Positions 1-64,000 of a DNA stretch of 64,000 bases are shown one piece after another. The notes beneath the pieces were generated by a model. That model was not told the DNA's origin. It saw only the letters and a program-made list of their open reading frames with translations, and did no database searches. A program made the position numbers and the translations under genes. Each line of letters begins with the position of its first letter. Positions within the stretch are counted from its first letter, which is position 1. Origin of the DNA: Lacrimispora saccharolytica (lineage in GTDB: Bacteria; Bacillota; Clostridia; Lachnospirales; Lachnospiraceae); assembly GCA_016899975.1 (NCBI GenBank), contig JACJJN010000006.1, positions 1 through 64,000 on the forward strand. Direction: 5' to 3'.

Positions 1-399
1 ACAGAAGATATCTCGTGGCTGAGCCAGAAGAAAGAGTGGGCGGGGTTAAAGAGCATAATCCTGACACGGAATACTATAAAGGAAGCAGATGGAAAAGAGA
101 CCGTAGAGGAGAGATATTTTATCAGCAGCCTGCCAACAGATATAGAAGAGGCAGAAAGAGCAGTGAGGGGGCACTGGATGGTAGAAAGTTATCACTGGCA
201 TTTAGATGTGACATTTCGGGAAGATGGGAATCACACATTAGAGAAGCAGGCGGCTTATAATCTGAATATTATCAGGAAGCTGGCACTGAATATTTTAAAG
301 ATAGCAGAAGTGGGACGCCGTCCATTAAGTATGAAAAAGAAAAGGTATGCGATCGGAACAAATCCGGAAAAATATCTGGATGAACTTATGAATTTGTAA
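1..399 (+). CDS. ISAs1-family transposase, C-terminal part (cut by window edge)
   Basis: The frame starting at base 1 is open up to the TAA at 397-399, so this is the 3' part of a longer gene running in from the left. The translation has the RGHW-x-VES-x-HWHLDVTFRED block followed by the NLNIIRKLALNILK block, which is the typical end of ISAs1-type DDE transposases; the Glu of VES is the likely last catalytic acid. It would act in cut-and-paste movement of its own element. No terminal inverted repeat could be identified downstream before the next gene. Whether the upstream part is intact cannot be seen. Confidence 0.8.
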   Translation, partial: TEDISWLSQKKEWAGLKSIILTRNTIKEADGKETVEERYFISSLPTDIEEAERAVRGHWMVESYHWHLDVTFREDGNHTLEKQAAYNLNIIRKLALNILKIAEVGRRPLSMKKKRYAIGTNPEKYLDELMNL

Positions 400-541
400 A
401 AAAAACGAAAATCGATAGGTTTAGTTGGGAAACACATTCATGCGTTTGTCGTGGGGCAAAGCTGCATCACGCTTTCCAAACTCTTATAATTATGCTACAC
501 TGAAAACATCAAGCTAACAACTTTTAATTGAGAGGATCGAT

Positions 542-868
542 ATGGAAATACAAGAGTTCTGGAAAGCTGTTCTGGATCAAAATGAACAGGAAATTAGAAA
601 ATATTTTCATGAAGATGCATACATCAACTGGCATTGTACCAATGAACATTTTACAGTTGATGAATTTATTATTACAAATTGCGAATATCCAGGAAACTGG
701 ACAGGAAAAATTGAGAGAATCGAAAAAGCAGACGGCTTACTGATTACGGTAACCCATGTATACCCTATAGAAAAAACATCTTCTTTTCATGTGACATCAT
801 TTATCAAAATAAGAGACAACAAAATTGCATCTGTCGATGAATACTGGGCAGATGATGGGAGTGTTTGA
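542..868 (+). CDS. SnoaL-like / NTF2-fold small protein
   Basis: A 108-residue cytosolic protein with the pattern of the SnoaL/NTF2-like alpha+beta barrel: an N-terminal helix (EFWKAVLDQNEQEIRKYF), an HEDAYINWHCTNEHFTVDEF segment, then strands ending in FIKIRDNKIASVDEYWADDG. That final strand pattern is common in single-domain proteins that bind or isomerise small molecules, but no substrate can be deduced. The ATG at 542 has a GAGAGGATC Shine-Dalgarno 5 bases upstream. It is monocistronic, and its stop codon lies inside the left arm of a long palindrome. It is convergent with the gene at 1016-1360. Confidence 0.7.
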   Translation: MEIQEFWKAVLDQNEQEIRKYFHEDAYINWHCTNEHFTVDEFIITNCEYPGNWTGKIERIEKADGLLITVTHVYPIEKTSSFHVTSFIKIRDNKIASVDEYWADDGSV

Positions 869-1015
869 AAATTGCTTTCTGCGAGATGCGCGTCACAATT
901 TGTGGGAAATCTGTTCCGAAATCAAGAGGCGTAGCGGGCTACGTTGACTGATTTTGGGGCAAATTTCCCGCAAAGTGGGGCGTGTAGATTGCAGGAATGA
1001 ATTTTCAAACACGCT
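861..1015. repeat. Long imperfect palindrome (family A), convergent gene junction
   Basis: About 155 bases in which the left arm (GTGTTTGAAAATTG...) pairs with the right arm (...GAATTTTCAAACACGC) almost throughout, closing on the inner palindrome GCGTAGCGGGCTACG near 940. The stop codons of both convergent genes (TGA at 866-868, TAG at 1016-1018) lie in or against the ends. In RNA this would be one long hairpin on either strand, so it may act as a bidirectional terminator. The central motif recurs in unrelated arms at 4514-4532 and near 60930. Confidence 0.75.
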
Positions 1016-1360
1016 CTAAGATAATATAAAAACCAACTTTCCCGGAACGTCTTCGGAAGGAATTTTATCAGATATCATAAGTTCTATTTCCTCCAGGTCA
1101 TCCATTCCCCAATAATCTCCGCGAAATACTTCCGGAGGAACCGTAAAATATATATGTTTGTGTTCCTTTTCTTCCAAAAAAACTTTCTGTGAGAGCAGAG
1201 CTTTCCATGATCCTTCCGCTCTGCCCCACAGTGTAATCCGGACAGATATTTCCCCGCCGGGATTTGCAACACCGCCAAGCACATTAAGGGAAGTGCCGGG
1301 AACAACAGTTTCCTTCGAGGGAATCACATCAATAAATTTCAATTCTGTATCAAAAACCAT
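1016..1360 (-). CDS. Hypothetical protein, 114 aa
   Basis: Not recognised. The translation is a mostly beta-strand, soluble-looking protein without signal peptide, with a PGTSLNVLGGVANPGGEISV stretch resembling an immunoglobulin-like or accessory beta-sandwich. The start codon lies 18 bases after the stop of the DUF362 ferredoxin gene, so the two are probably co-transcribed. The Shine-Dalgarno is weak (AGATGGTGAT), which suggests translational coupling. The stop touches the long palindrome that probably ends the transcript. Possible roles as partner of the DUF362 protein are guesswork. Confidence 0.55.
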   Translation of the reverse strand: MVFDTELKFIDVIPSKETVVPGTSLNVLGGVANPGGEISVRITLWGRAEGSWKALLSQKVFLEEKEHKHIYFTVPPEVFRGDYWGMDDLEEIELMISDKIPSEDVPGKLVFILS

Positions 1361-1378
1361 CGGACAATCACCATCTCT

Positions 1379-2503
1379 TTACTTTACCTTGATCGCCCTG
1401 TGCGGACACATTTCCTGACAGCAGAAGCAGCGGATGCATTTCTTATAATCATATACCGGCGGGTTCGTTCTCCCGTTTTTGAACCGGATGGCTTTTCCCT
1501 CCACCGGGCAGGCGCTGACGCAGATGCCGCATTTGCGGCACTGGTCTTTGACGATGTACGGCTTTTTCCGGAAAATGCCAAAAACGCGGAAGGTGTCCAT
1601 AATTGTTTTTCCCTTGACCTTTTTCCTGTCCACATGAAATTCCCGGTTTCCATATCTCTCGCCAATCTGTTCCGGAGTAAAGGTCCCCTCCGGGGTGACC
1701 ACGTCGATCTGACTGCTTTTCCAGGTTCCAAGTCCCATCTTTTCTCCATGAACATTCGTCGGCACCAACTCCGGATCCAGGTAAATGAGATGGCAGAAAA
1801 CCGTATCCAGCGCTACCGGATCTTCCGAGAAAAGAAGGACATTCATCGGAACCGGATCGCCGGACGTCGGACCGTTTCCTTCCATGGCGGTGATCCCATC
1901 CATGATATACAGGCGTGGTTTGACGGTAAGGTTCAGATCCGCCAGCATTCGCGCGAAAATATCTGCATTTGGATACTGAGTATGTCCCATTGCCTTGTGC
2001 ATTCCGCAGATACATCCGTACTGATTTTTCACGGCTCCGGTGACCCGCTCCAGCGCGTGTGTTTTCATTTTACAGACACTCACCAGGGCATCCGCCTCCA
2101 GAACGTCTTTTGCCAGGGTCAGGGTTCTTCCTCTCAGTGTCTCCACTCTCTGCTCGTCCTGAAATTCTTTGAGCTCCACACCGTATTTTTCCAGCGCCGC
2201 GTCCATATGGCATTCTTTCATTGCCTTGCCCGCGCTGCCGATTCCACAGGAATCTCCGCAAGCAAGATGTTCATATCCCTGTTCACGGAAAATCCTGAAC
2301 ACATTTTCCATCACCGCCGGGTCTGTCACAACCGCCCGCTCCCGTTTTGCGGACCTCACCAGGTTCGGTTTGAACAGGACTTTCTCGTTCTTTTTTATCA
2401 ATGATTCCAGACCGCCCAGAAGTTCCAGCCCCTGTTTCAGGCACCGGTAGAGAGTTTCGTCTTCGTAGCTGCTGCACGGAATCAATACTACTTTACTTTT
2501 CAT
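1379..2503 (-). CDS. DUF362 domain protein with two C-terminal 4Fe-4S clusters
   Basis: 374 residues. Residues 1-300 form a DUF362 domain (KVLFKPNLVRS; VCKMKTHALERVTGAVKNQYG; DGITAMEGNGP), and the last 60 residues form a bacterial two-cluster ferredoxin (CRKCGICVSACPVEG and CIRCFCCQEMCP). The arrangement suggests an iron-sulfur protein taking part in electron transfer or in an unknown redox modification; DUF362 itself has no settled activity. The ATG at 2503 has GGGGAGCG upstream. It is first of a probable two-gene unit with the 114-aa protein. Confidence 0.85.
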   Translation of the reverse strand: MKSKVVLIPCSSYEDETLYRCLKQGLELLGGLESLIKKNEKVLFKPNLVRSAKRERAVVTDPAVMENVFRIFREQGYEHLACGDSCGIGSAGKAMKECHMDAALEKYGVELKEFQDEQRVETLRGRTLTLAKDVLEADALVSVCKMKTHALERVTGAVKNQYGCICGMHKAMGHTQYPNADIFARMLADLNLTVKPRLYIMDGITAMEGNGPTSGDPVPMNVLLFSEDPVALDTVFCHLIYLDPELVPTNVHGEKMGLGTWKSSQIDVVTPEGTFTPEQIGERYGNREFHVDRKKVKGKTIMDTFRVFGIFRKKPYIVKDQCRKCGICVSACPVEGKAIRFKNGRTNPPVYDYKKCIRCFCCQEMCPHRAIKVK

Positions 2504-2653
2504 ACTGCGCTCCCCTTTGATGTTATACTGCCTACTATTATAGAATCAAATGGAAGTTTTGTAAATCCGAAGTGCTTGGAAACGGAAAGCAGCCCGTGAC
2601 ATTTTATGCAAAAAGTGTTACTCTGTAAAAAACATTACGGAGGGAACTTCATT

Positions 2654-3112
2654 ATGATACTTCGACGTTTTCGCCCGGAAGATCTTCCGGAAATTGCAGA
2701 CCTGTTTTCCGATACCATTCACCGCGTCAACTGCCGGGATTACACCCCGGAGCAGATCCGTGTATGGGCTGCCGCCCGCGACCGCCTTGCCGGAAATCCC
2801 GATTTTTTCCTCTCTCTTTATACTATTGTTGCTGTAAAGCGCGGAAAAATTGCCGGATACGGAAATATTGACGACACCGGATATCTGGATCACCTGTATG
2901 TCCACAGTGACTTTCAGGGGCAGGGAATCGCCACAGCGATCTGCCAGGAGCTGGAACGCTATGCCTTCTCACAGCACGCTCCCAAAATCACAGTCCACGC
3001 CTCCATCACGGCAAGACCGTTTTTTGAAAAACGCGGATATCGGGTACTCCGGGAACAGCAAGTGGAACGACAGGGTGTGCTGCTGACAAATTATGAAATG
3101 GAAAAAGCGTAA
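2654..3112 (+). CDS. GNAT-family N-acetyltransferase
   Basis: 152 residues: an MILRRFRPEDLPEIADLF start, a central YLDHLYVHSDFQGQGIATAICQ acetyl-CoA binding strand-helix (motif A, QGQGIA as the pyrophosphate loop) and an FFEKRGYRVLREQQV end, all typical of the GNAT fold. The acceptor is unknown; relatives are often annotated YafP-like. The ATG at 2654 was chosen because GGAGGG lies 9 bases upstream; the longer reading from 2606 has no ribosome site. It is monocistronic and ends at a terminator shared with the convergent malic enzyme gene. Confidence 0.88.
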   Translation: MILRRFRPEDLPEIADLFSDTIHRVNCRDYTPEQIRVWAAARDRLAGNPDFFLSLYTIVAVKRGKIAGYGNIDDTGYLDHLYVHSDFQGQGIATAICQELERYAFSQHAPKITVHASITARPFFEKRGYRVLREQQVERQGVLLTNYEMEKA

Positions 3113-3121
3113 AAACAGAAC

Positions 3122-3172
3122 AGCCCGGAAAGCCATTCATCGTACGGTTTCTGGCTTTTCCGGGCTGTGCCG
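3122..3172. terminator. Bidirectional terminator between GNAT and malic enzyme genes
   Basis: AGCCCGGAAAGCCA pairs with TGGCTTTTCCGGGCT across a short loop, giving a GC-rich stem between two convergent genes. No long U-tract is present on either side, but its position immediately after both stops fits transcription termination. Confidence 0.75.
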
Positions 3173-3211
3173 ATTTCATTGCTTATTTTTTACACCCTGC
3201 GGGCAATCCCT

Positions 3212-4384
3212 TTAGATTCTCGCTACTCCCGTTTTCTTTGCAGCCTCCGCTACAGCCTTCGCAACCGCCGGTGCCACACGTTTGTCAAACGGATTCGGAA
3301 TGATATAATCTGCGTTCAGATCTTTTTCATCGATCAGATCTGCGATTGCGTAAGCAGCCGCCACTTTCATCTCATCGTTGATATCCTTCGCGCGCACATC
3401 CAGCGCTCCGCGGAAAATTCCAGGGAATGCAAGTACATTGTTGATCTGATTCGGGAAATCGCTGCGTCCGGTTCCTACGACCGCCGCTCCCGCTTCCTTC
3501 GCAAGATCCGGCATGATTTCCGGAACCGGGTTTGCCATCGGGAACAGGATCGGGTTCGGCGCCATCGTCTTCACCATCTCCGGTGTCACAGTGCCCGGCG
3601 CGGATACTCCGATAAACACGTCCGCACCCTTCAGGACTTCCGCAAGACTTCCCTTTCTCATCTCACGGTTGGAGATTTTTGCCATCTCTTCTTTTTCCGC
3701 ATTCAGCCCTTCACGTCCCTCGTAGATCGCGCCTTTGCGGTCGCACATGATCACATCTTTCAGTCCCAGGCTTACCAGCAGCTTGATGATCGCGATTCCC
3801 GCTGCTCCCGCTCCGGAAGTTACCACACGGATATCCTCCAGCTTTCTGCCGGTCACTTTCAGAGCGTTCAGCATAGCTGCAGCGGTTACGACAGCCGTTC
3901 CATGCTGATCATCGTGGAAGATCGGAATATCGCAGCGCTCTTTCAGCTTTTTCTCAATTTCAAAGCATCTCGGCGCTGAGATATCCTCCAGATTCACGCC
4001 TCCAAAACTTCCCGCCAGAAGCGCGATCGTGTTGACGATCTCGTCCACATCCTTACTTCTCACACAGAGAGGGAACGCATCCACACCGCCAAATGCTTTG
4101 AAAAGCACACACTTTCCTTCCATTACCGGCATTCCCGCCTCAGGTCCGATGTCTCCCAGACCAAGAACTGCGGTTCCGTCGGTCACAACCGCTACCATGT
4201 TGCCGCGGCGTGTATATTTATAGGAAAGATCCGTGTCCTCAGAAATCTTCAGGCAAGGCTCGGCAACGCCCGGGGTGTAGGCGATGGAAAGGTCTTCCGG
4301 TGTCTCCAGCTTCGCGCGGCTTGTCACCTCGATTTTTCCCTGCCACTCTTCGTGCTGTTTCAGTGCTTTTTCTTTGATGTCCAT
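3212..4384 (-). CDS. NAD(P)-dependent malic enzyme
   Basis: 390 residues, the size of short bacterial malic enzymes. It converts malate to pyruvate and CO2 with reduction of NAD(P). Seen: YTPGVAEPC near residue 37 (catalytic Tyr region), VTDGTAVLGLGDIGP, the metal site around FHDDQHGTA, and a Rossmann motif VTSGAGAAGIAII. The ATG at 4384 has AAAGGAGTAAC upstream. It appears monocistronic, with a shared terminator downstream and a long palindrome upstream. Cofactor preference cannot be read safely from the sequence. Confidence 0.93.
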   Translation of the reverse strand: MDIKEKALKQHEEWQGKIEVTSRAKLETPEDLSIAYTPGVAEPCLKISEDTDLSYKYTRRGNMVAVVTDGTAVLGLGDIGPEAGMPVMEGKCVLFKAFGGVDAFPLCVRSKDVDEIVNTIALLAGSFGGVNLEDISAPRCFEIEKKLKERCDIPIFHDDQHGTAVVTAAAMLNALKVTGRKLEDIRVVTSGAGAAGIAIIKLLVSLGLKDVIMCDRKGAIYEGREGLNAEKEEMAKISNREMRKGSLAEVLKGADVFIGVSAPGTVTPEMVKTMAPNPILFPMANPVPEIMPDLAKEAGAAVVGTGRSDFPNQINNVLAFPGIFRGALDVRAKDINDEMKVAAAYAIADLIDEKDLNADYIIPNPFDKRVAPAVAKAVAEAAKKTGVARI

Positions 4385-4443
4385 CTTTTGTTACTCCTTT
4401 CGCCGCCGGGAAACCAATCTTCAGGCTTCCCGCAGAAAATCTA

Positions 4444-4602
4444 TATAGCACTCCAGGAAATATCACATCGGAGACAGGGCAGCGGGGCTCGAAAGACAAG
4501 GAAGACGGCTGAAGGCGTACCGGGGTACGTCGAAGCTGGCTGACGCAGGATTTCGAGTTCCGATGTACTGAATCCGATGCGATATTTTCTTGGAGCGCTA
4601 TA
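4444..4602. repeat. Long imperfect palindrome (family A), second copy
   Basis: Arms begin TATAGCACTCCAGGAAATAT and end ATATTTTCTTGGAGCGCTATA, pairing over most of about 159 bases and closing on GGCGTACCGGGGTACGTCG (4514-4532). The outer arms are unlike those at 861-1015, but the centre and overall design match. It lies upstream of the malic enzyme gene and beyond the CotH terminator. The remaining gap (4603-4746) is AT-rich with no recognised gene. Confidence 0.75.
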
Positions 4603-4746
4603 GAAACCATTGATACAAAAAACTTTCACAATTATAAGATACTCCAAAAATACAAATTTATCAAGGATATCCTGCTTTCCGTTTCTTTTTCCTCCGTTCT
4701 TTTTTCGGCAAACGCTCAGCCGAACCGTCCCCTCATACAAACTGTA

Positions 4747-4797
4747 AAACAACTGCCGCATCGGTCCGGCAAATCTGTCCGTCCGCTGCGGCAGTCG
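4747..4797 (-). terminator. Terminator after the CotH gene
   Basis: On the minus strand ACTGCCGCA pairs with TGCGGCAGT around an internal loop and is followed by TGTTTTA, 14 bases past the CotH stop codon. It would end the polyphosphate/CotH operon. Confidence 0.75.
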
Positions 4798-4808
4798 AGC
4801 CGTAACGT

Positions 4809-6212
4809 TTATTCTCTTTTTCTCAGATCCCCAAAATCCCCCAGATCCTCCAGCCGTATCGATGACACATCCACCTTCTTCTCCGGATACTCTTCCTGTC
4901 CGCTGAGCGTTGCCGGTATCTCCCCGTCCAGCTGCAGCCGCACGCTTTCGGCGCGGAGCTCACAGACCTGCTTCAGCGTATCCACCGCCAGACAGTAGTC
5001 CTCATAACTGCAGAACGCTGTAGGGTCTTTTTCCACATAAGGCGCAATCATGCGAAAAGTCTGTTCCATCCAGGTCTGGAAATGGCCGCTCTCAAAATAC
5101 CCGGAAATCAGTTGGTCGAAATATTTCTGATACCGGACAAAATATTCATCCTGCTTCATCAGATTGTGATACAGCGGCCGGTTTTTCATAACGCTGCCCT
5201 CCGCCGGTGTATAAATGGGATAATTGATCAGGATTTCCGGATCTTCGAGAGGGTTTGTCATACCCAGGGCATAGGTTCCGAACGCCAGATTATAGTCCCA
5301 GGGCAGAATGCTGATCTGCCCGTCCTCTTCATAGAGAAAGTAATTGTGCCCCGTATATCCAATGTAGCTGTCCCAGTTCATAACAAAAACCTGGACGGTA
5401 AAATATCTCAGAATTTCGTCCACGTTCACCGCTTCCTCCAGTCCGTCCCCGGTTTCCAGCGCCTTCAGCGCCCGGATCAGCCGTTCCTGATCCGCCTTGG
5501 AAACGTCAAACTTGGCATTGCGGAAGATATTGTCGTAACTCTCCGGATCATCATCGATATATTTCAGCGCCAGATCCGCATTTTCCTCATTCAAGGAACG
5601 ATAATCCGGTTTGTACAGGTCCCCATATCTGCTTCCGAAATTCCGTTTGGCGAACGCGTGCTCCGGCTCCTCGATGGCAAGGAACAGCCCCCAGTCTTCC
5701 CCGTTCACCGTCACCCATACGTAGCTGCAAAGCGGCGCGGGAACTCCCATAAACTCCATCATGTCATAAGTCAGGCTGGTCTTCATGTAGCTGTTGTCCT
5801 GAAAGGAAGCGTCCAGGGAAAATTTATCCAGTCCGTAATAATTTCCCCCGTCCACATAATGGTCAAATTCCAGTTTCAGGCTGTACCTGGACAGACCGTA
5901 CTCGCTGGTCAGGCGCAGGGAATTGTTTCCCTTGGCACGGATGCCTACCTGGCGAAAGGTTTCCTGATCAATGACCACGGTACATGGAACGTAAGCTTCC
6001 GCTTCCGCCTGTTCCAGAAATTCCTCCCAGTTTTCTACCTGGATATCCACCGTATGAACCCGTTGGGAATCAAACAGCCTGTCCACATAGCCGGGATCCG
6101 CGGAAGCTCTTGTAATCCCAAACTTTTCTCCGCACATAAACAGAACCGTCAGAACTGCCGCAGCCAGCGCGGCTGCGATACAGATTCTGTCAATATATCT
6201 GTGTTTCAGCAT
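4809..6212 (-). CDS. CotH kinase-family protein, membrane anchored
   Basis: 467 residues with an N-terminal signal anchor (about 10-27, IAAALAAAVLTVLFMCG), so the domain is outside the cell. Seen: VHTVDIQVENWEEF, GIRAKGNNSL (glycine loop), SLKLEFDHY, WGLFLAIEEPEHAFAKRNF, and the metal/catalytic ILPWDYNLAFGTY segment near residue 300, all of the CotH fold. CotH of Bacillus phosphorylates spore coat proteins; relatives of this membrane-bound type stand beside VTC and DUF4956 genes in many bacteria, as here. The start follows the DUF4956 stop by two bases, implying translational coupling. The substrate is unknown; the acidic Ser/Tyr-bearing tails encoded upstream in the same cluster are conceivable targets. 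Confidence 0.88.
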   Translation of the reverse strand: MLKHRYIDRICIAAALAAAVLTVLFMCGEKFGITRASADPGYVDRLFDSQRVHTVDIQVENWEEFLEQAEAEAYVPCTVVIDQETFRQVGIRAKGNNSLRLTSEYGLSRYSLKLEFDHYVDGGNYYGLDKFSLDASFQDNSYMKTSLTYDMMEFMGVPAPLCSYVWVTVNGEDWGLFLAIEEPEHAFAKRNFGSRYGDLYKPDYRSLNEENADLALKYIDDDPESYDNIFRNAKFDVSKADQERLIRALKALETGDGLEEAVNVDEILRYFTVQVFVMNWDSYIGYTGHNYFLYEEDGQISILPWDYNLAFGTYALGMTNPLEDPEILINYPIYTPAEGSVMKNRPLYHNLMKQDEYFVRYQKYFDQLISGYFESGHFQTWMEQTFRMIAPYVEKDPTAFCSYEDYCLAVDTLKQVCELRAESVRLQLDGEIPATLSGQEEYPEKKVDVSSIRLEDLGDFGDLRKRE

Positions 6213-6214
6213 AA

Positions 6215-6883
6215 TTACCCCATATAATCGCCGTTGTACGACACAAGAATCACATGGCTGACTCCGGACATTTCATTCAGTGTATTGAGAAATCCCGTCT
6301 CCTCATCTTTCAGCCTCACCTCATAATTCAGCTCCGTCCTGTCTCCCGTCACGCTTTTGCTTTTGAGACTCATCTTTCTGGCCCCTGCGGCGATACATTC
6401 CCGCACCTGTGTTTCCTGCTCTCCGGAACAGTGTACCACCAGAATATAAGGGGTATCCGTTTTGCTGCCTCTGGAAAAAAGGATCAGCAGAAGCCCGATA
6501 AAAATACTTCCAAAAACCGCCAGCGGGATCAGGCCTGCCGCCAGCACAATGCCTATGGCAATGCTCCAGAACAGAAACATCAGATCTGTCGGTTCCTTGA
6601 TTGCCGTTCGGAAACGCACAATCGACAGTGCGCCCACCATACCAAGGGACAGCACGACGTTGCTGACCACAGCCATGATCAGAAGCGTCGTGATCAGCGT
6701 CATGGCAATCAGGGATACTCCAAATCCGGAAGAATACATCACTCCGCTGTATGTCTGTTTATAAATAAAGAAAATATACATCCCCAAGAGAAACGCCATA
6801 CCCATGGCAATGGCAGAATCCAGCAGAGAAATACTGCCCATATTTTCCAGGAATCCGGATTTAAAAATATCCTGAAACGTCAT
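6215..6883 (-). CDS. DUF4956 membrane protein
   Basis: 222 residues. There are three or four hydrophobic segments in the first 130 residues (LLDSAIAMGMAFLLGMYIFFI; VSLIAMTLITTLLIMAVVSNV; LMFLFWSIAIGIVLAAGLIP; LAVFGSIFIGLLLILF), with the family block LGMVGALSIVRFRTAIKEP between them, then a soluble ferredoxin-like tail. Function is unproven; the family accompanies VTC polyphosphate polymerases. The ATG at 6883 was chosen over 6895 because GGAGGAAAG lies directly before it. The start overlaps the stop of a 21-codon leader ORF (ATGA), described separately. CotH follows two bases after the stop. Confidence 0.88.
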   Translation of the reverse strand: MTFQDIFKSGFLENMGSISLLDSAIAMGMAFLLGMYIFFIYKQTYSGVMYSSGFGVSLIAMTLITTLLIMAVVSNVVLSLGMVGALSIVRFRTAIKEPTDLMFLFWSIAIGIVLAAGLIPLAVFGSIFIGLLLILFSRGSKTDTPYILVVHCSGEQETQVRECIAAGARKMSLKSKSVTGDRTELNYEVRLKDEETGFLNTLNEMSGVSHVILVSYNGDYMG

Positions 6884-6958
6884 TCTTTCCTCCATTCTGA
6901 CGCACTTGCTGCGTCATCAAGGTAGATTTGGAAGTTTACTTTCAAACTTCTTCTCCTT
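6880..6958 (-). promoter_or_regulatory. Leader element with 21-codon ORF and two hairpins (copy 1)
   Basis: Between the VTC stop and the DUF4956 start lies AAAAGGAGAAG, then a TTG-started ORF (6945 to the TGA at 6880-6882) encoding a peptide with the core FQIYLDDAASASEWRK. Its TGA overlaps the ATG of DUF4956. The RNA can form TGACGCA/TGCGTCA and an imperfect TTTGAAAG/CTTCCAAA hairpin. A homologous leader stands before htrA at 39623-39704. Position inside an operon argues for post-transcriptional rather than promoter function. Whether the peptide is made is unknown. Confidence 0.55.
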
Positions 6959-6968
6959 TTGTATCCAC

Positions 6969-7661
6969 TTAATCAAATCTCCGGCACAGCGCATACTTGG
7001 AACAGGCGGACGCCTGCCTCCCCGGTACCTGCACCGCCATCTCCACGATCTCCGGGAGCATCTCATCGTACTTGACTTCCAACACAGTAAAAGGATCCAT
7101 GACCTGGATCAGACAAGAATCCTCACGAAAAAAATCCTGCGGGCTCTGCCCTGTCCTGATTCTCCGGTCCAGCGTGATTCTCACGTTTCCCGGTTCAAAG
7201 AGAAACGCTTCCCTGTCATAGCGTACCACCGTTTTGGGGCGAAGCTGCTGCCCCTGGATTTTACTGTAAAATTCCAGCAGCAGCGGCTCATCCGCTGGAG
7301 GAAGCGCCAGTTCACCCGCCAGCAGCGCCTGCGCCTGATCCCTGCTGATGCGCCGGCTTCGTTTTCCGCACATACCGCCAATCTTAAATTTCTTTTCCAG
7401 TCGGATATAACTGACATCCGTCCCATAATAACGAAGCCGGAATTTTTCCCTGCGGCTGATTCCATCCATTTTCTCCCTGAGTGCCTTGTCATAAGGCGTA
7501 TCAAAATACAGGCTGGTCACCCTGTAGCTTCCATCCGGTCCGGCGTGGCTGTCCCGTTCAAAAAGTTTCGACAGCCTTCCCGCCAGCACCAGATCCTCCA
7601 TCCGGCTGATCTGGTGCTTTTGTTCATGGCGCAGCTTCATATAGCGTTTCCCATCAGTCAT
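6969..7661 (-). CDS. VTC-domain polyphosphate polymerase
   Basis: 230 residues. The VTC tunnel fold is recognisable from basic and acidic strand motifs: RHEQKHQIS near the start, VTSLYFDTPYDKALREKMDG, RREKFRLRYYG, YIRLEKKFK, KTVVRYDREAFLF, VRITLDRRIRT and VLEVKYDEMLPEI. VTC domains make polyphosphate from ATP at a membrane. The ATG at 7661 overlaps the end of the preceding lipoprotein gene by 8 bases; an alternative ATG at 7640 would leave the genes separate. Longer upstream reading is only a frame shadow of the Asp-rich tail. The DUF4956 and CotH genes that follow are its usual companions. Confidence 0.88.
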   Translation of the reverse strand: MTDGKRYMKLRHEQKHQISRMEDLVLAGRLSKLFERDSHAGPDGSYRVTSLYFDTPYDKALREKMDGISRREKFRLRYYGTDVSYIRLEKKFKIGGMCGKRSRRISRDQAQALLAGELALPPADEPLLLEFYSKIQGQQLRPKTVVRYDREAFLFEPGNVRITLDRRIRTGQSPQDFFREDSCLIQVMDPFTVLEVKYDEMLPEIVEMAVQVPGRQASACSKYALCRRFD

Positions 7662-8766
7662 CTCCGTCGTCGTCATCGTCGTCGCCGCCATCATCATCAT
7701 AGTTGCTGCCGCCATCGTCATAGTTGCTGCTTCCATCGCTGTAATCTGTCACGCCGTCATTGTTCGGGCCATAGTCCGTATCGTCATAATTGGTCACGCC
7801 GTCGTTGTTCGGACCGTAATCCGTATCGTCGTAATTGGTCACTCCGTCATTATTCGGACCGTAATCCGTATCGTCGTAATTGGTCACTCCGTCCTTATTC
7901 GGACCGTAATCCGTATCGTCATAGTTTGTCACCCCGTCGTTGTTCGGGCCGTAGTCCGTATCATCATCTGCCGCCGGAGCCTGTGTTGCAGCTGGAGCTT
8001 CTGTCGCAGCCGGTGCCTGCGTTGCAACTGGTGCCTGGGTGGCTGCCGGTGCTTTGGTTGCCTCCGGGGCTTTCGTTGCCTCCGGGGTCTTGGTTGCAGC
8101 TGGTGTCTGGGTGGCTGCCGGAGTCTCTGTTACGGAAACGGTAGACAGATAGTCGGTGTTTCCGTCATTTTCAGGACCATAATCCGTATCGATGTAATCG
8201 GTATTTCCATCACTGTTCATGCCGTAGTCCGTATTCTTGTCATCGTTCACCGACTGATCGCCATAATCGCTGGCTCCCTCAAGATCGACTTCTCCTTTCA
8301 GGGCTGCAGAACTCAGATAGCTGTTTACCTCCGCCACCATATTTCCGATAAAGTTTTCATCCGGCATAACCGAACCTTTTTCAATCTCGAGGATGATCTT
8401 CCGTTCTTCCCCTTCAACTTCCTCTGTAAAATACCCCGCGTCGTTCATCTGTACGATCAGATTTCTCACCACATCGCTGCATTCCTTGCCAATATAGCTG
8501 TCCGCATTTTCAATCAGGGTTTTTCCGTCGTCATTGACGCCTTCTACTTTGCTGACGATTCCATTCTCATCGTAGGAAACCGCGATCTCCGGATTGACCC
8601 GTACATAGATGGTTCCCTCTTTTGGAGCGGGCGTCGCAGTGACAGTGTTTGCGGAGGCTGCCGGAGTTTCATTTCCGGAGTTTGCGCCACAGGCTGCCAG
8701 CATTCCCACACATGCCGCCATACATAATGCTGTTCCGATCGTTGCCATAAAAGTTTTTTTCCTCAT
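7654..8766 (-). CDS. Lipoprotein with RsgI-like ectodomain and acidic DY repeats
   Basis: 370 residues. A lipoprotein signal ends in LAAC (Cys26). Residues 50-165 resemble the extracellular middle domain of RsgI anti-sigma factors (VRVNPEIAVSYDENGIVSKV, then VNDDGKTLI), including an Asn58-Pro59 pair at the position where RsgI proteins are known to self-cleave. An Ala/Thr/Pro linker (about 220-268) follows, then five 15-residue repeats of DTDYGPNNDGVTNY type and an Asp-run tail. It has no transmembrane or cytosolic domain, so it cannot bind SigI directly. AAAGGAG precedes the ATG, with a SigI-like promoter upstream. It overlaps the VTC gene, suggesting shared function. Confidence 0.8.
   Translation of the reverse strand: MRKKTFMATIGTALCMAACVGMLAACGANSGNETPAASANTVTATPAPKEGTIYVRVNPEIAVSYDENGIVSKVEGVNDDGKTLIENADSYIGKECSDVVRNLIVQMNDAGYFTEEVEGEERKIILEIEKGSVMPDENFIGNMVAEVNSYLSSAALKGEVDLEGASDYGDQSVNDDKNTDYGMNSDGNTDYIDTDYGPENDGNTDYLSTVSVTETPAATQTPAATKTPEATKAPEATKAPAATQAPVATQAPAATEAPAATQAPAADDDTDYGPNNDGVTNYDDTDYGPNKDGVTNYDDTDYGPNNDGVTNYDDTDYGPNNDGVTNYDDTDYGPNNDGVTDYSDGSSNYDDGGSNYDDDGGDDDDDDGDD
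7756..7970 (-). repeat. 45-bp tandem repeats encoding acidic 15-residue units
   Basis: Five head-to-tail 45-base units inside the lipoprotein gene, some nearly identical in DNA (for example the units starting at 7801 and 7846), each encoding a variant of DTDYGPNNDGVTNYD. The high DNA identity points to recent expansion and likely copy-number variation between strains. Confidence 0.85.
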
Positions 8767-8809
8767 ATCCTTTTTCTCCTTTGGATTTATTTTTTCTTTT
8801 GATTAAGGT

Positions 8810-8838
8810 TACGAAACCAAGGTGTGAAAAATCGGGGT
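8810..8838 (-). promoter_or_regulatory. Candidate SigI promoter for the lipoprotein-VTC-DUF4956-CotH operon
   Basis: On the minus strand ACCCCG (8838-8833), a 19-base spacer and CGTA (8813-8810). Bacillus SigI promoters are known to use an ACCCCC-type -35 and a CGAA -10, and clostridial SigI promoters a CGWA -10. A matching site stands before sigI. Distance to the ATG at 8766 is about 44 bases. Confidence 0.55.
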
Positions 8839-8860
8839 CGAAACAAATATTTTTTTAATT

Positions 8861-8997
8861 TTTTTATTCCCGCGGGCAACGAGCCAAGCGGACATGCTTG
8901 CATGTCCATTTGGCGACTGCCGCGAGGGTCAAATACCCCGCAGCTCTGCTGCACTACAAGTTTGATGCCCCGTAGCTTGCTGCGGGGTCTTTGACTT
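8861..8997. repeat. Double-hairpin intergenic repeat (family B), copy 1
   Basis: About 137 bases nearly identical to 19725-19860 and in the same orientation. It holds two palindromes: CCCGCGGGCAACGAGCCAAG...GGCGACTGCCGCGAGGG with an inner GGACATGC-TT-GCATGTCC, and GTCAAA-ACCCCGCAGC...GCTGCGGGGT..TTGAC. It starts exactly at the rsgI stop codon, so it probably forms the 3' end of the sigI-rsgI transcript. No coding capacity was found. Confidence 0.85.
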
Positions 8998-9940
8998 AAT
9001 CGTCATCGTCGCTGCCATCATCATCATCATTATCATCATCGTCACTATCGTTGTCGCTGTAACCGGAATCGCCTTCCGGTTCCGGCGCTTCATAGTCAGA
9101 TCTCCCGTCGTCATCCGGCACCGCCGCAGGAGCCTGAGTTGGCGCTGCTGTCGGCGCCTGGGTGGGCGCTGCCGTCGGTACCTGGGTGGGCGCTGCTGTC
9201 GGCGCCTGGGTGGGCACTGCCGTCGGTGCCTGGGTGGGCGCTGCCGTCGGTGTCTGCTCTGGTGCTTCTGTCGGGGTTGGTGTGGCTGTCGGAGTCGGGG
9301 TTGCCGGAAGTGTGATGACCACCTGTATCTCTTCCTCCGTCTCCTCTTTTCTCTCTTTTTCCTCCCGGGTCAGTACCTGCACCTCCAGATTCTGAGCCTC
9401 CATATGCTCCTGCAGCGTGCGGACCGCTTCCTTTTCGGTCTCTTCCGTCCAATCCTCATCTTCCGCAGCTGCCTCCAGGACGATTTCACCGCCTTCTGAC
9501 AAAAAGCCCAGCTCCACCGCACGATCCGCCAGTTCATCCGCTACCACCTGTTCGGATCGGTTTTTATAAGCCAGATCCTCAACCAGCCGTTCCCCATCGT
9601 CATTGGCAGCATGCAGTTCCAGGACACGCCCGGAACGGCTCAGTGTCATCTGCACACCGGGATTGATCTCCATGGCAAGCGTTCCGTATGCTGTATAATC
9701 CGGCACATACATTCCAAAATAAAGTCCCGCGCTTACCAGACAGAAACACGCTGCCGCAGCGATTCCGCCGATCAGCTTCCTGTTCTGGAAGAAAGGCTCC
9801 CTGCTGTGCTCCTTCATGACAACGATTTCCGTGACGGTCTCTCCAACCTGGTATCCAAGATTTGCAGCCCGAAGGAAGCGTCCCTCGGAATCCAGCAGTA
9901 CCGCATAACCCGGGTGTACTTCGATTACCAGATATTTCAT
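8996..9940 (-). CDS. rsgI: Anti-sigma-I factor RsgI
   Basis: 314 residues. An N-terminal cytosolic RsgI domain (1-45, VIEVHPGYAVLLDSEGRFL) that binds SigI, a transmembrane helix at about 57-78, then an extracellular RsgI middle domain with MEINPGVQMTLSRSGRVLEL and AANDDGERLVEDL. Asn93-Pro94 matches the known self-cleavage pair of RsgI proteins. After a charged helix come Pro/Thr/Ala repeats (TPTATPTPTEAP, TQAPTAVP), wall-spanning in character, and a C-terminal run of Asp. Clostridial relatives often end in a carbohydrate-binding module; here there is only the acidic tail. The ATG overlaps the sigI stop (ATGA). Confidence 0.92.
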   Translation of the reverse strand: MKYLVIEVHPGYAVLLDSEGRFLRAANLGYQVGETVTEIVVMKEHSREPFFQNRKLIGGIAAAACFCLVSAGLYFGMYVPDYTAYGTLAMEINPGVQMTLSRSGRVLELHAANDDGERLVEDLAYKNRSEQVVADELADRAVELGFLSEGGEIVLEAAAEDEDWTEETEKEAVRTLQEHMEAQNLEVQVLTREEKERKEETEEEIQVVITLPATPTPTATPTPTEAPEQTPTAAPTQAPTAVPTQAPTAAPTQVPTAAPTQAPTAAPTQAPAAVPDDDGRSDYEAPEPEGDSGYSDNDSDDDDNDDDDGSDDDD

Positions 9941-10671
9941 TGTCTACCACCGCCTTTTACCGGAGCAATCTGTTCCAGATGTCCTCGTATAATCTCATAT
10001 CCATTGGTAAATGCCAGCAGGACCGCCACCAGATATTTTCTGTGGCGCTCCAGGGTTTTTCTGCTGACTCCTGACTTTTCTTCAATTTTGCTCATTGGAA
10101 GTTTTCCGGTTCTGAGCATATCCTCCAGAAGCTCCGGATGATTCACCGCGCACTCCAGAACCGAATGACACGCTTTCAGCGTTCTCTCCTGCCGGGGACA
10201 GTTTTCGGCAATTTCCGTAAATGAAAGAGAAAATCTGCCGAGCTGCCGTCCAAACTCTTCAATCTCCTCCCTTGCAGCAGTGTTGGAAATCCGCTCATGG
10301 ATCTCATCTCTTCCGTCAGAGTGCCAGTCCTGAAATTCCGTGTCGTCCTCCTCGGATACCGGCTGATTCAGCGAGATCAGGCCCCTGTGTCTCTTCTCTT
10401 TCCGATAAAAATCGATCAGCCGGTTCCGGATATTTCTTCCTGCATATTTCAGAAAATTTCCTCTTGTTCTCTCATAGGCAAGCACCGATTCGTGAAAAGC
10501 CATCATCGCAATGCTCAGTTCGTCATCCTGTCCTTCCACAGGAATGCGCTGCATAAATTTCGCCGTCTCCACCTTAATAAATCCCATATACTGGCGAATC
10601 AGCGCATCTGCCTCTTCCGTATCTTTTTTCGCCGCATATACCTGCCCGACAATCTGATGTTCCGCTCCCAT
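9937..10671 (-). CDS. sigI: RNA polymerase sigma-I factor
   Basis: 244 residues with SigI family landmarks: ADALIRQYMGFIKVETAKFM, DDELSIAMMAFHESVLAYE and GNFLKYAGRNIRNRLIDFYRKEKRH (region 2), and a C-terminal helix-turn-helix (KIEEKSGVSRKTLERHRKYL) with a long tail. SigI factors are held inactive by a membrane RsgI and released by an external signal. The start has AGGGGGAT 4 bases before the ATG and a SigI-like promoter 22 bases upstream, implying autoregulation. Its overlap with rsgI gives balanced synthesis of sigma and anti-sigma. Confidence 0.93.
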   Translation of the reverse strand: MGAEHQIVGQVYAAKKDTEEADALIRQYMGFIKVETAKFMQRIPVEGQDDELSIAMMAFHESVLAYERTRGNFLKYAGRNIRNRLIDFYRKEKRHRGLISLNQPVSEEDDTEFQDWHSDGRDEIHERISNTAAREEIEEFGRQLGRFSLSFTEIAENCPRQERTLKACHSVLECAVNHPELLEDMLRTGKLPMSKIEEKSGVSRKTLERHRKYLVAVLLAFTNGYEIIRGHLEQIAPVKGGGRQ

Positions 10672-10692
10672 AGAAATCCCCCTGTATAGGAA

Positions 10693-10720
10693 TACGTGAA
10701 TTTTCCCCGATTTCCGGGGT
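10693..10720 (-). promoter_or_regulatory. Candidate SigI promoter before sigI
   Basis: Minus strand ACCCCG (10720-10715), 18-base spacer, CGTA (10696-10693). The design matches the site at 8810-8838. A CCCCG...CGGGG hairpin overlaps it. The rest of the 309-base gap to the ATPase operon is AT-rich and holds only the terminator at 10922-10968. Confidence 0.55.
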
Positions 10721-10921
10721 AGATTGTTCCTGAAACGTGTAAAATCTCATGTTAATCCTATCAGTTTCTCCTATTCTCTTCTATCAACACAGGGTTAAAT
10801 CTATTTTAAATCCATGTAAAGCAAATTCTGGTATAAGACCTCATGAAATTAGGAACGAAGATTTCCTGATCCTGCATCGTCCACACAGTATTACGAGACT
10901 ATTTACCGATTTGATTCCATG

Positions 10922-10968
10922 AAAAAAAGACCTGTCATCGCCAATTATCTGACGGACGGGTCTTTTCT
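10922..10968 (-). terminator. Terminator of the V-ATPase operon
   Basis: Minus strand AAAAGACCCGTCCGTC pairs with GACAGGTCTTT across about 15 bases and runs into a T-rich tail (CTTTTTTTC), just past the subunit D stop. Confidence 0.85.
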
Positions 10969-10983
10969 AAAAGTAAGGATTTG

Positions 10984-11634
10984 TTAAGGTGTTCCGAGAA
11001 TCTCTTTCAGCATCATATCCTTCACCTTCAGCAGGCGGATCTGGGAACTCCTCTCGTTCTCATCCAGCTTCATCGTGATATAGCGGATGCTCTCCCGGGT
11101 CTCCGGAATCATGACATGCTCCAGTGCATTGACTCTCCTGCGGGTCTTCTCGATCTCCGCCGCCAGCAGCTGGCAGGCTTTTTCCTTTTCCGCCAGTTCC
11201 AGCATCTGGGGCAGCACATCCGCCAGCGATCTTACCGCGTCGTCCAGATCCCCGGATGTAAAAGCGAATCCATAGGAATAAATATCGTTGGGATCCGCTG
11301 TCCTGGTCCGGTATTCAAACACCGGGATCTCCACGCTCATGACATTTTTTCTCTCTGCTTCCAGATAAACCTCCTGCTTCGGCGCCATCAGCGCCGTGTG
11401 GAGCGCCTCCTCCGGCATGGAAGCCTTTGCCGTGACAAAATTGGCGTTTGCCTTTCTTATGCCTTCCTCCACTGCTTTCCGCAGTTCCATGTTTTCCTTT
11501 GCCAGATCCAGAAACTGACGCATCAGCTCATCCCGCTTATCCTTCAGCAGTTTATGTCCGCGGACCGCAGTGACCAGTTTCTTTTTCAGCCTGGTCAGCT
11601 CCATCCGGGTGGGCGTTGTCTGTGTCACTGCCAC
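10984..11634 (-). CDS. ntpD: V-type ATP synthase subunit D
   Basis: 216 residues forming the central rotor shaft. It opens with TPTRMELTRLKKKLVTAVRGHKLLKDKRDEL, the signature first long helix, and ends in a second long helix (ARRVNALEHVMIPETRESIRYI type). The start is a GTG directly after the TAA of subunit B (AGAGGTGAAGCG upstream), so translation is coupled. It is the last gene of the nine-gene operon, and the terminator follows at once. Confidence 0.93.
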   Translation of the reverse strand: MAVTQTTPTRMELTRLKKKLVTAVRGHKLLKDKRDELMRQFLDLAKENMELRKAVEEGIRKANANFVTAKASMPEEALHTALMAPKQEVYLEAERKNVMSVEIPVFEYRTRTADPNDIYSYGFAFTSGDLDDAVRSLADVLPQMLELAEKEKACQLLAAEIEKTRRRVNALEHVMIPETRESIRYITMKLDENERSSQIRLLKVKDMMLKEILGTP

Positions 11635-13041
11635 TTACGCTTCACCTCTTTTCGATTCCCTGTCCTGCTCTGCCGGTACATAGTACTGGTCCAGGTATTT
11701 GTCGTCAATCCGTTTCAGTTCACTTCTGGGCAGGATACCCAGCAGCTTCCATCCAATCTCCAGTGTCTCCTCGATGGTACGGTCTGTGGTATACCCCTGG
11801 CTGACATATTCCTTCTCGAAGGCGTCGGCAAACTTCGCATACAGAAGATCCGTGTCGGACAGCGCCGCCTCACCCAGGATCACCATCAGCTCCCTGGCAT
11901 CCTTTCCCCGGGCATACGCGGCAAACAGCTGGTTCATCGTATTGGAGTGATCAGCCCTCGTCTTGCCTTCCCCGATTCCCTTGTCCTTCAAGCGGGATAG
12001 GGACGGAAGCACATCGATGGGCGGAGTCACGCCTTTGTGATACAGGTCGCGGCTTAAGATAATCTGACCTTCCGTGATATATCCGGTCAGGTCAGGGATC
12101 GGATGGGTCTTGTCGTCCTCCGGCATGGTGAGGATCGGGATCATCGTGATGGAGCCGTCTTTTCCCTTCTGCCGTCCCGCACGCTCATAGAGGGAAGCCA
12201 GGTCCGTATACATGTATCCGGGATATCCGCGGCGTCCCGGCACTTCCTTGCGGGCGGCAGACACCTCACGCAGAGCGTCCGCATAGTTGGTGATATCCGT
12301 CAGGATGACCAGAACATGCATCCCTTCTTCAAACGCAAGGTACTCCGCCGCCGTCAGCGCCATGCGCGGCGTCGCGATACGTTCTACCGCCGGATCGTTG
12401 GCAAGATTCACAAACAATACGGTACGGTCGATGGCTCCCGTCTCCTGAAAACTCTCGATAAAAAAATTGGATTCCTCAAACGTAATACCCATCGCGGCAA
12501 AAACCACCGCGAACTTTTCATCTTTTCCCCTCACCTTTGCCTGACGGGCAATCTGTGCCGCCAGCTGCGCGTGGGGCATACCGGACGCGGAAAAGATCGG
12601 CAGCTTCTGCCCGCGGACCAGTGTATTCAATCCATCGATGGCGGAAATCCCTGTCTGGATAAACTCCTGAGGATAACTTCTCGCCGCCGGGTTCATCGGC
12701 AGACCGTTGATATCCCGGCGTTCTTCCGGCAGGATCTCCGGACCGCCGTCGATGGGCTGTCCCAGCCCGTCAAAGACACGTCCCAGCATATCCGGCGATA
12801 CGCCAAGCTCCATGGTCCTGCCCAGAAAACGCACCTTACTGTTGGACAGATTGATGCCTGCCGCGTTTTCAAACAGCTGCAGCAGCGCTGTGTTTCCGTC
12901 CACTTCCAGCACCTTGCAGCGGCGTTTTTCCCCGTTCGCCAGCTCTATTTCTCCCAGTTCGTCGTAGGTGACGTTTTCCACTCCCTGTACCAGCATCAGA
13001 GGACCGGCTACTTCCTGTATGGTCCTGTATTCCTTCGGCAT
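11635..13041 (-). CDS. ntpB: V-type ATP synthase subunit B
   Basis: 468 residues, the non-catalytic nucleotide-binding subunit of the V1 hexamer. Seen: [61 protein letters not shown] in place of a functional Walker A, and the [24 protein letters not shown] block. The ATG is one base after the stop of subunit A, with GGAGGATTTGTAAC before it. Length and order match enterococcal NtpB. Confidence 0.95.
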
Positions 13042-13042
13042 G

Positions 13043-14809
13043 TTACAAATCCTCCTTTCCGATCAGCCCGGAAATCTCCGCTGCCAGTTCCTTCACAACT
13101 GCCTCATACTGTACGTCCAGCTGATCTTCCGGCGTATATTTGTATCGTCCGATCTGTTCACGGACGCTCATTTTGATCAGGTCATTCACCGCCGCCCCTT
13201 CCTTCAGCGCCTCGACGGATTTGTCATAGAACCCAAGCACCAGCTTCATCATCAGATGCTGCTTCTTCAGGGAGGTATAGGTGTCAATCTCATGGAAGGA
13301 GTTTTGATGGAGAAAATCCTCACGGATGGAACGTGCCGCCTCCATCTTCAGGCGGTCGCCCGCGGAAAGGGCGTCCATACCGACCATCTTCACGATTTCC
13401 TCCAGTTCCGCCTCATCCTGCAGCAGCGCCATCATTTCCTGACGGCAGCTCATCCAGTCTCCGGCAACATTGGCGTTGAACCATTTCTCCATATCATTCA
13501 GATACAGGGAATAACTCTTCAGCCAGTTGATCGCCGGGAAATGCCGTTTATAGGCAAGCGCGGAATCCAGGCCCCAGAACACCTTGACGATCCGAAGGGT
13601 TGCCTGAGAAACCGGTTCCGAAATATCGCCGCCGGGAGGTGACACAGCGCCGATCACAGACAGCGCGCCTTCCCGGCCTTCCTTTCCAAGGGTGACCACA
13701 TCCCCCGCACGCTCGTAGAACTGCGCCAGACGGCTTCCCAGATAAGCCGGATACCCTTCCTCGCCCGGCATCTCTTCCAGACGGCCGGACATCTCCCGGA
13801 GCGCCTCCGCCCAGCGTGAGGTGGAATCCGCCATCAGCGCAACGGAATATCCCATATCACGGAAATATTCCGCAATGGTGATCCCTGTGTAAATGGAAGC
13901 CTCCCGGGCGGCAACCGGCATATCGGAGGTGTTGGCGATCAGAACCGTCCTCTGCATCAGAGACTGCCCGGTCTTGGGATCCTTCAGCTCCGGAAATTCA
14001 TTGAGAACGTCTGTCATCTCATTTCCCCGCTCTCCGCAGCCGATATAGACGACGATATCCGCTTCCGCCCACTTTGCCAGCTGGTGCTGGATCACGGTCT
14101 TTCCGCTTCCGAACGGTCCCGGAACAGCAGCCACACCGCCGCGGGCGATGGGGAAAAACGTATCCACCACCCGCTGTCCTGTGATCAGCGGGGTGCGCGG
14201 CGGAAGCTTTCTGCTGTAAGGCCGCCCGCGGCGGACCGGCCATTTCTGCATCAGCGCCACTTCCCTGTCCCCGTCCGCCGTCTCGATCACCGCCACCGTT
14301 TCCTCAACAGTGAAACTGCCCGCCTGGATGGATTTCACCCTGCCGCTGATACCGTAAGGCACCATGATTTTCTGTTCCACCACGATGGTCTCCTGTACCG
14401 TTCCCAGCACATCGCCCGGCTCCACCTCATCCCCCGGCTTCGCCGCCGGCACGAACTCCCATCGGATATCCCTTTTCAGGGAAGGAACTTCAACCCCTCT
14501 TTTCAGACTGGTTCCCGAAACCTTCCGGATATCATCCAGCGGACGCTGAATCCCGTCATAAATGCTGGCGATCAGGCCGGGACCAAGCTCCACGGACAGA
14601 GGCATTCCGGTAGACTCCACCGGCTCACCCGGTCCAAGCCCGGAAGTCTCCTCATATACCTGGATGGAAGCCTCGTCCCCGTGCATCTCTATGATCTCTC
14701 CGATCAGCCTCTGTTGGCTGACGCGGACGACATCAAACATATTGGCATCCCTCATGCCAGTCGCGATGACCAGCGGACCTGCGACTTTTTTGATCACTCC
14801 TGTACTCAT
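13043..14809 (-). CDS. ntpA: V-type ATP synthase catalytic subunit A
   Basis: 588 residues, the catalytic ATPase subunit. Seen: Walker [18 protein letters not shown] near residue 233, the [29 protein letters not shown] block, the A-type insertion before the P-loop ([19 protein letters not shown]) and [20 protein letters not shown] with the catalytic Glu. The ATG at 14809 is 55 bases after the subunit F stop; no terminator is seen there. Confidence 0.96.
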
Positions 14810-14864
14810 CTGTTGCCATCACCTGCTTTCTCTTACTTTTCGTAACTTTTCACTACCTTCTCAG

Positions 14865-15188
14865 TTACTGCTTTTCACTGAACAGGATATCGGAACCGAC
14901 CGCCTGCTCCACGGATTTTTTTACACCTGCTACCCCTGCCCCCGTATTTCCGGAAACTCCTGGAATCTGGATCAATGCTGGAAGAAATCGACCTTTATAT
15001 CGCTCAATTTCTTCCGGAAGCGCCGCCGCCAGGGCTTCCGTAATATAAATCACGGCGTAACCGCTGTCTGTCAGCTTTCGTAGCCGGGCTTTTCCCTCCC
15101 CGGGTGTCGCCGCCGGAAACGTATCCACGCCAAGGGCGGCAAACCCATAGATACTGTCGTAAGCGCCGAGCACCGCTGTCTTATACAT
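14865..15188 (-). CDS. ntpG: V-type ATP synthase subunit F
   Basis: 107 residues, the small rotor subunit bound to D (named NtpG in Enterococcus). Seen: AVLGAYDSIYGFAALGVDTF near the start, YAVIYITEALAA in the middle and LPALIQIPGVSGNTG toward the end, the usual Rossmann-like fold. The start overlaps the end of the subunit C gene by 8 bases. Confidence 0.9.
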   Translation of the reverse strand: MYKTAVLGAYDSIYGFAALGVDTFPAATPGEGKARLRKLTDSGYAVIYITEALAAALPEEIERYKGRFLPALIQIPGVSGNTGAGVAGVKKSVEQAVGSDILFSEKQ

Positions 15189-16149
15189 ACATTTCCCTTA
15201 CCCTTTCCCGGATCACCGCATCCGGAAGGCCGCTCTGCTTTCCGGTGAGTATCATCCGCACATTCTTGATCTCATTTTCTCTCGCCAGCACATATGCCGC
15301 CAGCGGTCCCGCGGAAAACGCCCGGTATTTCTGCGGCCGGATCGCCCGGATAATCCTGTTGTCGCACCACCGCTCAAAGGCGGAGCCGGATTCGTTCCAG
15401 GCGTCCACCGCCTCCTGAAATCCTTCCTGAACCAGTGCCGCGCAAACTGCCTCCACACCGGACAGCGCCGCCGTCGTCAGCGCGGACACACTCACCGACC
15501 TGCATGGAACCAGCGCCCGTTCCAGAAACGCCCGGCTCTTTCCGGTCCGTGCCCCGCGGATGGCGATCCTGATATCCGCTGTCGCAACAAAATCCTCGGC
15601 ATACGCACGGATCACTTCCTCGCCGGACCTTCTGCCTGCCTGTCCGATGGCATCCAGTGCGGCGCGGTCCACAATGATATCGCAGAGCTGTCCGTCCCTG
15701 GCCTGAAGCATCGTCTCCAGAGCTTCCGCTGCCGCCTGGCGCATATGCTCCGGCAAAGCGGAAAAATCTTTCTCCTGAAGGATTTCCCGCATCGTTTCCC
15801 CGGAAATGAATGTGTCATCATAATAAATCTCCGCATTCGCCTTCCCTGCGCAGACTTCCTTGACCGCCGCTTTCAGATTGTGATAAAGATGGGGATATGA
15901 CAGCACCTCCAGCACCGAGGGTTCCACCTTCAGGTCACGGATGACCTCCCAGGTCTTTTCCGTCTCCCGCTTCAGCATCCTGCCTGCATCCCTTCCGGTA
16001 TCGCTGTCGCCCCAGCCCTTTTCCGCCAGAAAATCCAGCGCGCCCTCGTAAGTTTGGCACGCCAGCAGCTGCCCGATCACGCTTTCCGTGAACAATGCAG
16101 TTTCCAGAGAACGGATACGGGCAACGGCGTATACATAATTATCTGCCAT
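15181..16149 (-). CDS. ntpC: V-type ATP synthase subunit C
   Basis: 322 residues of the funnel-shaped subunit C/AC39-type protein linking the rotor ring to the central stalk. Seen: YVYAVARIRSLETALF at the start, SVLEVLSYPHLYHNLKAAVKEV, and the C-terminal RAIRPQKYRAFSAGPLAAYV and ARENEIKNVRMILTGKQSG. The ATG at 16149 is chosen because GGAGGGAGAGCG stands just before it; an ATG at 16173 lacks such a site. It overlaps the end of the E gene by 11 bases. Confidence 0.9.
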   Translation of the reverse strand: MADNYVYAVARIRSLETALFTESVIGQLLACQTYEGALDFLAEKGWGDSDTGRDAGRMLKRETEKTWEVIRDLKVEPSVLEVLSYPHLYHNLKAAVKEVCAGKANAEIYYDDTFISGETMREILQEKDFSALPEHMRQAAAEALETMLQARDGQLCDIIVDRAALDAIGQAGRRSGEEVIRAYAEDFVATADIRIAIRGARTGKSRAFLERALVPCRSVSVSALTTAALSGVEAVCAALVQEGFQEAVDAWNESGSAFERWCDNRIIRAIRPQKYRAFSAGPLAAYVLARENEIKNVRMILTGKQSGLPDAVIRERVREMYV

Positions 16150-16744
16150 CGCTCTCCCTCCATAACCGATCATTCACCACATCCTGCAGTTCGTTCCATC
16201 GACCGGCAAACAGCGCATCCAACGTACAGTTTTCCTCGATCCCTCCGTAGGACAAAAGAAATCCGTCCGCTATGGATGGGTCTTCTCTCAGTTCGATCGC
16301 ACCGCCTGTTTCTCTGGCGATTTTCTTTATTTCCTTTTCAAAATCCCCCGGCATCCTCTGGTAATCCCGGGAGCCCAGGAACATCACTCCGCATTCTCCG
16401 CGGACACAGCGGGGAAAAATTGTTTTTAATGCCCCGAAATATTCCTTCTCATCGGTCTCCCGCATTTTTTTCTTCGCCTTTCCGATCAGATCCCGGACAA
16501 TCTCCTGTTTTGCTTCCAGGACCGCACGGCTTCTCTCCTGATCCCTTTTGGAACTTTCCCGGTTTCTCAGTTCCTCCAGTTCCCGCTCCATCGAGGATAC
16601 GGCTTTTTCTTCCCACGCCTCCGCCTCTTTCAACGCGCGGACTCTTATTTTTTCCGCTTCCTCCGCCGCCTGATGTTCCATCTTTTTCGCTTCCTCACGA
16701 GCCTGTGCCAGAATCTGTCCGGTGATTTTCTCCAGTCCATTCAT
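16139..16744 (-). CDS. ntpE: V-type ATP synthase subunit E
   Basis: 201 residues. A long charged helix (about 1-95, rich in Glu, Lys, Ala) forms half of the peripheral stalk; a compact C-terminal domain (about 100-200, DPSIADGFLLSYGGIEENCTLDALF) binds the head. The ATG at 16744 gives the typical MNGLEKITGQIL start; GGAGG lies 13 bases upstream, a slightly long spacing. An ATG at 16777 is an alternative. It is the partner of subunit H (19394-19702). Confidence 0.88.
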   Translation of the reverse strand: MNGLEKITGQILAQAREEAKKMEHQAAEEAEKIRVRALKEAEAWEEKAVSSMERELEELRNRESSKRDQERSRAVLEAKQEIVRDLIGKAKKKMRETDEKEYFGALKTIFPRCVRGECGVMFLGSRDYQRMPGDFEKEIKKIARETGGAIELREDPSIADGFLLSYGGIEENCTLDALFAGRWNELQDVVNDRLWRESDGR

Positions 16745-16791
16745 CGCAGCCGCAGCGCCTCCTTTCTCTTTCATCACTCTGCCGTTTTCCT

Positions 16792-16840
16792 GTAACCGTT
16801 CCGCCGTTTTTCTACAACCGTTCTGCTGACGAACGGTTAC
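16792..16840. repeat. Intra-operon hairpin with GTAACCGTTC ends (family D)
   Basis: The gap between subunits E and K contains GTAACCGTTC at one end and GAACGGTTAC at the other, with an inner AACCGTTC/GAACGGTT hairpin. Similar sequences occur at 46167-46196 and 56101-56127. No T-tract follows, so it may adjust mRNA stability between the membrane and soluble parts of the operon. Confidence 0.6.
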
Positions 16841-16847
16841 GCTTCCT

Positions 16848-19354
<2,507 letters not shown>

Positions 19355-19393
19355 ATCGGAAACCTCCTTTCCTTTTTCATCTGTCTGAAACCG

Positions 19394-19702
19394 TCAGATG
19401 ATCTTTTTCACAAGTGCCTGCAGGATCTCTTTCTCCTTTTTTTCCGCCCCGGACTTCAGGGCACGGATTTCCAGGGCAGCCGTCTCCCGGACTGCCTTCC
19501 TTTTGGCGTTCTCTTCCTGCTGTACCTTCTCCCTCCGGGACTGAGCTTCCCGGCGGAACGCATCCTTTCTCTGCCGCAGGGAGGCTTCTGCAAATTGCTG
19601 TGCCTCTGCCACAGCTTTCCTGCTTTGCTGCTCCGCCTGCTTTAATATTTCATCCGCTTCCTTTTCCGCCTGTTCTACCTCATGAAGCGCTGCATCTATC
19701 AT
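19394..19702 (-). CDS. V-type ATPase peripheral stalk subunit H (NtpF/G type)
   Basis: 102 residues, nearly all predicted coiled coil (ALHEVEQAEKEADEILKQAE and onward), the usual first gene of bacterial V-ATPase operons and partner of subunit E. The ATG at 19702 follows GGTGGTGAGAGG; the upstream-extended reading runs into a non-coding repeat and is rejected. Identification rests on position and coiled-coil character more than on motif. Confidence 0.8.
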   Translation of the reverse strand: MIDAALHEVEQAEKEADEILKQAEQQSRKAVAEAQQFAEASLRQRKDAFRREAQSRREKVQQEENAKRKAVRETAALEIRALKSGAEKKEKEILQALVKKII

Positions 19703-19724
19703 CCTCTCACCACCTGTCTGCACT

Positions 19725-19860
19725 TTTTTATTCCCGCGGGCAACGAGCCAAGCGGACATGCTTGCATGTCCATTTGGCGACTGCCGCGAGGGTCAAAAAC
19801 CCCGCAGCTCTGCTGCGTTACAAGTTTGATGCCCCGTAGCTTGCTGCGGGGTTTTTGACT
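19725..19860. repeat. Double-hairpin intergenic repeat (family B), copy 2
   Basis: Nearly identical to 8861-8997 over its whole length, with the same two palindromes (inner GGACATGC-TT-GCATGTCC; outer GTCAAAAACCCCGCAGC). Here it lies directly upstream of the V-ATPase operon, so if transcription starts further upstream both hairpins would be in the 5' leader. With the galA terminator it fills most of the 345-base gap 19703-20047. Confidence 0.85.
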
Positions 19861-19971
19861 CTATTTCCTTAAATTAGGTTCCCCAGATTTTTCACGAAAT
19901 GTCATACAATTTTTTCCAATGCCCGGATTCTCTTCAAAAGCAAGACGCCGCCGCAGGCATCGTTCCTGTCA

Positions 19972-20016
19972 GGCACAAAAACAGCGCGGCAGAGTCTGAA
20001 AACCCTGCCGCGCTTC
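19972..20016 (-). terminator. Terminator after alpha-galactosidase gene
   Basis: Minus strand AGCGCGGCAG pairs with CTGCCGCGCT (12-base loop) and is followed by GTTTTTGTG, 32 bases past the galA stop. Confidence 0.9.
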
Positions 20017-20047
20017 GGCATTTTTTACGGATCTTAAATTTTCTGTT

Positions 20048-22246
20048 TTACGCCTGCCTCTCCACCGCGATCAGCAGACAGGAATCATAATTACACTTCG
20101 GAACCGGAAGCAGATATCCGCCGTTCATCAGCGCCGCCCCGGTATAGCTGCTGCCTTCCACCTCATACACAGCATCCGGTTTCAGCCCTTTCCAGCGGAC
20201 GCGCACCGGCGCGGGGTTGCCGTGCAGATCCGTATAAACGGCTGCAAGAATGGCTCTATCCTGATCCTCCGCCACATAGCTCCACGCAGTCACATCATGG
20301 TTTTCCCAAGGAGAAGTCAATCGATAATAACTGCCGCTCTGGATCACCTTGTAATTTTCCTTGTAAACCTTTACCTGCTTTCTGACTTCTTCCTTGTCTT
20401 CCTCACTGAGTTTGCTCAGATCCAGTTCGTATCCGAACGCTCCCTGCATTGCGCAGATTCCTCTGGTCTTAAACGGTGTCTCCCTGCCGTTCTGATGGTT
20501 AGGGCACACAGAGACATGAGCGGAAACACTGGACATGGGATATCCAAAAGAAGTTCCGTACTGGATCTTCAGACGTTCCACCGCATCGGTGTTATCACTG
20601 CACCAGATCTGCGGGGCATAATAGAGCATTCCCGCGTCGAACCTTCCGCCTCCGCCGCTGCATCCTTCCAGCAGCAGGTCCGGATAACGTTCCAGCAGAT
20701 GTTCGCTCATCTCATACAGGCCGAGCACATACCGATGGAGGATTTCTCCCTGGCTGCCCTCCGGCAGCGCCGCGCTGTATACATTCTCGATGCTGCGGTT
20801 CATGTCCCATTTGATATAAGTAATATTCGCTTCGTCCAGGATCCGGAATATCTGCTGTTCTATATATTCTCTCACATCTTTTCTTGAAAAATCCAGCACC
20901 AGCTGGTTTCTGCTCCGCACCGGAGATCTTCCGGGAATCTGCAGAGCGAAATCCGGATGTTCCCGGTACAGATCGCTGTCCTCAGAGATCATCTCCGGCT
21001 CAAACCAAAGACCGAAGGACAGGCCAAGGGCATTGACTTTCTCCGCCAGCTCTTTCATGGTACATCCCAGTTTTTCTTCGTTGACCTTCCAGTCGCCCAG
21101 ACCGGAATTGTCGCTGTCACGTTTTCCGAACCAGCCGTCGTCCAATACCAGCATATCCAATCCAAGGTCGCTGGCCTGGCGGGCGATGTTCATCAGTTTT
21201 TCTTCATTGAAATCAAAGTAGGTTGCCTCCCAGTTATTGACCAGCACCGGACGGAGCCGATCCTTCCACGGGCTGCGGATCAGGCGCTGATGGAATGCGC
21301 GCTGGAACCGGCGAGAAAGGCCGGTGAACCCTTCCTCTGTGTAAACCATGCAGACTTCCGGTGTCGTAAAACGCTCTCCGTCTGCCAGTCTCCAGCAGAA
21401 CTCTTCCTCATTGATTCCCATGACCAGACGTGTCTGATCCAACTGATCCACCTCTGCCTGCGCCTGGAAGCTTCCGCTGTACAGCAGAGAAAATCCGCAG
21501 CACGCTCCCTGGTCCTCCGTGGTCTCCGGCCGGCTGAGAATCACAAATGGGTTATGATGATGGCTGGAGGTTCCCCTCCGGCTGCTGATCTGAGTGATTC
21601 CGTGAGGCAGCGCCCGGCGTTCCATCTGGCGTTCCATCGCATGTTTTCCATAAAAATGGATCAGATCAAAACCACCCTCCGCAAAATCCACACAGGCACT
21701 CATCACCCGCTTCAATTCCACCGTCTTTCCGGTATGGTTCTCGATCACAGCTGCACGTGTGATCACATCCTCTTCCTCGTACACACCATAGAGCAGGTGG
21801 ACGTAAAGTTCCTCGTATCGGTCTTTCAATACAATCTCCAGCGTAGAGATTCCTTCTTCACCGGCACCGGCAAACATCGCCGGCAGACCTTCCAGACGGT
21901 ATTTGCCATCCATGATCCGGCTGCTGTGATACCTGAGATCCAGCGCCGGAACCTGTCCCTCCAGATTTGCTTTCAATCCGGTGATCCGGTAATCTCCATC
22001 TCCATAGACCGGGTATTCCTGGGGATAAAAATCCAGAGAATAGGTACGGTCATTCCCCAGATCCCCCGGCTGTCCGGAATATCCCCGGTCCGCCGGCATG
22101 ATCAGATAAGAGTAATCACTTTCGTCTGTCTTTGCCCCGTAATAGGTATGCAGAAGCATGCCATGCCGGTCAACTTTCATTTGATAGGTGCTCGTCCGTG
22201 TCTGAAGCGTAAAAGTTCCGGACTCTTTCTTCTCAATAATCGCCAT
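20048..22246 (-). CDS. Alpha-galactosidase, GH36
   Basis: 732 residues, the full length of GH36 enzymes that release galactose from melibiose, raffinose and related sugars. An N-terminal beta-sandwich (1-330), a TIM barrel (VNNWEATYFDFNE; LDDGWFG; FGLWFEPEMIS; ITYIKWDMNR with the Asp nucleophile; CSGGGGRFD; WCSDNTDA with the acid/base Asp) and a C-terminal beta domain. No signal peptide, so it acts inside the cell. It stands 45 bases after the GH13 gene and is probably co-transcribed under LacI control. Confidence 0.95.
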   Translation of the reverse strand: MAIIEKKESGTFTLQTRTSTYQMKVDRHGMLLHTYYGAKTDESDYSYLIMPADRGYSGQPGDLGNDRTYSLDFYPQEYPVYGDGDYRITGLKANLEGQVPALDLRYHSSRIMDGKYRLEGLPAMFAGAGEEGISTLEIVLKDRYEELYVHLLYGVYEEEDVITRAAVIENHTGKTVELKRVMSACVDFAEGGFDLIHFYGKHAMERQMERRALPHGITQISSRRGTSSHHHNPFVILSRPETTEDQGACCGFSLLYSGSFQAQAEVDQLDQTRLVMGINEEEFCWRLADGERFTTPEVCMVYTEEGFTGLSRRFQRAFHQRLIRSPWKDRLRPVLVNNWEATYFDFNEEKLMNIARQASDLGLDMLVLDDGWFGKRDSDNSGLGDWKVNEEKLGCTMKELAEKVNALGLSFGLWFEPEMISEDSDLYREHPDFALQIPGRSPVRSRNQLVLDFSRKDVREYIEQQIFRILDEANITYIKWDMNRSIENVYSAALPEGSQGEILHRYVLGLYEMSEHLLERYPDLLLEGCSGGGGRFDAGMLYYAPQIWCSDNTDAVERLKIQYGTSFGYPMSSVSAHVSVCPNHQNGRETPFKTRGICAMQGAFGYELDLSKLSEEDKEEVRKQVKVYKENYKVIQSGSYYRLTSPWENHDVTAWSYVAEDQDRAILAAVYTDLHGNPAPVRVRWKGLKPDAVYEVEGSSYTGAALMNGGYLLPVPKCNYDSCLLIAVERQA

Positions 22247-22291
22247 TTCTTGTTCTCCTTTTGCATTCTAGTCTCATCAAATACGTTTCCA

Positions 22292-24091
22292 TTATACCAG
22301 CCACAAATACTCATACGGCCCCAGCAGGATCTTGTTGCTGTAAGAGCGTACCGGCCGGCCGGTCAGCATATCCGTCATTTCTCCCGGAAGACCGAACCAG
22401 CTGAACCGGTCGGCATCCACCCACTGTTCCTGTTCCGAGAAATTCGCCAGTACCATCATCTTATTTTCTTTATGGAACCCAAAGACTGCCGGATTGTCCA
22501 GATCCACCGGGGTGGATTTCAGGTCTGACCGGAAATACTCACAGTTCCGGCGGATTTCCAGCATCCGGCGGATGCCCTGGAAAATCTGTCCCTGAACGGT
22601 CGTCAGATCCTCACGCTTTTGCGCCGCCTCCCAGTCCATTTTCGGCCGGTGCAGCCACCGGGAATCTCCGGCCTCCTCCGGAACCTCCTTATAACTCCAG
22701 TCGTTCAGCTGACCGATCTCATCTCCGTTGTAAAACAGGGGAATTCCCGTATAGGAAATAATGATGGAATTCAGCAGCAGGATCCTCTTGACTGCCAGCT
22801 CGATCTTATAGCTGTGCTTCTCCTTCAAAGCCTGCTCCAGCCCGCACATGGAAGCAAAGGTACCGCTGTTTCTCGCGTCCAGCGTCACCGGATTGAATTC
22901 ATACAGCTCTCCGGTAGAAAAACTGCCCGGATACCGTCCTTCCATAAACCGGATCATAAACTGTTTATGGGCTTCCGGATCCCAGCCAAGCTCACTGAGC
23001 AGGTCCGTTTCAAATCCCCATCCAATATCGTCATGACATCTGCCGTAATTGATCCACACACCGTCCGCCGGCACTCCGTAATCTTTCGACAGGGATCGCT
23101 CCATCAGCCGCACATCCCTGGTGGCAAGCGAACTCCAAAGCAGGACCATCAGCGATGCGTTGTACATCACATTGCACTCTTTTGCTTCTTTGGTTCCAAA
23201 ATATTTGACGATCTCATGGGGCTCCACGATCGCCTCGCCCAGAAAGATAACAGACGGGCAGACCTCCTGCACGATCTGGTACATCATCTGAAGCAGCGTG
23301 TGCACCTTCGGATGGTTCATGCACCGGGTTCCGATTTCCTTCCACATATACGGGATTGCATCCAGCCGGAAGATATCGATGCCTTTGTTTGCCAGCGTCA
23401 GCAGCACTTCCACAATCTTGTTGAACACCTGCGGATTGGAATAATTCAGATCCCACTGAAATTCATAGAAACGGGTCATCACATACTTATTCAGATCCGG
23501 ATACCAGGTGAAATTTCCCGGCGCAACACCCGGAAAAATCTCCGTCATCGTCTTTTCATATTCCTGCGGGATCCGGTCATCGTCGAACATGTGATACATA
23601 TTGTCGTAATCATGATTGCCCTTCTTATATTCCTGTACCCAGACATGCTCCTTCGCCGTATGGTTCAGCACAAAATCGATGCAGGTGCGGATTCCGCGTT
23701 TCTTTAACAGCTTCACCACCCGTTCCAGCTGACGCATGGTTCCGAATTTGCGGTCCACCGAAAGATAATCCGACACCGCGTAACCGCCGTCGTTGTTTCC
23801 CTCTCTTGATTTCAGCAGCGGCATAAAATGCACATAAGTGATCCCAAGCTCCGCAAGATAATCAATCTTGTCCTCAAAGCCCTTCAGATTTTCACTGAAC
23901 CGGTCCACGTACAGCATCATTCCCGCCATCTTTTCGGACAGATACCACTGGTTTCCTTCCTTATCCTGCTTTTTCAGTTCCTGACTTCTCCCCGCCTTCG
24001 CTGCAGCGATGATCTCCTGCAGCTGCTCCCAACGGTACTGCGTGATCTCATTTTCCCCATACAATTCAAAATAGCTCTGCTTCAGTTCCAT
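22292..24091 (-). CDS. GH13 glycosidase, amylosucrase/sucrose hydrolase-like
   Basis: 599 residues. Barrel motifs of clan GH-H: FVLNHTAKEHVW, IDIFRLDAIPYMWKE (Asp nucleophile), IFLGEAIVEPHE (acid/base Glu) and WINYGRCHDDIGWG (third Asp). The long N-terminal helical part (EQLQEIIAAA...) and the GEAIV block are typical of subfamily 4, which splits sucrose or transfers its glucose. Paired with alpha-galactosidase this suggests raffinose-type sugar use: galactose removal, then sucrose cleavage. The ATG at 24091 was chosen for GGAGGTTGTC upstream; the reading from 24148 lacks a site. Cytosolic. Confidence 0.87.
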   Translation of the reverse strand: MELKQSYFELYGENEITQYRWEQLQEIIAAAKAGRSQELKKQDKEGNQWYLSEKMAGMMLYVDRFSENLKGFEDKIDYLAELGITYVHFMPLLKSREGNNDGGYAVSDYLSVDRKFGTMRQLERVVKLLKKRGIRTCIDFVLNHTAKEHVWVQEYKKGNHDYDNMYHMFDDDRIPQEYEKTMTEIFPGVAPGNFTWYPDLNKYVMTRFYEFQWDLNYSNPQVFNKIVEVLLTLANKGIDIFRLDAIPYMWKEIGTRCMNHPKVHTLLQMMYQIVQEVCPSVIFLGEAIVEPHEIVKYFGTKEAKECNVMYNASLMVLLWSSLATRDVRLMERSLSKDYGVPADGVWINYGRCHDDIGWGFETDLLSELGWDPEAHKQFMIRFMEGRYPGSFSTGELYEFNPVTLDARNSGTFASMCGLEQALKEKHSYKIELAVKRILLLNSIIISYTGIPLFYNGDEIGQLNDWSYKEVPEEAGDSRWLHRPKMDWEAAQKREDLTTVQGQIFQGIRRMLEIRRNCEYFRSDLKSTPVDLDNPAVFGFHKENKMMVLANFSEQEQWVDADRFSWFGLPGEMTDMLTGRPVRSYSNKILLGPYEYLWLV

Positions 24092-24204
24092 GACAACCTC
24101 CGTTTTTCCAGTATTTCCCTGCTCTCTGACCTTCCTGCTTCTTCTCACGCTTCCGTGTTTTCTGCCGTCGATTCAAAGGATTTCAGAAAGTTTTTCATGC
24201 TCTT

Positions 24205-24251
24205 ATCGTATCTGGTTTTGCAAGGTTATACAACAGGTTTTGTGCAAAACC
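24205..24251 (-). promoter_or_regulatory. Promoter and LacI-type operator of the GH13-galA operon
   Basis: Minus strand -35 TTGTAT (24233-24228), 17-base spacer, -10 TACGAT (24210-24205). A palindrome GGTTTTG-TG-CAAAACC (24236-24251) borders the -35, and a second half site GCAAAACC lies in the spacer. The LacI gene is immediately upstream, so this is its likely target. Confidence 0.65.
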
Positions 24252-24273
24252 AAACACGCCGCACAGGAACACA

Positions 24274-24318
24274 GGAGCGTGTTTGAAAATGCATTCCCGC
24301 AATTTTCAGACACGCTCC
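24274..24318. repeat. Short palindrome sharing arms with family A
   Basis: GGAGCGTGTTTGAAAAT pairs with AATTTTCAGACACGCTCC around an 11-base loop. The arm sequence matches the outer arms at 861-1015. As there, the stop codon of the adjacent gene (lacI, TGA at 24306-24308) is built into the arm. It is likely the lacI transcript end. Confidence 0.75.
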
Positions 24319-25319
24319 AGAATGTTCTTTACACTGTCCCGTACGATCAATTCCGTCGGCAGATGAATGGAACGCACCGGCACCTGCTCGCCGTGCAGCC
24401 GTTTCATCAGCATCCGCACCGCCTCACTGGCTTTTTCTTCCGGATGCTGGCGCACCGTAGTCAGCATGGGACTTGACAGGCGCGCGTAAATATTGTCATC
24501 GAAACCGGTCACAGAGAGATCCTCCGGCACTCTGATCCCCTCCGTTGTCATCAGAGTGATCGCCTCATTGGCATACAGATCATCGGTGAAAAATGCGGCG
24601 GTGCAGACCTTGCCCGCCTTTTCCCGCGCAAACTTCCGGATGATCTCACTGCGCAGATTCCGGTTCAGCGGCAGAGGATACCGGTCTTCCTCAAAAAATG
24701 GCAGATGATGGCTGCGCAGGGTTTCCCGAAACCCTTCATAACGCATCCGGTTACAGACGGAATCCTCCTTCTGATCCACAAAAAAAGCGATCCTGCGATG
24801 TCCCTGACGGATCAGATATTCGGCCATCTGCGAAGCCCCTTCCCGATCCTGAAGCCCGATATTGTCATATTCCCCGTCACCGGAATCAATAAAAACAATT
24901 GGCTTCGCCGACCGCTTCGCCAGCTCCTCGCATTGATCCGGTTCATAGCCAAGGACAATCGCACCTTCGATACTGCGCGCCTCCAGTTTCTGCAGGATCG
25001 CCTCCTCACCCGACGGAGAATCACTGACCACATAACGCCCATACTCCCGGAGATTCTCGATCACCGCCTCCATCAATGCACCGCAGAAAGGATCGGTCAG
25101 CACATTCCTCTTCTCTCCCAGACAAAAATCCAGTGCGATCAGGCGGATCTCCTTCGGATTCTCCCGGCGGTTTTCTCCGGTATAATGGTGCTCCACCAGC
25201 GCGATCTCTATCCTCTTTCTGGTCTCCGGTGACATTTTTCCCGTTCTTCCATTGATAACATTGGACACCGTAGTCGGGCTGACGCCCAACTCACTGGCAA
25301 GTTCCTTAATCGTGATCAT
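24306..25319 (-). CDS. LacI-family transcriptional regulator
   Basis: 337 residues. The N-terminal helix-turn-helix (MITIKELASELGVSPTTVSNVINGRTGKMSPETRKRI) and hinge are followed by a periplasmic-binding-protein-like effector domain (GAIVLGYEPDQCEEL; FIDSGDGEYDNIGLQDREGA; VTGFDDNIYARLSSPMLTTV). It should repress the adjacent GH13-galA operon through the palindrome at 24236-24251 and respond to an alpha-galactoside or product. The ATG at 25319 has AAGGAGATCGAT before it; the start at 25364 is rejected for lack of a site. Confidence 0.93.
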   Translation of the reverse strand: MITIKELASELGVSPTTVSNVINGRTGKMSPETRKRIEIALVEHHYTGENRRENPKEIRLIALDFCLGEKRNVLTDPFCGALMEAVIENLREYGRYVVSDSPSGEEAILQKLEARSIEGAIVLGYEPDQCEELAKRSAKPIVFIDSGDGEYDNIGLQDREGASQMAEYLIRQGHRRIAFFVDQKEDSVCNRMRYEGFRETLRSHHLPFFEEDRYPLPLNRNLRSEIIRKFAREKAGKVCTAAFFTDDLYANEAITLMTTEGIRVPEDLSVTGFDDNIYARLSSPMLTTVRQHPEEKASEAVRMLMKRLHGEQVPVRSIHLPTELIVRDSVKNILERV

Positions 25320-25414
25320 ATCGATCTCCTTCTCTTTTTTTGCTCCATAGACTCCCTCCTCCATCCAAAAATCCCTTGACGAGTTCTCAGGTCTTACAGT
25401 TTTCCCTCAACACT

Positions 25415-25444
25415 ATCATAGAATTATGGCACGCTCCGGGTCAA
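25415..25444 (-). promoter_or_regulatory. Promoter of the lacI-type gene
   Basis: Minus strand TTGACC (25444-25439), 18-base spacer, TATGAT (25420-25415), about 95 bases before the start codon. No second operator palindrome was found here. Confidence 0.7.
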
Positions 25445-25456
25445 GAGTTTTTTTTA

Positions 25457-27313
25457 TTATTCCATTTTCCGGTTGTAAAAATAGATAAACCGGTCGATCC
25501 CGTCCAAAATATCCTTGAATTCCTCCCGCGGCGCCAGCTCCACATACTGTTTCAAAAGTTCCTGTTCCCTATCCTTATATTTTCCATAAAAAATGTCAAA
25601 CAGGTTATGCCCTCTCAGGTAAATCCGGATTTCCTCCATATGCTCCTTCATATCCTCCGGCCCGATAAACTCCCGCCCCATCACCTGGGTCAGATGGCGT
25701 CCGCTGGACAGTCGGTGGAGATACTCCTGCCATTTTTCCCATAAGATCCGGTAAAAATCCTCCGGATATTTCAGCACTCCGATTTTTGTCATCAGTTCCG
25801 GATTCAAAAAGTAGTTTTCAAAAGAGTAGTACTTCAGGATCAGCACATTCCTCGGCCGTACCCGCGGCAGGCGGTCCACATCTTCCATCCTCCGTTCGTC
25901 GTAATATTTACACAGCGAACGGGTCAGTTCCTCCGGATCCTTTCCGTCTCCGTCCCGGATCATCAGAAACTGATCCTGGATGTATACCTGATTCATATAC
26001 TTCAGATTTGCGTAGGTTTTGATATTGGTACAGCTGTTGGTCGTGATGATCGCAACCCGCGACAAATTGCCCTGCTCATCGCAGATTTCCGAATAATATT
26101 TTTCCAGCAGCAGCGGCAGACGGCTCTTATCCTGTTTTCCTTCCACAAAGAAGACGAAATTCACATTAAGCAGGTCGTTTGCCGTATACCCAAGATCGTC
26201 CAGAATCTCGGAGATATCCGTTTTCTCCCGGATGACTGAATAATCTTCCTCGTCCAGTACCACCTGCCGGATCTGTCTGCGGTTGAAATGAGACAAAAGA
26301 TTCGGCGAATGGGTGGAAAAGATCACCTGGCTCTTCTTCGACAGCCGGAACAGGATTTCCCCGGAAATTTTCTGAAGTCTCGGATGCAGAAAGATTTCCG
26401 GATCCTCCACCACGATCAGCCCGGGAAGCTTCCCCTCTTCCTCCATGCATGCCTCCAGAAGAGAAAGGATATAAATACTCCTCATACCCTTGCCCATCTG
26501 ATCCACCGCCATCCCATATTCCCGATTGGGGTTATACACCGTCGTTTCCACCTGAAAAATCTGATTGGCATGGCACTGCAGTTCATAACAGATTTCTTCC
26601 TGCCTTCCGCTGTTTCTCCGGAAGATCCGGTTTACTCTTCTGGAAAATCCATCCAGGTTCATCTGATAAAGCTTGTATTCCAAAAGCTTTTCCGCCTCAA
26701 AAGCATTCATCTCATCGGGACGCTTCCGTTCAATCAGCCCCATACAGGAAAAACAGTGGCTGCATGGCTTTCCGCTGTCAAACATGCAGCAGCCGGTCCG
26801 CATCCGTTTCAGGAGATCGTCCTCCTGAAACATCAGGATCGTCTCCTGCATCTGTCGGATGTCTCTTTGGCTGTCCAGATAGAATACCTCCGGAAGGAGC
26901 TGACAGATATACCTGTTATTTTTATGCACCCCGTCAAAATACCGGATGTCCCCATCCGGGCTCGCCTGGAACGTAAAGCGCAGGCGTCCGTCTTTCCAGG
27001 AAGGCAGCTTGTTTCCAAAATCCGCCAGCCACTTTTCATACCTTTTATATCCGCTCACGATTTTTCTGGCGTGAAGGCTTTTCAGGCTTTCCTCATCCAG
27101 CTCGATCTCCGCTTCAATCTCAATCTTCTGCCGCTTTTCATTGAAATCTTCCGGCGCAATGACATAATTTCCCATCACCGCACGGATCGCATCCAGGATA
27201 CAGGTTTTTCCGGAACTGTTCTGTCCCACCAAGATCAGTACATTTTCAATTTCTGTAAGATGGATTTCGCGGATCGATTTGAAATGATAAATATGCAGTT
27301 CCGTGATACGCAT
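25457..27313 (-). CDS. OLD-family ATPase/TOPRIM nuclease with a Cys cluster
   Basis: 618 residues. ATPase part: Walker A GQNSSGKT (29-36 or so), signature region QMGKGMRS, Walker B LIVVEDPEIFLHP and H-loop VIFSTHSPNLLS. TOPRIM part: FVEGKQDKSRLP with its Glu, IITTNSCTN, and the metal-binding IRDGDGKDPE. This is the layout of OLD nucleases, DNases active in phage defence or repair. Between the lobes lies CCMFDSGKPCSHCFSC, five Cys in 16 residues, a probable metal-binding insert. The start at 27313 has AAGGAG before it. It stands alone: no GajB-like helicase or reverse transcriptase gene is adjacent. Confidence 0.85.
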   Translation of the reverse strand: MRITELHIYHFKSIREIHLTEIENVLILVGQNSSGKTCILDAIRAVMGNYVIAPEDFNEKRQKIEIEAEIELDEESLKSLHARKIVSGYKRYEKWLADFGNKLPSWKDGRLRFTFQASPDGDIRYFDGVHKNNRYICQLLPEVFYLDSQRDIRQMQETILMFQEDDLLKRMRTGCCMFDSGKPCSHCFSCMGLIERKRPDEMNAFEAEKLLEYKLYQMNLDGFSRRVNRIFRRNSGRQEEICYELQCHANQIFQVETTVYNPNREYGMAVDQMGKGMRSIYILSLLEACMEEEGKLPGLIVVEDPEIFLHPRLQKISGEILFRLSKKSQVIFSTHSPNLLSHFNRRQIRQVVLDEEDYSVIREKTDISEILDDLGYTANDLLNVNFVFFVEGKQDKSRLPLLLEKYYSEICDEQGNLSRVAIITTNSCTNIKTYANLKYMNQVYIQDQFLMIRDGDGKDPEELTRSLCKYYDERRMEDVDRLPRVRPRNVLILKYYSFENYFLNPELMTKIGVLKYPEDFYRILWEKWQEYLHRLSSGRHLTQVMGREFIGPEDMKEHMEEIRIYLRGHNLFDIFYGKYKDREQELLKQYVELAPREEFKDILDGIDRFIYFYNRKME

Positions 27314-27403
27314 ATGACTTTCACTCCTTTTCCCTGACAGACTTTGCCTGTTTCCCATCTTGTTTTCCGTCTTGTCTTCCCATAAAACTTCTCATACACC
27401 AAA

Positions 27404-27431
27404 ACACCGCAGGAAAATTTTCCTGCGGTGT
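27404..27431. terminator. Terminator of the GPH symporter gene
   Basis: A perfect 28-base palindrome, ACACCGCAGGAAAA and its complement, 15 bases past the symporter stop codon; TTTTGG follows on the minus strand. Confidence 0.85.
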
Positions 27432-27446
27432 ATCAAGGTTCATGCA

Positions 27447-28865
27447 TTAATTTTCTTTTTTATCATGTCCCAGGTCATGTTCCATCTGTGCCAGTGTTTT
27501 CTTATCAAGGTTAAATACAAATGTATATGCAACGAACTGGATCACTGCGCTGATCAGATACATAACAGCAGTCAGATAACGCATATTCAGTGCAACATTC
27601 ATCGGCTGATCTGCACCTAACAGACCGTCGTATCCTAACCATCCAGCCAGAACCAGACCAAGAGATGGTCCAATACCCTGTGCCAGTTTACGGAAGAAAG
27701 AGTGCATTGCGTATGTAGTACCTTCGTTGCGCACACCAAATTTCCACTCTTCATAATCCATAGCATCTGCCATCAGTGACCAGGAAACACAGCTTCCGAT
27801 ACCGCCGCCGACTGCGCTGATCAGCTGACACATCATAAAGAGACCAAGTCCTTTTCCGTCCGGAGTGATCGGCAGAACCAGCATCAGAACGTATGCGATG
27901 ATCATAACGAAAGAACCAACAGAAACGGCTTCTTTCTTACCGAATTTTGTAACGATCTTTCCTACAAACGGAGTAAACAGGAACAGACCCAGATAAGATA
28001 CCATACCTGCAATACCGGAAATCTGAGGATTCTTAAAGTACGCCTGGAAAGTAACCTGCACTGCCATCTGTGCGCCGTACATACCGATAAACTGTCCAAC
28101 CGGTGCCAGAGTCGCTCCTACTGCCGGACGGTTTCTCAGGAAGTTTCCGATTGCTTTGATAACGTTAAATTTCTGTCTCTCCTCACTTACGGTAATCTCT
28201 CTTTCCACACGAATCTCCGTATTGCGGATCATGAACTGGAAAGCGATGAATCCAAGAACGCCCATGACAAGAGCGATGAAGAAAATTCTCTCTCCGGCCA
28301 GGTTGTTGCTTGCATCATAAATCAGGAACGGCAGGATAATGGAACAGGAGATACTTCCCAGCATAGAACCGATGGAACGTGCTGTGGAAAGTTTTGCTCT
28401 CTCTACAGGTTCCGCAGTGATCAGAGACAGCAGGGAACCGTACGGAACATTCGCTATGGTATAGAATGCATCCCAGCAGATATATCCTACAACGAACAGG
28501 ATGTTCTTAACCATACCCGGAGCGCCCTTCCAGGGAACAAAACAAAGTGCACCTGCTACCATCAGACCGATAGAACCAAGCCAAATGTACGCAAGAAATT
28601 TGTTTCTCTTATACTTGCGTTTGTCCGCGTCTACCATTGCACCGATCACCGGGTCGTTGATTGCGTCCCATACCTGCACCAGCAGAAGAAGAAGCGCCAT
28701 TGTGTTGTTGCTGATCCCCATAAACTGGGTCCAGAACAATGACAAGGAACCTTTCAGCGCAAAACTCATGTTACAGCCGAAATCTCCGGCTCCATAAGCC
28801 AGCTGGTCCAGCAGCCCGAATTTACGGTGGCTCACTGTTTTCGTAGTTGTTTGTGTGTTAGCCAT
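27447..28865 (-). CDS. GPH-family sugar:cation symporter
   Basis: 472 residues with about 12 transmembrane helices. The early block YGAGDFGCNMSFALKG, the VWDAINDPVIGAMVD loop (Asp residues of the cation site) and YTIANVPYGSLLSLIT place it in the glycoside-pentoside-hexuronide family (MelB, XynB types). The substrate cannot be told; nearby alpha-galactosidase or the later xylosidases are candidates. The ATG at 28865 has AAGGAGGAG before it. Own promoter and terminator make it monocistronic. Confidence 0.9.
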   Translation of the reverse strand: MANTQTTTKTVSHRKFGLLDQLAYGAGDFGCNMSFALKGSLSLFWTQFMGISNNTMALLLLLVQVWDAINDPVIGAMVDADKRKYKRNKFLAYIWLGSIGLMVAGALCFVPWKGAPGMVKNILFVVGYICWDAFYTIANVPYGSLLSLITAEPVERAKLSTARSIGSMLGSISCSIILPFLIYDASNNLAGERIFFIALVMGVLGFIAFQFMIRNTEIRVEREITVSEERQKFNVIKAIGNFLRNRPAVGATLAPVGQFIGMYGAQMAVQVTFQAYFKNPQISGIAGMVSYLGLFLFTPFVGKIVTKFGKKEAVSVGSFVMIIAYVLMLVLPITPDGKGLGLFMMCQLISAVGGGIGSCVSWSLMADAMDYEEWKFGVRNEGTTYAMHSFFRKLAQGIGPSLGLVLAGWLGYDGLLGADQPMNVALNMRYLTAVMYLISAVIQFVAYTFVFNLDKKTLAQMEHDLGHDKKEN

Positions 28866-28992
28866 ACATTTTCTCCTCCTTGAATATCTGATGTCCAAAG
28901 CTTTTCTGCGCCGTACAACTCGCCGATATCACTTCGATATTCATGGAGTTTTTAAGCACTTTGTTCATCTTCCGGTCAAACCGACTATCTCT

Positions 28993-29020
28993 ATTATAGC
29001 ATATTTTATAATTTCTTCAA
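28993..29020 (-). promoter_or_regulatory. Promoter of the GPH symporter gene
   Basis: Minus strand TTGAAG (29020-29015), 16-base spacer, TATAAT (28998-28993), in a very AT-rich stretch. The 5' leader would be about 120 bases. Confidence 0.65.
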
Positions 29021-29084
29021 TCAAATTTTCTTTTTTCTTAAGCAATTTTTTATGATATTATAGTATAATTTTATGTTTGCACCA

Positions 29085-29128
29085 AAAAAGGAGCCGATGC
29101 GCTCTTTTTTTGTGCATCGACCCCAAAC
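29085..29128 (-). terminator. Terminator of the sugar ABC transporter operon
   Basis: Minus strand GGTCGATGC pairs with GCATCGGCTCC around an A/G-rich loop and is followed by TTTTTTGG, 8 bases past the last permease stop. Confidence 0.88.
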
Positions 29129-29135
29129 AATTCGA

Positions 29136-29972
29136 TTAACCTTTGACAGCTCCCGCTGCAACTCCTTTAATGATATGTTTCTGGCAGGCAAGGTAAAAAA
29201 TAATCACCGGAATCACGGCGAGGATCAGCGCCGCCATGATCGCACCCATATCTACCCGTCCGTAACTTCCCTTCATATACTGTATGGCAATGGAAATCGT
29301 CTTAAACCGATTCAGATCCAGCACGAGATACGGCAGAAGGAAATCGTTCCAAACCCACATGGTTTCCAGAATACCGACGGAAATATACGTTGGCTTCATG
29401 ATCGGAAGCACGATGGAGAAGAACATGCGCAGAGGATTGCATCCGTCGATCATTGCCGCCTCTTCGATCTCCAGCGGAATGGATTTTACAAATCCGCAGA
29501 ACATGAAAACCGCCAGTCCTGCGCCGAATCCCAGATAAATAATGATAATTCCCCACGGGGTATTCAGCCCTGTGCGGTCTGCCACCAGAGAAAGCGTAAA
29601 CATGACCATCTGGAAAGGCACGACCATGGAAAATACACATAAAAGGTAAAGAGCTTTGGTAAACCGGGTCTGTATCCGGGTGATATACCACGCGCACATG
29701 GACGTACAGATCAGGATCACCAGCACGGAGCCCACGGTAATGAAGATCGTCCATCCCACCGCATCCAGCAGTCCATACTTGTCAATGGCAGTCAGGTAGT
29801 TCTCAATGCCATTCCATGTTTTTTCGGCAGGCAGGGTAAACGGCTCCTTGTTGATGAAAATCTTTTTCTTGAAGGAATTCATGAGCACGACCAGGATCGG
29901 CAGGATATAGATCACACCCAAAACGGTAAACACACAGGTCCCAACCATGCTCATTCTGCTTTTTCTTTTCAT
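29136..29972 (-). CDS. Sugar ABC transporter permease (MalG/LacG type)
   Basis: 278 residues with six transmembrane helices. The EAA loop EEAAMIDGCNPLRMFFSIVLPIMKP contacts the ATPase. It ends ACQKHIIKGVAAGAVKG, the common C-terminus of this family. It directly follows the partner permease (start at 29972, stop of partner at 29973). No ATP-binding subunit is encoded nearby, so a shared MsmK-type ATPase is probably used. Confidence 0.93.
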   Translation of the reverse strand: MKRKSRMSMVGTCVFTVLGVIYILPILVVLMNSFKKKIFINKEPFTLPAEKTWNGIENYLTAIDKYGLLDAVGWTIFITVGSVLVILICTSMCAWYITRIQTRFTKALYLLCVFSMVVPFQMVMFTLSLVADRTGLNTPWGIIIIYLGFGAGLAVFMFCGFVKSIPLEIEEAAMIDGCNPLRMFFSIVLPIMKPTYISVGILETMWVWNDFLLPYLVLDLNRFKTISIAIQYMKGSYGRVDMGAIMAALILAVIPVIIFYLACQKHIIKGVAAGAVKG

Positions 29973-30815
29973 TTACTGCTGCACCTCCTTCGAACGGGTT
30001 GCTCTCAGCTGTACCATTCCGATCGCCACTACAATGACAAAGAAGATCACAGCTTTCGCCTGTCCGACGCCTTCCCATCCGGAACGTCCGTAGAATGTAT
30101 TAAAGATATTCAGAGCCATCATCTCTGACATCTTCGCCGGTTCTCCTGCGGTCAGAGACAGGTTCTGGTCAAAGAGTTTGAATCCATTGGTGATGGACAG
30201 GAACATACAGATAGTGATCGACGGCATCATCATCGGGATCGTAACCCGGAAAAGTCTCTGAATGCCTGTCGCACCGTCAATCTGCGCCGCTTCCATCACA
30301 TCCCCTGGAATGGACTGCAGGCCGGCAATATAGATGATCATCATATATCCGATCTGCTGCCAGCTGACAAGAATGATCAGACCCCAGAACCCATACCATT
30401 CATTCAAAGCAAGCGCCGTGCTGTACTTTGAAAGGATTCCGTTGAAGATCAGCTGCCAGATATATCCCAGTACGATACCGCCGATCAGGTTCGGCATGAA
30501 GAAAATCGTACGGAAAATATTGGTTCCCTTCATATTTTGTGTCAATGCCAGCGCCAGCGCAAACGCGATCACATTGATCACCACCAGTGATGCCAGCGCA
30601 AACAGCAGGGTATACCAGAACGAATGTCTGAATATGGTATCCTGAAACGCTGCTACATAATTTGAAATTCCGACAAATTTCGCATCGGTAACCGTTGTAA
30701 ATTCACAAAAAGATAAACCGATTCCCATGACAAACGGAACGATAAATCCAAGGATGAATGCACATAAGGTCGGAAGCACAAAAATCGGCATATACCGTTT
30801 GATCGCTTTTTCCAC
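29973..30815 (-). CDS. Sugar ABC transporter permease (MalF/LacF type)
   Basis: 280 residues with six transmembrane helices (LCAFILGFIVPFVMGIGLSF; LLFALASLVVINVIAFALAL and so on) and the EAA loop VMEAAQIDGATGIQRLFRVTIPMM. It forms the channel together with the MalG-type permease. It lies 62 bases after the substrate-binding lipoprotein gene, in the same transcription unit. Confidence 0.93.
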   Translation of the reverse strand: MEKAIKRYMPIFVLPTLCAFILGFIVPFVMGIGLSFCEFTTVTDAKFVGISNYVAAFQDTIFRHSFWYTLLFALASLVVINVIAFALALALTQNMKGTNIFRTIFFMPNLIGGIVLGYIWQLIFNGILSKYSTALALNEWYGFWGLIILVSWQQIGYMMIIYIAGLQSIPGDVMEAAQIDGATGIQRLFRVTIPMMMPSITICMFLSITNGFKLFDQNLSLTAGEPAKMSEMMALNIFNTFYGRSGWEGVGQAKAVIFFVIVVAIGMVQLRATRSKEVQQ

Positions 30816-30877
30816 AAAAACGCCCTCCTTCTTTCAAAAGCGGCGGGCGAATCGCCATCGCCCGCCGCATTCGTAAA

Positions 30878-32206
30878 TTATTTTGCTGCCGCTGCTTCCG
30901 TCGCCCAGCCGTCAACAAATGCCGTCACCACTGCATCCCAGTTTTCATCGGTCTGATCCGCTGCGTATGCAGTAAGGGCAGATCCAACTCCGTTCTTCCA
31001 TTCCTCGGAAGGCATTGTGGAGAATACCCATGTGACAGGAGTCTTGCCGTCTTCCAGATATTTATTTGCCTCATTGACCAGTACATTCTCGGATTCCAGA
31101 TTGGAGCTGAACGGAATGACAAATCCCATCTCTTTGCACATTGCATTCACACCGGTCTCGGAAGTCACGCACCAGTTCATGAAATCAAGCGTTGCCTGAA
31201 TGTCTTCCTCTGACGCTTTTGCATTGACACACCAGTAATTTTCTGTTCCTGTGCAGACACCCTGATTCTCTTCTCCCTCTACACCGATATAGATCGGAAG
31301 GATACCGAGATTTTCTTCGCCGACATCCGCAATGTTGTTGTACTCCCAGGTACCATTCTGATAGAAGACTGCTTCCTCGGTCACAAACTCTGCGGTAGCG
31401 TCATCTGCCGTTTTGGTGGAGATTTCGGTCGGTTCACAGGTTGCATTGTTGATGTACAGATCCCAGATCTGACGGTAATTGTCCAGATAGGTGCCTTTGA
31501 TCGCATCTGTATTATTGATTCCGTCTGCCTGATATTCATAGTAGATTGGAAGATTCGCAAGGTGTGTCTTGAATCTCCAGTCGGAAGAACCGTCCATACC
31601 TGCGGAGGTAAATGCTGAGAATCCCAGCTCATCTTTTCTTGCCGTGATATCCTCGACTACCTTCCGGAAACTTTCAAAATCTGTGATATCTTCCGCCGTA
31701 TAACCTGCCTTTTCCAGAAGCGCCTTGTTATAGATGATGCCGTAGTTCTCGATGACATATGCGATGCCTGCCATCTTGTCTCCATCCATCAGAGCAAAAC
31801 TGTCGTCGGTAAGTTCCCCTGCGATGTCTGAATCCGAGAGATCGTAGCAGTAATCCTTCCAGCTCGCAAGTCCCACCGGTCCGTTCACCTGGAACAGGGT
31901 TGGCGCGTTTGTCTTTGCCATTTCGGATTTCAGTGTCTTCTCATACTCTCCGGAAGCGGCGGTGAGGACCGTTACCTTAACGCCGGTCTCCTCCGTGTAC
32001 TGTTCCGCCAGTTCCTGCCACTGCTCATCCGCCTCTGGTTTGAAGTTCAGATAATAAACCTCTCCTTCTGCCTCAGAACCCGCGGATTCCGATGATGTGG
32101 AAGCGGTGGAAGCGGCGGAAGATCCGGAATTTCCTCCACAGCCTGCCAGCGTCCCTGTGAGCATCGCTGCCGCCAGTATTACCGATAACACTTTACGTTT
32201 TTTCAT
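30878..32206 (-). CDS. Extracellular sugar-binding lipoprotein of the ABC transporter
   Basis: 442 residues. Lipoprotein signal LAGC (Cys23), a Ser/Ala-rich linker, then a family 1 solute-binding protein (VYYLNFKPEADEQWQELAEQYTEETGVKVTV; LFQVNGPVG; AGIAYVIENYGIIYNKALLEKAGY; QNGTWEYNNI). It captures an oligosaccharide and delivers it to the two permeases downstream. The start at 32206 gives the clean signal peptide, with GGGAAGG 8 bases before. The ligand is not predictable from sequence. Confidence 0.92.
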   Translation of the reverse strand: MKKRKVLSVILAAAMLTGTLAGCGGNSGSSAASTASTSSESAGSEAEGEVYYLNFKPEADEQWQELAEQYTEETGVKVTVLTAASGEYEKTLKSEMAKTNAPTLFQVNGPVGLASWKDYCYDLSDSDIAGELTDDSFALMDGDKMAGIAYVIENYGIIYNKALLEKAGYTAEDITDFESFRKVVEDITARKDELGFSAFTSAGMDGSSDWRFKTHLANLPIYYEYQADGINNTDAIKGTYLDNYRQIWDLYINNATCEPTEISTKTADDATAEFVTEEAVFYQNGTWEYNNIADVGEENLGILPIYIGVEGEENQGVCTGTENYWCVNAKASEEDIQATLDFMNWCVTSETGVNAMCKEMGFVIPFSSNLESENVLVNEANKYLEDGKTPVTWVFSTMPSEEWKNGVGSALTAYAADQTDENWDAVVTAFVDGWATEAAAAK

Positions 32207-32320
32207 AGTATTTACCTTCCCTTTCTGAAAATACTTATTTTCTTTTGCTGAAATCATCATATCATCAGAAAGGGCAAAACCATTAGCAATTAAAAAACCA
32301 ATACTATCAAAAAAAATACC

Positions 32321-33616
32321 TTACTGTTCTTCCTCAAACCTCTGAATGCTTTCATCCTCCAGTTCTGTAAATTCCTCCGGACTGATCTCTCCCGCCGTCA
32401 GAAGAGGGAGGGCTTCCCCGAGCACCTCTTCCTGAAGGATCGAGTTCCACTTCACCTGATAATTGGGGACAATCTGGGGGTTTTCCTGATAGGCTTTGAT
32501 ATAATCCTGCTCCGCGGGAATCAGTTCCTCCGCGCTGCTGGAAAACAATTCCTCTTTTTCCTCCAGATTCAGTTTTGTGCGGAACTTCAGGAATTCTACG
32601 GCTCCTTCCTTGACTTCTTCGCTGTAGCCGGACACCACCGCCCATCCAAACGTCTCCGGAGATGAGATCAGTTTATTCCCCGGAAACGGGGAAAAACGTA
32701 CTTTCCCCGTCCATTCTTCCGGGATTTGATCCATCATCCAGTAGCCATTGGGAATCATCGCCGCTTTTCCCGAAAAGAAATTCTCATAAGATACATCAAA
32801 ATCTGTATACAGGGCATCCTCCGTTGTATACTCAAACAATCGCTTCAGTGTCTCTGCCAGCTGGATGCCGCACACGTTCTGGTAGCTGTCCGGATACAGT
32901 TCTTTCATAAACGCGGCGCCCTCCTCCGATTGGGCAAGCTCCGCCGTGGCAAAAAGCATCGGCGCCCATGCCGTCCCTTCCGTATGTAAAGCCAGCGGTG
33001 TGATACCATGCTCTTCCAGCGTCTCACAGCATTCCCAGAATTCCTCCCAGGTCTGCGGAAAGGAAGAGATACCCGCCGCGGCAAACAACTCTTCGTTCCA
33101 GAAGACGCCCGAACAGGAAAACGCAGCGGTACTCAAAGGCGCAAGATAGATGCTCCCGTCCTCCTCGGAACACGCCTCCAGAACCGCCGGTTCGATCATT
33201 GCTTTCCACTCTTCGTCCTCGTTGATCCACGCCGAAAGATCCTCGATCCGTTCATCCTGGATCATCATATGGTAAAAGGACGGCAGCATTCTCAAATCCG
33301 TAATGACGGCAGGAAGCGTATCCGTCACATTCTGCCGCTTCAGATTCTGCCGGTACTCTTCCTCCGTTTCCATAATCCAGTCCACCTCCACCTGCCAGAC
33401 TCCCTCATAAGCCTCATTGAAGGCTTCCACCAGCTTTTCCTCATTTTTGATCCCGGTGGAAGAATCCACAGTGAGGATCATGGGGATGGTGACTTCTTGT
33501 TTCTCAGCCGATGTTTCCTCCGTCTCCCGGGCGCAGCCTGTGGACAGAACGGCAAATGCAGAAACTACCGCCAGCAGACGCCGTCTGTTCCTTTTCTCTT
33601 TTCTGTGCTTTCTCAT
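32321..33616 (-). CDS. Second solute-binding-type lipoprotein, linked to the sensor kinase
   Basis: 431 residues with a lipoprotein signal ending STGC (Cys28) and a family 1 binding-protein fold (TIPMILTVDSSTGIKNEEKLVEAFNE; YLAPLSTAAFSCSGVFWNEELF; MIPNGYWMMDQIP; FGWAVVSGYSEEVKEGAVEFL). Its start overlaps the kinase stop by 4 bases, and it precedes the transporter's own binding protein. Such kinase-coupled binding proteins may present the ligand to the sensor rather than to the permeases; that is inference. Strong divergence from the other binding protein argues against simple duplication. Confidence 0.85.
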   Translation of the reverse strand: MRKHRKEKRNRRRLLAVVSAFAVLSTGCARETEETSAEKQEVTIPMILTVDSSTGIKNEEKLVEAFNEAYEGVWQVEVDWIMETEEEYRQNLKRQNVTDTLPAVITDLRMLPSFYHMMIQDERIEDLSAWINEDEEWKAMIEPAVLEACSEEDGSIYLAPLSTAAFSCSGVFWNEELFAAAGISSFPQTWEEFWECCETLEEHGITPLALHTEGTAWAPMLFATAELAQSEEGAAFMKELYPDSYQNVCGIQLAETLKRLFEYTTEDALYTDFDVSYENFFSGKAAMIPNGYWMMDQIPEEWTGKVRFSPFPGNKLISSPETFGWAVVSGYSEEVKEGAVEFLKFRTKLNLEEKEELFSSSAEELIPAEQDYIKAYQENPQIVPNYQVKWNSILQEEVLGEALPLLTAGEISPEEFTELEDESIQRFEEEQ

Positions 33617-35391
33617 TCTTCCGTTTTCCCTCCTCCCGGGATTTTAATGAGACATCTTGTTCCGTCCTGTTCCGCCTCGTAGCAGAAACGAACGGCGTCC
33701 CCATACTTCAGCCGAAGCCTGGTCATGATATTCACCACGCCGTATCCCCTCTTCTTGTCGGGAAAGCATTCTTTCAGCTGGGAAAGCGGCATTTCATTCA
33801 TGGCATTGATCTTCTCCATGATCTCTTTCTCTATGGGCGTTCCGCTGTTGTAAACTTCCAGACACAGGATCTCCCCTTCTTTTCTCACCTGAATGCGGAT
33901 CTGTCCGCCTTCAAAAATATTGCAGAACCCGTATTTGATCGCATTTTCCACCAGCGGCTGAAGGATCAGCTTCAGCACCCAGGTATGGGCAGCGTCCACC
34001 TGACAGTCCACTTCATAAGAAAAAAGATTTTCATTGCGGATCTGCTGGATTTCCATGTAACTCTTCACGTTCTCCAGTTCATCCTCCACCGTCACGATCT
34101 CGCTCCCCTTGCTCAGGGACAGTCTCAGATAGGTGGAAAGCGCCTGGATCATTTTCATGGTCGTCTCTTCTTTGTTGATCCGCGCCAGCATATAAATGGT
34201 GTCCAGGGTATTGTACAGAAAGTGGGGATTGATCTGACTGATCAGCATATTCAGCTCGCTGGTTCTCAATTCCTTCTCCTGATCTTTGATCTCTTCCAGA
34301 AGCCGTTGGATATTGACAAGCATTTTGTTGTAAGACAGTCCGATCTCATCCAGTTCCGTGTTCGTGTGCAGTTCAATGGTCCGTTCGAAATCATTCCCGT
34401 CAAAACCGGTCATCGCCTCGTTGATCGTCTGGATCGGTTTGGTAAACCGCTCCGCAAAGTACATACTCAGCACCACAGCGACGATGATCACAACGAGATA
34501 AATCCCCGCAAAAACGAGAATGATCTCCGCAAGTCCCTGATTCAGCACCTCGTCCGGCACAAAAGAAAACACGACAAATCCCGTCTCCGCCTGCCGGTAG
34601 GCGGACAGGACGCCGCCTTTCACATGCTCTCCCTCAAGGATCATTCCCGTTCCCTGCTGCTGTTTCAGCTGCTCTATCAGGTATGCTTCTTCCGACGCTC
34701 CCACAGGAAATTCTTCCGACTGTTCCGCTGTACAGATCTGCCCGTCCGCGTCCATGATCCCGATGGCAGTTTCTTTTCCATTCTCCCGCTCCGTATCAAT
34801 GATCTCCTCCAGAAATCTGGGATCCATTTTGAAAAACAGCATTCCCGGTTCATGAGCATACTCCAGGCTTCGCACATACCGTCCGATGAACAGTGCTTCT
34901 TCCCCTGTCCCGAACAGCCGGTCGCTGGTCCAAAACCAGATGGTCCTGGAGTATTCGTCTCCCAGATATTCCCGAAAACCGCTTTCCTCCACCTGTTCAT
35001 ATGAAATGCTGGAATAGGACCGGCTGTATACGTTCTTCTTATTGTCCACGTAACAGTAATCCGCGATACCTTCCAGATCCACATAGGCAAAAGATTTGCT
35101 CAGCGCATTGTAACTGATTTCTTCCAGCCCTCTGGTCTGGAGCGTCTTCTGCACATCTTCATACAGAATACATTCCGCGGTCGCCTCATCGCTGTTCCGA
35201 TACAGCGCATCCAGCGCAAGCCCTTCCCGCTCTGTCATAAATTCATACTGATCAATGATGGTCGCGGACATTTTCTCCCTGACATAGATCCAGCCTCCGA
35301 TACTGGAGAGCATCAGCGCCAGGATCAGCAGCGCTATGGTATCTCTCAGGTATTTTTTCCGGATCCCCGACGGTTTTCTCCCTTTTGTCAT
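33613..35391 (-). CDS. YesM-type sensor histidine kinase
   Basis: 592 residues. A transmembrane helix at about 18-37, an extracellular sensing domain of some 240 residues, a second helix (EIILVFAGIYLVVIIVAVVL), a HAMP-like segment (ERFTKPIQTINEAMTGF), the His-kinase block ISQINPHFLYNTLDTIYML with the phospho-accepting His, and an ATPase lid (ENAIKYGF; GYGVVNIMTRLRLKYGD). It should phosphorylate the YesN-type regulator whose gene overlaps by 4 bases upstream. The context points to sugar sensing. Confidence 0.93.
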   Translation of the reverse strand: MTKGRKPSGIRKKYLRDTIALLILALMLSSIGGWIYVREKMSATIIDQYEFMTEREGLALDALYRNSDEATAECILYEDVQKTLQTRGLEEISYNALSKSFAYVDLEGIADYCYVDNKKNVYSRSYSSISYEQVEESGFREYLGDEYSRTIWFWTSDRLFGTGEEALFIGRYVRSLEYAHEPGMLFFKMDPRFLEEIIDTERENGKETAIGIMDADGQICTAEQSEEFPVGASEEAYLIEQLKQQQGTGMILEGEHVKGGVLSAYRQAETGFVVFSFVPDEVLNQGLAEIILVFAGIYLVVIIVAVVLSMYFAERFTKPIQTINEAMTGFDGNDFERTIELHTNTELDEIGLSYNKMLVNIQRLLEEIKDQEKELRTSELNMLISQINPHFLYNTLDTIYMLARINKEETTMKMIQALSTYLRLSLSKGSEIVTVEDELENVKSYMEIQQIRNENLFSYEVDCQVDAAHTWVLKLILQPLVENAIKYGFCNIFEGGQIRIQVRKEGEILCLEVYNSGTPIEKEIMEKINAMNEMPLSQLKECFPDKKRGYGVVNIMTRLRLKYGDAVRFCYEAEQDGTRCLIKIPGGGKTEE

Positions 35392-36980
35392 ACTTCATAT
35401 TCCTTTTTATATTCACTGGGAAGTTTTCCCGTATATTGCTTAAACAGATGGGAGAAGTAGGACGGATTGTGGATTCCCACCTGTTCACAGATATCGCCGA
35501 CGCTTCCATTCCCTTCCTCCAGAAGCCGTTTCGCTTTCTCCATTCTCTGCTGCAGAAGATACTTCTTGAAGGTCATATGGAAGGTATTTTTGAACACTCT
35601 TCCAAAGTATACAGGATTCAGGTAAATATGGGATGCCACCGATACGATGGACAGTTCTTCGTCATCCAGGTGTTCTTCGATATATGCCACCGCCACGGAC
35701 ATATATTCTTTAAAATACCGTGTTTTATCCCCCTGAACATCCTCAGTCCTGGCATCGATGGCGCTGCACAGGATTTTATAGCAGACATCCACGGCTTTTG
35801 CCGCATTCAGATTCTGCAGATTGGAATAATAATTCTTGAATTGTTTCCTCAGTTCTTCCGTCATTCCATAGGAATCTTCCATCATAAATTCCACTTTCAG
35901 CATCACCTTATGCATATACTGCAGCTGCTGCTCTTCTCCCTGAGGAAGTCCGTAGATAAACTGAATAAAGGCCTCTTTCAGATCTTTCCCACTGTTCTTT
36001 CTGACAGCATTGACCACAAGTATCTCCGCATCTCCGGAATAATTTCTCTCTGCCCTCTCTTCCATATCGTCCGGGATCGTAAATGCACTGGCGCCGGACA
36101 AACTTGCGAATCCGAAAAGTTTCTGTGCTTCCTCACAGCTTCTCTTGATTCCCGCGATTCCTTTGTACGGTTTGGAGATTGCCGCGACCACCGGGCTTTT
36201 TTCCTCTTTCTTTGCGGATTCCAAAATACGCTTCAGCTCCCGGACCGCCCCATTGTCCTGTGTCTTGACAATAAAAATGCAGTTTCCTTCCTCCCCTTCG
36301 AATCTCCAGTGATAAAAGCGCTCGCCGATGGCTTCTTCCAGAAATTTCAGCAGCGCAAACCTTGCCGCTTCATAGCCAAGAGAATTCGTGATCTTATAAG
36401 TAAGGTCGATATCCGCGCATACCGCGATAAAACGGTCTCCCTCTTCCCAAACGCCTCCAAGGGTCTGGAACACTTCCGCCACCTTTTCTTCCGGGATACT
36501 GTTCTTCACATACTTCTGCACCACCACCTGCAAAAAACTTGCCGCATCCTCCGAGAGAAGCTTGTCCCAGCTTTCCAGTTTTGCCTCGTTTTCCAGCTGT
36601 TCCATGCAGGCCTCGTAAGCGTTTCGCATGGTTTCCCAAAGTTTTGCGTCATCAATCGGCTTCAGCAGATAGGCGAACGCTCCCAGGTCGCACGCCTGCT
36701 GGGCATACTCAAAATCCCGGTATGCGCTCAGCACAATAAAAAGACATTCCGGGCCTGATTTCTGAATTTCCTCCATGACCATAAGGCCTGTGATCTGTTT
36801 CATACGGATATCGGTAAGCACCACATGGGGCTTCGTCTCACGGATCACCTGAATCGCCTGTTCTCCGCTCTGTGCCATACCCACAACTTCATATCCCATC
36901 CCCTGCCAGTCGTAAGTTTCCAAAAGTCCATGCAGCAGAATCGGTTCATCGTCCACAATCACCAGTTTTAACAATTTCAT
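35388..36980 (-). CDS. YesN/AraC-type response regulator
   Basis: 530 residues. Receiver domain 1-120 (LVIVDDEPILLHG; phospho-acceptor Asp57 in VVLTDIRM; Lys in YLLKPID), a long middle domain, and an AraC-type double helix-turn-helix at about 425-530 (HIYLNPVYFGRVFKNTFHMTF; NPSYFSHLFKQYTGKLPSEYK). It is the first gene of the operon with its own promoter at 37035-37063. It probably activates the binding-protein and permease genes downstream. Confidence 0.94.
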   Translation of the reverse strand: MKLLKLVIVDDEPILLHGLLETYDWQGMGYEVVGMAQSGEQAIQVIRETKPHVVLTDIRMKQITGLMVMEEIQKSGPECLFIVLSAYRDFEYAQQACDLGAFAYLLKPIDDAKLWETMRNAYEACMEQLENEAKLESWDKLLSEDAASFLQVVVQKYVKNSIPEEKVAEVFQTLGGVWEEGDRFIAVCADIDLTYKITNSLGYEAARFALLKFLEEAIGERFYHWRFEGEEGNCIFIVKTQDNGAVRELKRILESAKKEEKSPVVAAISKPYKGIAGIKRSCEEAQKLFGFASLSGASAFTIPDDMEERAERNYSGDAEILVVNAVRKNSGKDLKEAFIQFIYGLPQGEEQQLQYMHKVMLKVEFMMEDSYGMTEELRKQFKNYYSNLQNLNAAKAVDVCYKILCSAIDARTEDVQGDKTRYFKEYMSVAVAYIEEHLDDEELSIVSVASHIYLNPVYFGRVFKNTFHMTFKKYLLQQRMEKAKRLLEEGNGSVGDICEQVGIHNPSYFSHLFKQYTGKLPSEYKKEYEV

Positions 36981-37034
36981 AAGCTCTCCCTTTTCTCTTC
37001 CGCTCAGCCGCTGCCGGCGGAACGGGCTTCCATT

Positions 37035-37063
37035 TTTATATTATCTTTTATTGTAACTGTCAA
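37035..37063 (-). promoter_or_regulatory. Promoter of the YesN-kinase-transporter operon
   Basis: Minus strand TTGACA (37063-37058), 17-base spacer, TATAAA (37040-37035), 55 bases before the response-regulator start. Confidence 0.8.
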
Positions 37064-37195
37064 AAAACAAACCGTTTATCAAAAATAATATCTCCTATAC
37101 AAAAAAATAAACCTTTTTCTCTGCACAAACTTCCACTCCGCCGCGGTGCGATCCTCGCGGAGCGTTTTTTTCATAGGAAAGCAATTTCCTATGAA

Positions 37196-37238
37196 AAAAA
37201 ACACCTTCAGAGACTTTTCTGTCTCTGAAGGATGTTCT
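37196..37238 (-). terminator. Terminator of the infC-rpmI-rplT operon
   Basis: Minus strand ATCCTTCAGAGAC pairs with GTCTCTGAAGGT around a short loop, followed by GTTTTTTTTC. A second small hairpin (CATAGGAAA/TTTCCTATG) lies beyond. Confidence 0.93.
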
Positions 37239-37253
37239 TTTCACAAAAAACTA

Positions 37254-37610
37254 TTACGCTACTTTGCTCTTTGCCAGCTCAGCCAGTGTTGCAAATCCTT
37301 CTGCGTCATTGATTGCCATGTCAGCCAGTACCTTACGGTTCAGCTCAACACCTGCCAGTTTCAGGCCGTACATAAACTTGCTGTAGGACAGACCGTTCAT
37401 TCTTGCTGCTGCGTTGATACGAGCGATCCACAGCTGACGGAACTGACGTTTTTTCTGCTTTCTTCCTGCATAGGAAGTTGCCAGTGCACGCATTACGGAT
37501 TGTTTTGCTACTCTATACTGTTTGCTTCTGGCTCCTCTGTAACCTTTTGCCAGCTTTAATACTCTATTGTGTTTCTTCTTAGCGTTCATACCGCCTTTAA
37601 TTCTTGCCAT
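37254..37610 (-). CDS. rplT: 50S ribosomal protein L20
   Basis: 118 residues, the standard length. [20 protein letters not shown] at the start, then [16 protein letters not shown] and [23 protein letters not shown]. It is an early-assembly 23S rRNA binder, and in Bacillota it represses its own operon by binding the infC leader. Last gene of the operon. Confidence 0.98.
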
Positions 37611-37655
37611 TTCTTATTTTCCTCCTTGATCAACGTTCCATCTCTGCGCAGACAA

Positions 37656-37856
37656 TTACATGTACGGCAGGATCTTCTTCATGTTCTTAATGTTTGTTGC
37701 GTCAACTACGGTAGATTTTCTCAGATTTCTTTTTCTCTTCTGAGATTTCTTTGTTAAGATATGGCTCTTGTAAGCTTTATTTCTTACTAACTTTCCTGTT
37801 CCTGTTGTTTTAAAACGCTTTGCTGCTGCTCTGCTGGTTTTTACCTTTGGCATTTT
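37656..37856 (-). CDS. rpmI: 50S ribosomal protein L35
   Basis: 66 residues, highly basic: [20 protein letters not shown], then [20 protein letters not shown]. The start at 37856 follows AAGGAGGAAATAAAA; an upstream in-frame ATG at 37892 is not needed. It sits between infC and rplT as usual. Confidence 0.97.
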
Positions 37857-37957
37857 TATTTCCTCCTTAAAAGTCTTACTTGCTGCAGTCATACCAAAAC
37901 AACTGCGCTATCTTAGAGTGTGCCGGTAAACTGCCCAATGCAGTCCTGAGACACTTT

Positions 37958-38464
37958 CTAACGTTTTTCAGCTAAAAACATCGTCATTGTTCTGCCTTCC
38001 ACCTTCGGTGCCTTTTCAACCACCGCGATGTCTGCCAGGCTCTTCGCAAAATCCTCAAGGATGTATTTGCTGTTGTTCATATGTGCCATCTCACGGCCCC
38101 GGAAACGCAGTGTGATCTTTACCTTGTTTCCCTTGGAAATGAATTTGCGGGCTGCACTTACTTTTGTGTTCAGGTCATTGCTGTCAATATTGGGAGAAAG
38201 ACGCACCTCTTTGATCTCGATGGTCTTCTGCTTTTTCTTTGCTTCTTTTTCTTTTCTGGCAAGCTCGTATTTGTACTTACCATAATCAATGATCTTGCAA
38301 ACAGGAGGCTTTGCGGTCGGAGCGATCTTCACAAGGTCAAGACCTGCTTCCTGAGCCTTAAAATATGCCTCTTTCGCAGACATAATTCCTAACTGTTCCC
38401 CGTTTTCGCTGATGAGACGAACTTCTTTGTCTCGAATCTGCTCATTAATCATCAAATCGCTAAT
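37958..38464 (-). CDS. infC: Translation initiation factor IF-3 (AUU start)
   Basis: 168 residues, with N-domain (MINEQIRDKEVRLI), linker helix (KAYFKAQEAGLDLVKI-type) and C-domain (EIRLSPNIDSNDLNTKV-type; ITLRFRGREMAH). The start is set at ATT 38464-38462: GGAGGTG lies 9 bases before it, whereas the first ATG (38452) is 21 bases away from that site. The resulting N-terminus is ISDLMINEQIRDK. AUU starts are known in infC and make its translation self-limiting, since IF-3 rejects non-standard start codons. Confidence 0.93.
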   Translation of the reverse strand: MSDLMINEQIRDKEVRLISENGEQLGIMSAKEAYFKAQEAGLDLVKIAPTAKPPVCKIIDYGKYKYELARKEKEAKKKQKTIEIKEVRLSPNIDSNDLNTKVSAARKFISKGNKVKITLRFRGREMAHMNNSKYILEDFAKSLADIAVVEKAPKVEGRTMTMFLAEKR

Positions 38465-38470
38465 TGTAGT

Positions 38471-38690
38471 GCACCTCCATCATATACTCTGAGTCGCTTC
38501 GCCGATCCGCTCTTTTCAGCATAAAAAAAGCGGATAGACAGACTATCCACATCAAACATTGTATACCAGCTTTTCCTGCTCAACAGAAAAGGATATTTCA
38601 ATATTGAACCATAGTCGCCCGTTTGCGCTAAGGTGAGAGTGGATACTCTACTTTCTTTTTCACACTCTGTTACTCTATCATATACGGGCG
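38471..38690 (-). ncRNA. L20-type leader (attenuator) of the infC operon
   Basis: The leader contains the ACGGGCGACTATGGTTCAAT segment, pairing with upstream sequence, and an intrinsic terminator GGATAG-TCTGT-CTATCC followed by GCTTTTTTTATG (38523-38548). This is the known arrangement in Bacillota where L20 binding to the leader favours the terminator. The 5' limit is approximate. Confidence 0.75.
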
Positions 38691-38728
38691 GGTATTGTCA
38701 ATACCTTTTTTGTTTTTTTCATATAATT

Positions 38729-38958
38729 GAAAAAGCGGACGAAAAACTCCCTGGGCGGGCGGCGTCCGTGTACAGCGGGCGGCTGCGGGGAGGCGGAAAA
38801 TCTAACCGTTCCGGAACCGCCCGGACCGGTGCCCGTCCGCAGGGGCTTTGGAACGCTTAGATTTTCCGCATTTTTCCAGCCGCCCGCCGTACACGCATAC
38901 CACCTGCGCCTGGCTGCTTTCGTCCGCTTTGCCACCCCACGGCTATCCACGCTTTTTC
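38729..38958. repeat. 230-bp imperfect palindrome (family C)
   Basis: The left half (GAAAAAGCGGACGAAA...GCGGGCGGCTG...GCGGAAAATCTAACCGTTCC) is the reverse complement of the right half, with small insertions, closing on GACCGGTGCC. Because of this, the reading frames on the two strands encode look-alike peptides, which are not real genes. It lies between the infC leader and the DUF1540 gene. A half copy is at 61071-61119. GC is clearly above the surroundings. Confidence 0.8.
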
Positions 38959-39030
38959 AAATACTTTCTAAAAAAGCCCACTGAAGGTTCCGGCTCTTGC
39001 CCAAGCCGCAGCCAGAGCCATAGAATCAGT

Positions 39031-39351
39031 TCAGCCGCAGCGGAAGCTGCTGCATTTTGTATCATCACAGCAACAGGCTTCACTGCCTGAGATCTGGATT
39101 CCTCCTGCCGTACATTTGCAGGATTCGTTAAACTGACAGTTCTGAGCTTCGCAGTCGATGGCAATGTTGGTGCATCCCATCCCGGATGCCATGGAATTGG
39201 TCATTGCATCCTGTCCACGCTCCTGAAAACTTTCGCAGCAGGTCTCCCCCGGCTTGTGGGCATTGCTGCCGCCGATCTTGATGTCTCCTTTTGAACAGAG
39301 TTCCTGCTTATTATAAATGCAGGTCGTTGCAGAACAACTTAATGCTGGCAT
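39031..39351 (-). CDS. DUF1540 protein with two Cys-rich repeats
   Basis: 106 residues with 15 Cys. Two DUF1540 modules: CSATTCIYNKQELCSKGDIK...CCESF (residues 5-42) and CTNIAIDCEAQNCQFNESCK...CSSFRCG (60-106). The Cys spacing suggests metal binding. In clostridia such proteins are often spore-associated, but nothing here proves that. GGAGGTAAAGAAT precedes the ATG. It is monocistronic and divergent from htrA. Confidence 0.9.
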   Translation of the reverse strand: MPALSCSATTCIYNKQELCSKGDIKIGGSNAHKPGETCCESFQERGQDAMTNSMASGMGCTNIAIDCEAQNCQFNESCKCTAGGIQISGSEACCCDDTKCSSFRCG

Positions 39352-39622
39352 ATTCTTTACCTCCTGTTATTTTCTTTTCGGAGATAGTATGCTCTGTTTT
39401 TCATTTATTATTCTTTAAATTTTCGCAGCAGTTCAGCTGGCTGAACTATTACAAATTTTCAGACACACTCTGGTTGATTCATTACAAAACTTCACCGACT
39501 AGGCTGCTGCAGATTTTATCCTTTCCAGGAGAACACACTTTTTCCACACTTTTATCGTAATTCCATCACAATTTTACTACATTTTTTTCACAGTCTTTTT
39601 TTATACTTTCACTTGTAAAGAA
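39352..39622. other. Intergenic region before htrA
   Basis: An AT-rich spacer between the divergent DUF1540 and htrA genes. It contains AATTTTCAGACACACTCT near 39450, resembling one arm of the family A palindrome without its partner. No open frame with a ribosome site was found, and no convincing consensus promoter was fixed. Confidence 0.4.
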
Positions 39623-39704
39623 CAAGGAGGCGTTAAGTTTGGAAGTAACCTTCCAAATCTACCTTAATGACGCAGTAAATGCGTCAGAAATGAGGAAATC
39701 ATGA
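39623..39704 (+). promoter_or_regulatory. Leader element with 21-codon ORF and two hairpins (copy 2)
   Basis: AAGGAGG (39624-39630), 8 bases, then a TTG-started ORF (39639 to TGA at 39702-39704) with the peptide core FQIYLNDAVNASEMRK. Its stop overlaps the htrA start. Hairpins TTTGGAAG/CTTCCAAA and TGACGCA/TGCGTCA are perfect here. It is about 80% identical in DNA to the leader at 6880-6958, though the downstream genes are unrelated. Confidence 0.55.
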
Positions 39705-41062
39705 TGAAAAAATATAAATTCAACCAGGAACATTCCATGCAGCAGAACAACGGGACAGACCGGGATCTCCCGGAGGTTTCCCCGGTACGTCAATCCAGAC
39801 GAAACAGAAAGCAGAAAGCTTTCCTGAAAAAAGTCAGCGCCCTCGCCCTCAGCGCAGTTCTCTTCGGAGGACTGGCTGCCGGTACTTTCCAGGGTGTGAA
39901 TCTGCTGATCGAAAGCAGCACGCAGACTTCCTCAAACGGAACTTCCGGATCTTCCAGCCTTTTGAATGCCAGCGAGGTTTCCGCAACCTCCGGCACCTCC
40001 AAAGGCAGCCTGGATGTCTCTGATATCGCGGAAGCCGCAATGCCTTCCATTGTATCGATCACCAACCAGTCGGTCCAGGAAGTGCAGAATTATTTCAATA
40101 CGTTCGGATATAATTATCAGCAGCCTCAGCTGCAGGAAACGGAAAGCTGCGGTTCCGGCATCATCATCGGGCAGAATGACACGGAGCTTCTGATCGTCAC
40201 AAATTACCATGTGGTGGAAAATGCCGATACACTCTCTGTAAGTTTCATTGACAATCAGGTCTGTGAAGCATCCCTGAAAGGCATGGACTCTACCAACGAT
40301 CTTGCGGTCATCGCGGTATCTCTGGACAACATTTCCTCCGATACGCTTTCCAGTATTTCCACCGCAGTGATCGGTGATTCCGATTCCCTGAAAGTCGGGG
40401 AACAGGTTGTCGCTATCGGAAATGCTCTTGGATACGGTCAGTCCGTGACTACCGGTATCGTAAGCGCAACCAACCGTACCATCAGTTCTTCAGACAGCTC
40501 TTCCACTGACACGGAAAGCACGGAAAGCAGCACTTACATTCAAACCGATGCAGCCATCAATCCGGGGAACAGTGGAGGCGCGCTGCTGAACATGGACGGA
40601 GAACTCATCGGAATCAACACTGCAAAACTTTCCTCCACAGAGATCGAGGGAATGGGCTACGCAATTCCGATCTCACGGGTACAGGATATCATTGAATCCC
40701 TGATGAATGAGACGACAAAGACCAAGGTTGAAGAAGGCAGTCAGGGCACGATCGGAGTCTCCGGAAGAGACATTTCCAGTGATGTGGCTGAAGCTTACCA
40801 GATTCCCCAGGGTGTCTATATCAGCAATGTCTCCGAGAACAGCGCCGCTGCTGCTGCCGGGATTACGGCGGGAAGTATCCTGACCAGTTTTGACGGAAAT
40901 ACCGTTACTTCCGTTTCGGATCTTCAGAGCCTGCTGCAGTATTACCCTGCCGGTTCCCAGGTGGAGGTGACACTGATGGTGCCGGATCAGAGTTCCTATA
41001 CAGAAAAGACAATAACCATCACACTGGGAAGCGCGGATTCTTCCTCCGCTTCCCTGGCATAA
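39701..41062 (+). CDS. htrA: HtrA/DegP-type membrane serine protease with PDZ domain
   Basis: 453 residues. A cytosolic N-terminus (1-40), a transmembrane anchor (about 43-66, KVSALALSAVLFGGLAAGTF), a Ser/Thr-rich linker, a trypsin-like domain with His170 (NYHVVENADTL), Asp200 (STNDLAVIAV) and Ser291 (NPGNSGGALLN), and a PDZ domain at about 345-445. It degrades misfolded exported proteins outside the membrane. GAGGAAATC precedes the ATG, inside the leader ORF described separately. ATG at 39704 is an equal alternative. Confidence 0.95.
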   Translation: MMKKYKFNQEHSMQQNNGTDRDLPEVSPVRQSRRNRKQKAFLKKVSALALSAVLFGGLAAGTFQGVNLLIESSTQTSSNGTSGSSSLLNASEVSATSGTSKGSLDVSDIAEAAMPSIVSITNQSVQEVQNYFNTFGYNYQQPQLQETESCGSGIIIGQNDTELLIVTNYHVVENADTLSVSFIDNQVCEASLKGMDSTNDLAVIAVSLDNISSDTLSSISTAVIGDSDSLKVGEQVVAIGNALGYGQSVTTGIVSATNRTISSSDSSSTDTESTESSTYIQTDAAINPGNSGGALLNMDGELIGINTAKLSSTEIEGMGYAIPISRVQDIIESLMNETTKTKVEEGSQGTIGVSGRDISSDVAEAYQIPQGVYISNVSENSAAAAAGITAGSILTSFDGNTVTSVSDLQSLLQYYPAGSQVEVTLMVPDQSSYTEKTITITLGSADSSSASLA

Positions 41063-41102
41063 TCATATAATACCATACTTTCCTATCACCGTACCTTCAT
41101 TC

Positions 41103-41140
41103 AAAAAAAGCGGCAGAGTCTGAGCTCCGCCGCTTTTTCC
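41103..41140. terminator. Bidirectional terminator between htrA and thrS
   Basis: AAAAAGCGGC pairs with GCCGCTTTTT around 14 bases, giving T-runs on both strands between two convergent genes. Confidence 0.9.
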
Positions 41141-41224
41141 ATTCACAGCCACAGACAGGAATCTGCCGCTTTTGTGATAAATTTTTTCTTCTATATTATA
41201 TAGAATACATTGCCTGAAAATACA

Positions 41225-43162
41225 TTACTTATTTTCTTTTACTTCCACTTCAACCTTGCGGTTTTCGCGGTTCTTGATTTCTTCTTTGATATCAGAGATA
41301 AACGCTTCCAGTGTTCTGGATCCCTCGTCGCCTTTGAAGCGGCTTCTCACGGAAACGGTTCCTTCCTCTTCCTCTTTCGCACCGGCGATCAGCATGTACG
41401 GAATCTTCTGACCCTGTGCCTCGCGGATCTTGTAGCCGATCTTCTCGGAACGTGTATCCATTTCCACACGGATACCTGCTGCCTGCAGTTCCTCGTAAAC
41501 TTTCTTCGCATAATCCGCATATTTGTCGGAAATCGGAAGCACTTTTACCTGAACCGGAGCCAGCCAGGTCGGGAACGCTCCTGCAAAGTGCTCGATCAGG
41601 ATACCGATGAAACGCTCGATGGAACCGAATGCCACGCGGTGGATCATGATCGGACGATGCTTTTCTCCGTCTGCTCCTGTGTACTCCAGCTCAAACCGCA
41701 GCGGAAGCTGGAAATCCAGCTGGATGGTTCCGCACTGCCAGGTTCTTCCGATGGAGTCCTCCAGATGGAAGTCGATCTTCGGTCCGTAGAATGCTCCGTC
41801 ACCTTCGTTTACCACATACTCCAGTCCCAGTTCATCCAGCGCAGAGCGCAGCGCCTCTGTTGCAATCTCCCAGTCCTCGTCGCTTCCCATGCTGTCTTCC
41901 GGACGTGTTGACAGTTCCACATGATATTTGAATCCAAACAGACGGTAAACTTCGTCGATCAGGTTCGCAACTCCCTTGATCTCGTCTTTGATCTGATCCT
42001 GTGTCATAAAGATATGCGCATCGTCCTGATTGAAGCAGCGCACACGCATCAGACCGTGAAGCTGTCCGGATTTCTCATGTCGGTGAACCAGTCCCACCTC
42101 GCCGAGACGCAGCGGCAGATCACGGTAGGAACGCGGTTCGGAGCGGTATACCAGAACGCCGCCCGGGCAGTTCATCGGTTTTACCGCATACTCTTCGCCG
42201 TCGATCTCTGTGGTATACATATTTTCCTTATAATGATCCCAATGTCCGGAAGTCTCCCACAGGCGGCGGTTCAGGATGATCGGAGTGGAGATTTCCTGAT
42301 ATCCTGCTTTCTGGTGGATCTCTCTCCAGTATTCCATCAGTGTATTTTTCAGAACCATTCCTTTCGGCAGGAAGAATGGGAAGCCCGGTCCTTCCTCGCA
42401 CATCATGAACAGGCCAAGTTCTTTTCCGAGCTTTCTGTGGTCACGTTTTTTTGCTTCCTCGATCATCGCCAGATGCTCGTCCAGATCTGCCTTCTTTGTA
42501 AATGCTGTACCATAGACACGCTGCAGCATCTTGTTTTTCTCGCTGCCTCTCCAGTACGCGCCTGCAAGGCTTGTCAGCTTAAACGCTTTCACCGGCTTGG
42601 TGGACATCAGATGCGGGCCTGCGCAGAGGTCTGTAAATTCTCCCTGACGGTAAAAACTGATCACCGCGTCCTCCGGAAGGTCTTCGATCAGTTCCACTTT
42701 ATAAGGCTCGTCTTTCTCTTTCATCAGAGCAATCGCTTCCGCTCTCGGCAGCTCAAAACGCTCAATCGGAAGATTTTCCTTTACAATCTTCTTCATCTCC
42801 GCCTCAACTTTTTCCAGATCATCGCTGGTCAGCGGAACTTCCTTGTCGATATCATAGTAGAAACCATCTGCGATGGATGGTCCGATCGCCAGTTTCGCAT
42901 CCGGATACAGACGCTTGATCGCCTGCGCCAGAATATGAGATGCGGTATGACGCAATGCTCCGCGTCCTCCCTCATCGTCAAATGTGAGGATGCTCAGGCT
43001 GCAGTCTCTGTCAATGACTGTACGCAGATCCACAACCTCTCCGTCCACTTCTCCGGCACATGCCACACGCGCCAGGCCTTCGCTGATATCTTTTGCGATA
43101 TCGATCACGCTCATGCTTCCGGAATATTCCTTCTGGCTTCCGTCTTTCAGTGTGATAATCAT
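41225..43162 (-). CDS. thrS: Threonyl-tRNA synthetase
   Basis: 645 residues with all four parts: TGS domain (IITLKDGSQKEYSG, 1-60), editing domain with HTASHILAQA and the metal-site HLMS region, class II catalytic core (NCPGGVLVY-type motif, RDLPLRLGEVGLVHRHEKSG motif 2, AFGSIERFIGILIEH motif 3) and anticodon domain (LPISDKYADYAKKV). The ATG at 43162 follows AAGGAGGAAAAGCAA; the longer reading from 43225 enters the T-box leader. Expression is controlled by the T-box upstream. Confidence 0.97.
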   Translation of the reverse strand: MIITLKDGSQKEYSGSMSVIDIAKDISEGLARVACAGEVDGEVVDLRTVIDRDCSLSILTFDDEGGRGALRHTASHILAQAIKRLYPDAKLAIGPSIADGFYYDIDKEVPLTSDDLEKVEAEMKKIVKENLPIERFELPRAEAIALMKEKDEPYKVELIEDLPEDAVISFYRQGEFTDLCAGPHLMSTKPVKAFKLTSLAGAYWRGSEKNKMLQRVYGTAFTKKADLDEHLAMIEEAKKRDHRKLGKELGLFMMCEEGPGFPFFLPKGMVLKNTLMEYWREIHQKAGYQEISTPIILNRRLWETSGHWDHYKENMYTTEIDGEEYAVKPMNCPGGVLVYRSEPRSYRDLPLRLGEVGLVHRHEKSGQLHGLMRVRCFNQDDAHIFMTQDQIKDEIKGVANLIDEVYRLFGFKYHVELSTRPEDSMGSDEDWEIATEALRSALDELGLEYVVNEGDGAFYGPKIDFHLEDSIGRTWQCGTIQLDFQLPLRFELEYTGADGEKHRPIMIHRVAFGSIERFIGILIEHFAGAFPTWLAPVQVKVLPISDKYADYAKKVYEELQAAGIRVEMDTRSEKIGYKIREAQGQKIPYMLIAGAKEEEEGTVSVRSRFKGDEGSRTLEAFISDIKEEIKNRENRKVEVEVKENK

Positions 43163-43252
43163 TTGCTTTTCCTCCTTTTCGTCCATAACTTTTGTTCTCT
43201 CAGAGGATTTCTCCTCACAGAGCATGTTTGTTTATAAAGTTTCATGGGGACG

Positions 43253-43532
43253 ACAAAAATCCCCTCCTGCAGCGTATCATCAACGCTGCAGAAGGGGACG
43301 ATTACTCTTTTTCATCGCGGTTCCACCCCGCTTGTCCTGAACTGCATCAAATACTGCCGGACCGGCATGCTGCAGATGTTCAGAACCACTTCATTCAGGA
43401 TGATAACGGAATCACCGGGCCGGATTGGGGCCGCTCGGAGCTGGTCTTCGGCTGTTTCCTGACAAAATCCTTCCACCACATCGGATCTCTCTCTGGGACA
43501 TTCCGCAGCGTACTCGTCTCTTCATCGCTTTG
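43253..43532 (-). ncRNA. T-box riboswitch of thrS
   Basis: Minus strand: the T-box GCGGGGTGGAACCGCGA (43331-43315) followed by the terminator CCCCTTCTGCAGCGTT...CGCTGCAGGAGGGG with TTTTTG (about 43303-43254). Upstream is stem I with the AGTA turn (GAGTACGCTG) facing CAGCCGAAGACCAGCTC; ACC (43445-43443), a Thr codon, sits in the specifier loop. Uncharged tRNA-Thr would favour read-through into thrS. Confidence 0.93.
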
Positions 43533-43616
43533 TTTATATGATTTTCTTCAGTATAAGCAGAAAAACACAGATTTGTCAAGTAGTTTTTTTCCGATCTTCT
43601 GTTTCGTCATAACAGT

Positions 43617-44522
43617 TCAGTCTTCTGTTTCGTCCGCATTGATCTGTTGCCTCTTGATTTTTTGAATCTCTTTGGTGGAATGCCAGATCGTAAACACCGC
43701 CATGGCAAGAATAAGCACAAACACGGCGGCTCCGGTAGAGGCTGTCATAATTTTCCGGAACATTGGTCCGTTGTCCTCTCCAAAAGCGGAGATCATCGCC
43801 GTCTCCAGCGACAGCATGGAGACCAGTGCCGCCGCCAGACTGATAGCTTTGACTGCCTCCATGACCGGGCTTCCTTTCTTCCGGTATTTTACGAAATTGA
43901 TCACTGCCATCGTAATGGCAAAGAAGGTGTAAGCAGCCATTGCGATCGTGATGATCGGATTATGTTCGAAGCCCCGGCTCTGGCTTACAATATAAAATGC
44001 CATCACGCCAAGGGCAAGATTCAGGAGCAGCAGCAAAATGCCGCAAAACCGGTAATGAAGATATTCCCGGAAAAGGTTTTTCCCCAGCTCCCTATGTCTG
44101 GTTTCCTTCAGCAGAAAATACCTCATCACAGCCAATATAACATAGTAGCCGGACAGAGTGTAAAACCATGCGGAATGATAATAGATTCCGGATCCCAGCT
44201 GCAGCACCGCATACAGCATGTTCACCGTCAGAGAACCGTACAGCGACCATTTAATCCGATACTGGGTATCGGAAAAATACCTTTGCGCAAAGGGATTCTC
44301 TCCCCGGAACCACTTTCCAAACCGGATGATCCTTGGAATGCTGGTACAAAGAATCGTCAGCGCATAAGCCGACCATGCATAAGAAAGGTAGGCGATCACA
44401 TCATCCTCCGGCACGATGAGAAAACTGTACATCAGCATTCCAAACCCTGTCGGAATCACAAGAATCGCGATCAGCCAGTGGGGAAACACCAGACTGCGCA
44501 GTATTTTCCCTAACCGCTTCAT
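43617..44522 (-). CDS. Polytopic membrane protein, unknown function
   Basis: 301 residues with about eight hydrophobic helices (LIAILVIPTGFGMLMYSFLIV; YLSYAWSAYALTILCTSIP; WFYTLSGYYVILAVMRYFLL; GAAVFVLILAMAVFTIW and others). No catalytic motif or known transport signature was recognised. The ATG at 44522 has GAGGAGGGTAAA before it, while the upstream ATG at 44555 has none. It follows the 11-residue-repeat protein gene by 48 bases and may share its transcript. Confidence 0.7.
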   Translation of the reverse strand: MKRLGKILRSLVFPHWLIAILVIPTGFGMLMYSFLIVPEDDVIAYLSYAWSAYALTILCTSIPRIIRFGKWFRGENPFAQRYFSDTQYRIKWSLYGSLTVNMLYAVLQLGSGIYYHSAWFYTLSGYYVILAVMRYFLLKETRHRELGKNLFREYLHYRFCGILLLLLNLALGVMAFYIVSQSRGFEHNPIITIAMAAYTFFAITMAVINFVKYRKKGSPVMEAVKAISLAAALVSMLSLETAMISAFGEDNGPMFRKIMTASTGAAVFVLILAMAVFTIWHSTKEIQKIKRQQINADETED

Positions 44523-44570
44523 TTTACCCTCCTCTTCCGCTTCTCCGAAAAGCACAAAGAGGCGGGCGCT

Positions 44571-44933
44571 TTACCGTCTGTGTTTCTCTGCCGCTGCTTT
44601 TGCCGCCGCTTCCCGTTCCGCCTGCTCCTTTGCCAGTCTCTCCTTGGCTTCCTCCACGCTTTCCCCTTCTTTTTTCAGAAAAGCATCTACAAATTTATCA
44701 CTGATCTTGTTGAATCCTCCGACCACACCGTCCTCGATGGTTTTGTACGTATCCACCACTCCGTGTTCGATGGCTTTATAAGTGCCTGCCACGCCATGTT
44801 CAATGGCTTCATATGCCTCGACCGTACCCTCCGCAAGATTCTCTCCTGCTTTCTCTGCCGCCTCCATTCTGAGACGTTCTCCATCTACCTGTGCCTGAAA
44901 GTTTTCTTTTTCCAGATCCATCTTTTCACTCAT
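44571..44933 (-). CDS. Small helical protein with 11-residue repeats
   Basis: 120 residues, not recognised. The centre holds four tandem 11-residue units, AYEAIEHGVAG, TYKAIEHGVVD, TYKTIEDGVVG, GFNKISDKFVD, flanked by charged helices rich in Glu, Lys and Ala. No signal or membrane segment. An 11-residue period fits amphipathic helices that coat membranes or hendecad coiled coils. GGAGGATGTTGAA precedes the ATG at 44933. The downstream neighbour is a membrane protein. Confidence 0.65.
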   Translation of the reverse strand: MSEKMDLEKENFQAQVDGERLRMEAAEKAGENLAEGTVEAYEAIEHGVAGTYKAIEHGVVDTYKTIEDGVVGGFNKISDKFVDAFLKKEGESVEEAKERLAKEQAEREAAAKAAAEKHRR

Positions 44934-45103
44934 TTCAACATCCTCCATTTATCATCATTCATCTGCAGCAATGTGTTTCTAACAGTTCAGCCTGCCGGGC
45001 TGTCACATGCGTTTCACTTGATAACGCTATTCTGCGCTTCGGATGTTTTTGAAATGTGCATATTTTGTTTCTGAATTGTTAAAACTGCAAAATTAAGAAA
45101 ACT

Positions 45104-46126
45104 TTATTTCAGTTCCATATGGATCCGGATGTCATTTCCTTTTACTGACACAGTTCCATAGCTGCCCGTGATCAACGGCATCATCGGCGGCAGATGGCCG
45201 AGATCCACATCCATGATCACCGGAACCTGGTAATGTTCAAGAATTCCCATCACCGCCTGATACTGATCCAGCCCCATCATTTCCTGTCCGTGAACCAGCG
45301 GACGGCCGATCAAAAAGCCTTTCGTATAACGGAACCATCCCGCATGTTCCATCTGCCAGAACGCCCGGCGCAGAGCCATCACATTCAGCTCACAGCTTTC
45401 CAGGAACCAGACGATCCCATCGTCTTTGTACTTTTCCACAAATTCCTGTACCCGGTCAAATTCTGTCCCCAGAAGCGTCACCAGACAATCCACACATCCA
45501 CCGAGAAGCCTTCCGGAAAATTCCACATCCTGATCCGGGAAACGGCGAAGGACCCGCGGTTCTGTCACATGGTACGGCTCCAGCGGATGTTCTGTATCTT
45601 TCAGGCTTTCTTTTTCCCATTGATCATAGCCGTGAACCTGCAGATTTTTTCCCGTCAGAATCCCCATAGCGTCGTCGATGGATTCGTGCCAGGGCTCCAT
45701 GCCGAACGCCGCCGCGCATGGCCCGTAAATCGATGCCGTATCACAGATCGTCGTCAGCAAAAATGTAAAATTGGTATTGTCGGAATACCCCATGTACCAC
45801 TTGGGTTCCGCCTGCTTCAGCGTCTCAAAATCCAGATGTCCCAGGATTTCACACATCAGCTCTCCGCCGCCGCAGGAGATCAGGCAGTCATTTTCCCGGC
45901 TCTGATAAAATTCCATAAGCTCCTGTGCGCACAATTCCGGCGTGTTGCTGATGCCGATCCCACGCCCCTCATAACAGTTGGGTCCAAGCTGAAGCCCATA
46001 TCCCATACCGCTCCAGATTTCCTTCGCATGTTCAAAGGCGGTCCGGTATGGTTCGATGTTGCATCCAAAAGACGGAGCCACAAATCCTATCGTTCCGTTC
46101 TCTTTTAAAAATTTGGGATATCTCAT
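45104..46126 (-). CDS. S66-family LD-carboxypeptidase / MccF-like peptidase
   Basis: 340 residues. GFVAPSFGCN near the start, the nucleophile Ser in YMGYSDNTNFTFLL, the catalytic Glu in WFLESCE and His in DVDLGHLPPMMP give the S66 Ser-His-Glu set. Family members cut the tetrapeptide of peptidoglycan during recycling or inactivate microcin C-like peptides; the MccF subgroup is more likely from the SDNTNFTFLL pattern. No signal peptide. The ATG at 46126 has AGGAAAAAGAG before it. It lies 90 bases downstream of luxS. Confidence 0.87.
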   Translation of the reverse strand: MRYPKFLKENGTIGFVAPSFGCNIEPYRTAFEHAKEIWSGMGYGLQLGPNCYEGRGIGISNTPELCAQELMEFYQSRENDCLISCGGGELMCEILGHLDFETLKQAEPKWYMGYSDNTNFTFLLTTICDTASIYGPCAAAFGMEPWHESIDDAMGILTGKNLQVHGYDQWEKESLKDTEHPLEPYHVTEPRVLRRFPDQDVEFSGRLLGGCVDCLVTLLGTEFDRVQEFVEKYKDDGIVWFLESCELNVMALRRAFWQMEHAGWFRYTKGFLIGRPLVHGQEMMGLDQYQAVMGILEHYQVPVIMDVDLGHLPPMMPLITGSYGTVSVKGNDIRIHMELK

Positions 46127-46166
46127 CTCTTTTTCCTTTCTCTGTCGCTGCCCGCAAAATAATTTC

Positions 46167-46196
46167 GGTAACCATTCATCCAACGGAACGGTTACC
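46167..46196 (-). repeat. Small hairpin repeat (family D) after luxS
   Basis: Minus strand GGTAACCGTTCC...GGATGAATGGTTACC, a 30-base hairpin 20 bases past the luxS stop. It resembles 56101-56127 in about 24 of 29 positions. GAAATTATTTT follows, so it may act as a weak terminator or attenuator before the S66 peptidase gene. Confidence 0.65.
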
Positions 46197-46216
46197 GATT
46201 TCCAGCCGTATTTTCC

Positions 46217-46696
46217 TTACTGTGGATAAACCAGACGCTCCTCTTTGATATCATACAGCACCTGCTCCAGATATTTTTTCGCCAGATAATTTGCCATTCC
46301 CAGGTTCATATCCAGGTAGTTTCCGCAGTCCTTCGCGGAAGCCCCCGGCACCTCGCCGCGGAAATCACGGATAAACTCAAACATTTCCGTCACCAGCGAA
46401 ACGATATCCCGTGACTCATAATCTCCTGCAAGCAGCAGGTAAAATCCGGTACGGCAGCCCATCGGTCCGAAATATACAGTTTTTGTGCCGAATTCCGGAT
46501 GGTTTCGCAGGAAAGTTGCTCCAAGATGCTCAATGGTGTGCACTTCCGCAGTATTCATCACCGGCTCCTCATTTGGGGAAGTCATGCGCAGATCGAAGGT
46601 TGTCACTACGCCTCCTGCCACCTGATCCTTTCTGGACACATACACGCCCGGCTGCAGTTTGATATGGTCAATGGTAAAGCTTGCAATTTTTTCCAT
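46217..46696 (-). CDS. luxS: S-ribosylhomocysteine lyase LuxS
   Basis: 159 residues, the standard size. The metal site HTIEH (His53, His57) with Cys124 in AKDCGNY and the catalytic Cys81 in GPMGCRTGF are intact. It splits S-ribosylhomocysteine into homocysteine and the AI-2 precursor DPD as part of the methyl cycle. The ATG at 46696 has AAAGGAAAT 6 bases upstream. The much longer open frame upstream (to 47293) is a shadow of the DUF4173 gene. Confidence 0.97.
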   Translation of the reverse strand: MEKIASFTIDHIKLQPGVYVSRKDQVAGGVVTTFDLRMTSPNEEPVMNTAEVHTIEHLGATFLRNHPEFGTKTVYFGPMGCRTGFYLLLAGDYESRDIVSLVTEMFEFIRDFRGEVPGASAKDCGNYLDMNLGMANYLAKKYLEQVLYDIKEERLVYPQ

Positions 46697-46806
46697 GATA
46701 AATTTCCTTTCCATTTCGTAATCTTTCCCATTATTATAGCAGACCATTGATGAAAAGTGTAGTGATTTTCGTCTCGGTGAGGAGGATACCGCAAGCCGCC
46801 GTATGA

Positions 46807-48231
46807 TCAGTAAAAAAATATTCCATTGATCGCCGTCACGATTCTTTCCAAAGGCAGAACACACAACATCACATAAAATGCTGAACCACTCATCACCGCT
46901 GTCCGGATCATCGGAAGCTTCCGTCTCTGGCAGGCACACCACAGGACAAACACAATCGCCAGCCATGCCATAAAGACCATCGTGGTAATTCTTTTTTCCG
47001 TCAGTCCATACGCACTGATATAAAGAATCATTTTGCTCATTGCCGTCGAGATCAGAAGCAGGGTCAGGACAGAGAGCAAAAGATTCAGGCATCTGAGCCA
47101 CCGACTCTCTTCTCTTTTTGTCTTCGTAAACAGATTTGCCATCAACAGTACCGCAAGATTTACCACTGCTACCAGACAAAGTTCGAAAAATCCTTTTCTG
47201 GCATACTCTGCGTAAGTGTACGTTTCCGGACGTATTCCGGCAAATGCAGAAAACAGATACTGTGCCTGGAGCGCCATAAACAATCCATAACACGCACTGA
47301 TTGTCATCAACGCTGTGTTCACCGCCGTATCCGAAACGATCCGCACTCCTTCTCCGGTTTTTCGCACCGCTTCCCGTTGGATCCTGTCCGTTTTTCTTTT
47401 ATAAATGCACCCATAACCCAACCCAAACAGATAGGCAGTCACGGGGAGAGAAAATATCGCCCGCACCAGAAAGCTCCAAATGTCGTCCGATATTTTTTCC
47501 GGCAGTTCCAAAACCAGCCTGCCGAAATTGTCATCGGCGCTGGCGAGCAGCGGCAATACTACGAACAGGATTGGAACGGAAAGGAGCAGGCCGCCGAAAA
47601 CCGCCCCGATCTTTTTTATCCCCAGCCTTCTCAGATTCGCCTGTCCTTCTCCCCGTCCGCCGTCCTGCTCCGGTTTTTCTCCGGTTTCTGTATCCTTTGC
47701 ATCTTTTCCCGGCTGCTCTTCTCCGCCGCTGGACAACACATGAAAATAGCAGGAGAAGTTTCCAAACGGCACCACCCAGATACTGTTCCAGAAATCCGCT
47801 GCCGCCCACTGGGAGGTCCTCCCCTCTTCCATCAGGCATCCGCCTGCCGCCAGTGTCCAGTAAGCGCCAAGCGCCATCGTTCCCAGTACCTGAAGCACCG
47901 GTCTCGACGTGTAGAACCCATAGGTAATTCCGGAACCAAGCATCATCGCCAGCCAAAACCAGCTTTCCCGTGGGACTGTCTTCTTCTTCACCCGAAGATA
48001 GCCCAGCACTGCCACCGCGTAACCTGCGGTAAATGCTGAAAATTTCCATGCAAAGCCTCCGCTGCTGAGCAGATAAGCAAAGCTGTATCCCAGTATCGTG
48101 TAAATCACTGCGAACCAGAAATCTGTGCCGTCTGCCGGAATCGGTTCACGCTTCTCTTCTTTTTCCTCCAAAATGAGCGCAGTTTCACAAGCCAGAATCT
48201 CCTGCGCCTCTGGCCGTTCCTGTTTTTCCAT
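46807..48231 (-). CDS. DUF4173/DUF4153 polytopic membrane protein
   Basis: 474 residues with about 11-12 transmembrane helices and a charged cytosolic loop (about 175-210, GKDAKDTETGEKPEQDGG). The block ETYTYAEYARKGFFELCLVAVVNL is the hallmark of DUF4173. Function is unknown; such genes often stand with small HTH/DUF2975 regulators, as here. The ATG at 48231 has GGAGAGAAAGACAT upstream. It follows the HTH gene by 43 bases and is probably co-transcribed. Confidence 0.85.
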   Translation of the reverse strand: MEKQERPEAQEILACETALILEEKEEKREPIPADGTDFWFAVIYTILGYSFAYLLSSGGFAWKFSAFTAGYAVAVLGYLRVKKKTVPRESWFWLAMMLGSGITYGFYTSRPVLQVLGTMALGAYWTLAAGGCLMEEGRTSQWAAADFWNSIWVVPFGNFSCYFHVLSSGGEEQPGKDAKDTETGEKPEQDGGRGEGQANLRRLGIKKIGAVFGGLLLSVPILFVVLPLLASADDNFGRLVLELPEKISDDIWSFLVRAIFSLPVTAYLFGLGYGCIYKRKTDRIQREAVRKTGEGVRIVSDTAVNTALMTISACYGLFMALQAQYLFSAFAGIRPETYTYAEYARKGFFELCLVAVVNLAVLLMANLFTKTKREESRWLRCLNLLLSVLTLLLISTAMSKMILYISAYGLTEKRITTMVFMAWLAIVFVLWCACQRRKLPMIRTAVMSGSAFYVMLCVLPLERIVTAINGIFFY

Positions 48232-48274
48232 ATGTCTTTCTCTCCTTTCAGTCAGCGGATGTCTGCAAGTTCTC

Positions 48275-48490
48275 TTACGTCTCCTCGTCCGGGACATATT
48301 CCAGAATATCTCCCGGCTGACACTGCAGCGCTTTGCAGATGCTGTCCAAAGTACTCAGCTTCACCGCTTTTGCCTTTCCGTTTTTCAGAATTGAAATATT
48401 CGCCATCGTAATACCGACTTTTTCCGAAAGCTCGGTCACACTCATTTTACGTTTTGCCAGCATTACGTCTATGTTGATGATAATTGCCAC
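48275..48490 (-). CDS. Small Xre-family HTH regulator (YozG type)
   Basis: 71 residues, almost only a helix-turn-helix: IIINIDVMLAKRKMSVTELS, EKVGITMANISILKNGKAKA, then STLDSICKALQCQPGDILEY. It starts 12 bases after the stop of the DUF2975 gene. In many Bacillota this pair is a self-regulated operon. The inverted repeat at 49057-49091 next to the operon promoter is the natural operator candidate. Confidence 0.92.
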   Translation of the reverse strand: MAIIINIDVMLAKRKMSVTELSEKVGITMANISILKNGKAKAVKLSTLDSICKALQCQPGDILEYVPDEET

Positions 48491-48502
48491 GTTTTCCTCC
48501 TA

Positions 48503-48985
48503 TCAGATCGTCAGATCCTGTTCCTCCTGTATTCTGCTTGCCTTATATACCAGATGGGAAAGCACTGCGCAGATCACTGACAGTGCAATGCACAGAAACA
48601 GGATTAAAACCACCGCAAAAATCATGCTGCCCATACGCTGGTACCATCCCAGCAAAAAGCATGCTGCCAGCAGCCCTGCATACAGGATCGTATCCACCAT
48701 CATCCATTGGCTCATCCGCTTCAGCGCCTGTGCATTCTCTCTGGAAAAGGATCTGTCCTGTCCGATCCTTACGCAGACTCCCCAGAACATACACAGACAG
48801 ATCAGACACGGAACCGCCGTCACCAGGATAAAAATACAACTCCCAATATAGAATGCCCTGCCCATCATTTCCGGCAGTATCTGCCGCAGAGACGACGGCA
48901 AAAACCAAAGGACAAAAAGCAGAAACAGGATTCCGATTCCTACTGTGATCATTTTCAGATACCTTGCCATTTCTTTCTGACTCAT
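48503..48985 (-). CDS. DUF2975 membrane protein
   Basis: 160 residues with four transmembrane helices (MITVGIGILFLLFVLWFLP; FYIGSCIFILVTAVPCLICL; MVDTILYAGLLAACFLLG; MIFAVVLILFLCIALSVIC) and the cytosolic IGQDRSFSRENAQALKRMSQW motif that marks DUF2975. The ATG at 48985 has GCGAGGAGGTTGAGT before it. First gene of the DUF2975-HTH-DUF4173 unit. Function unknown; it might modulate the HTH protein. Confidence 0.9.
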   Translation of the reverse strand: MSQKEMARYLKMITVGIGILFLLFVLWFLPSSLRQILPEMMGRAFYIGSCIFILVTAVPCLICLCMFWGVCVRIGQDRSFSRENAQALKRMSQWMMVDTILYAGLLAACFLLGWYQRMGSMIFAVVLILFLCIALSVICAVLSHLVYKASRIQEEQDLTI

Positions 48986-49028
48986 ACTCAACCTCCTCGC
49001 TTTGCTGTTGCTTTCCTTTCTTACAAGC

Positions 49029-49091
49029 AGTATAATCCCGTTTCCCATTATTTGTCAATATATATTTATCGTTTTTCGATAAATATATATT
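49029..49091 (-). promoter_or_regulatory. Promoter and inverted-repeat operator of the DUF2975-HTH operon
   Basis: Minus strand TTGACA (49058-49053), 18-base spacer, TATACT (49034-49029). Abutting the -35 is a perfect inverted repeat of 15-base arms, AATATATATTTATCG, with a 5-base centre (49057-49091). It is the likely binding site of the HTH protein. Confidence 0.75.
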
Positions 49092-49133
49092 CTTTTTCAC
49101 AAAATCAAAGAGTAGACGGGTAAATAGCAGGCC

Positions 49134-49232
49134 GAGAATCCCGTTTGTAATCCAAGAATCTCTTTTTGCAATTTAAGATCCTGTTTTGTAAGCGAGATTC
49201 CAATTTTGTAAATGAAAATCCCGTTTTGTAAT
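49134..49232. repeat. Five degenerate ~20-bp direct repeats
   Basis: Units of the form (A)GAATCCCGTTTTGTAAnnn follow each other with 19-21 base period: GAGAATCCCGTTTGTAA, AAGAATCTCTTTTTGCAA, AAGATCCTGTTTTGTAA, GAGATTCCAATTTTGTAA, AAAATCCCGTTTTGTAA. They lie in the 456-base gap between the DUF2975 operon and the GH43 gene. No ORF is present. The unit 49236 onward (ATCGTTTAAC) also occurs near 51032. Confidence 0.7.
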
Positions 49233-49264
49233 ATATATCGTTTAACTCAATTTCAAAAACAGCA

Positions 49265-49312
49265 TAAAGAAAGACGGCCTACGAAATTTTATCGTGTGCC
49301 GTCTTTAAGACC
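49265..49312. terminator. Terminator after the GH43 gene
   Basis: AAAGACGGC pairs with GCCGTCTTT around about 19 bases; on the minus strand TTTCTTTATG follows. It lies 130 bases beyond the GH43 stop, with nothing recognisable between. Confidence 0.75.
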
Positions 49313-49441
49313 ACTTAAGTTTTCCGTTTTACCTTTTTAAACTTTCACGTATACGAAACTATGTAAAGTCATCCGATTTCTTTCACTGAATCTCTGAACA
49401 CAAAATCACAGTGAATCGGCATGCAAGACGAATTTCAAAGG

Positions 49442-50971
49442 TCATATTGCCACCTTTCCAACTTGATAACAGAAATTCTTAAATACTGCAGGAGTTACAC
49501 ATTTCTGGCCATTCCCAACACTATAAAGACCAACATAGTTTCCGGTAAACGCTCCGCCGGCTTCCGTCGTTAGATAAATAGTTTCTCCGCCGCCAAGTTC
49601 CTTCCACTGACCGCCCGGTTCCCGATAGAAAAATACATATTGTTCCAGATCAGACTGCAGCATAATCTCAACAGTGTCCTTTGGATAGTCAATTTCCTTT
49701 TCTATTTTCCACAACGTTCCAATCTGTCTGCGCAAAATCAGTTTTCGTTTTCCATCTTTCTGCATGAGAGCGGCATCATAATGATGATAATTATTCATAA
49801 ATATGGTAAGGCCTGCTTCCTCGCCTTCCTGCACACACTCAAATGTCAGCGTTACATTCGTTGTGCTGACATGATGCTGCTGCCTTCTTCCGAGCCAAGC
49901 AATTCTATCCGCATCTTCAAGTTTTCTTTCATTTCCCCACAAAGTCAACTGCCCGTTTCCGCTTTTCCATAATACAGGAGCAGGATTATAGAGCGCATTC
50001 CAGGACAGCCCCAGTTTTTCCGTGGAAAATGTATCAGAAAAGAAATCAATATCATCTGCTTCTGACACTCCTTCTCCCGGAAGCATCGGCACATCAAATT
50101 CCTCAAGAACACGTCCACAATCTCCAAAAACCGGCCATTCTCCACTAAAATCCACAGGTACCAGCATGCACTCTCTGCCCAGATTATGTCTAGGCGGATA
50201 GGAAAATGTTCTTGTTCCCAGACAGATTGCCCACCAGTTACCATTTTTGTCTTCAACCAGATCCGCATGTCCCACGGACTGGATTGGCAGAGGCAGACTG
50301 CGGTTTGTCATAACAGGATTTTTAGGACACGGCTCATAATCCTTAAGAAGGCTGCGGCTTCGCGCCATAGTCAGCATGTGACATCGCTCCGTTCCACCTT
50401 CTGAAATCATCAGATAATACCATCCGTCTTTTTTGTAAATATGAGGACCTTCCGGGAAACTTCCGCCCGTCCCTTTCCACAAAACATGGCGTGGACCTGT
50501 CACTTTGCCTTCCTGCAGATCAATACTCTGTACATAAATCCCTTCCTCGCAGGTACCAACATAATAAGAACTTCCGTCCTCATCAAAATACAGCGAAGGG
50601 TCAATTCCCGGCGTATCCAAAAAAATCGGGTCAGACCACTCTCCCGCCGGATCTTTTGTCCATACATAAAAATTTCCCTTATCCGGACTGTTTCCAACAT
50701 TTGTTGTAATCACGTAGAAAATCCCCTCATGATAGCGAATGCTAGGGGCATAGATTCCTGAATGGTTATGCTCTCCCGGTTCCAGTATCAGCTGATCGCT
50801 TCTGCTAAGGCAATGTCCTATTGTCTTCCAATGTACTAAATCTCTGCTGTGCAGCACCGGAAGCCCCGGAAAAAACTCGAAACTGCTGTTTACCAGATAA
50901 AAATCGTCCCCAACTCTGCATACACTTGGATCAGGGTAACACCCCTTTACTACTGGATTTGTAAACTTCAT
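49442..50971 (-). CDS. GH43 beta-xylosidase/arabinofuranosidase
   Basis: 509 residues. The five-bladed propeller has the catalytic set YPDPSVCRVG (general base Asp14), GIDPSLYFDEDG (second Asp) and FPEGPHIYKKDG (acid Glu). The C-terminal 190 residues form the beta-sandwich (FFSDTFSTEKLGLSWNALYNP; WLGRRQQHH; GNYVGLYSVGNG) seen in GH43 subfamilies 11/12 beta-xylosidases. No signal peptide, so it acts on imported oligosaccharides. TAACAGGAGGTAACGT-type site before the ATG. Confidence 0.93.
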   Translation of the reverse strand: MKFTNPVVKGCYPDPSVCRVGDDFYLVNSSFEFFPGLPVLHSRDLVHWKTIGHCLSRSDQLILEPGEHNHSGIYAPSIRYHEGIFYVITTNVGNSPDKGNFYVWTKDPAGEWSDPIFLDTPGIDPSLYFDEDGSSYYVGTCEEGIYVQSIDLQEGKVTGPRHVLWKGTGGSFPEGPHIYKKDGWYYLMISEGGTERCHMLTMARSRSLLKDYEPCPKNPVMTNRSLPLPIQSVGHADLVEDKNGNWWAICLGTRTFSYPPRHNLGRECMLVPVDFSGEWPVFGDCGRVLEEFDVPMLPGEGVSEADDIDFFSDTFSTEKLGLSWNALYNPAPVLWKSGNGQLTLWGNERKLEDADRIAWLGRRQQHHVSTTNVTLTFECVQEGEEAGLTIFMNNYHHYDAALMQKDGKRKLILRRQIGTLWKIEKEIDYPKDTVEIMLQSDLEQYVFFYREPGGQWKELGGGETIYLTTEAGGAFTGNYVGLYSVGNGQKCVTPAVFKNFCYQVGKVAI

Positions 50972-51172
50972 ACGTTACCTCCTGTGAATTTCTTTTTTGT
51001 TTCTCATTGGTTATGATACTTCGCATTCGATTAATCGTTTAACCAACTACCAATTCACACAAAAGTCCAAAAGCATTGGAAACCTTTAAAGCTTCCACAG
51101 ACTTCCGTGGCGTTGCTGCTTATAAAAAGAAACGTTTCGCCACCTTCAATTCCGACCTCCTGCATTTTAACT

Positions 51173-52693
51173 TCACTGCACATCATACTGCATCACTCTT
51201 TTATAATCATACCCTCTGTCACTCTTCGTCACCACAGGTGCCAATTCAAAATACACCATACCATGTTCCCGAATATTCAGCTTTATCTCTGCGTTCCTGC
51301 TGTCAGGATACACTCTGCTGCTGGTAATCAGCGGATTTGCCGCTTCCCTCAGAAGCTTCTTCTGTTTTTCACTCAAGCTGGATGGTTCTCCCAGATCATG
51401 CCAGAGCCGAAGCGGATTACAGGTTTCTTCATCCACTATTTTCGTAATCAGCACATACTCTTCTTTATCAGCAGGCACACGTAATCCGATTTCCAGTTCC
51501 TTTCCGGTTCGTGTTCTGCTCCAATTCCAGGCTGCACCGCAAAAACTTCCATCTTCTTTTTGAAGCACCACCATATCATCCGATTTATGTACGCATTTTC
51601 CTTCCAAATCTCTGAAAAATTTAAAGGTCCAAAAGGTAGGTTTCGGAATACGGCCGTTGGCTACCAGACCAAATCCACCATGGAAAGGCGTAAATGGAAC
51701 ACCATACTCTTCGAAGATATCACCAAATGTCCAGTAGGAATAGGACTCGTTCATATCCCCCAGTCTTGACAGCTGCAGCGCCAGATACGCCGCATTTTGG
51801 TTTGTGTCATGCAGCGGGCAGTTTGGAACATAAGACGTATTGAATTCCGTAATATGAATTTCCAACCCTCTGTATTCCTCAAAACTGTCCACAATATTTC
51901 TGGTGGTTTGAAGGTTTGCAAAACCTTCTTTCGGATCAAGCAGCGCAGCATAACCATAATGTCCCACATTTTCCGGAAACTCCGTAGTATAGTGATGTCT
52001 GGTTATAAAATCCACCGCAATCTTCTCTCTGCGGCAAAATTCCATGAAAGAACGAATCCAGAATTCATCCTGTACCCCACAAATGGCAGGTCCGCCCACA
52101 CGAAAACGTTCATCCAGAGCCTTAACCGCATAAAAGGTTTTCTGAAAAAGCTTAAAATACTCTTCCATATCTGCATCCTTCCAGAAGCCCGAAAGATTTG
52201 GTTCGTTCCATACCTCAACAGGCCAGGTCACCACTTCATCCGCCCCATAACGTTCCATCAGGTGCTTCAAGGTAGCTGTCACCAGTTCACACCATGCCTC
52301 ATAGCTTTTCGGCGGCGTGGTATTTCCCTTCCAATAAAAAATTGTCTGTTCACCGGAAGCTAACTTTGCCGGCATAAATCCCAGCTCCAGGAAAGGTTTC
52401 AGACCACATTTTTGATAACTGTCCATCACCAGATCCAGATAAGTAAAATTGTATTCTACCTGTCTGTTTCCTGATGCATCCTCATATTCCTGATAAATTG
52501 CCATGTCATCAGAAAACAAACCATGTCCCCTGATATGACGAAAACCTATTTCTTCCTGCACCAGCTTCAGCTGTTCCTGATATTCCTGCTGCAGTGCCAG
52601 TCCCATTCTCCCGGTTCCGATACAAAAATCTACATTGTTATGAAAATGAACATTCGCATTCGTATCAATCTGATAAAATCTTCTTATTTTCAT
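51173..52693 (-). CDS. GH39 beta-xylosidase
   Basis: 506 residues, the usual size. FRHIRGHGLFSDDMAIY, the acid/base Glu in WPVEVWNEPNLSGFW near residue 164 and the nucleophile Glu in EIHITEFNTSY near 283 identify GH39. It removes xylose from the non-reducing end of xylo-oligosaccharides in the cytosol. It lies between two GH43 genes; gaps of about 200 bases on both sides suggest separate control or attenuation. A weak ribosome site (GGAGGTACGAACTAA) precedes the ATG. Confidence 0.93.
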   Translation of the reverse strand: MKIRRFYQIDTNANVHFHNNVDFCIGTGRMGLALQQEYQEQLKLVQEEIGFRHIRGHGLFSDDMAIYQEYEDASGNRQVEYNFTYLDLVMDSYQKCGLKPFLELGFMPAKLASGEQTIFYWKGNTTPPKSYEAWCELVTATLKHLMERYGADEVVTWPVEVWNEPNLSGFWKDADMEEYFKLFQKTFYAVKALDERFRVGGPAICGVQDEFWIRSFMEFCRREKIAVDFITRHHYTTEFPENVGHYGYAALLDPKEGFANLQTTRNIVDSFEEYRGLEIHITEFNTSYVPNCPLHDTNQNAAYLALQLSRLGDMNESYSYWTFGDIFEEYGVPFTPFHGGFGLVANGRIPKPTFWTFKFFRDLEGKCVHKSDDMVVLQKEDGSFCGAAWNWSRTRTGKELEIGLRVPADKEEYVLITKIVDEETCNPLRLWHDLGEPSSLSEKQKKLLREAANPLITSSRVYPDSRNAEIKLNIREHGMVYFELAPVVTKSDRGYDYKRVMQYDVQ

Positions 52694-52915
52694 TTAGTTC
52701 GTACCTCCATCAAAAACAAAATTACAGTCAGTGAATCCGCAATAAAGCAATCCTCAGTTTTCCAGGCATTTCCGCTCTTTAACATGTGACAGGTAAAATA
52801 ATAAAAACCTTCAATCGTTCTCTTTTTCCATGGACCTGCAGGATCTGAACTCGTTAACAGATAGGGTATGAAATGCCCCCCATTTTCACTTCTCCTTTTT
52901 ATCGTAAGCTACGTT

Positions 52916-54313
52916 TTATGCCAATGTAAAAGATAAAAGACTCGCAATGCCATCCCCTCTGTAGGTCAAATAGATAGACTGTACGCCGTCCGGAATCTGA
53001 ACCGGCGTTGAATATTCCTCCCAAACATTGGTAAATTCAAGTTTGATTGTTGCCAGCACTTCCCCATCCCATGCAGTTCTTACTTCAAAGACGCCCGCTG
53101 CATAACCACGGGTCTTAATACGGATTTCCTTCACATCTTTACAATCAAAGTATTTAAAACCGGCTGTCGCAGAGTCTTTCATATTTGTAATATAACCCGG
53201 TTCTTCGTCACCGTCTCTTCCATCCTGAACAATCTTCGGAAAACGGTCATCTCCCACATAAACAGAGGGAATGTTATTATAAAGATGACAGGCGATATGA
53301 GCAGGATATTCTCCTTTTCCCTGAAGCGGTCCGCCGTTTAAGCCGCAGGATGTGATTTCCACCTGAGGAATAGAGCCGTCCGGCAGAATGGTCAGCTTTT
53401 CCGCACAGCCCTGTCTGCTGTACCAGGTTCCATTGGTATGACGATGATAAAAAATGTACCAGTCATCCTGAATTTCGACAATGCTGCCATGATTGTTTGC
53501 CCCATAAGCCATAGGCATTTCTTTCGGTTTATAGGTGTCGATATGTAAATCGCAATTGCTTACAATGACACCTCCATATTTGAAACCTTCTGTTGGATTT
53601 TTACTGGTGGCATAGCACAGTTCATGCATAACAATAGAAGAATATACGAAATAATAAGTATCTCCTACTTTGCGCATGGATGGCGCCTCGAAAAATTCAT
53701 GTCCTTCAAAACCTGTTCCTTCGCTGTATTCACAGCTTGGAGCAATGATTACCGGTGCTTCCAGAATTGTCAGCATATCCGGTCCCAGAACAGTAGCCAT
53801 GGCACCGGTTCTGGATTTGTCACCCCGACCACAAAATCCGGTGTAGAGATAAGTTTTGTCCCCCTCTGTCAGAAGGCCTGGATCAAACTGCGGTTGATCT
53901 CCTTCCTTCTCGCCCAGTCTGGTTCCGTCCGCATAATGTACATAACCATAAAATTCATATTTTCCAGCTGGCGTATCGCACACCGCTACAGAAACGATAT
54001 CTACGTGATCCAACACATAATACAGATAATATCTGCCATCCGGACCTACCGTCACATCCGGGGCAAACAGACACATTTTCCCATCTCTGTTCAGCGGATC
54101 TGATGTTTTTTCATAAATCACTCCTTCATAACGCCAGTTTCCAAGATCATCTACCGGAGCAGACCAGCAGACATAATCGCCCAGACAGAAGACATATCCG
54201 TTAAAACGATCATGCGATCCATAAATGTAAACTCTATCTCCGAAAACATAAGGTTCCCCGTCAGGAATATATTCCCAGGATGGTAAATAGGGATTAAAAG
54301 CCTGTTTCTTCAC
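52916..54313 (-). CDS. GH43 glycosidase with C-terminal CBM6-like domain
   Basis: 465 residues. Propeller with NPYLPSWEYIPDGEPYVFGDRVYIYGSHD at the start (catalytic Asp region), CLFAPDVTVGPDGRYYLYY, and the acid Glu in GHEFFEAPSMRKVGD; the last 120 residues (ATAGFKYFDCKDVKEIRIKTRGYAAGVFEV-type) resemble a family 6 carbohydrate-binding module. The layout fits GH43 subfamily 29-like enzymes acting on arabinoxylan side chains. No signal peptide. Divergent from the AraC regulator at 54471, likely its activator. Confidence 0.9.
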   Translation of the reverse strand: MKKQAFNPYLPSWEYIPDGEPYVFGDRVYIYGSHDRFNGYVFCLGDYVCWSAPVDDLGNWRYEGVIYEKTSDPLNRDGKMCLFAPDVTVGPDGRYYLYYVLDHVDIVSVAVCDTPAGKYEFYGYVHYADGTRLGEKEGDQPQFDPGLLTEGDKTYLYTGFCGRGDKSRTGAMATVLGPDMLTILEAPVIIAPSCEYSEGTGFEGHEFFEAPSMRKVGDTYYFVYSSIVMHELCYATSKNPTEGFKYGGVIVSNCDLHIDTYKPKEMPMAYGANNHGSIVEIQDDWYIFYHRHTNGTWYSRQGCAEKLTILPDGSIPQVEITSCGLNGGPLQGKGEYPAHIACHLYNNIPSVYVGDDRFPKIVQDGRDGDEEPGYITNMKDSATAGFKYFDCKDVKEIRIKTRGYAAGVFEVRTAWDGEVLATIKLEFTNVWEEYSTPVQIPDGVQSIYLTYRGDGIASLLSFTLA

Positions 54314-54359
54314 AATGAATTGCTCCCTTCGAATTTTTATCTATCTTCAGAATATCCCA

Positions 54360-54408
54360 TTGACTTTTTTCGCGCAATGAATAATACTAATGGATAATTG
54401 ATCTATCC
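54360..54408 (+). promoter_or_regulatory. Promoter of the AraC gene and candidate operator
   Basis: TTGACT (54360-54365), 16-base spacer, TAATAC (54382-54387). Just downstream GGATA-N7-TATCC (54392-54408) is an inverted repeat in the region shared with the divergent GH43 gene. Confidence 0.5.
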
Positions 54409-54470
54409 TCATATTAATAAAAATTCAAAATATGTTTTCACACACTGCATTTTGAAAGGATGTGCTGTCC

Positions 54471-55340
54471 ATGAATCAAATTCACTTCGTCGGCTATGAG
54501 GGAATTCATTCCGAGGATTTTAAATATGATATACCGGAAGGTTTTAACTTTTATCTGCTGGTCATCACAACGACGCCTGCACTTTTCCGTGTACAGGGTA
54601 AGGTCATGGAATATCCTGCTCACACAGCAGTTCTGTATCCTCCTAATCATGAAATCTGGTATGCCGCAGATAATCAGCCCTATGTCGATCACTGGCTTCA
54701 TTTCTCATCAGATGAAGCTTTCGTCACCAAATTTCCCCGCCAGGCAGTTCCGTTCCCGATTTTCGATCCTGATTACTGTCGCAACCTGTTTCAGCTGCTG
54801 ACCTGGGAAACTGCGCAGCTGGTTTGCCCAGCTGGAGACGGACTGAATGATGTCACAGGAGGCATGCAAAATACCAACGCTGTCATTCATAATTGCAATA
54901 CGCAGATAAGACATGCTATATTGAACAGCGAGCAGAACAACCTGAACAGCACCCAATTACTCCGGATTCTGTTCAACAAACTGCATAATGATATTATGAA
55001 CACTGCCTCCACCAGACATAATCATGAGTTACTGGCCTTGCGCAGACAGATTGCTGCAAACCCGCAGTTTTCCTGGAACATTTCCGATATGGCAAAGGAT
55101 TTACACATCAGCACCGGATATCTGCAGCTCTTGTACAAACGGGAATTTAATGTTTCCTGTATGGACGATGTGATAAGTTTCCGCCTGCTCAAAGCAAGGG
55201 ATCTCTTGATCTATACCACAGAAAGTATTTCCGAAATTGCCTGGCAGTGTGGCTATAATAATCCAGAACATTTCTGCCGTCAGTTCCGCAAATTCACCGG
55301 AACCTCTCCGGGAGAGTTTCGGAAAAATTCTCTCAAATAA
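54471..55340 (+). CDS. AraC-family transcriptional regulator
   Basis: 289 residues. N-terminal cupin-like sugar-sensing domain (EGFNFYLLVITTTPALFRVQG; EYPAHTAVLYPPNHEIWYA; YVDHWLHFSSDE) and C-terminal double helix-turn-helix (NISDMAKDLHISTGYLQLLYKREFNV; ISEIAWQCGYNNPEHFCRQFRKFTGTSPGEFR). It probably activates the GH43-GH39-GH43 genes in response to xylose oligosaccharides. The ATG at 54471 has GAAAGGA 13 bases upstream; a GTG at 54462 is an alternative. Confidence 0.93.
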   Translation: MNQIHFVGYEGIHSEDFKYDIPEGFNFYLLVITTTPALFRVQGKVMEYPAHTAVLYPPNHEIWYAADNQPYVDHWLHFSSDEAFVTKFPRQAVPFPIFDPDYCRNLFQLLTWETAQLVCPAGDGLNDVTGGMQNTNAVIHNCNTQIRHAILNSEQNNLNSTQLLRILFNKLHNDIMNTASTRHNHELLALRRQIAANPQFSWNISDMAKDLHISTGYLQLLYKREFNVSCMDDVISFRLLKARDLLIYTTESISEIAWQCGYNNPEHFCRQFRKFTGTSPGEFRKNSLK

Positions 55341-55344
55341 ACAC

Positions 55345-55378
55345 AGTACTCACCGGATAAAGCGGCACTGTTTTTTAT
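55345..55378 (+). terminator. Possible terminator of the AraC gene
   Basis: ACAGT...CCGGATAAAGCGG...ACTGT with a following TTTTTTATC, directly after the AraC stop. The stem is interrupted, so this is tentative. Confidence 0.5.
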
Positions 55379-55526
55379 CAAGTTTCTGTACGTAGGCTCA
55401 AGAACTTTGCTACACCACTTCCTTCATCCATACCATTACTGATACCGGCTTGTGGTTCGCTACACTTGGCGGTAAATACCTGTGGCTGGACTTTCACCAG
55501 TAAGACTAGTGCCATGCTCGGCACAC
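55379..55526 (-). mobile_element. 5' fragment of a group II intron (class C-like)
   Basis: On the minus strand from 55526: GTGTGCCGAGCATGGCACTA, then CTGGTGAAAGTCCAG, GCGAACCACAAGCC, GGATGAAGGAAGTGG and TACAGAAACTTG. This order matches domain I of class C group II introns (GTGTGCC start, GGTGA-AGTCC stem, GATGAAGGAAG block). It begins 5 bases after a terminator hairpin, the known insertion preference of that class. The rest of the intron and its reverse transcriptase are absent; only about 150 bases remain. Confidence 0.75.
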
Positions 55527-55530
55527 AGAA

Positions 55531-55556
55531 AAGGTGGCCGAACGATTCGACCACCT
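55531..55556 (-). terminator. Terminator of the PNPOx-like gene, intron target
   Basis: Minus strand AGGTGGTCGAA pairs with TTCGGCCACCT around a 3-base loop and is followed by TTTCT, then the intron 5' end. It lies 10 bases past the stop of the gene at 55566. Confidence 0.88.
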
Positions 55557-55565
55557 AAAAATCAA

Positions 55566-56069
55566 CTATTTTTTCTTTTCCCGCTTTTTCCCGGTAAACT
55601 CCAGAACGTCGATGCAATAGACACCAACCCGCTCCAGCATCTCCGGAAGAAAGTCCACCGACGCCTCTGGATCCGTGTGTTTCATCAGCAATGTCAGCCC
55701 ATGGATCTTTTCCTCCTGCGCGGTAACCTCACGGACGCTCCCGGTTCCCATAATGCTTCGGTAGGCGTAGGAATAACTGCAGGTATACTCCCCGGTGATG
55801 ACCTCATGACCGCAGTCCATTTCCAGGGCAGCCACCGGATGCCTCACAAACGCCTCGGCTTTTCTGCCTTCCTTTGCGCTGTGGATATAAAGCCGCAGCT
55901 TCCGCGCGCCGTTTTCTTCCGACAACTCATAGCCAAAATTTACAGGGACGATAAACATCCCATCTTCATCCGTCAGTCCCAGACGCACCACATCGCAGTC
56001 TTCCAGGATCTGGCGGAGCGCTTCCGTCTCCGTGACCTCTCTCTTCGCCAGACGCATATTTCTCATCAC
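55566..56069 (-). CDS. Pyridoxamine 5'-phosphate oxidase-family (NimA-like) protein
   Basis: 167 residues forming the flavin split-barrel: CDVVRLGLTDEDGMFIVPVNFGY, LRLYIHSAKEGRKAEAFV and a YRSIMGTGSVREV strand, then a helix-rich end. The pattern fits the NimA/PNPOx-like proteins that bind FMN or heme and reduce small substrates; actual activity is unknown. The start is GTG at 56069 (GGAG 8 bases before) or ATG at 56066. The Lys-rich end (GKKREKKK) is unusual but common in close clostridial relatives only by inference. Confidence 0.87.
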   Translation of the reverse strand: MMRNMRLAKREVTETEALRQILEDCDVVRLGLTDEDGMFIVPVNFGYELSEENGARKLRLYIHSAKEGRKAEAFVRHPVAALEMDCGHEVITGEYTCSYSYAYRSIMGTGSVREVTAQEEKIHGLTLLMKHTDPEASVDFLPEMLERVGVYCIDVLEFTGKKREKKK

Positions 56070-56100
56070 CGGCGTTCTCCTTCCTGTATGCTCAGATTTC

Positions 56101-56127
56101 GTAACCGTTCCTCTGGATGACTAGTTA
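56101..56127 (+). repeat. Small hairpin repeat (family D)
   Basis: GTAACCGTTCC...GGATGACTAGTTAT between the aminopeptidase stop and the PNPOx-like gene, similar to 46167-46196. The stem has mismatches. It lies in a 58-base gap between two genes on the minus strand. Confidence 0.6.
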
Positions 56128-57915
56128 TCAGATCTCTCTGGTATACGTCTTCAGCCATTCCTTCTCATCCTCTTCCAGATAAGGAGAAACCACCTCGTAT
56201 ACTTTCTTGTGATAATCATTCAGCAGCTTCTTGTCTTCCGCAGACATCTGCTCCGGATCGATGGCATCCAGATCCATCGGAACGAAGGTGATCGGCTCTG
56301 TGTACATAAACTGACCGTACTCATTCTTCTCTCCCTCGCAGATCAGAAGTTCATTTTCCAGACGGATACCGTGGGAACCTTCAATATAAATACCAGGTTC
56401 ATCGGTGATGACCATTCCCGCTTCCAGAGGATCCACCTCGCCGGGGCGTTCTTTCCAGCGAAAACCTGCCGGTCCTTCATGAATATTCAGCAGATATCCG
56501 ACCCCGTGTCCGGTTCCATGATTGAAGTTCATGCCGCGATCCCAGAACGGCTTTCGCGCCAGGATATCCAGCGCAACGCCCGTGCAGCCCTTCAGGAATT
56601 TCGCGTCCGCCAGCCGCAGATTGCTCACGGCAACCAGGGTGAAATGTTCTTTCATCAGCGGAGTCACTTCTCCCAGCGCATAGGTACGGGTGATATCGGT
56701 GGAACCTTCATAAAAGCCCGCTCCGGTATCCGTCATCAGAAATCCTTCTGCCTTCAGCTGGACATTGGTCTCCGGAGAGGAAGAATAGTGGACGATCGCC
56801 CCATGCTCCCCGTATGAACTGATCGGAGCAAAGCTCGGACGAATAAAGTTGCCCTGCTCCGCCCGCAGTTCATCCAGCTTATCGGAAGCGCTCATCTCCG
56901 TGATCACTTCTTTGTCATAATTTTCTTTCAGCCATTTCATGAATTTTACATGGGCAACACTGTCTTTGATCTCAGCTTTGCGGATATTCTCGATCTCCAC
57001 CGCATTTTTGACAGCCTTGAACAGAATCTCCGGATTTCTTGCCTCAACCTTTTTGACCGTTTCCGGAATATTGTTATAGAGCGCGTAATTCAGCCGGTCA
57101 GGATCCAGCAGCAGAACCTCTCCCTCTTTGGCATTTTTGATGTCCTCATAAATCGCATTGTAAGGATGCAGCACAACTCCGTCTGCTTCCAGCGCCGCGC
57201 GGATCTCCTGGCTCAGCTTTGTCTCATCCATATACAGTTCCACAGAATCCATCGTGATCACTGCGTAAGAAAGGATCAGCGGGGAAAACGCCACGTCATT
57301 GCCGCGGATATTCAGCAGCCAGCAGATGTCATCCAGTGTCGTCAGTACATGACGGTCAGCACCGTATAGTTTCATCTCATTGCGTACTCTGTCAAGTTTG
57401 GAAGCCACTGTCTCTCCCGTGTATTTCAGATCCAGCGCAAACGCCGGTTCTCTGGAAAGTTCCGGACGGTCGTTCCAGATACTGCCGATCAGATCTTCAC
57501 TGTAAATAATCTTTCCGTCTTTGGATTCGGCGATCCGCTCGTAAGCGCGCCCCTCGCCAACCGCAACGGTCCTTCCGTCGAATCCCAGCACACCCTTTTC
57601 CGGAAGCTGTTCCTGAAGGAACTCCCGGATCGTCGGTACGCCCGGTTCTCCCATCTTCATCAGTTCCACAGTGCTGCCCTCCAGCTCTTTTGCCGCCTGG
57701 ATGAAATATCTTCCGTCGGTCCAGAGGTACGCATGCTCCCTGGTGATCACCGCGGTTCCTGCCGATCCGGTAAATCCAGTGATAAACTGGCGGCATTTAA
57801 AATATTCTCCCACATACTCACTCTGATGAAAATCCGCTGTTGGAACGATATAAGCATCCATTCCATAGTGGTTCATCTGCTCGCGCAATTTGGATATTCT
57901 TTCCGGTACATTCAT
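56128..57915 (-). CDS. Aminopeptidase P family metallopeptidase (M24B)
   Basis: 595 residues, the three-domain long form. The first two creatinase-like domains (VPTADFHQSEYVGEYF; FTGSAGTAVITREHAYLWTDGRYF) precede the pita-bread catalytic domain with metal ligands TDTGAGFYEGSTDITRTYA (two Asp), FNHGTGHGVGYLLN (His), ITDEPGIYIEG (Glu) and LENELLI (Glu). It removes N-terminal residues before proline in the cytosol. The ATG at 57915 was chosen for GGGAGACAGGAAAACA upstream and for the usual MNVPERISKLR start. Confidence 0.95.
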   Translation of the reverse strand: MNVPERISKLREQMNHYGMDAYIVPTADFHQSEYVGEYFKCRQFITGFTGSAGTAVITREHAYLWTDGRYFIQAAKELEGSTVELMKMGEPGVPTIREFLQEQLPEKGVLGFDGRTVAVGEGRAYERIAESKDGKIIYSEDLIGSIWNDRPELSREPAFALDLKYTGETVASKLDRVRNEMKLYGADRHVLTTLDDICWLLNIRGNDVAFSPLILSYAVITMDSVELYMDETKLSQEIRAALEADGVVLHPYNAIYEDIKNAKEGEVLLLDPDRLNYALYNNIPETVKKVEARNPEILFKAVKNAVEIENIRKAEIKDSVAHVKFMKWLKENYDKEVITEMSASDKLDELRAEQGNFIRPSFAPISSYGEHGAIVHYSSSPETNVQLKAEGFLMTDTGAGFYEGSTDITRTYALGEVTPLMKEHFTLVAVSNLRLADAKFLKGCTGVALDILARKPFWDRGMNFNHGTGHGVGYLLNIHEGPAGFRWKERPGEVDPLEAGMVITDEPGIYIEGSHGIRLENELLICEGEKNEYGQFMYTEPITFVPMDLDAIDPEQMSAEDKKLLNDYHKKVYEVVSPYLEEDEKEWLKTYTREI

Positions 57916-58013
57916 TGTTTTCCTGTCTCCCTTCATTTTGTTTCTATATCGTCTCAAACCATTTCTTTGATTTAACGGTTCTCGGCTTTTCCGTTTACTT
58001 CTGTTTTCTTTCG

Positions 58014-58514
58014 TCAGTAGCTTCTCAGCTCGTCTCCATCGTCTCCGGTATTTTCGATTTTTCGGATGATCAGGTCATAACTGTAGCTGTCACTGACACG
58101 CACGGTCACCCGGTCACCGACTTTCCTGTGAAAGATCGCCTTTCCCAGCGGAGAATCAATGGTCACATACCCTTTCAGGGAATTTCCCCTGACGGAAGTC
58201 ACCAGTTTATAGACCTCCTCCTCGTCATCCTCCTCCACATAGACCGTAACCGTGTTATTGATCCCAACCTCATCCTCATCGGACGCATCGGAAATCACCC
58301 TTGCCGTCTTTATCATCTTTTCCAGATAACGAATCCTGCTTTCATTACGGTTTTTGTCCTGTTTTGCCGCCTTGTATTCAAAATTTTCACTCAGGTCGCC
58401 CTGAGCCCGGGCCTCTTTTACCGCTTCCAGCTCTTTTGGCCGCACGACCAGCTTGCGGTAATCGATTTCCTCCTGCATTTTTCTGATATCACTTTCCGTC
58501 AGACGGTCATACAT
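58014..58514 (-). CDS. greA: GreA-type transcription elongation factor
   Basis: 166 residues. An N-terminal antiparallel coiled coil with the acidic tip GDLSENFEYKAAKQDKN enters the RNA polymerase channel to stimulate cleavage of stalled transcripts; the C-terminal domain has YVTIDSPLGKAIFHRKVGD. The ATG at 58514 follows AAAGGAGAGAGGAAAA; longer readings upstream lack support. It differs from the commonest GreA by an acidic strand (VEEDDEEEVYKLV). Confidence 0.92.
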   Translation of the reverse strand: MYDRLTESDIRKMQEEIDYRKLVVRPKELEAVKEARAQGDLSENFEYKAAKQDKNRNESRIRYLEKMIKTARVISDASDEDEVGINNTVTVYVEEDDEEEVYKLVTSVRGNSLKGYVTIDSPLGKAIFHRKVGDRVTVRVSDSYSYDLIIRKIENTGDDGDELRSY

Positions 58515-58600
58515 TTTTCCTCTCTCCTTTAACCTGCGAAAACAGAATCCGGACAGCCGCCGGATTCTGTTCGTGAACAGCTGCTCATCGCAGCCCTGCA

Positions 58601-60010
58601 TCAATAGACGATTACCGGGAAACCATAGGAAACCACTTCATAAATTTGTCTCACTGCCTCCAGCGGCGTATTGACACACCCATGGGAACCGTTGGTCAGA
58701 TAAATATCTCCGCCGAATGCCGATCTGGTCGTCAGGTCATGCAGACCGATGGTCAGATCTTCACTGTAAGGAATCCAGTAGTTCACATGGGCGGTATAGG
58801 ACGGTTCACCGGTTGCCGGATTGATCTTTCCCGTCATCGTATAATCGGTGGTCTTTCCTTTGACTTTCCAGACGCTGCCTCGCGGAGTTTCCGTTCCGTT
58901 GCTCACGTCTCCGGTCACCACCGGCGTCTCCACCAGCAGTTCGCCATCCACATAGCACCACATGGTCTGCTGGTCAATGGAAATCTCCACATAGGAATTT
59001 CCGATATCGTTGGTTTCCCTGGATCTTGCAGAATTGGTATACGTTACCTCAAAGGTTCCCTGGGTTCCTGCCGCAATAGCGCTGGACAGATTCTGGGCGG
59101 TCGTGGTCTCATCCATCAGCCATCCGTAGTCACCGCCGGACACCTGAACCGTACTGCCGCTGGAGGTCCGGAAGGTCCTTGTGGCTCCCTTGGTATTATA
59201 TTTTGCAGCCAGAGAGCTGACATATTCTGTGATCTTTGCAGAATCAATGATGTCATTTCCATTTTCATCCTGCGTCACCCATGTTTTCAGGAGGGCTCCA
59301 TTTACAGTCTCCGTGCGCCCGCTTCCAAAATCCATCGTCAGATTGGCGGATACCAGCTGATTCAGCTGATTCACTCTGGCATTCAGCGCTTCGTCATCCT
59401 GATAAACGGACGGCTTCAAATAACATCCGCTGTCCGACAGATTCACTTCCGTCTGTCCGCAGTCGATGGCGCTTTTTACTGTCTCCAGCAATTTGTCCCG
59501 GTCCAGCTGATTTCCCTCAACTTCCGGAACGATGGTATAGCCATTCTCCGTATCGCCCACAGCCGCATCCTGCGGCGGCGTATAATTTCCTTCCTGCATG
59601 CACTGAAGGCCGTTGATTGCTGCCTCCAGGGACGCCTCATCATAGCTGACCGACACCTGAAGCTCATGCTCCTTGTCCGTAAATACTTCCCCAATCCACA
59701 GCCATGAATTCTGATCTTCCAGGAGCTGATCTACCTCCTTGTCATCTTTAAACGCAAGACCGATCTGTTCCGCAGAAATATTTTCGGACGTACCATCCAT
59801 CCCGACCAGATTCAGTACATATTCTTCCGTCTTCTGCGCCAGCTTTTCCTTCACTTCCTCGGCTGTCAGTTCCGTGCTGTCAATCCCATTGATGGTTGTT
59901 CCCGAATAAAAATGCCTGCTGAAATGCAATGCATTGGCGGCATAAGCGGCAATCATCAGGACCAGAAGAGCACCGGCAATAGCAAGAAGGATTTTCTTCT
60001 TTTTTTTCAT
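58601..60010 (-). CDS. L,D-transpeptidase with peptidoglycan-binding repeats
   Basis: 469 residues. A signal anchor at 7-27, two putative PG_binding_4 repeats (about 40-260, GTTINGIDSTELTAEEVKEKL and VNGALLKTWVTQDENGND) and a C-terminal YkuD domain with the catalytic SHGCVNTPLEA. It cross-links peptidoglycan 3-3 or attaches proteins to the wall, outside the membrane. The ATG at 60010 gives the clean MKKKKK signal with AAGGGG upstream. Its stop lies 87 bases before greA. Confidence 0.95.
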   Translation of the reverse strand: MKKKKKILLAIAGALLVLMIAAYAANALHFSRHFYSGTTINGIDSTELTAEEVKEKLAQKTEEYVLNLVGMDGTSENISAEQIGLAFKDDKEVDQLLEDQNSWLWIGEVFTDKEHELQVSVSYDEASLEAAINGLQCMQEGNYTPPQDAAVGDTENGYTIVPEVEGNQLDRDKLLETVKSAIDCGQTEVNLSDSGCYLKPSVYQDDEALNARVNQLNQLVSANLTMDFGSGRTETVNGALLKTWVTQDENGNDIIDSAKITEYVSSLAAKYNTKGATRTFRTSSGSTVQVSGGDYGWLMDETTTAQNLSSAIAAGTQGTFEVTYTNSARSRETNDIGNSYVEISIDQQTMWCYVDGELLVETPVVTGDVSNGTETPRGSVWKVKGKTTDYTMTGKINPATGEPSYTAHVNYWIPYSEDLTIGLHDLTTRSAFGGDIYLTNGSHGCVNTPLEAVRQIYEVVSYGFPVIVY

Positions 60011-60123
60011 TTGTATCTTACCCCTTTTCTTAATTCTGTTCCTCTCAAAGCCATAAGAAATAAACTGTAGCCGATTATACCACATCTTTTCGCAGAAAAT
60101 TTGACAATCCTGCGACAAAAGCA

Positions 60124-60807
60124 TTAAATTTTTAACGTTTTATGTTGCGATAATGCGTCTTTATAAAGAATCTCCCCGTCAAGAACTGCAAAATACAGTT
60201 CCTCCACTTCCCTCATTCGCGCCCTGCCGTTGGTTCCCTCGGTGATCTTTGCTTTCATCTGCTCCACCTGCCCCTTCGGAAGCAGCACCTGCATCGTCAC
60301 CTTGTCCGTATATTCCGTATCCAGAACAGGAACCTTATCCTCCGCCAGCAAATACTGAATCTTACCGATCCCATTGTAATCCGACTGGATTTCCATCCGG
60401 ACGCCATATTTCTTGTCAATGATCCTGCTGTTCGCCAGACCCTCCTGAACTGCCTTGGAATAAGCCCGCACCAGTCCTCCGGTTCCCAGCAGCGTTCCGC
60501 CGAAATATCTTGTCACGATCACGATCACATTCGTGATCTCTTCTCCCAGCAGCACATCCAGCATCGGACGTCCCGCCGTTCCCGACGGCTCCCCGTCATC
60601 ACTGCACCGGACCGTTTCCCTTCGTTCACCGATCACATAGGCAAAACAGTTATGGGTAGCGTCCCAGTACTTCTTCCTCGCCGCCTCCAGAACCTCCAGC
60701 GCTTCCTCCTCCGATTCCACCAGGCGCACCGTAGCAATAAACCGCGATTTCTTCTCCACGATCTCCCCGACGCCTCCCTGATAGACCGTCCGCAACTGTT
60801 CCATCAT
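60124..60807 (-). CDS. YigZ/IMPACT family protein
   Basis: 227 residues. The UPF0029 N-domain shows KKSRFIATVRLV, NCFAYVIGERRETVRCSDDGEPSGTAGRPML and VIVIVTRYFGGTLLGTGGLVRAYSKA; a ferredoxin-like DUF1949 domain follows. Cellular role is uncertain, possibly linked to translation as in the eukaryotic IMPACT relatives. Start ATG at 60807 has GGAG 7 bases upstream; ATG at 60819 is an alternative. Confidence 0.93.
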   Translation of the reverse strand: MMEQLRTVYQGGVGEIVEKKSRFIATVRLVESEEEALEVLEAARKKYWDATHNCFAYVIGERRETVRCSDDGEPSGTAGRPMLDVLLGEEITNVIVIVTRYFGGTLLGTGGLVRAYSKAVQEGLANSRIIDKKYGVRMEIQSDYNGIGKIQYLLAEDKVPVLDTEYTDKVTMQVLLPKGQVEQMKAKITEGTNGRARMREVEELYFAVLDGEILYKDALSQHKTLKI

Positions 60808-60856
60808 AACAAACTCCATTCCGCCGCCTGTTCAGGCAGCATTAACCTATTACCCC

Positions 60857-61016
60857 GTACAGCATTCGCTAAATAACTACACCAAATCGCTTGCCTGCTT
60901 TCCCGATTGCACAGGTCAAAAATACTCAGCGTAGCCCGCTACGCCTGCGTTTTTTGACCTGCACACTCGAAAAAGCATTCTGCGCGCTTGGTCCAGTTAT
61001 TTAGCGAACGCTGTAC
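60857..61016. repeat. Long imperfect palindrome (family A), third copy
   Basis: Outer arms GTACAGCATTCGCTAAATAA and TTATTTAGCGAACGCTGTAC pair almost perfectly; inside are GCACAGGTCAAAAA/TTTTTTGACCTGC and the centre GCGTAGCCCGCTACGC. The arms again differ from the other copies while the centre is kept. It occupies much of the gap between the YigZ and penicillin-binding protein genes. Confidence 0.8.
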
Positions 61017-61070
61017 TTGAAATTATATCCCATCCCCCGTTTTCTGACAAGTCCCGTGTTTTCTACCGCC

Positions 61071-61119
61071 AGCCGTCCCCGGCACACGCACCGCCTCTGC
61101 GCTGGGATGGTTTCGTCCG
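61071..61119. repeat. Half copy of the family C palindrome
   Basis: AGCCGTCCCCGGCACACGCA...TTTCGTCCG corresponds to the right half of the palindrome at 38729-38958 (AGCCGCCCGCCGTACACGCA...TTTCGTCCG). The partner arm is missing. It lies upstream of the penicillin-binding protein promoter region (TATAAT near 61185). Confidence 0.65.
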
Positions 61120-61237
61120 TCTCTCTTCACCCTTCCAAATTGTGAACTTTTTATTTTTGGCTTTTCTAACCCGTTCATATTTGATATAATGCGAATATGG
61201 TTATACTTACCATAAAGGTTGTATAAGGAGGAACGAT

Positions 61238-63805
61238 ATGAATTTTGGAAAAAAGAGTGTCGCCGACAAGCGTGACAAGCTGACTTCTGCCAATGCCAGA
61301 ACAGGACGGTCTGCAGGTGTCTATGCGCTGCGGACCGGCTTTTTTCTTCTGCTTCTTCTGGTGGTGACGATCATCAGCCTTGGCGTTGGAATCCTTCGCG
61401 GACTGATTGACAGCGCCCCGGATATCTCAGACGTGAATATCATGCCTCTCGGAAACGCCTCTTTTATCTACGACGCGGACGGCAATGAGCTTCAGAAGCT
61501 GACCGGCGCCGGCGGAAACCGTATTTCGATTTCCATCGACGAGATCCCTCTGAACATGCAGCACGCGATCGTGGCGATCGAAGACGAACGTTTCTATGAG
61601 CATAACGGAATAGACCCCAGCGGTATCCTGCGGGCTGCTGTCGTAGGTGTTACAAATGGCTTTAACTTCACAGAGGGCGCCAGTACCATCACCCAGCAGC
61701 TTCTGAAAAACAATGTATTCACAGACTGGATGGACGAAAACACGCTGGAACGTTTCCGGCGTAAGTTCCAGGAACAGTATCTGGCGCTCGAGCTGGAAAA
61801 ATATCTGACGGAGCAGGGAGAAGACACAAAAAGCGTTATTCTTGAAAATTACCTGAATACCATCAATCTCGGAAGCGGCTGCTACGGCGTCCAGACGGCA
61901 TCCCAGACTTATTTCGGCAAGGATGCCAAGGATCTGAACCTTTCCGAATGCGCGGTGCTCGCCGCGATCCCTCAGGCACCTACACGGTATAATCCGAGAA
62001 CCCATCCGGAAAACAATCAGAAACGCCGGGACCGTGTGCTGAACAATATGCTGGAACAGGGCTATATCACCCAGGCGGAATATGAGGAAGCGCTCAATGA
62101 TAACGTTTATGAGCGGATCCAGATGCAGAGTCAGTTTGAGGAAAAGGAAACCCCTTATTCCTATTTTAATGACGAAGTCATCTCCCAGGTGATCAACGAC
62201 CTGATGGTCCAGAAGGGTTATACGGAAGTCCAGGCGCAGAATGCGGTTTACAGCAGCGGTCTGCATATCTATACCACACAGGACTCCTGGATCCAGTCCG
62301 TACTGGATGAAGAATTCCAGGATCCGGACAATTACCCGCCGGATACCCAGGTGGGACTGGACTGGGCGCTGACCGTCACCCATTCCGATGGAACGGTTCA
62401 GAATTACAGCAAGGAAATGATGCAGCTTTTCTTCCGCAATGACGATCCGGAATTTGACCTTCTGTTTGATTCTCAGGAAGAGGCCCAGAGCTATATCGAT
62501 GCTTATAAAGCTTCCATTCTGACCGAGGGCGACACGATCACTGCCGAGCGGGCTGATTTTACCATGCAGCCTCAGGCATGCATGACCATCATCGACCAGT
62601 CCACCGGTTATGTAAAGGCACTCGTCGGAGGTCTCGGAGAGAAGACTGCCAGCCTGACGCTGAACCGCGCGACGGACAGTTACCGTCAGCCGGGATCTTC
62701 TTTCAAACCACTTGCCGCTTACGGTCCTGCGCTGGATACCGGAGCGATCACCCTTTCCACGGTGATCAAGGACGAGCCATACACCTATGAGGACGGCACT
62801 CCGGTCCGCAACGCAGACGGCAGATACCACGGAAACGTAACCGTGCGCGAAGCAATCATACATTCCTACAATATTCCGGCGGTCAAAGTCCTGACGGAGA
62901 TCACACCGGAGACAGGATACAATTATCTGACAAAATTCAGATTTTCTCAGCTTCTGCCATCCGAGAGCAGTCATCAGTCCATCGCCCTTGGCGGTCTGAC
63001 CAACGGTGTCAGCAATCTGGAACTGACCGGCGCCTACGCGGCAATCGCCAACGGAGGAACCTACAACCAGCCGATCCTGTACACCAAAGTGACAGACAGT
63101 GACGGCAATGTGATCCTCGACAACACCAACCGTCAGAGTACCCAGGTCTTCCGTGAGAGCACCGCATATCTGCTGACCAGCGCGATGGAAGACGTTGTGG
63201 AAAGAGGTACCGGAACCGCCTGCCAGATCGACGGCATGGCTGTTGCCGGAAAAACCGGTACCACAAACGATTACACGAACCTGGTGTTCGCGGGCTTCAC
63301 CCCTTACTACACTGCCGCTATCTGGACCGGATACGACGTTCAGGCGGAGATTCCGGCAAGCAACCGGAGTTTCCACAGAGAATTGTGGCAGAAGGTAATG
63401 GAGAGGATCCACGAAGACCTTCCGGAAAAAGAATTTGAAATGCCTGCGACGGTCAAAGAAGTCAGCATCTGCAGCGAGACAGGACTTCTGGCACGTTCCA
63501 GCTGCGACGCAGTCACAGAATACTATGCGGTATCGGATGTTCCGACCAGACGCTGTGCCGGCCACTATGTAGCGCCGCCAGCCCCAACGGCAACTCCGAC
63601 ACCGTCGGTAACCCCAACACCTTCCGTAACTCCGACGCCGGGTGCGACCGATCCTTCGGCTCCTTCCCAGCCAACGACTCCGGAAGTCACACAGGCTCCT
63701 GAAGCGACGCAGCCTCCGGCAGCCACGGAAGCTCCGGCGGCAACTCAGCCTCCGGCAGCAACAGAAGCTCCGGCGGCAGCTCCGATATCCACAGGCGGAA
63801 CCTGA
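61238..63805 (+). CDS. Class A penicillin-binding protein (PBP1A type)
   Basis: 855 residues. Transmembrane anchor 33-54; GT51 glycosyltransferase with EDERFYEHNGID (catalytic Glu115) and GASTITQQLLKN; transpeptidase with SSFK (Ser487), HSYN and AGKTGTT. It polymerises and cross-links peptidoglycan. The last 70 residues are low-complexity Pro/Thr/Ala repeats (TPTPSVTPTPSV; PPAATEAPAATQ) of the same kind as in RsgI and the lipoprotein at 7654. GGAGGAACGAT precedes the ATG. Monocistronic with a terminator downstream. Confidence 0.96.
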   Translation: MNFGKKSVADKRDKLTSANARTGRSAGVYALRTGFFLLLLLVVTIISLGVGILRGLIDSAPDISDVNIMPLGNASFIYDADGNELQKLTGAGGNRISISIDEIPLNMQHAIVAIEDERFYEHNGIDPSGILRAAVVGVTNGFNFTEGASTITQQLLKNNVFTDWMDENTLERFRRKFQEQYLALELEKYLTEQGEDTKSVILENYLNTINLGSGCYGVQTASQTYFGKDAKDLNLSECAVLAAIPQAPTRYNPRTHPENNQKRRDRVLNNMLEQGYITQAEYEEALNDNVYERIQMQSQFEEKETPYSYFNDEVISQVINDLMVQKGYTEVQAQNAVYSSGLHIYTTQDSWIQSVLDEEFQDPDNYPPDTQVGLDWALTVTHSDGTVQNYSKEMMQLFFRNDDPEFDLLFDSQEEAQSYIDAYKASILTEGDTITAERADFTMQPQACMTIIDQSTGYVKALVGGLGEKTASLTLNRATDSYRQPGSSFKPLAAYGPALDTGAITLSTVIKDEPYTYEDGTPVRNADGRYHGNVTVREAIIHSYNIPAVKVLTEITPETGYNYLTKFRFSQLLPSESSHQSIALGGLTNGVSNLELTGAYAAIANGGTYNQPILYTKVTDSDGNVILDNTNRQSTQVFRESTAYLLTSAMEDVVERGTGTACQIDGMAVAGKTGTTNDYTNLVFAGFTPYYTAAIWTGYDVQAEIPASNRSFHRELWQKVMERIHEDLPEKEFEMPATVKEVSICSETGLLARSSCDAVTEYYAVSDVPTRRCAGHYVAPPAPTATPTPSVTPTPSVTPTPGATDPSAPSQPTTPEVTQAPEATQPPAATEAPAATQPPAATEAPAAAPISTGGT

Positions 63806-63811
63806 TCAACG

Positions 63812-63866
63812 AAAAAGGCTTACACGTTCAGATTTTACAAACCTGAACATGTAAGCCTCTTTTTTC
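63812..63866. terminator. Bidirectional terminator after the penicillin-binding protein gene
   Basis: AGGCTTACACGTTCAG pairs with CTGAACATGTAAGCCT with one mismatch, followed by CTTTTTTCG; AAAAAG on the other side serves the convergent glucokinase gene. Confidence 0.93.
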
Positions 63867-63894
63867 GCTTACCGCTCCATATTCCGGCAGCCGC

Positions 63895-64000
63895 TTATCC
63901 CAGCGCCAGTTTTGCAGCTCCGTAGATTCCCGCATCATTTCCAAGCTCTGCCAGCACGATCGGCGTTTCCTTACAGGAGATAAACGCATCTCTCCGGTAA
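63895..64000 (-). CDS. glcK: ROK-family glucokinase, C-terminal end (cut by window edge)
   Basis: The minus-strand frame from the window edge encodes a 34-residue end with PIVLAELGNDAGIYGAAKLA, the standard C-terminus of bacterial ROK glucokinases, before the TAA at 63897-63895. The catalytic part lies outside the window. It would phosphorylate glucose on entry to glycolysis. Confidence 0.8.
   Translation of the reverse strand, partial: YRRDAFISCKETPIVLAELGNDAGIYGAAKLALG

Follow-up and report, generated by a model that had tools for sequence, protein, structure and literature searches.

A SEAL-domain lipoprotein with a predicted sigma-I-type promoter in a widespread sigI-rsgI-VTC-DUF4956-cotH module of gut bacteria

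Introduction

RsgI signaling starts with self-cleavage of the anti-sigma factor, followed by loss of strand 1 and then by RseP and ClpXP (PMC12203970). The promoters read by sigma-I have a CGWA -10 element, which takes the form CGTA in the case of SigI3 (PMC10575876). In Bacillus, two proteins from the cotH gene cluster, CotB and CotG, have serine-rich, disordered repeats that are polyphosphorylated by CotH (PMC7821199). Genes resembling both systems lie together in the stretch of Lacrimispora saccharolytica DNA analysed here (contig JACJJN010000006.1, positions 1 to 64,000; 64,000 nucleotides, referred to as the window), in which a gene for a lipoprotein with an RsgI-type domain lies between sigI-rsgI and genes of the VTC, DUF4956 and CotH families. 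The set sigI-rsgI-lipoprotein-VTC-DUF4956-cotH is widespread in gut bacteria and undescribed in the open literature searched; no account of CotH with SigI in Lachnospiraceae was found there.

Results

Organization of the locus

All genes of the module are on the minus strand of the window. The sigI gene (9937..10671) was assigned to RNA polymerase sigma-I through NF006178 (E 2.5e-52) and TIGR02895 (E 2.1e-49), with both matches below the curated cut-offs. It is followed by rsgI (8996..9940), encoding the anti-sigma-I factor with RsgI_N, a transmembrane segment and RsgI_M (N93-P94); Pfam matched its RsgI_N weakly (E 3.3e-4) in addition to RsgI_M, and its tail is Ala/Pro/Thr-rich and acidic with two S/T-x-Y motifs. 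Downstream are the SEAL-family lipoprotein gene (7654..8766; 370 aa, defined by its ORF, Pfam and comparison with relatives), a VTC-domain, polyphosphate-polymerase-like gene (6969..7661; PF09359, E 9.9e-32) for which no solved relative was found by sequence, a gene for a DUF4956 membrane protein (6215..6895; PF16316, E 1.9e-8) and a gene for a CotH kinase-like protein, P0006 (4809..6212; PF08757, E 3.1e-59; 5JD9, E 1.1e-13). The reading frames of lipoprotein and VTC share 8 nt, from the VTC ATG to the lipoprotein stop, an arrangement that suggests coupled translation.

An element of 134 bp, carrying an inverted repeat of 17 nt, lies between rsgI and the lipoprotein promoter (8865-8998). About 42 sequences across the genome match it in full or in part, many of them 95-98% identical and one at 19729-19860 of the window, and on this copy pattern it is an interspersed, MITE- or REP-like repeat.

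The usual order across 99 loci was sigI-rsgI-lipoprotein-VTC-DUF4956-cotH, with the lipoprotein operon divergent from sigI in some, and functional linkage of the module genes was judged by this adjacency. CotH was present without VTC and DUF4956 in L039, L087, L118, L138 and L214. L068 and L080 showed a variant order, lipoprotein-cotH-sigI-rsgI, and also lacked VTC and DUF4956. In L215, sigI is split over two frames (10246-10974) and the locus has neither CotH nor the tail motif; decay of the whole module is possible there.

An RsgI-type domain behind a predicted lipobox

The initial annotation of this DNA had described the protein as an RsgI extracellular pattern without the transmembrane or SigI-binding parts, and both halves of that description held. 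RsgI_M (PF23750) matched residues 52-160 (8287..8613) with an E-value of 6.8e-14 and a score of 53 bits against a curated cut-off of 25.3, whereas RsgI_N, the SigI-binding domain, gave no Pfam match up to E 1. Instead of a transmembrane helix of the RsgI type, the protein begins with a signal peptide ending in the lipobox LAAC (L23-A-A-C26, with Cys26 as the lipobox cysteine; 8689..8766), a type II layout of n-region, h-region, lipobox and Cys that was recognized by sequence pattern. The lipobox is present in all but one of 108 relatives. A relative at L221:8463-9287 lacks the lipobox Cys, apparently has a signal anchor and carries SNY repeats; its gene is followed by VTC-DUF4956-cotH.

The resemblance to RsgI exceeds chance. 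The lipoprotein segment VNDDGKTLI, previously noted as parallel to ANDDGERLV of RsgI, indeed pairs with it in BLASTP (33% identity over 36 aa), and profile-profile comparison of the two proteins gave 98.9% with an E-value of 3e-17. A profile built from 14 such lipoproteins retrieved the solved RsgI chains 8T9N (E 3.7e-8) and 8HEP_B (E 0.0035), the latter starting at the Pro of the N-P pair.

AlphaFold2 models were obtained for the lipoprotein domain (pLDDT 85.6, 98-row alignment) and for the RsgI domain (pLDDT 92.6, 87-row alignment). Both open with an identical order of elements and place the N-P pair at the turn that joins strands 1 and 2. The two folds had been expected in the initial annotation to superpose; each model was compared with the same solved structures rather than with the other model, and for the lipoprotein the top six matches were all RsgI, with good matches to RsgI only. 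The best was B. subtilis RsgI 8t9n_B (Z 13.2, rmsd 2.4 Å over 107 residues), while five C. thermocellum periplasmic domains matched with Z 7.8-11.1 from model residue 12, corresponding to Pro59. A PepSY domain follows the SEAL domain in many relatives and is absent from the window copy and its close kin.

The Asn-Pro pair and cleavage

Alignment confirmed that Asn58-Pro59 (8590..8595) occupies the position of the RsgI autocleavage bond, as first proposed from the letters alone, and the solved RsgI chains agree: several from C. thermocellum have a first residue that aligns to this Pro, as autocleavage would give. The pair was kept in 108 of 108 lipoprotein relatives although most other positions vary; this set was partly chosen by the pattern VNPEI, which itself contains NP. 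It was also invariant in sets found by profile: 11 loci from the class-wide search and the 20 strong matches in Lachnospiraceae. Such conservation points to probable self-cleavage of the lipoprotein at this bond.

Cleavage is not universal in this fold: in C. thermocellum, RsgI8 is devoid of the self-cleavage motif and stays uncut (PMC12203970). This uncut example, together with the fact that the lipoprotein has no way to send an output, would suit a SEAL domain that serves only as a folded spacer, with N-P kept uncut for a tight turn between strands 1 and 2. We regard such a spacer as fairly unlikely, since Asn and Pro are both retained throughout the 108 relatives in a domain that is otherwise variable.

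A tail motif that tracks CotH and VTC genes

The remainder of the lipoprotein (7657..8271) is a predicted disordered tail consisting of an Ala/Pro/Thr linker and then DTDYGPNNDGVTNY-type repeats, in which 16 of 16 Tyr have Ser or Thr at position -2. In CotH-linked loci the same was true of 1124 of 1193 Tyr in lipoprotein tails (94%), with Ser and Thr making up 19% of residues, and of 422 of 490 Tyr (86%) in the tails of the paired RsgI proteins. Among 39 RsgI_M proteins from other loci the figure was 28 of 252 Tyr (11%), and two or more full motifs occurred in none of them. In the source genome, a search for other repeat proteins of the lipoprotein-tail kind matched only the lipoprotein gene.

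Among 95 loci with enough flanking sequence, the motif was found in 84 of 85 with CotH, VTC or DUF4956 genes and in 0 of 10 without them (Fisher 1e-12, uncorrected for kinship). Loci devoid of all three families had acidic tails in which the motif was missing, and in Mordavella (L062), where the CotH set is missing, the tail has no tyrosine at all. Two species under one genus code (L216 and L217) differ in both the motif and the CotH/VTC genes, and one genome holds a CotH-linked paralogue with the motif (L213) as well as a solitary paralogue almost without it (L218). On the best tree, five independent contrasts of the motif with the CotH/VTC genes all pointed in the same direction, three of them on supported branches; with only five contrasts a sign test is unable to reach 0.05. 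The tails of lipoprotein and RsgI from the same locus correlated weakly (T/S choice, rho 0.21, not significant; acidity, rho 0.45), therefore no residue-level co-evolution is claimed.

As a general CotH signature the motif was rejected: 20 more distant VTC-DUF4956-CotH or CotH loci without the lipoprotein have no S/T-x-Y protein nearby, and the claim is therefore limited to the lipoprotein module.

CotH as a candidate tail-modifying enzyme

In the CotH of the module, N279-x-D281, H289-N290 and W305-D306 align with the corresponding positions of solved CotH 5JD9, and among 80 module relatives at least 97% retain them. P0006 is thus a CotH-domain kinase-like protein with putative activity. Because these positions are kept and Bacillus CotH provides a precedent, CotH would be expected to modify the Ser/Thr of the S/T-x-Y repeats. 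By this analogy the lipoprotein tail is probably a CotH target, and the RsgI tail is probably modified as well. Fam20C kinases, which are distantly related to CotH, read the position +2 of their target. The module Tyr sits at +2 of the candidate Ser/Thr, which is only a hint.

The tail might alternatively be a metal-binding or wall-spanning acidic spacer while CotH acts on a polymer or another protein, in which case the association of motif and CotH would reflect lineage history only. Repeats such as NNDGVTDYND resemble, in our own reading, part of thrombospondin type-3 Ca2+ loops; the tails of CotH-less loci remain strongly acidic, such repeats are missing near the 20 generic CotH loci, and CotH-polyphosphate polymerase-DUF4956 sets also adjoin Pel polysaccharide genes (PMC7112168). 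However, Pfam gave no calcium-repeat match, the rule that the tails follow is Ser or Thr two residues before Tyr and not acidity, and motif and CotH/VTC genes switch together in the five contrasts, including L216/L217 and L213/L218. We therefore consider the acidic spacer doubtful.

A predicted sigma-I-type promoter

On the minus strand, a predicted sigma-I-type promoter precedes the lipoprotein gene (8807..8838; ACCCC-N20-CGTA) and another precedes sigI (10690..10720; ACCCC-N19-CGTA), both recognized by pattern. CCCC-N14-22-CGTA was found upstream of the lipoprotein in 92 of 99 loci, compared with about 1 in shuffled sequences, and the spacer was nearly always 19-20; upstream of sigI it was found in 63 of 86 loci. 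The consensus is gACCCCgnTTTt...cCGTAttCTat. The seven loci without the lipoprotein promoter are four SigI-less Eggerthellaceae and three others, and isolated lipoprotein genes with no sigI nearby (L218, L219 and L220) still have it. The extended pattern matches four places in the source genome and is intergenic only at the lipoprotein and sigI; the other two matches, one in a sortase-like gene, lie inside genes and were not accepted as further sigma-I sites. The promoter pattern makes the lipoprotein a predicted member of the SigI regulon, and on this evidence sigma-I output would include the lipoprotein and, probably, the genes downstream of it.

Loci without SigI and the relation to RsgI

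Such a promoter would also supply the wiring for feedback, in which sigma-I-made lipoprotein competes with RsgI for a shared ligand, or joins RsgI in a complex, through the domain and tail that they have in common, and so damps or tunes the response. The shared domain, the similar tails and the constant adjacency of sigI-rsgI to the lipoprotein in the 20 strong Lachnospiraceae matches are in keeping with the decoy or sensor complex that the initial annotation had envisaged. But four Eggerthellaceae loci from Slackia and relatives (L065, L079, L083 and L115) keep lipoprotein-VTC-DUF4956-cotH in genomes, all draft or metagenome assemblies, where sigI was not found, and in three of the four a second RsgI_M protein is of the ECF-anti-sigma type and lacks the tail motif. 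Lipoprotein and CotH persist in G400 (Eggerthellaceae) and G401 (Lachnospiraceae), draft or metagenome assemblies in which no other RsgI_M protein was found, and the tail motif tracks CotH/VTC genes even among loci that all have sigI-rsgI. Since the lipoprotein operon persists without SigI and its tail follows the CotH/VTC genes, acting as a decoy or co-sensor cannot be its general function. We consider this feedback role improbable overall and unlikely as the sole role of the lipoprotein; it could apply where sigI-rsgI is present.

A tree of 116 RsgI_M domains placed 42 lipoproteins on one side of a branch with SH-aLRT 99.9, apart from both the paired RsgI and other RsgI_M proteins; the alignment has few columns and finer forks were not used. 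The supposition that the protein is a locally detached ectodomain of the neighboring RsgI was rejected on account of this single clade. As judged from sequence, the lipoproteins are an old and separate clade, present in several Firmicutes families and Eggerthellaceae. Record titles assign relatives to Lachnospiraceae, Oscillospiraceae, Erysipelotrichaceae, Tissierellia and Eggerthellaceae, and about 20 of the 397 genomes of Lachnospiraceae have the lipoprotein, as do 10 of some 390 further genomes sampled evenly from the class.

Within the genus of the window's source, one further genome was searched (G118); it matched neither RsgI_M nor CotH, so the locus is patchy even at this level. The source genome has a third RsgI_M protein, apparently of the ECF-anti-sigma type and with a frame or start that looks irregular (L003; G000:C147:153053-153373). 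At L053:5994-7190, a lipoprotein-like RsgI_M protein carries many CxxCxG zinc-finger-like repeats, apparently a further domain partner of RsgI_M outside anti-sigma factors.

Discussion

From the computed domain, fold, lipobox, N-P conservation, promoter, gene linkage and tail motif with its tracking of CotH/VTC genes, we infer cleavage, modification, shedding and the part of RsgI as a sensing copy. The proposed product is a sigma-I-induced surface lipoprotein, probably self-cutting, whose tail is modified by CotH while RsgI acts as the sensing copy, a reading for which we see an even balance of being right or wrong. The lipoprotein would comprise a lipid anchor, a short linker, the SEAL domain and a lengthy disordered tail built of [S/T]-x-Y repeats, and its gene would head an effector operon, lipoprotein-VTC-DUF4956-CotH, usually under sigma-I/RsgI control. 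CotH, perhaps with VTC/DUF4956, would most likely modify the tail repeats at Ser/Thr on the outer side of the membrane, in the manner of Bacillus CotH on the repeats of CotB/CotG. After the cut, the tail-bearing part would be held non-covalently to the lipid anchor and could be shed. The cut lipoprotein cannot signal inward, therefore a sheddable tail-bearing ectodomain is its likely effect. RsgI has the same self-cutting domain and tail motif and would therefore be the sensing copy, reporting the same condition: modification, engagement or pulling of such tails may cause strand 1 to leave the RsgI domain, and sigma-I would be freed.

A stronger version, which we put forward tentatively and think rather unlikely, is an extracytoplasmic write-and-read circuit in which sigma-I drives production of the SEAL lipoprotein and of a CotH kinase, CotH phosphorylates S/T-x-Y on both the lipoprotein and RsgI, and the state of the RsgI tail sets the separation of the SEAL domain and the release of sigma-I.

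The S/T-x-Y tail, the separate sigma-I-type promoter, the linked VTC, DUF4956 and CotH genes and the wide lipoprotein family go beyond the initial annotation. The RsgI autocleavage domain is thus used outside anti-sigma factors, in a lipoprotein family widespread in gut Firmicutes and Eggerthellaceae. CotH, VTC and DUF4956, which are poorly understood secreted or membrane families, gain a link to a regulator and a promoter as well as to a substrate motif that can be tested. One locus would also contain two candidate CotH substrates outside spore coats, one of them the sensor that controls the locus.

Among known systems, the RsgI periplasmic/SEAL domain (PF23750; 8T9N, 8HDJ, 8HEP, 8HER and 8U9O) shares its fold and N-P position with the lipoprotein, which differs from RsgI in lacking RsgI_N and the TM segment, in its lipid anchor and separate clade, in the PepSY domain that often comes next and in its occurrence without SigI in Eggerthellaceae. 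The SigI/RsgI systems of B. subtilis and C. thermocellum have in common with the module the sigI-rsgI pair, a CGWA-type -10 element and the RsgI autocleavage domain. Unlike them, the module has an extra SEAL lipoprotein and CotH effector genes, and its RsgI tail carries S/T-x-Y motifs where theirs carry carbohydrate-binding modules. The CotH-polyphosphate polymerase-DUF4956 accessory set of Gram-positive pel clusters places the same three families side by side, and the accessible part of that account mentions no lipoprotein, SigI or RsgI, all of which are present in the window module (PMC7112168). In Bacillus CotB/CotG-CotH, as in the module, the gene of a CotH-fold kinase stands beside those of low-complexity Ser/Thr repeat proteins (PMC7821199). 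The repeats of CotB/CotG are rich in Ser/Lys/Arg and the proteins are expressed in the spore coat, whereas those of the module are acidic, follow S/T-x-Y and belong to a lipoprotein with a SEAL domain and a predicted sigma-I promoter.
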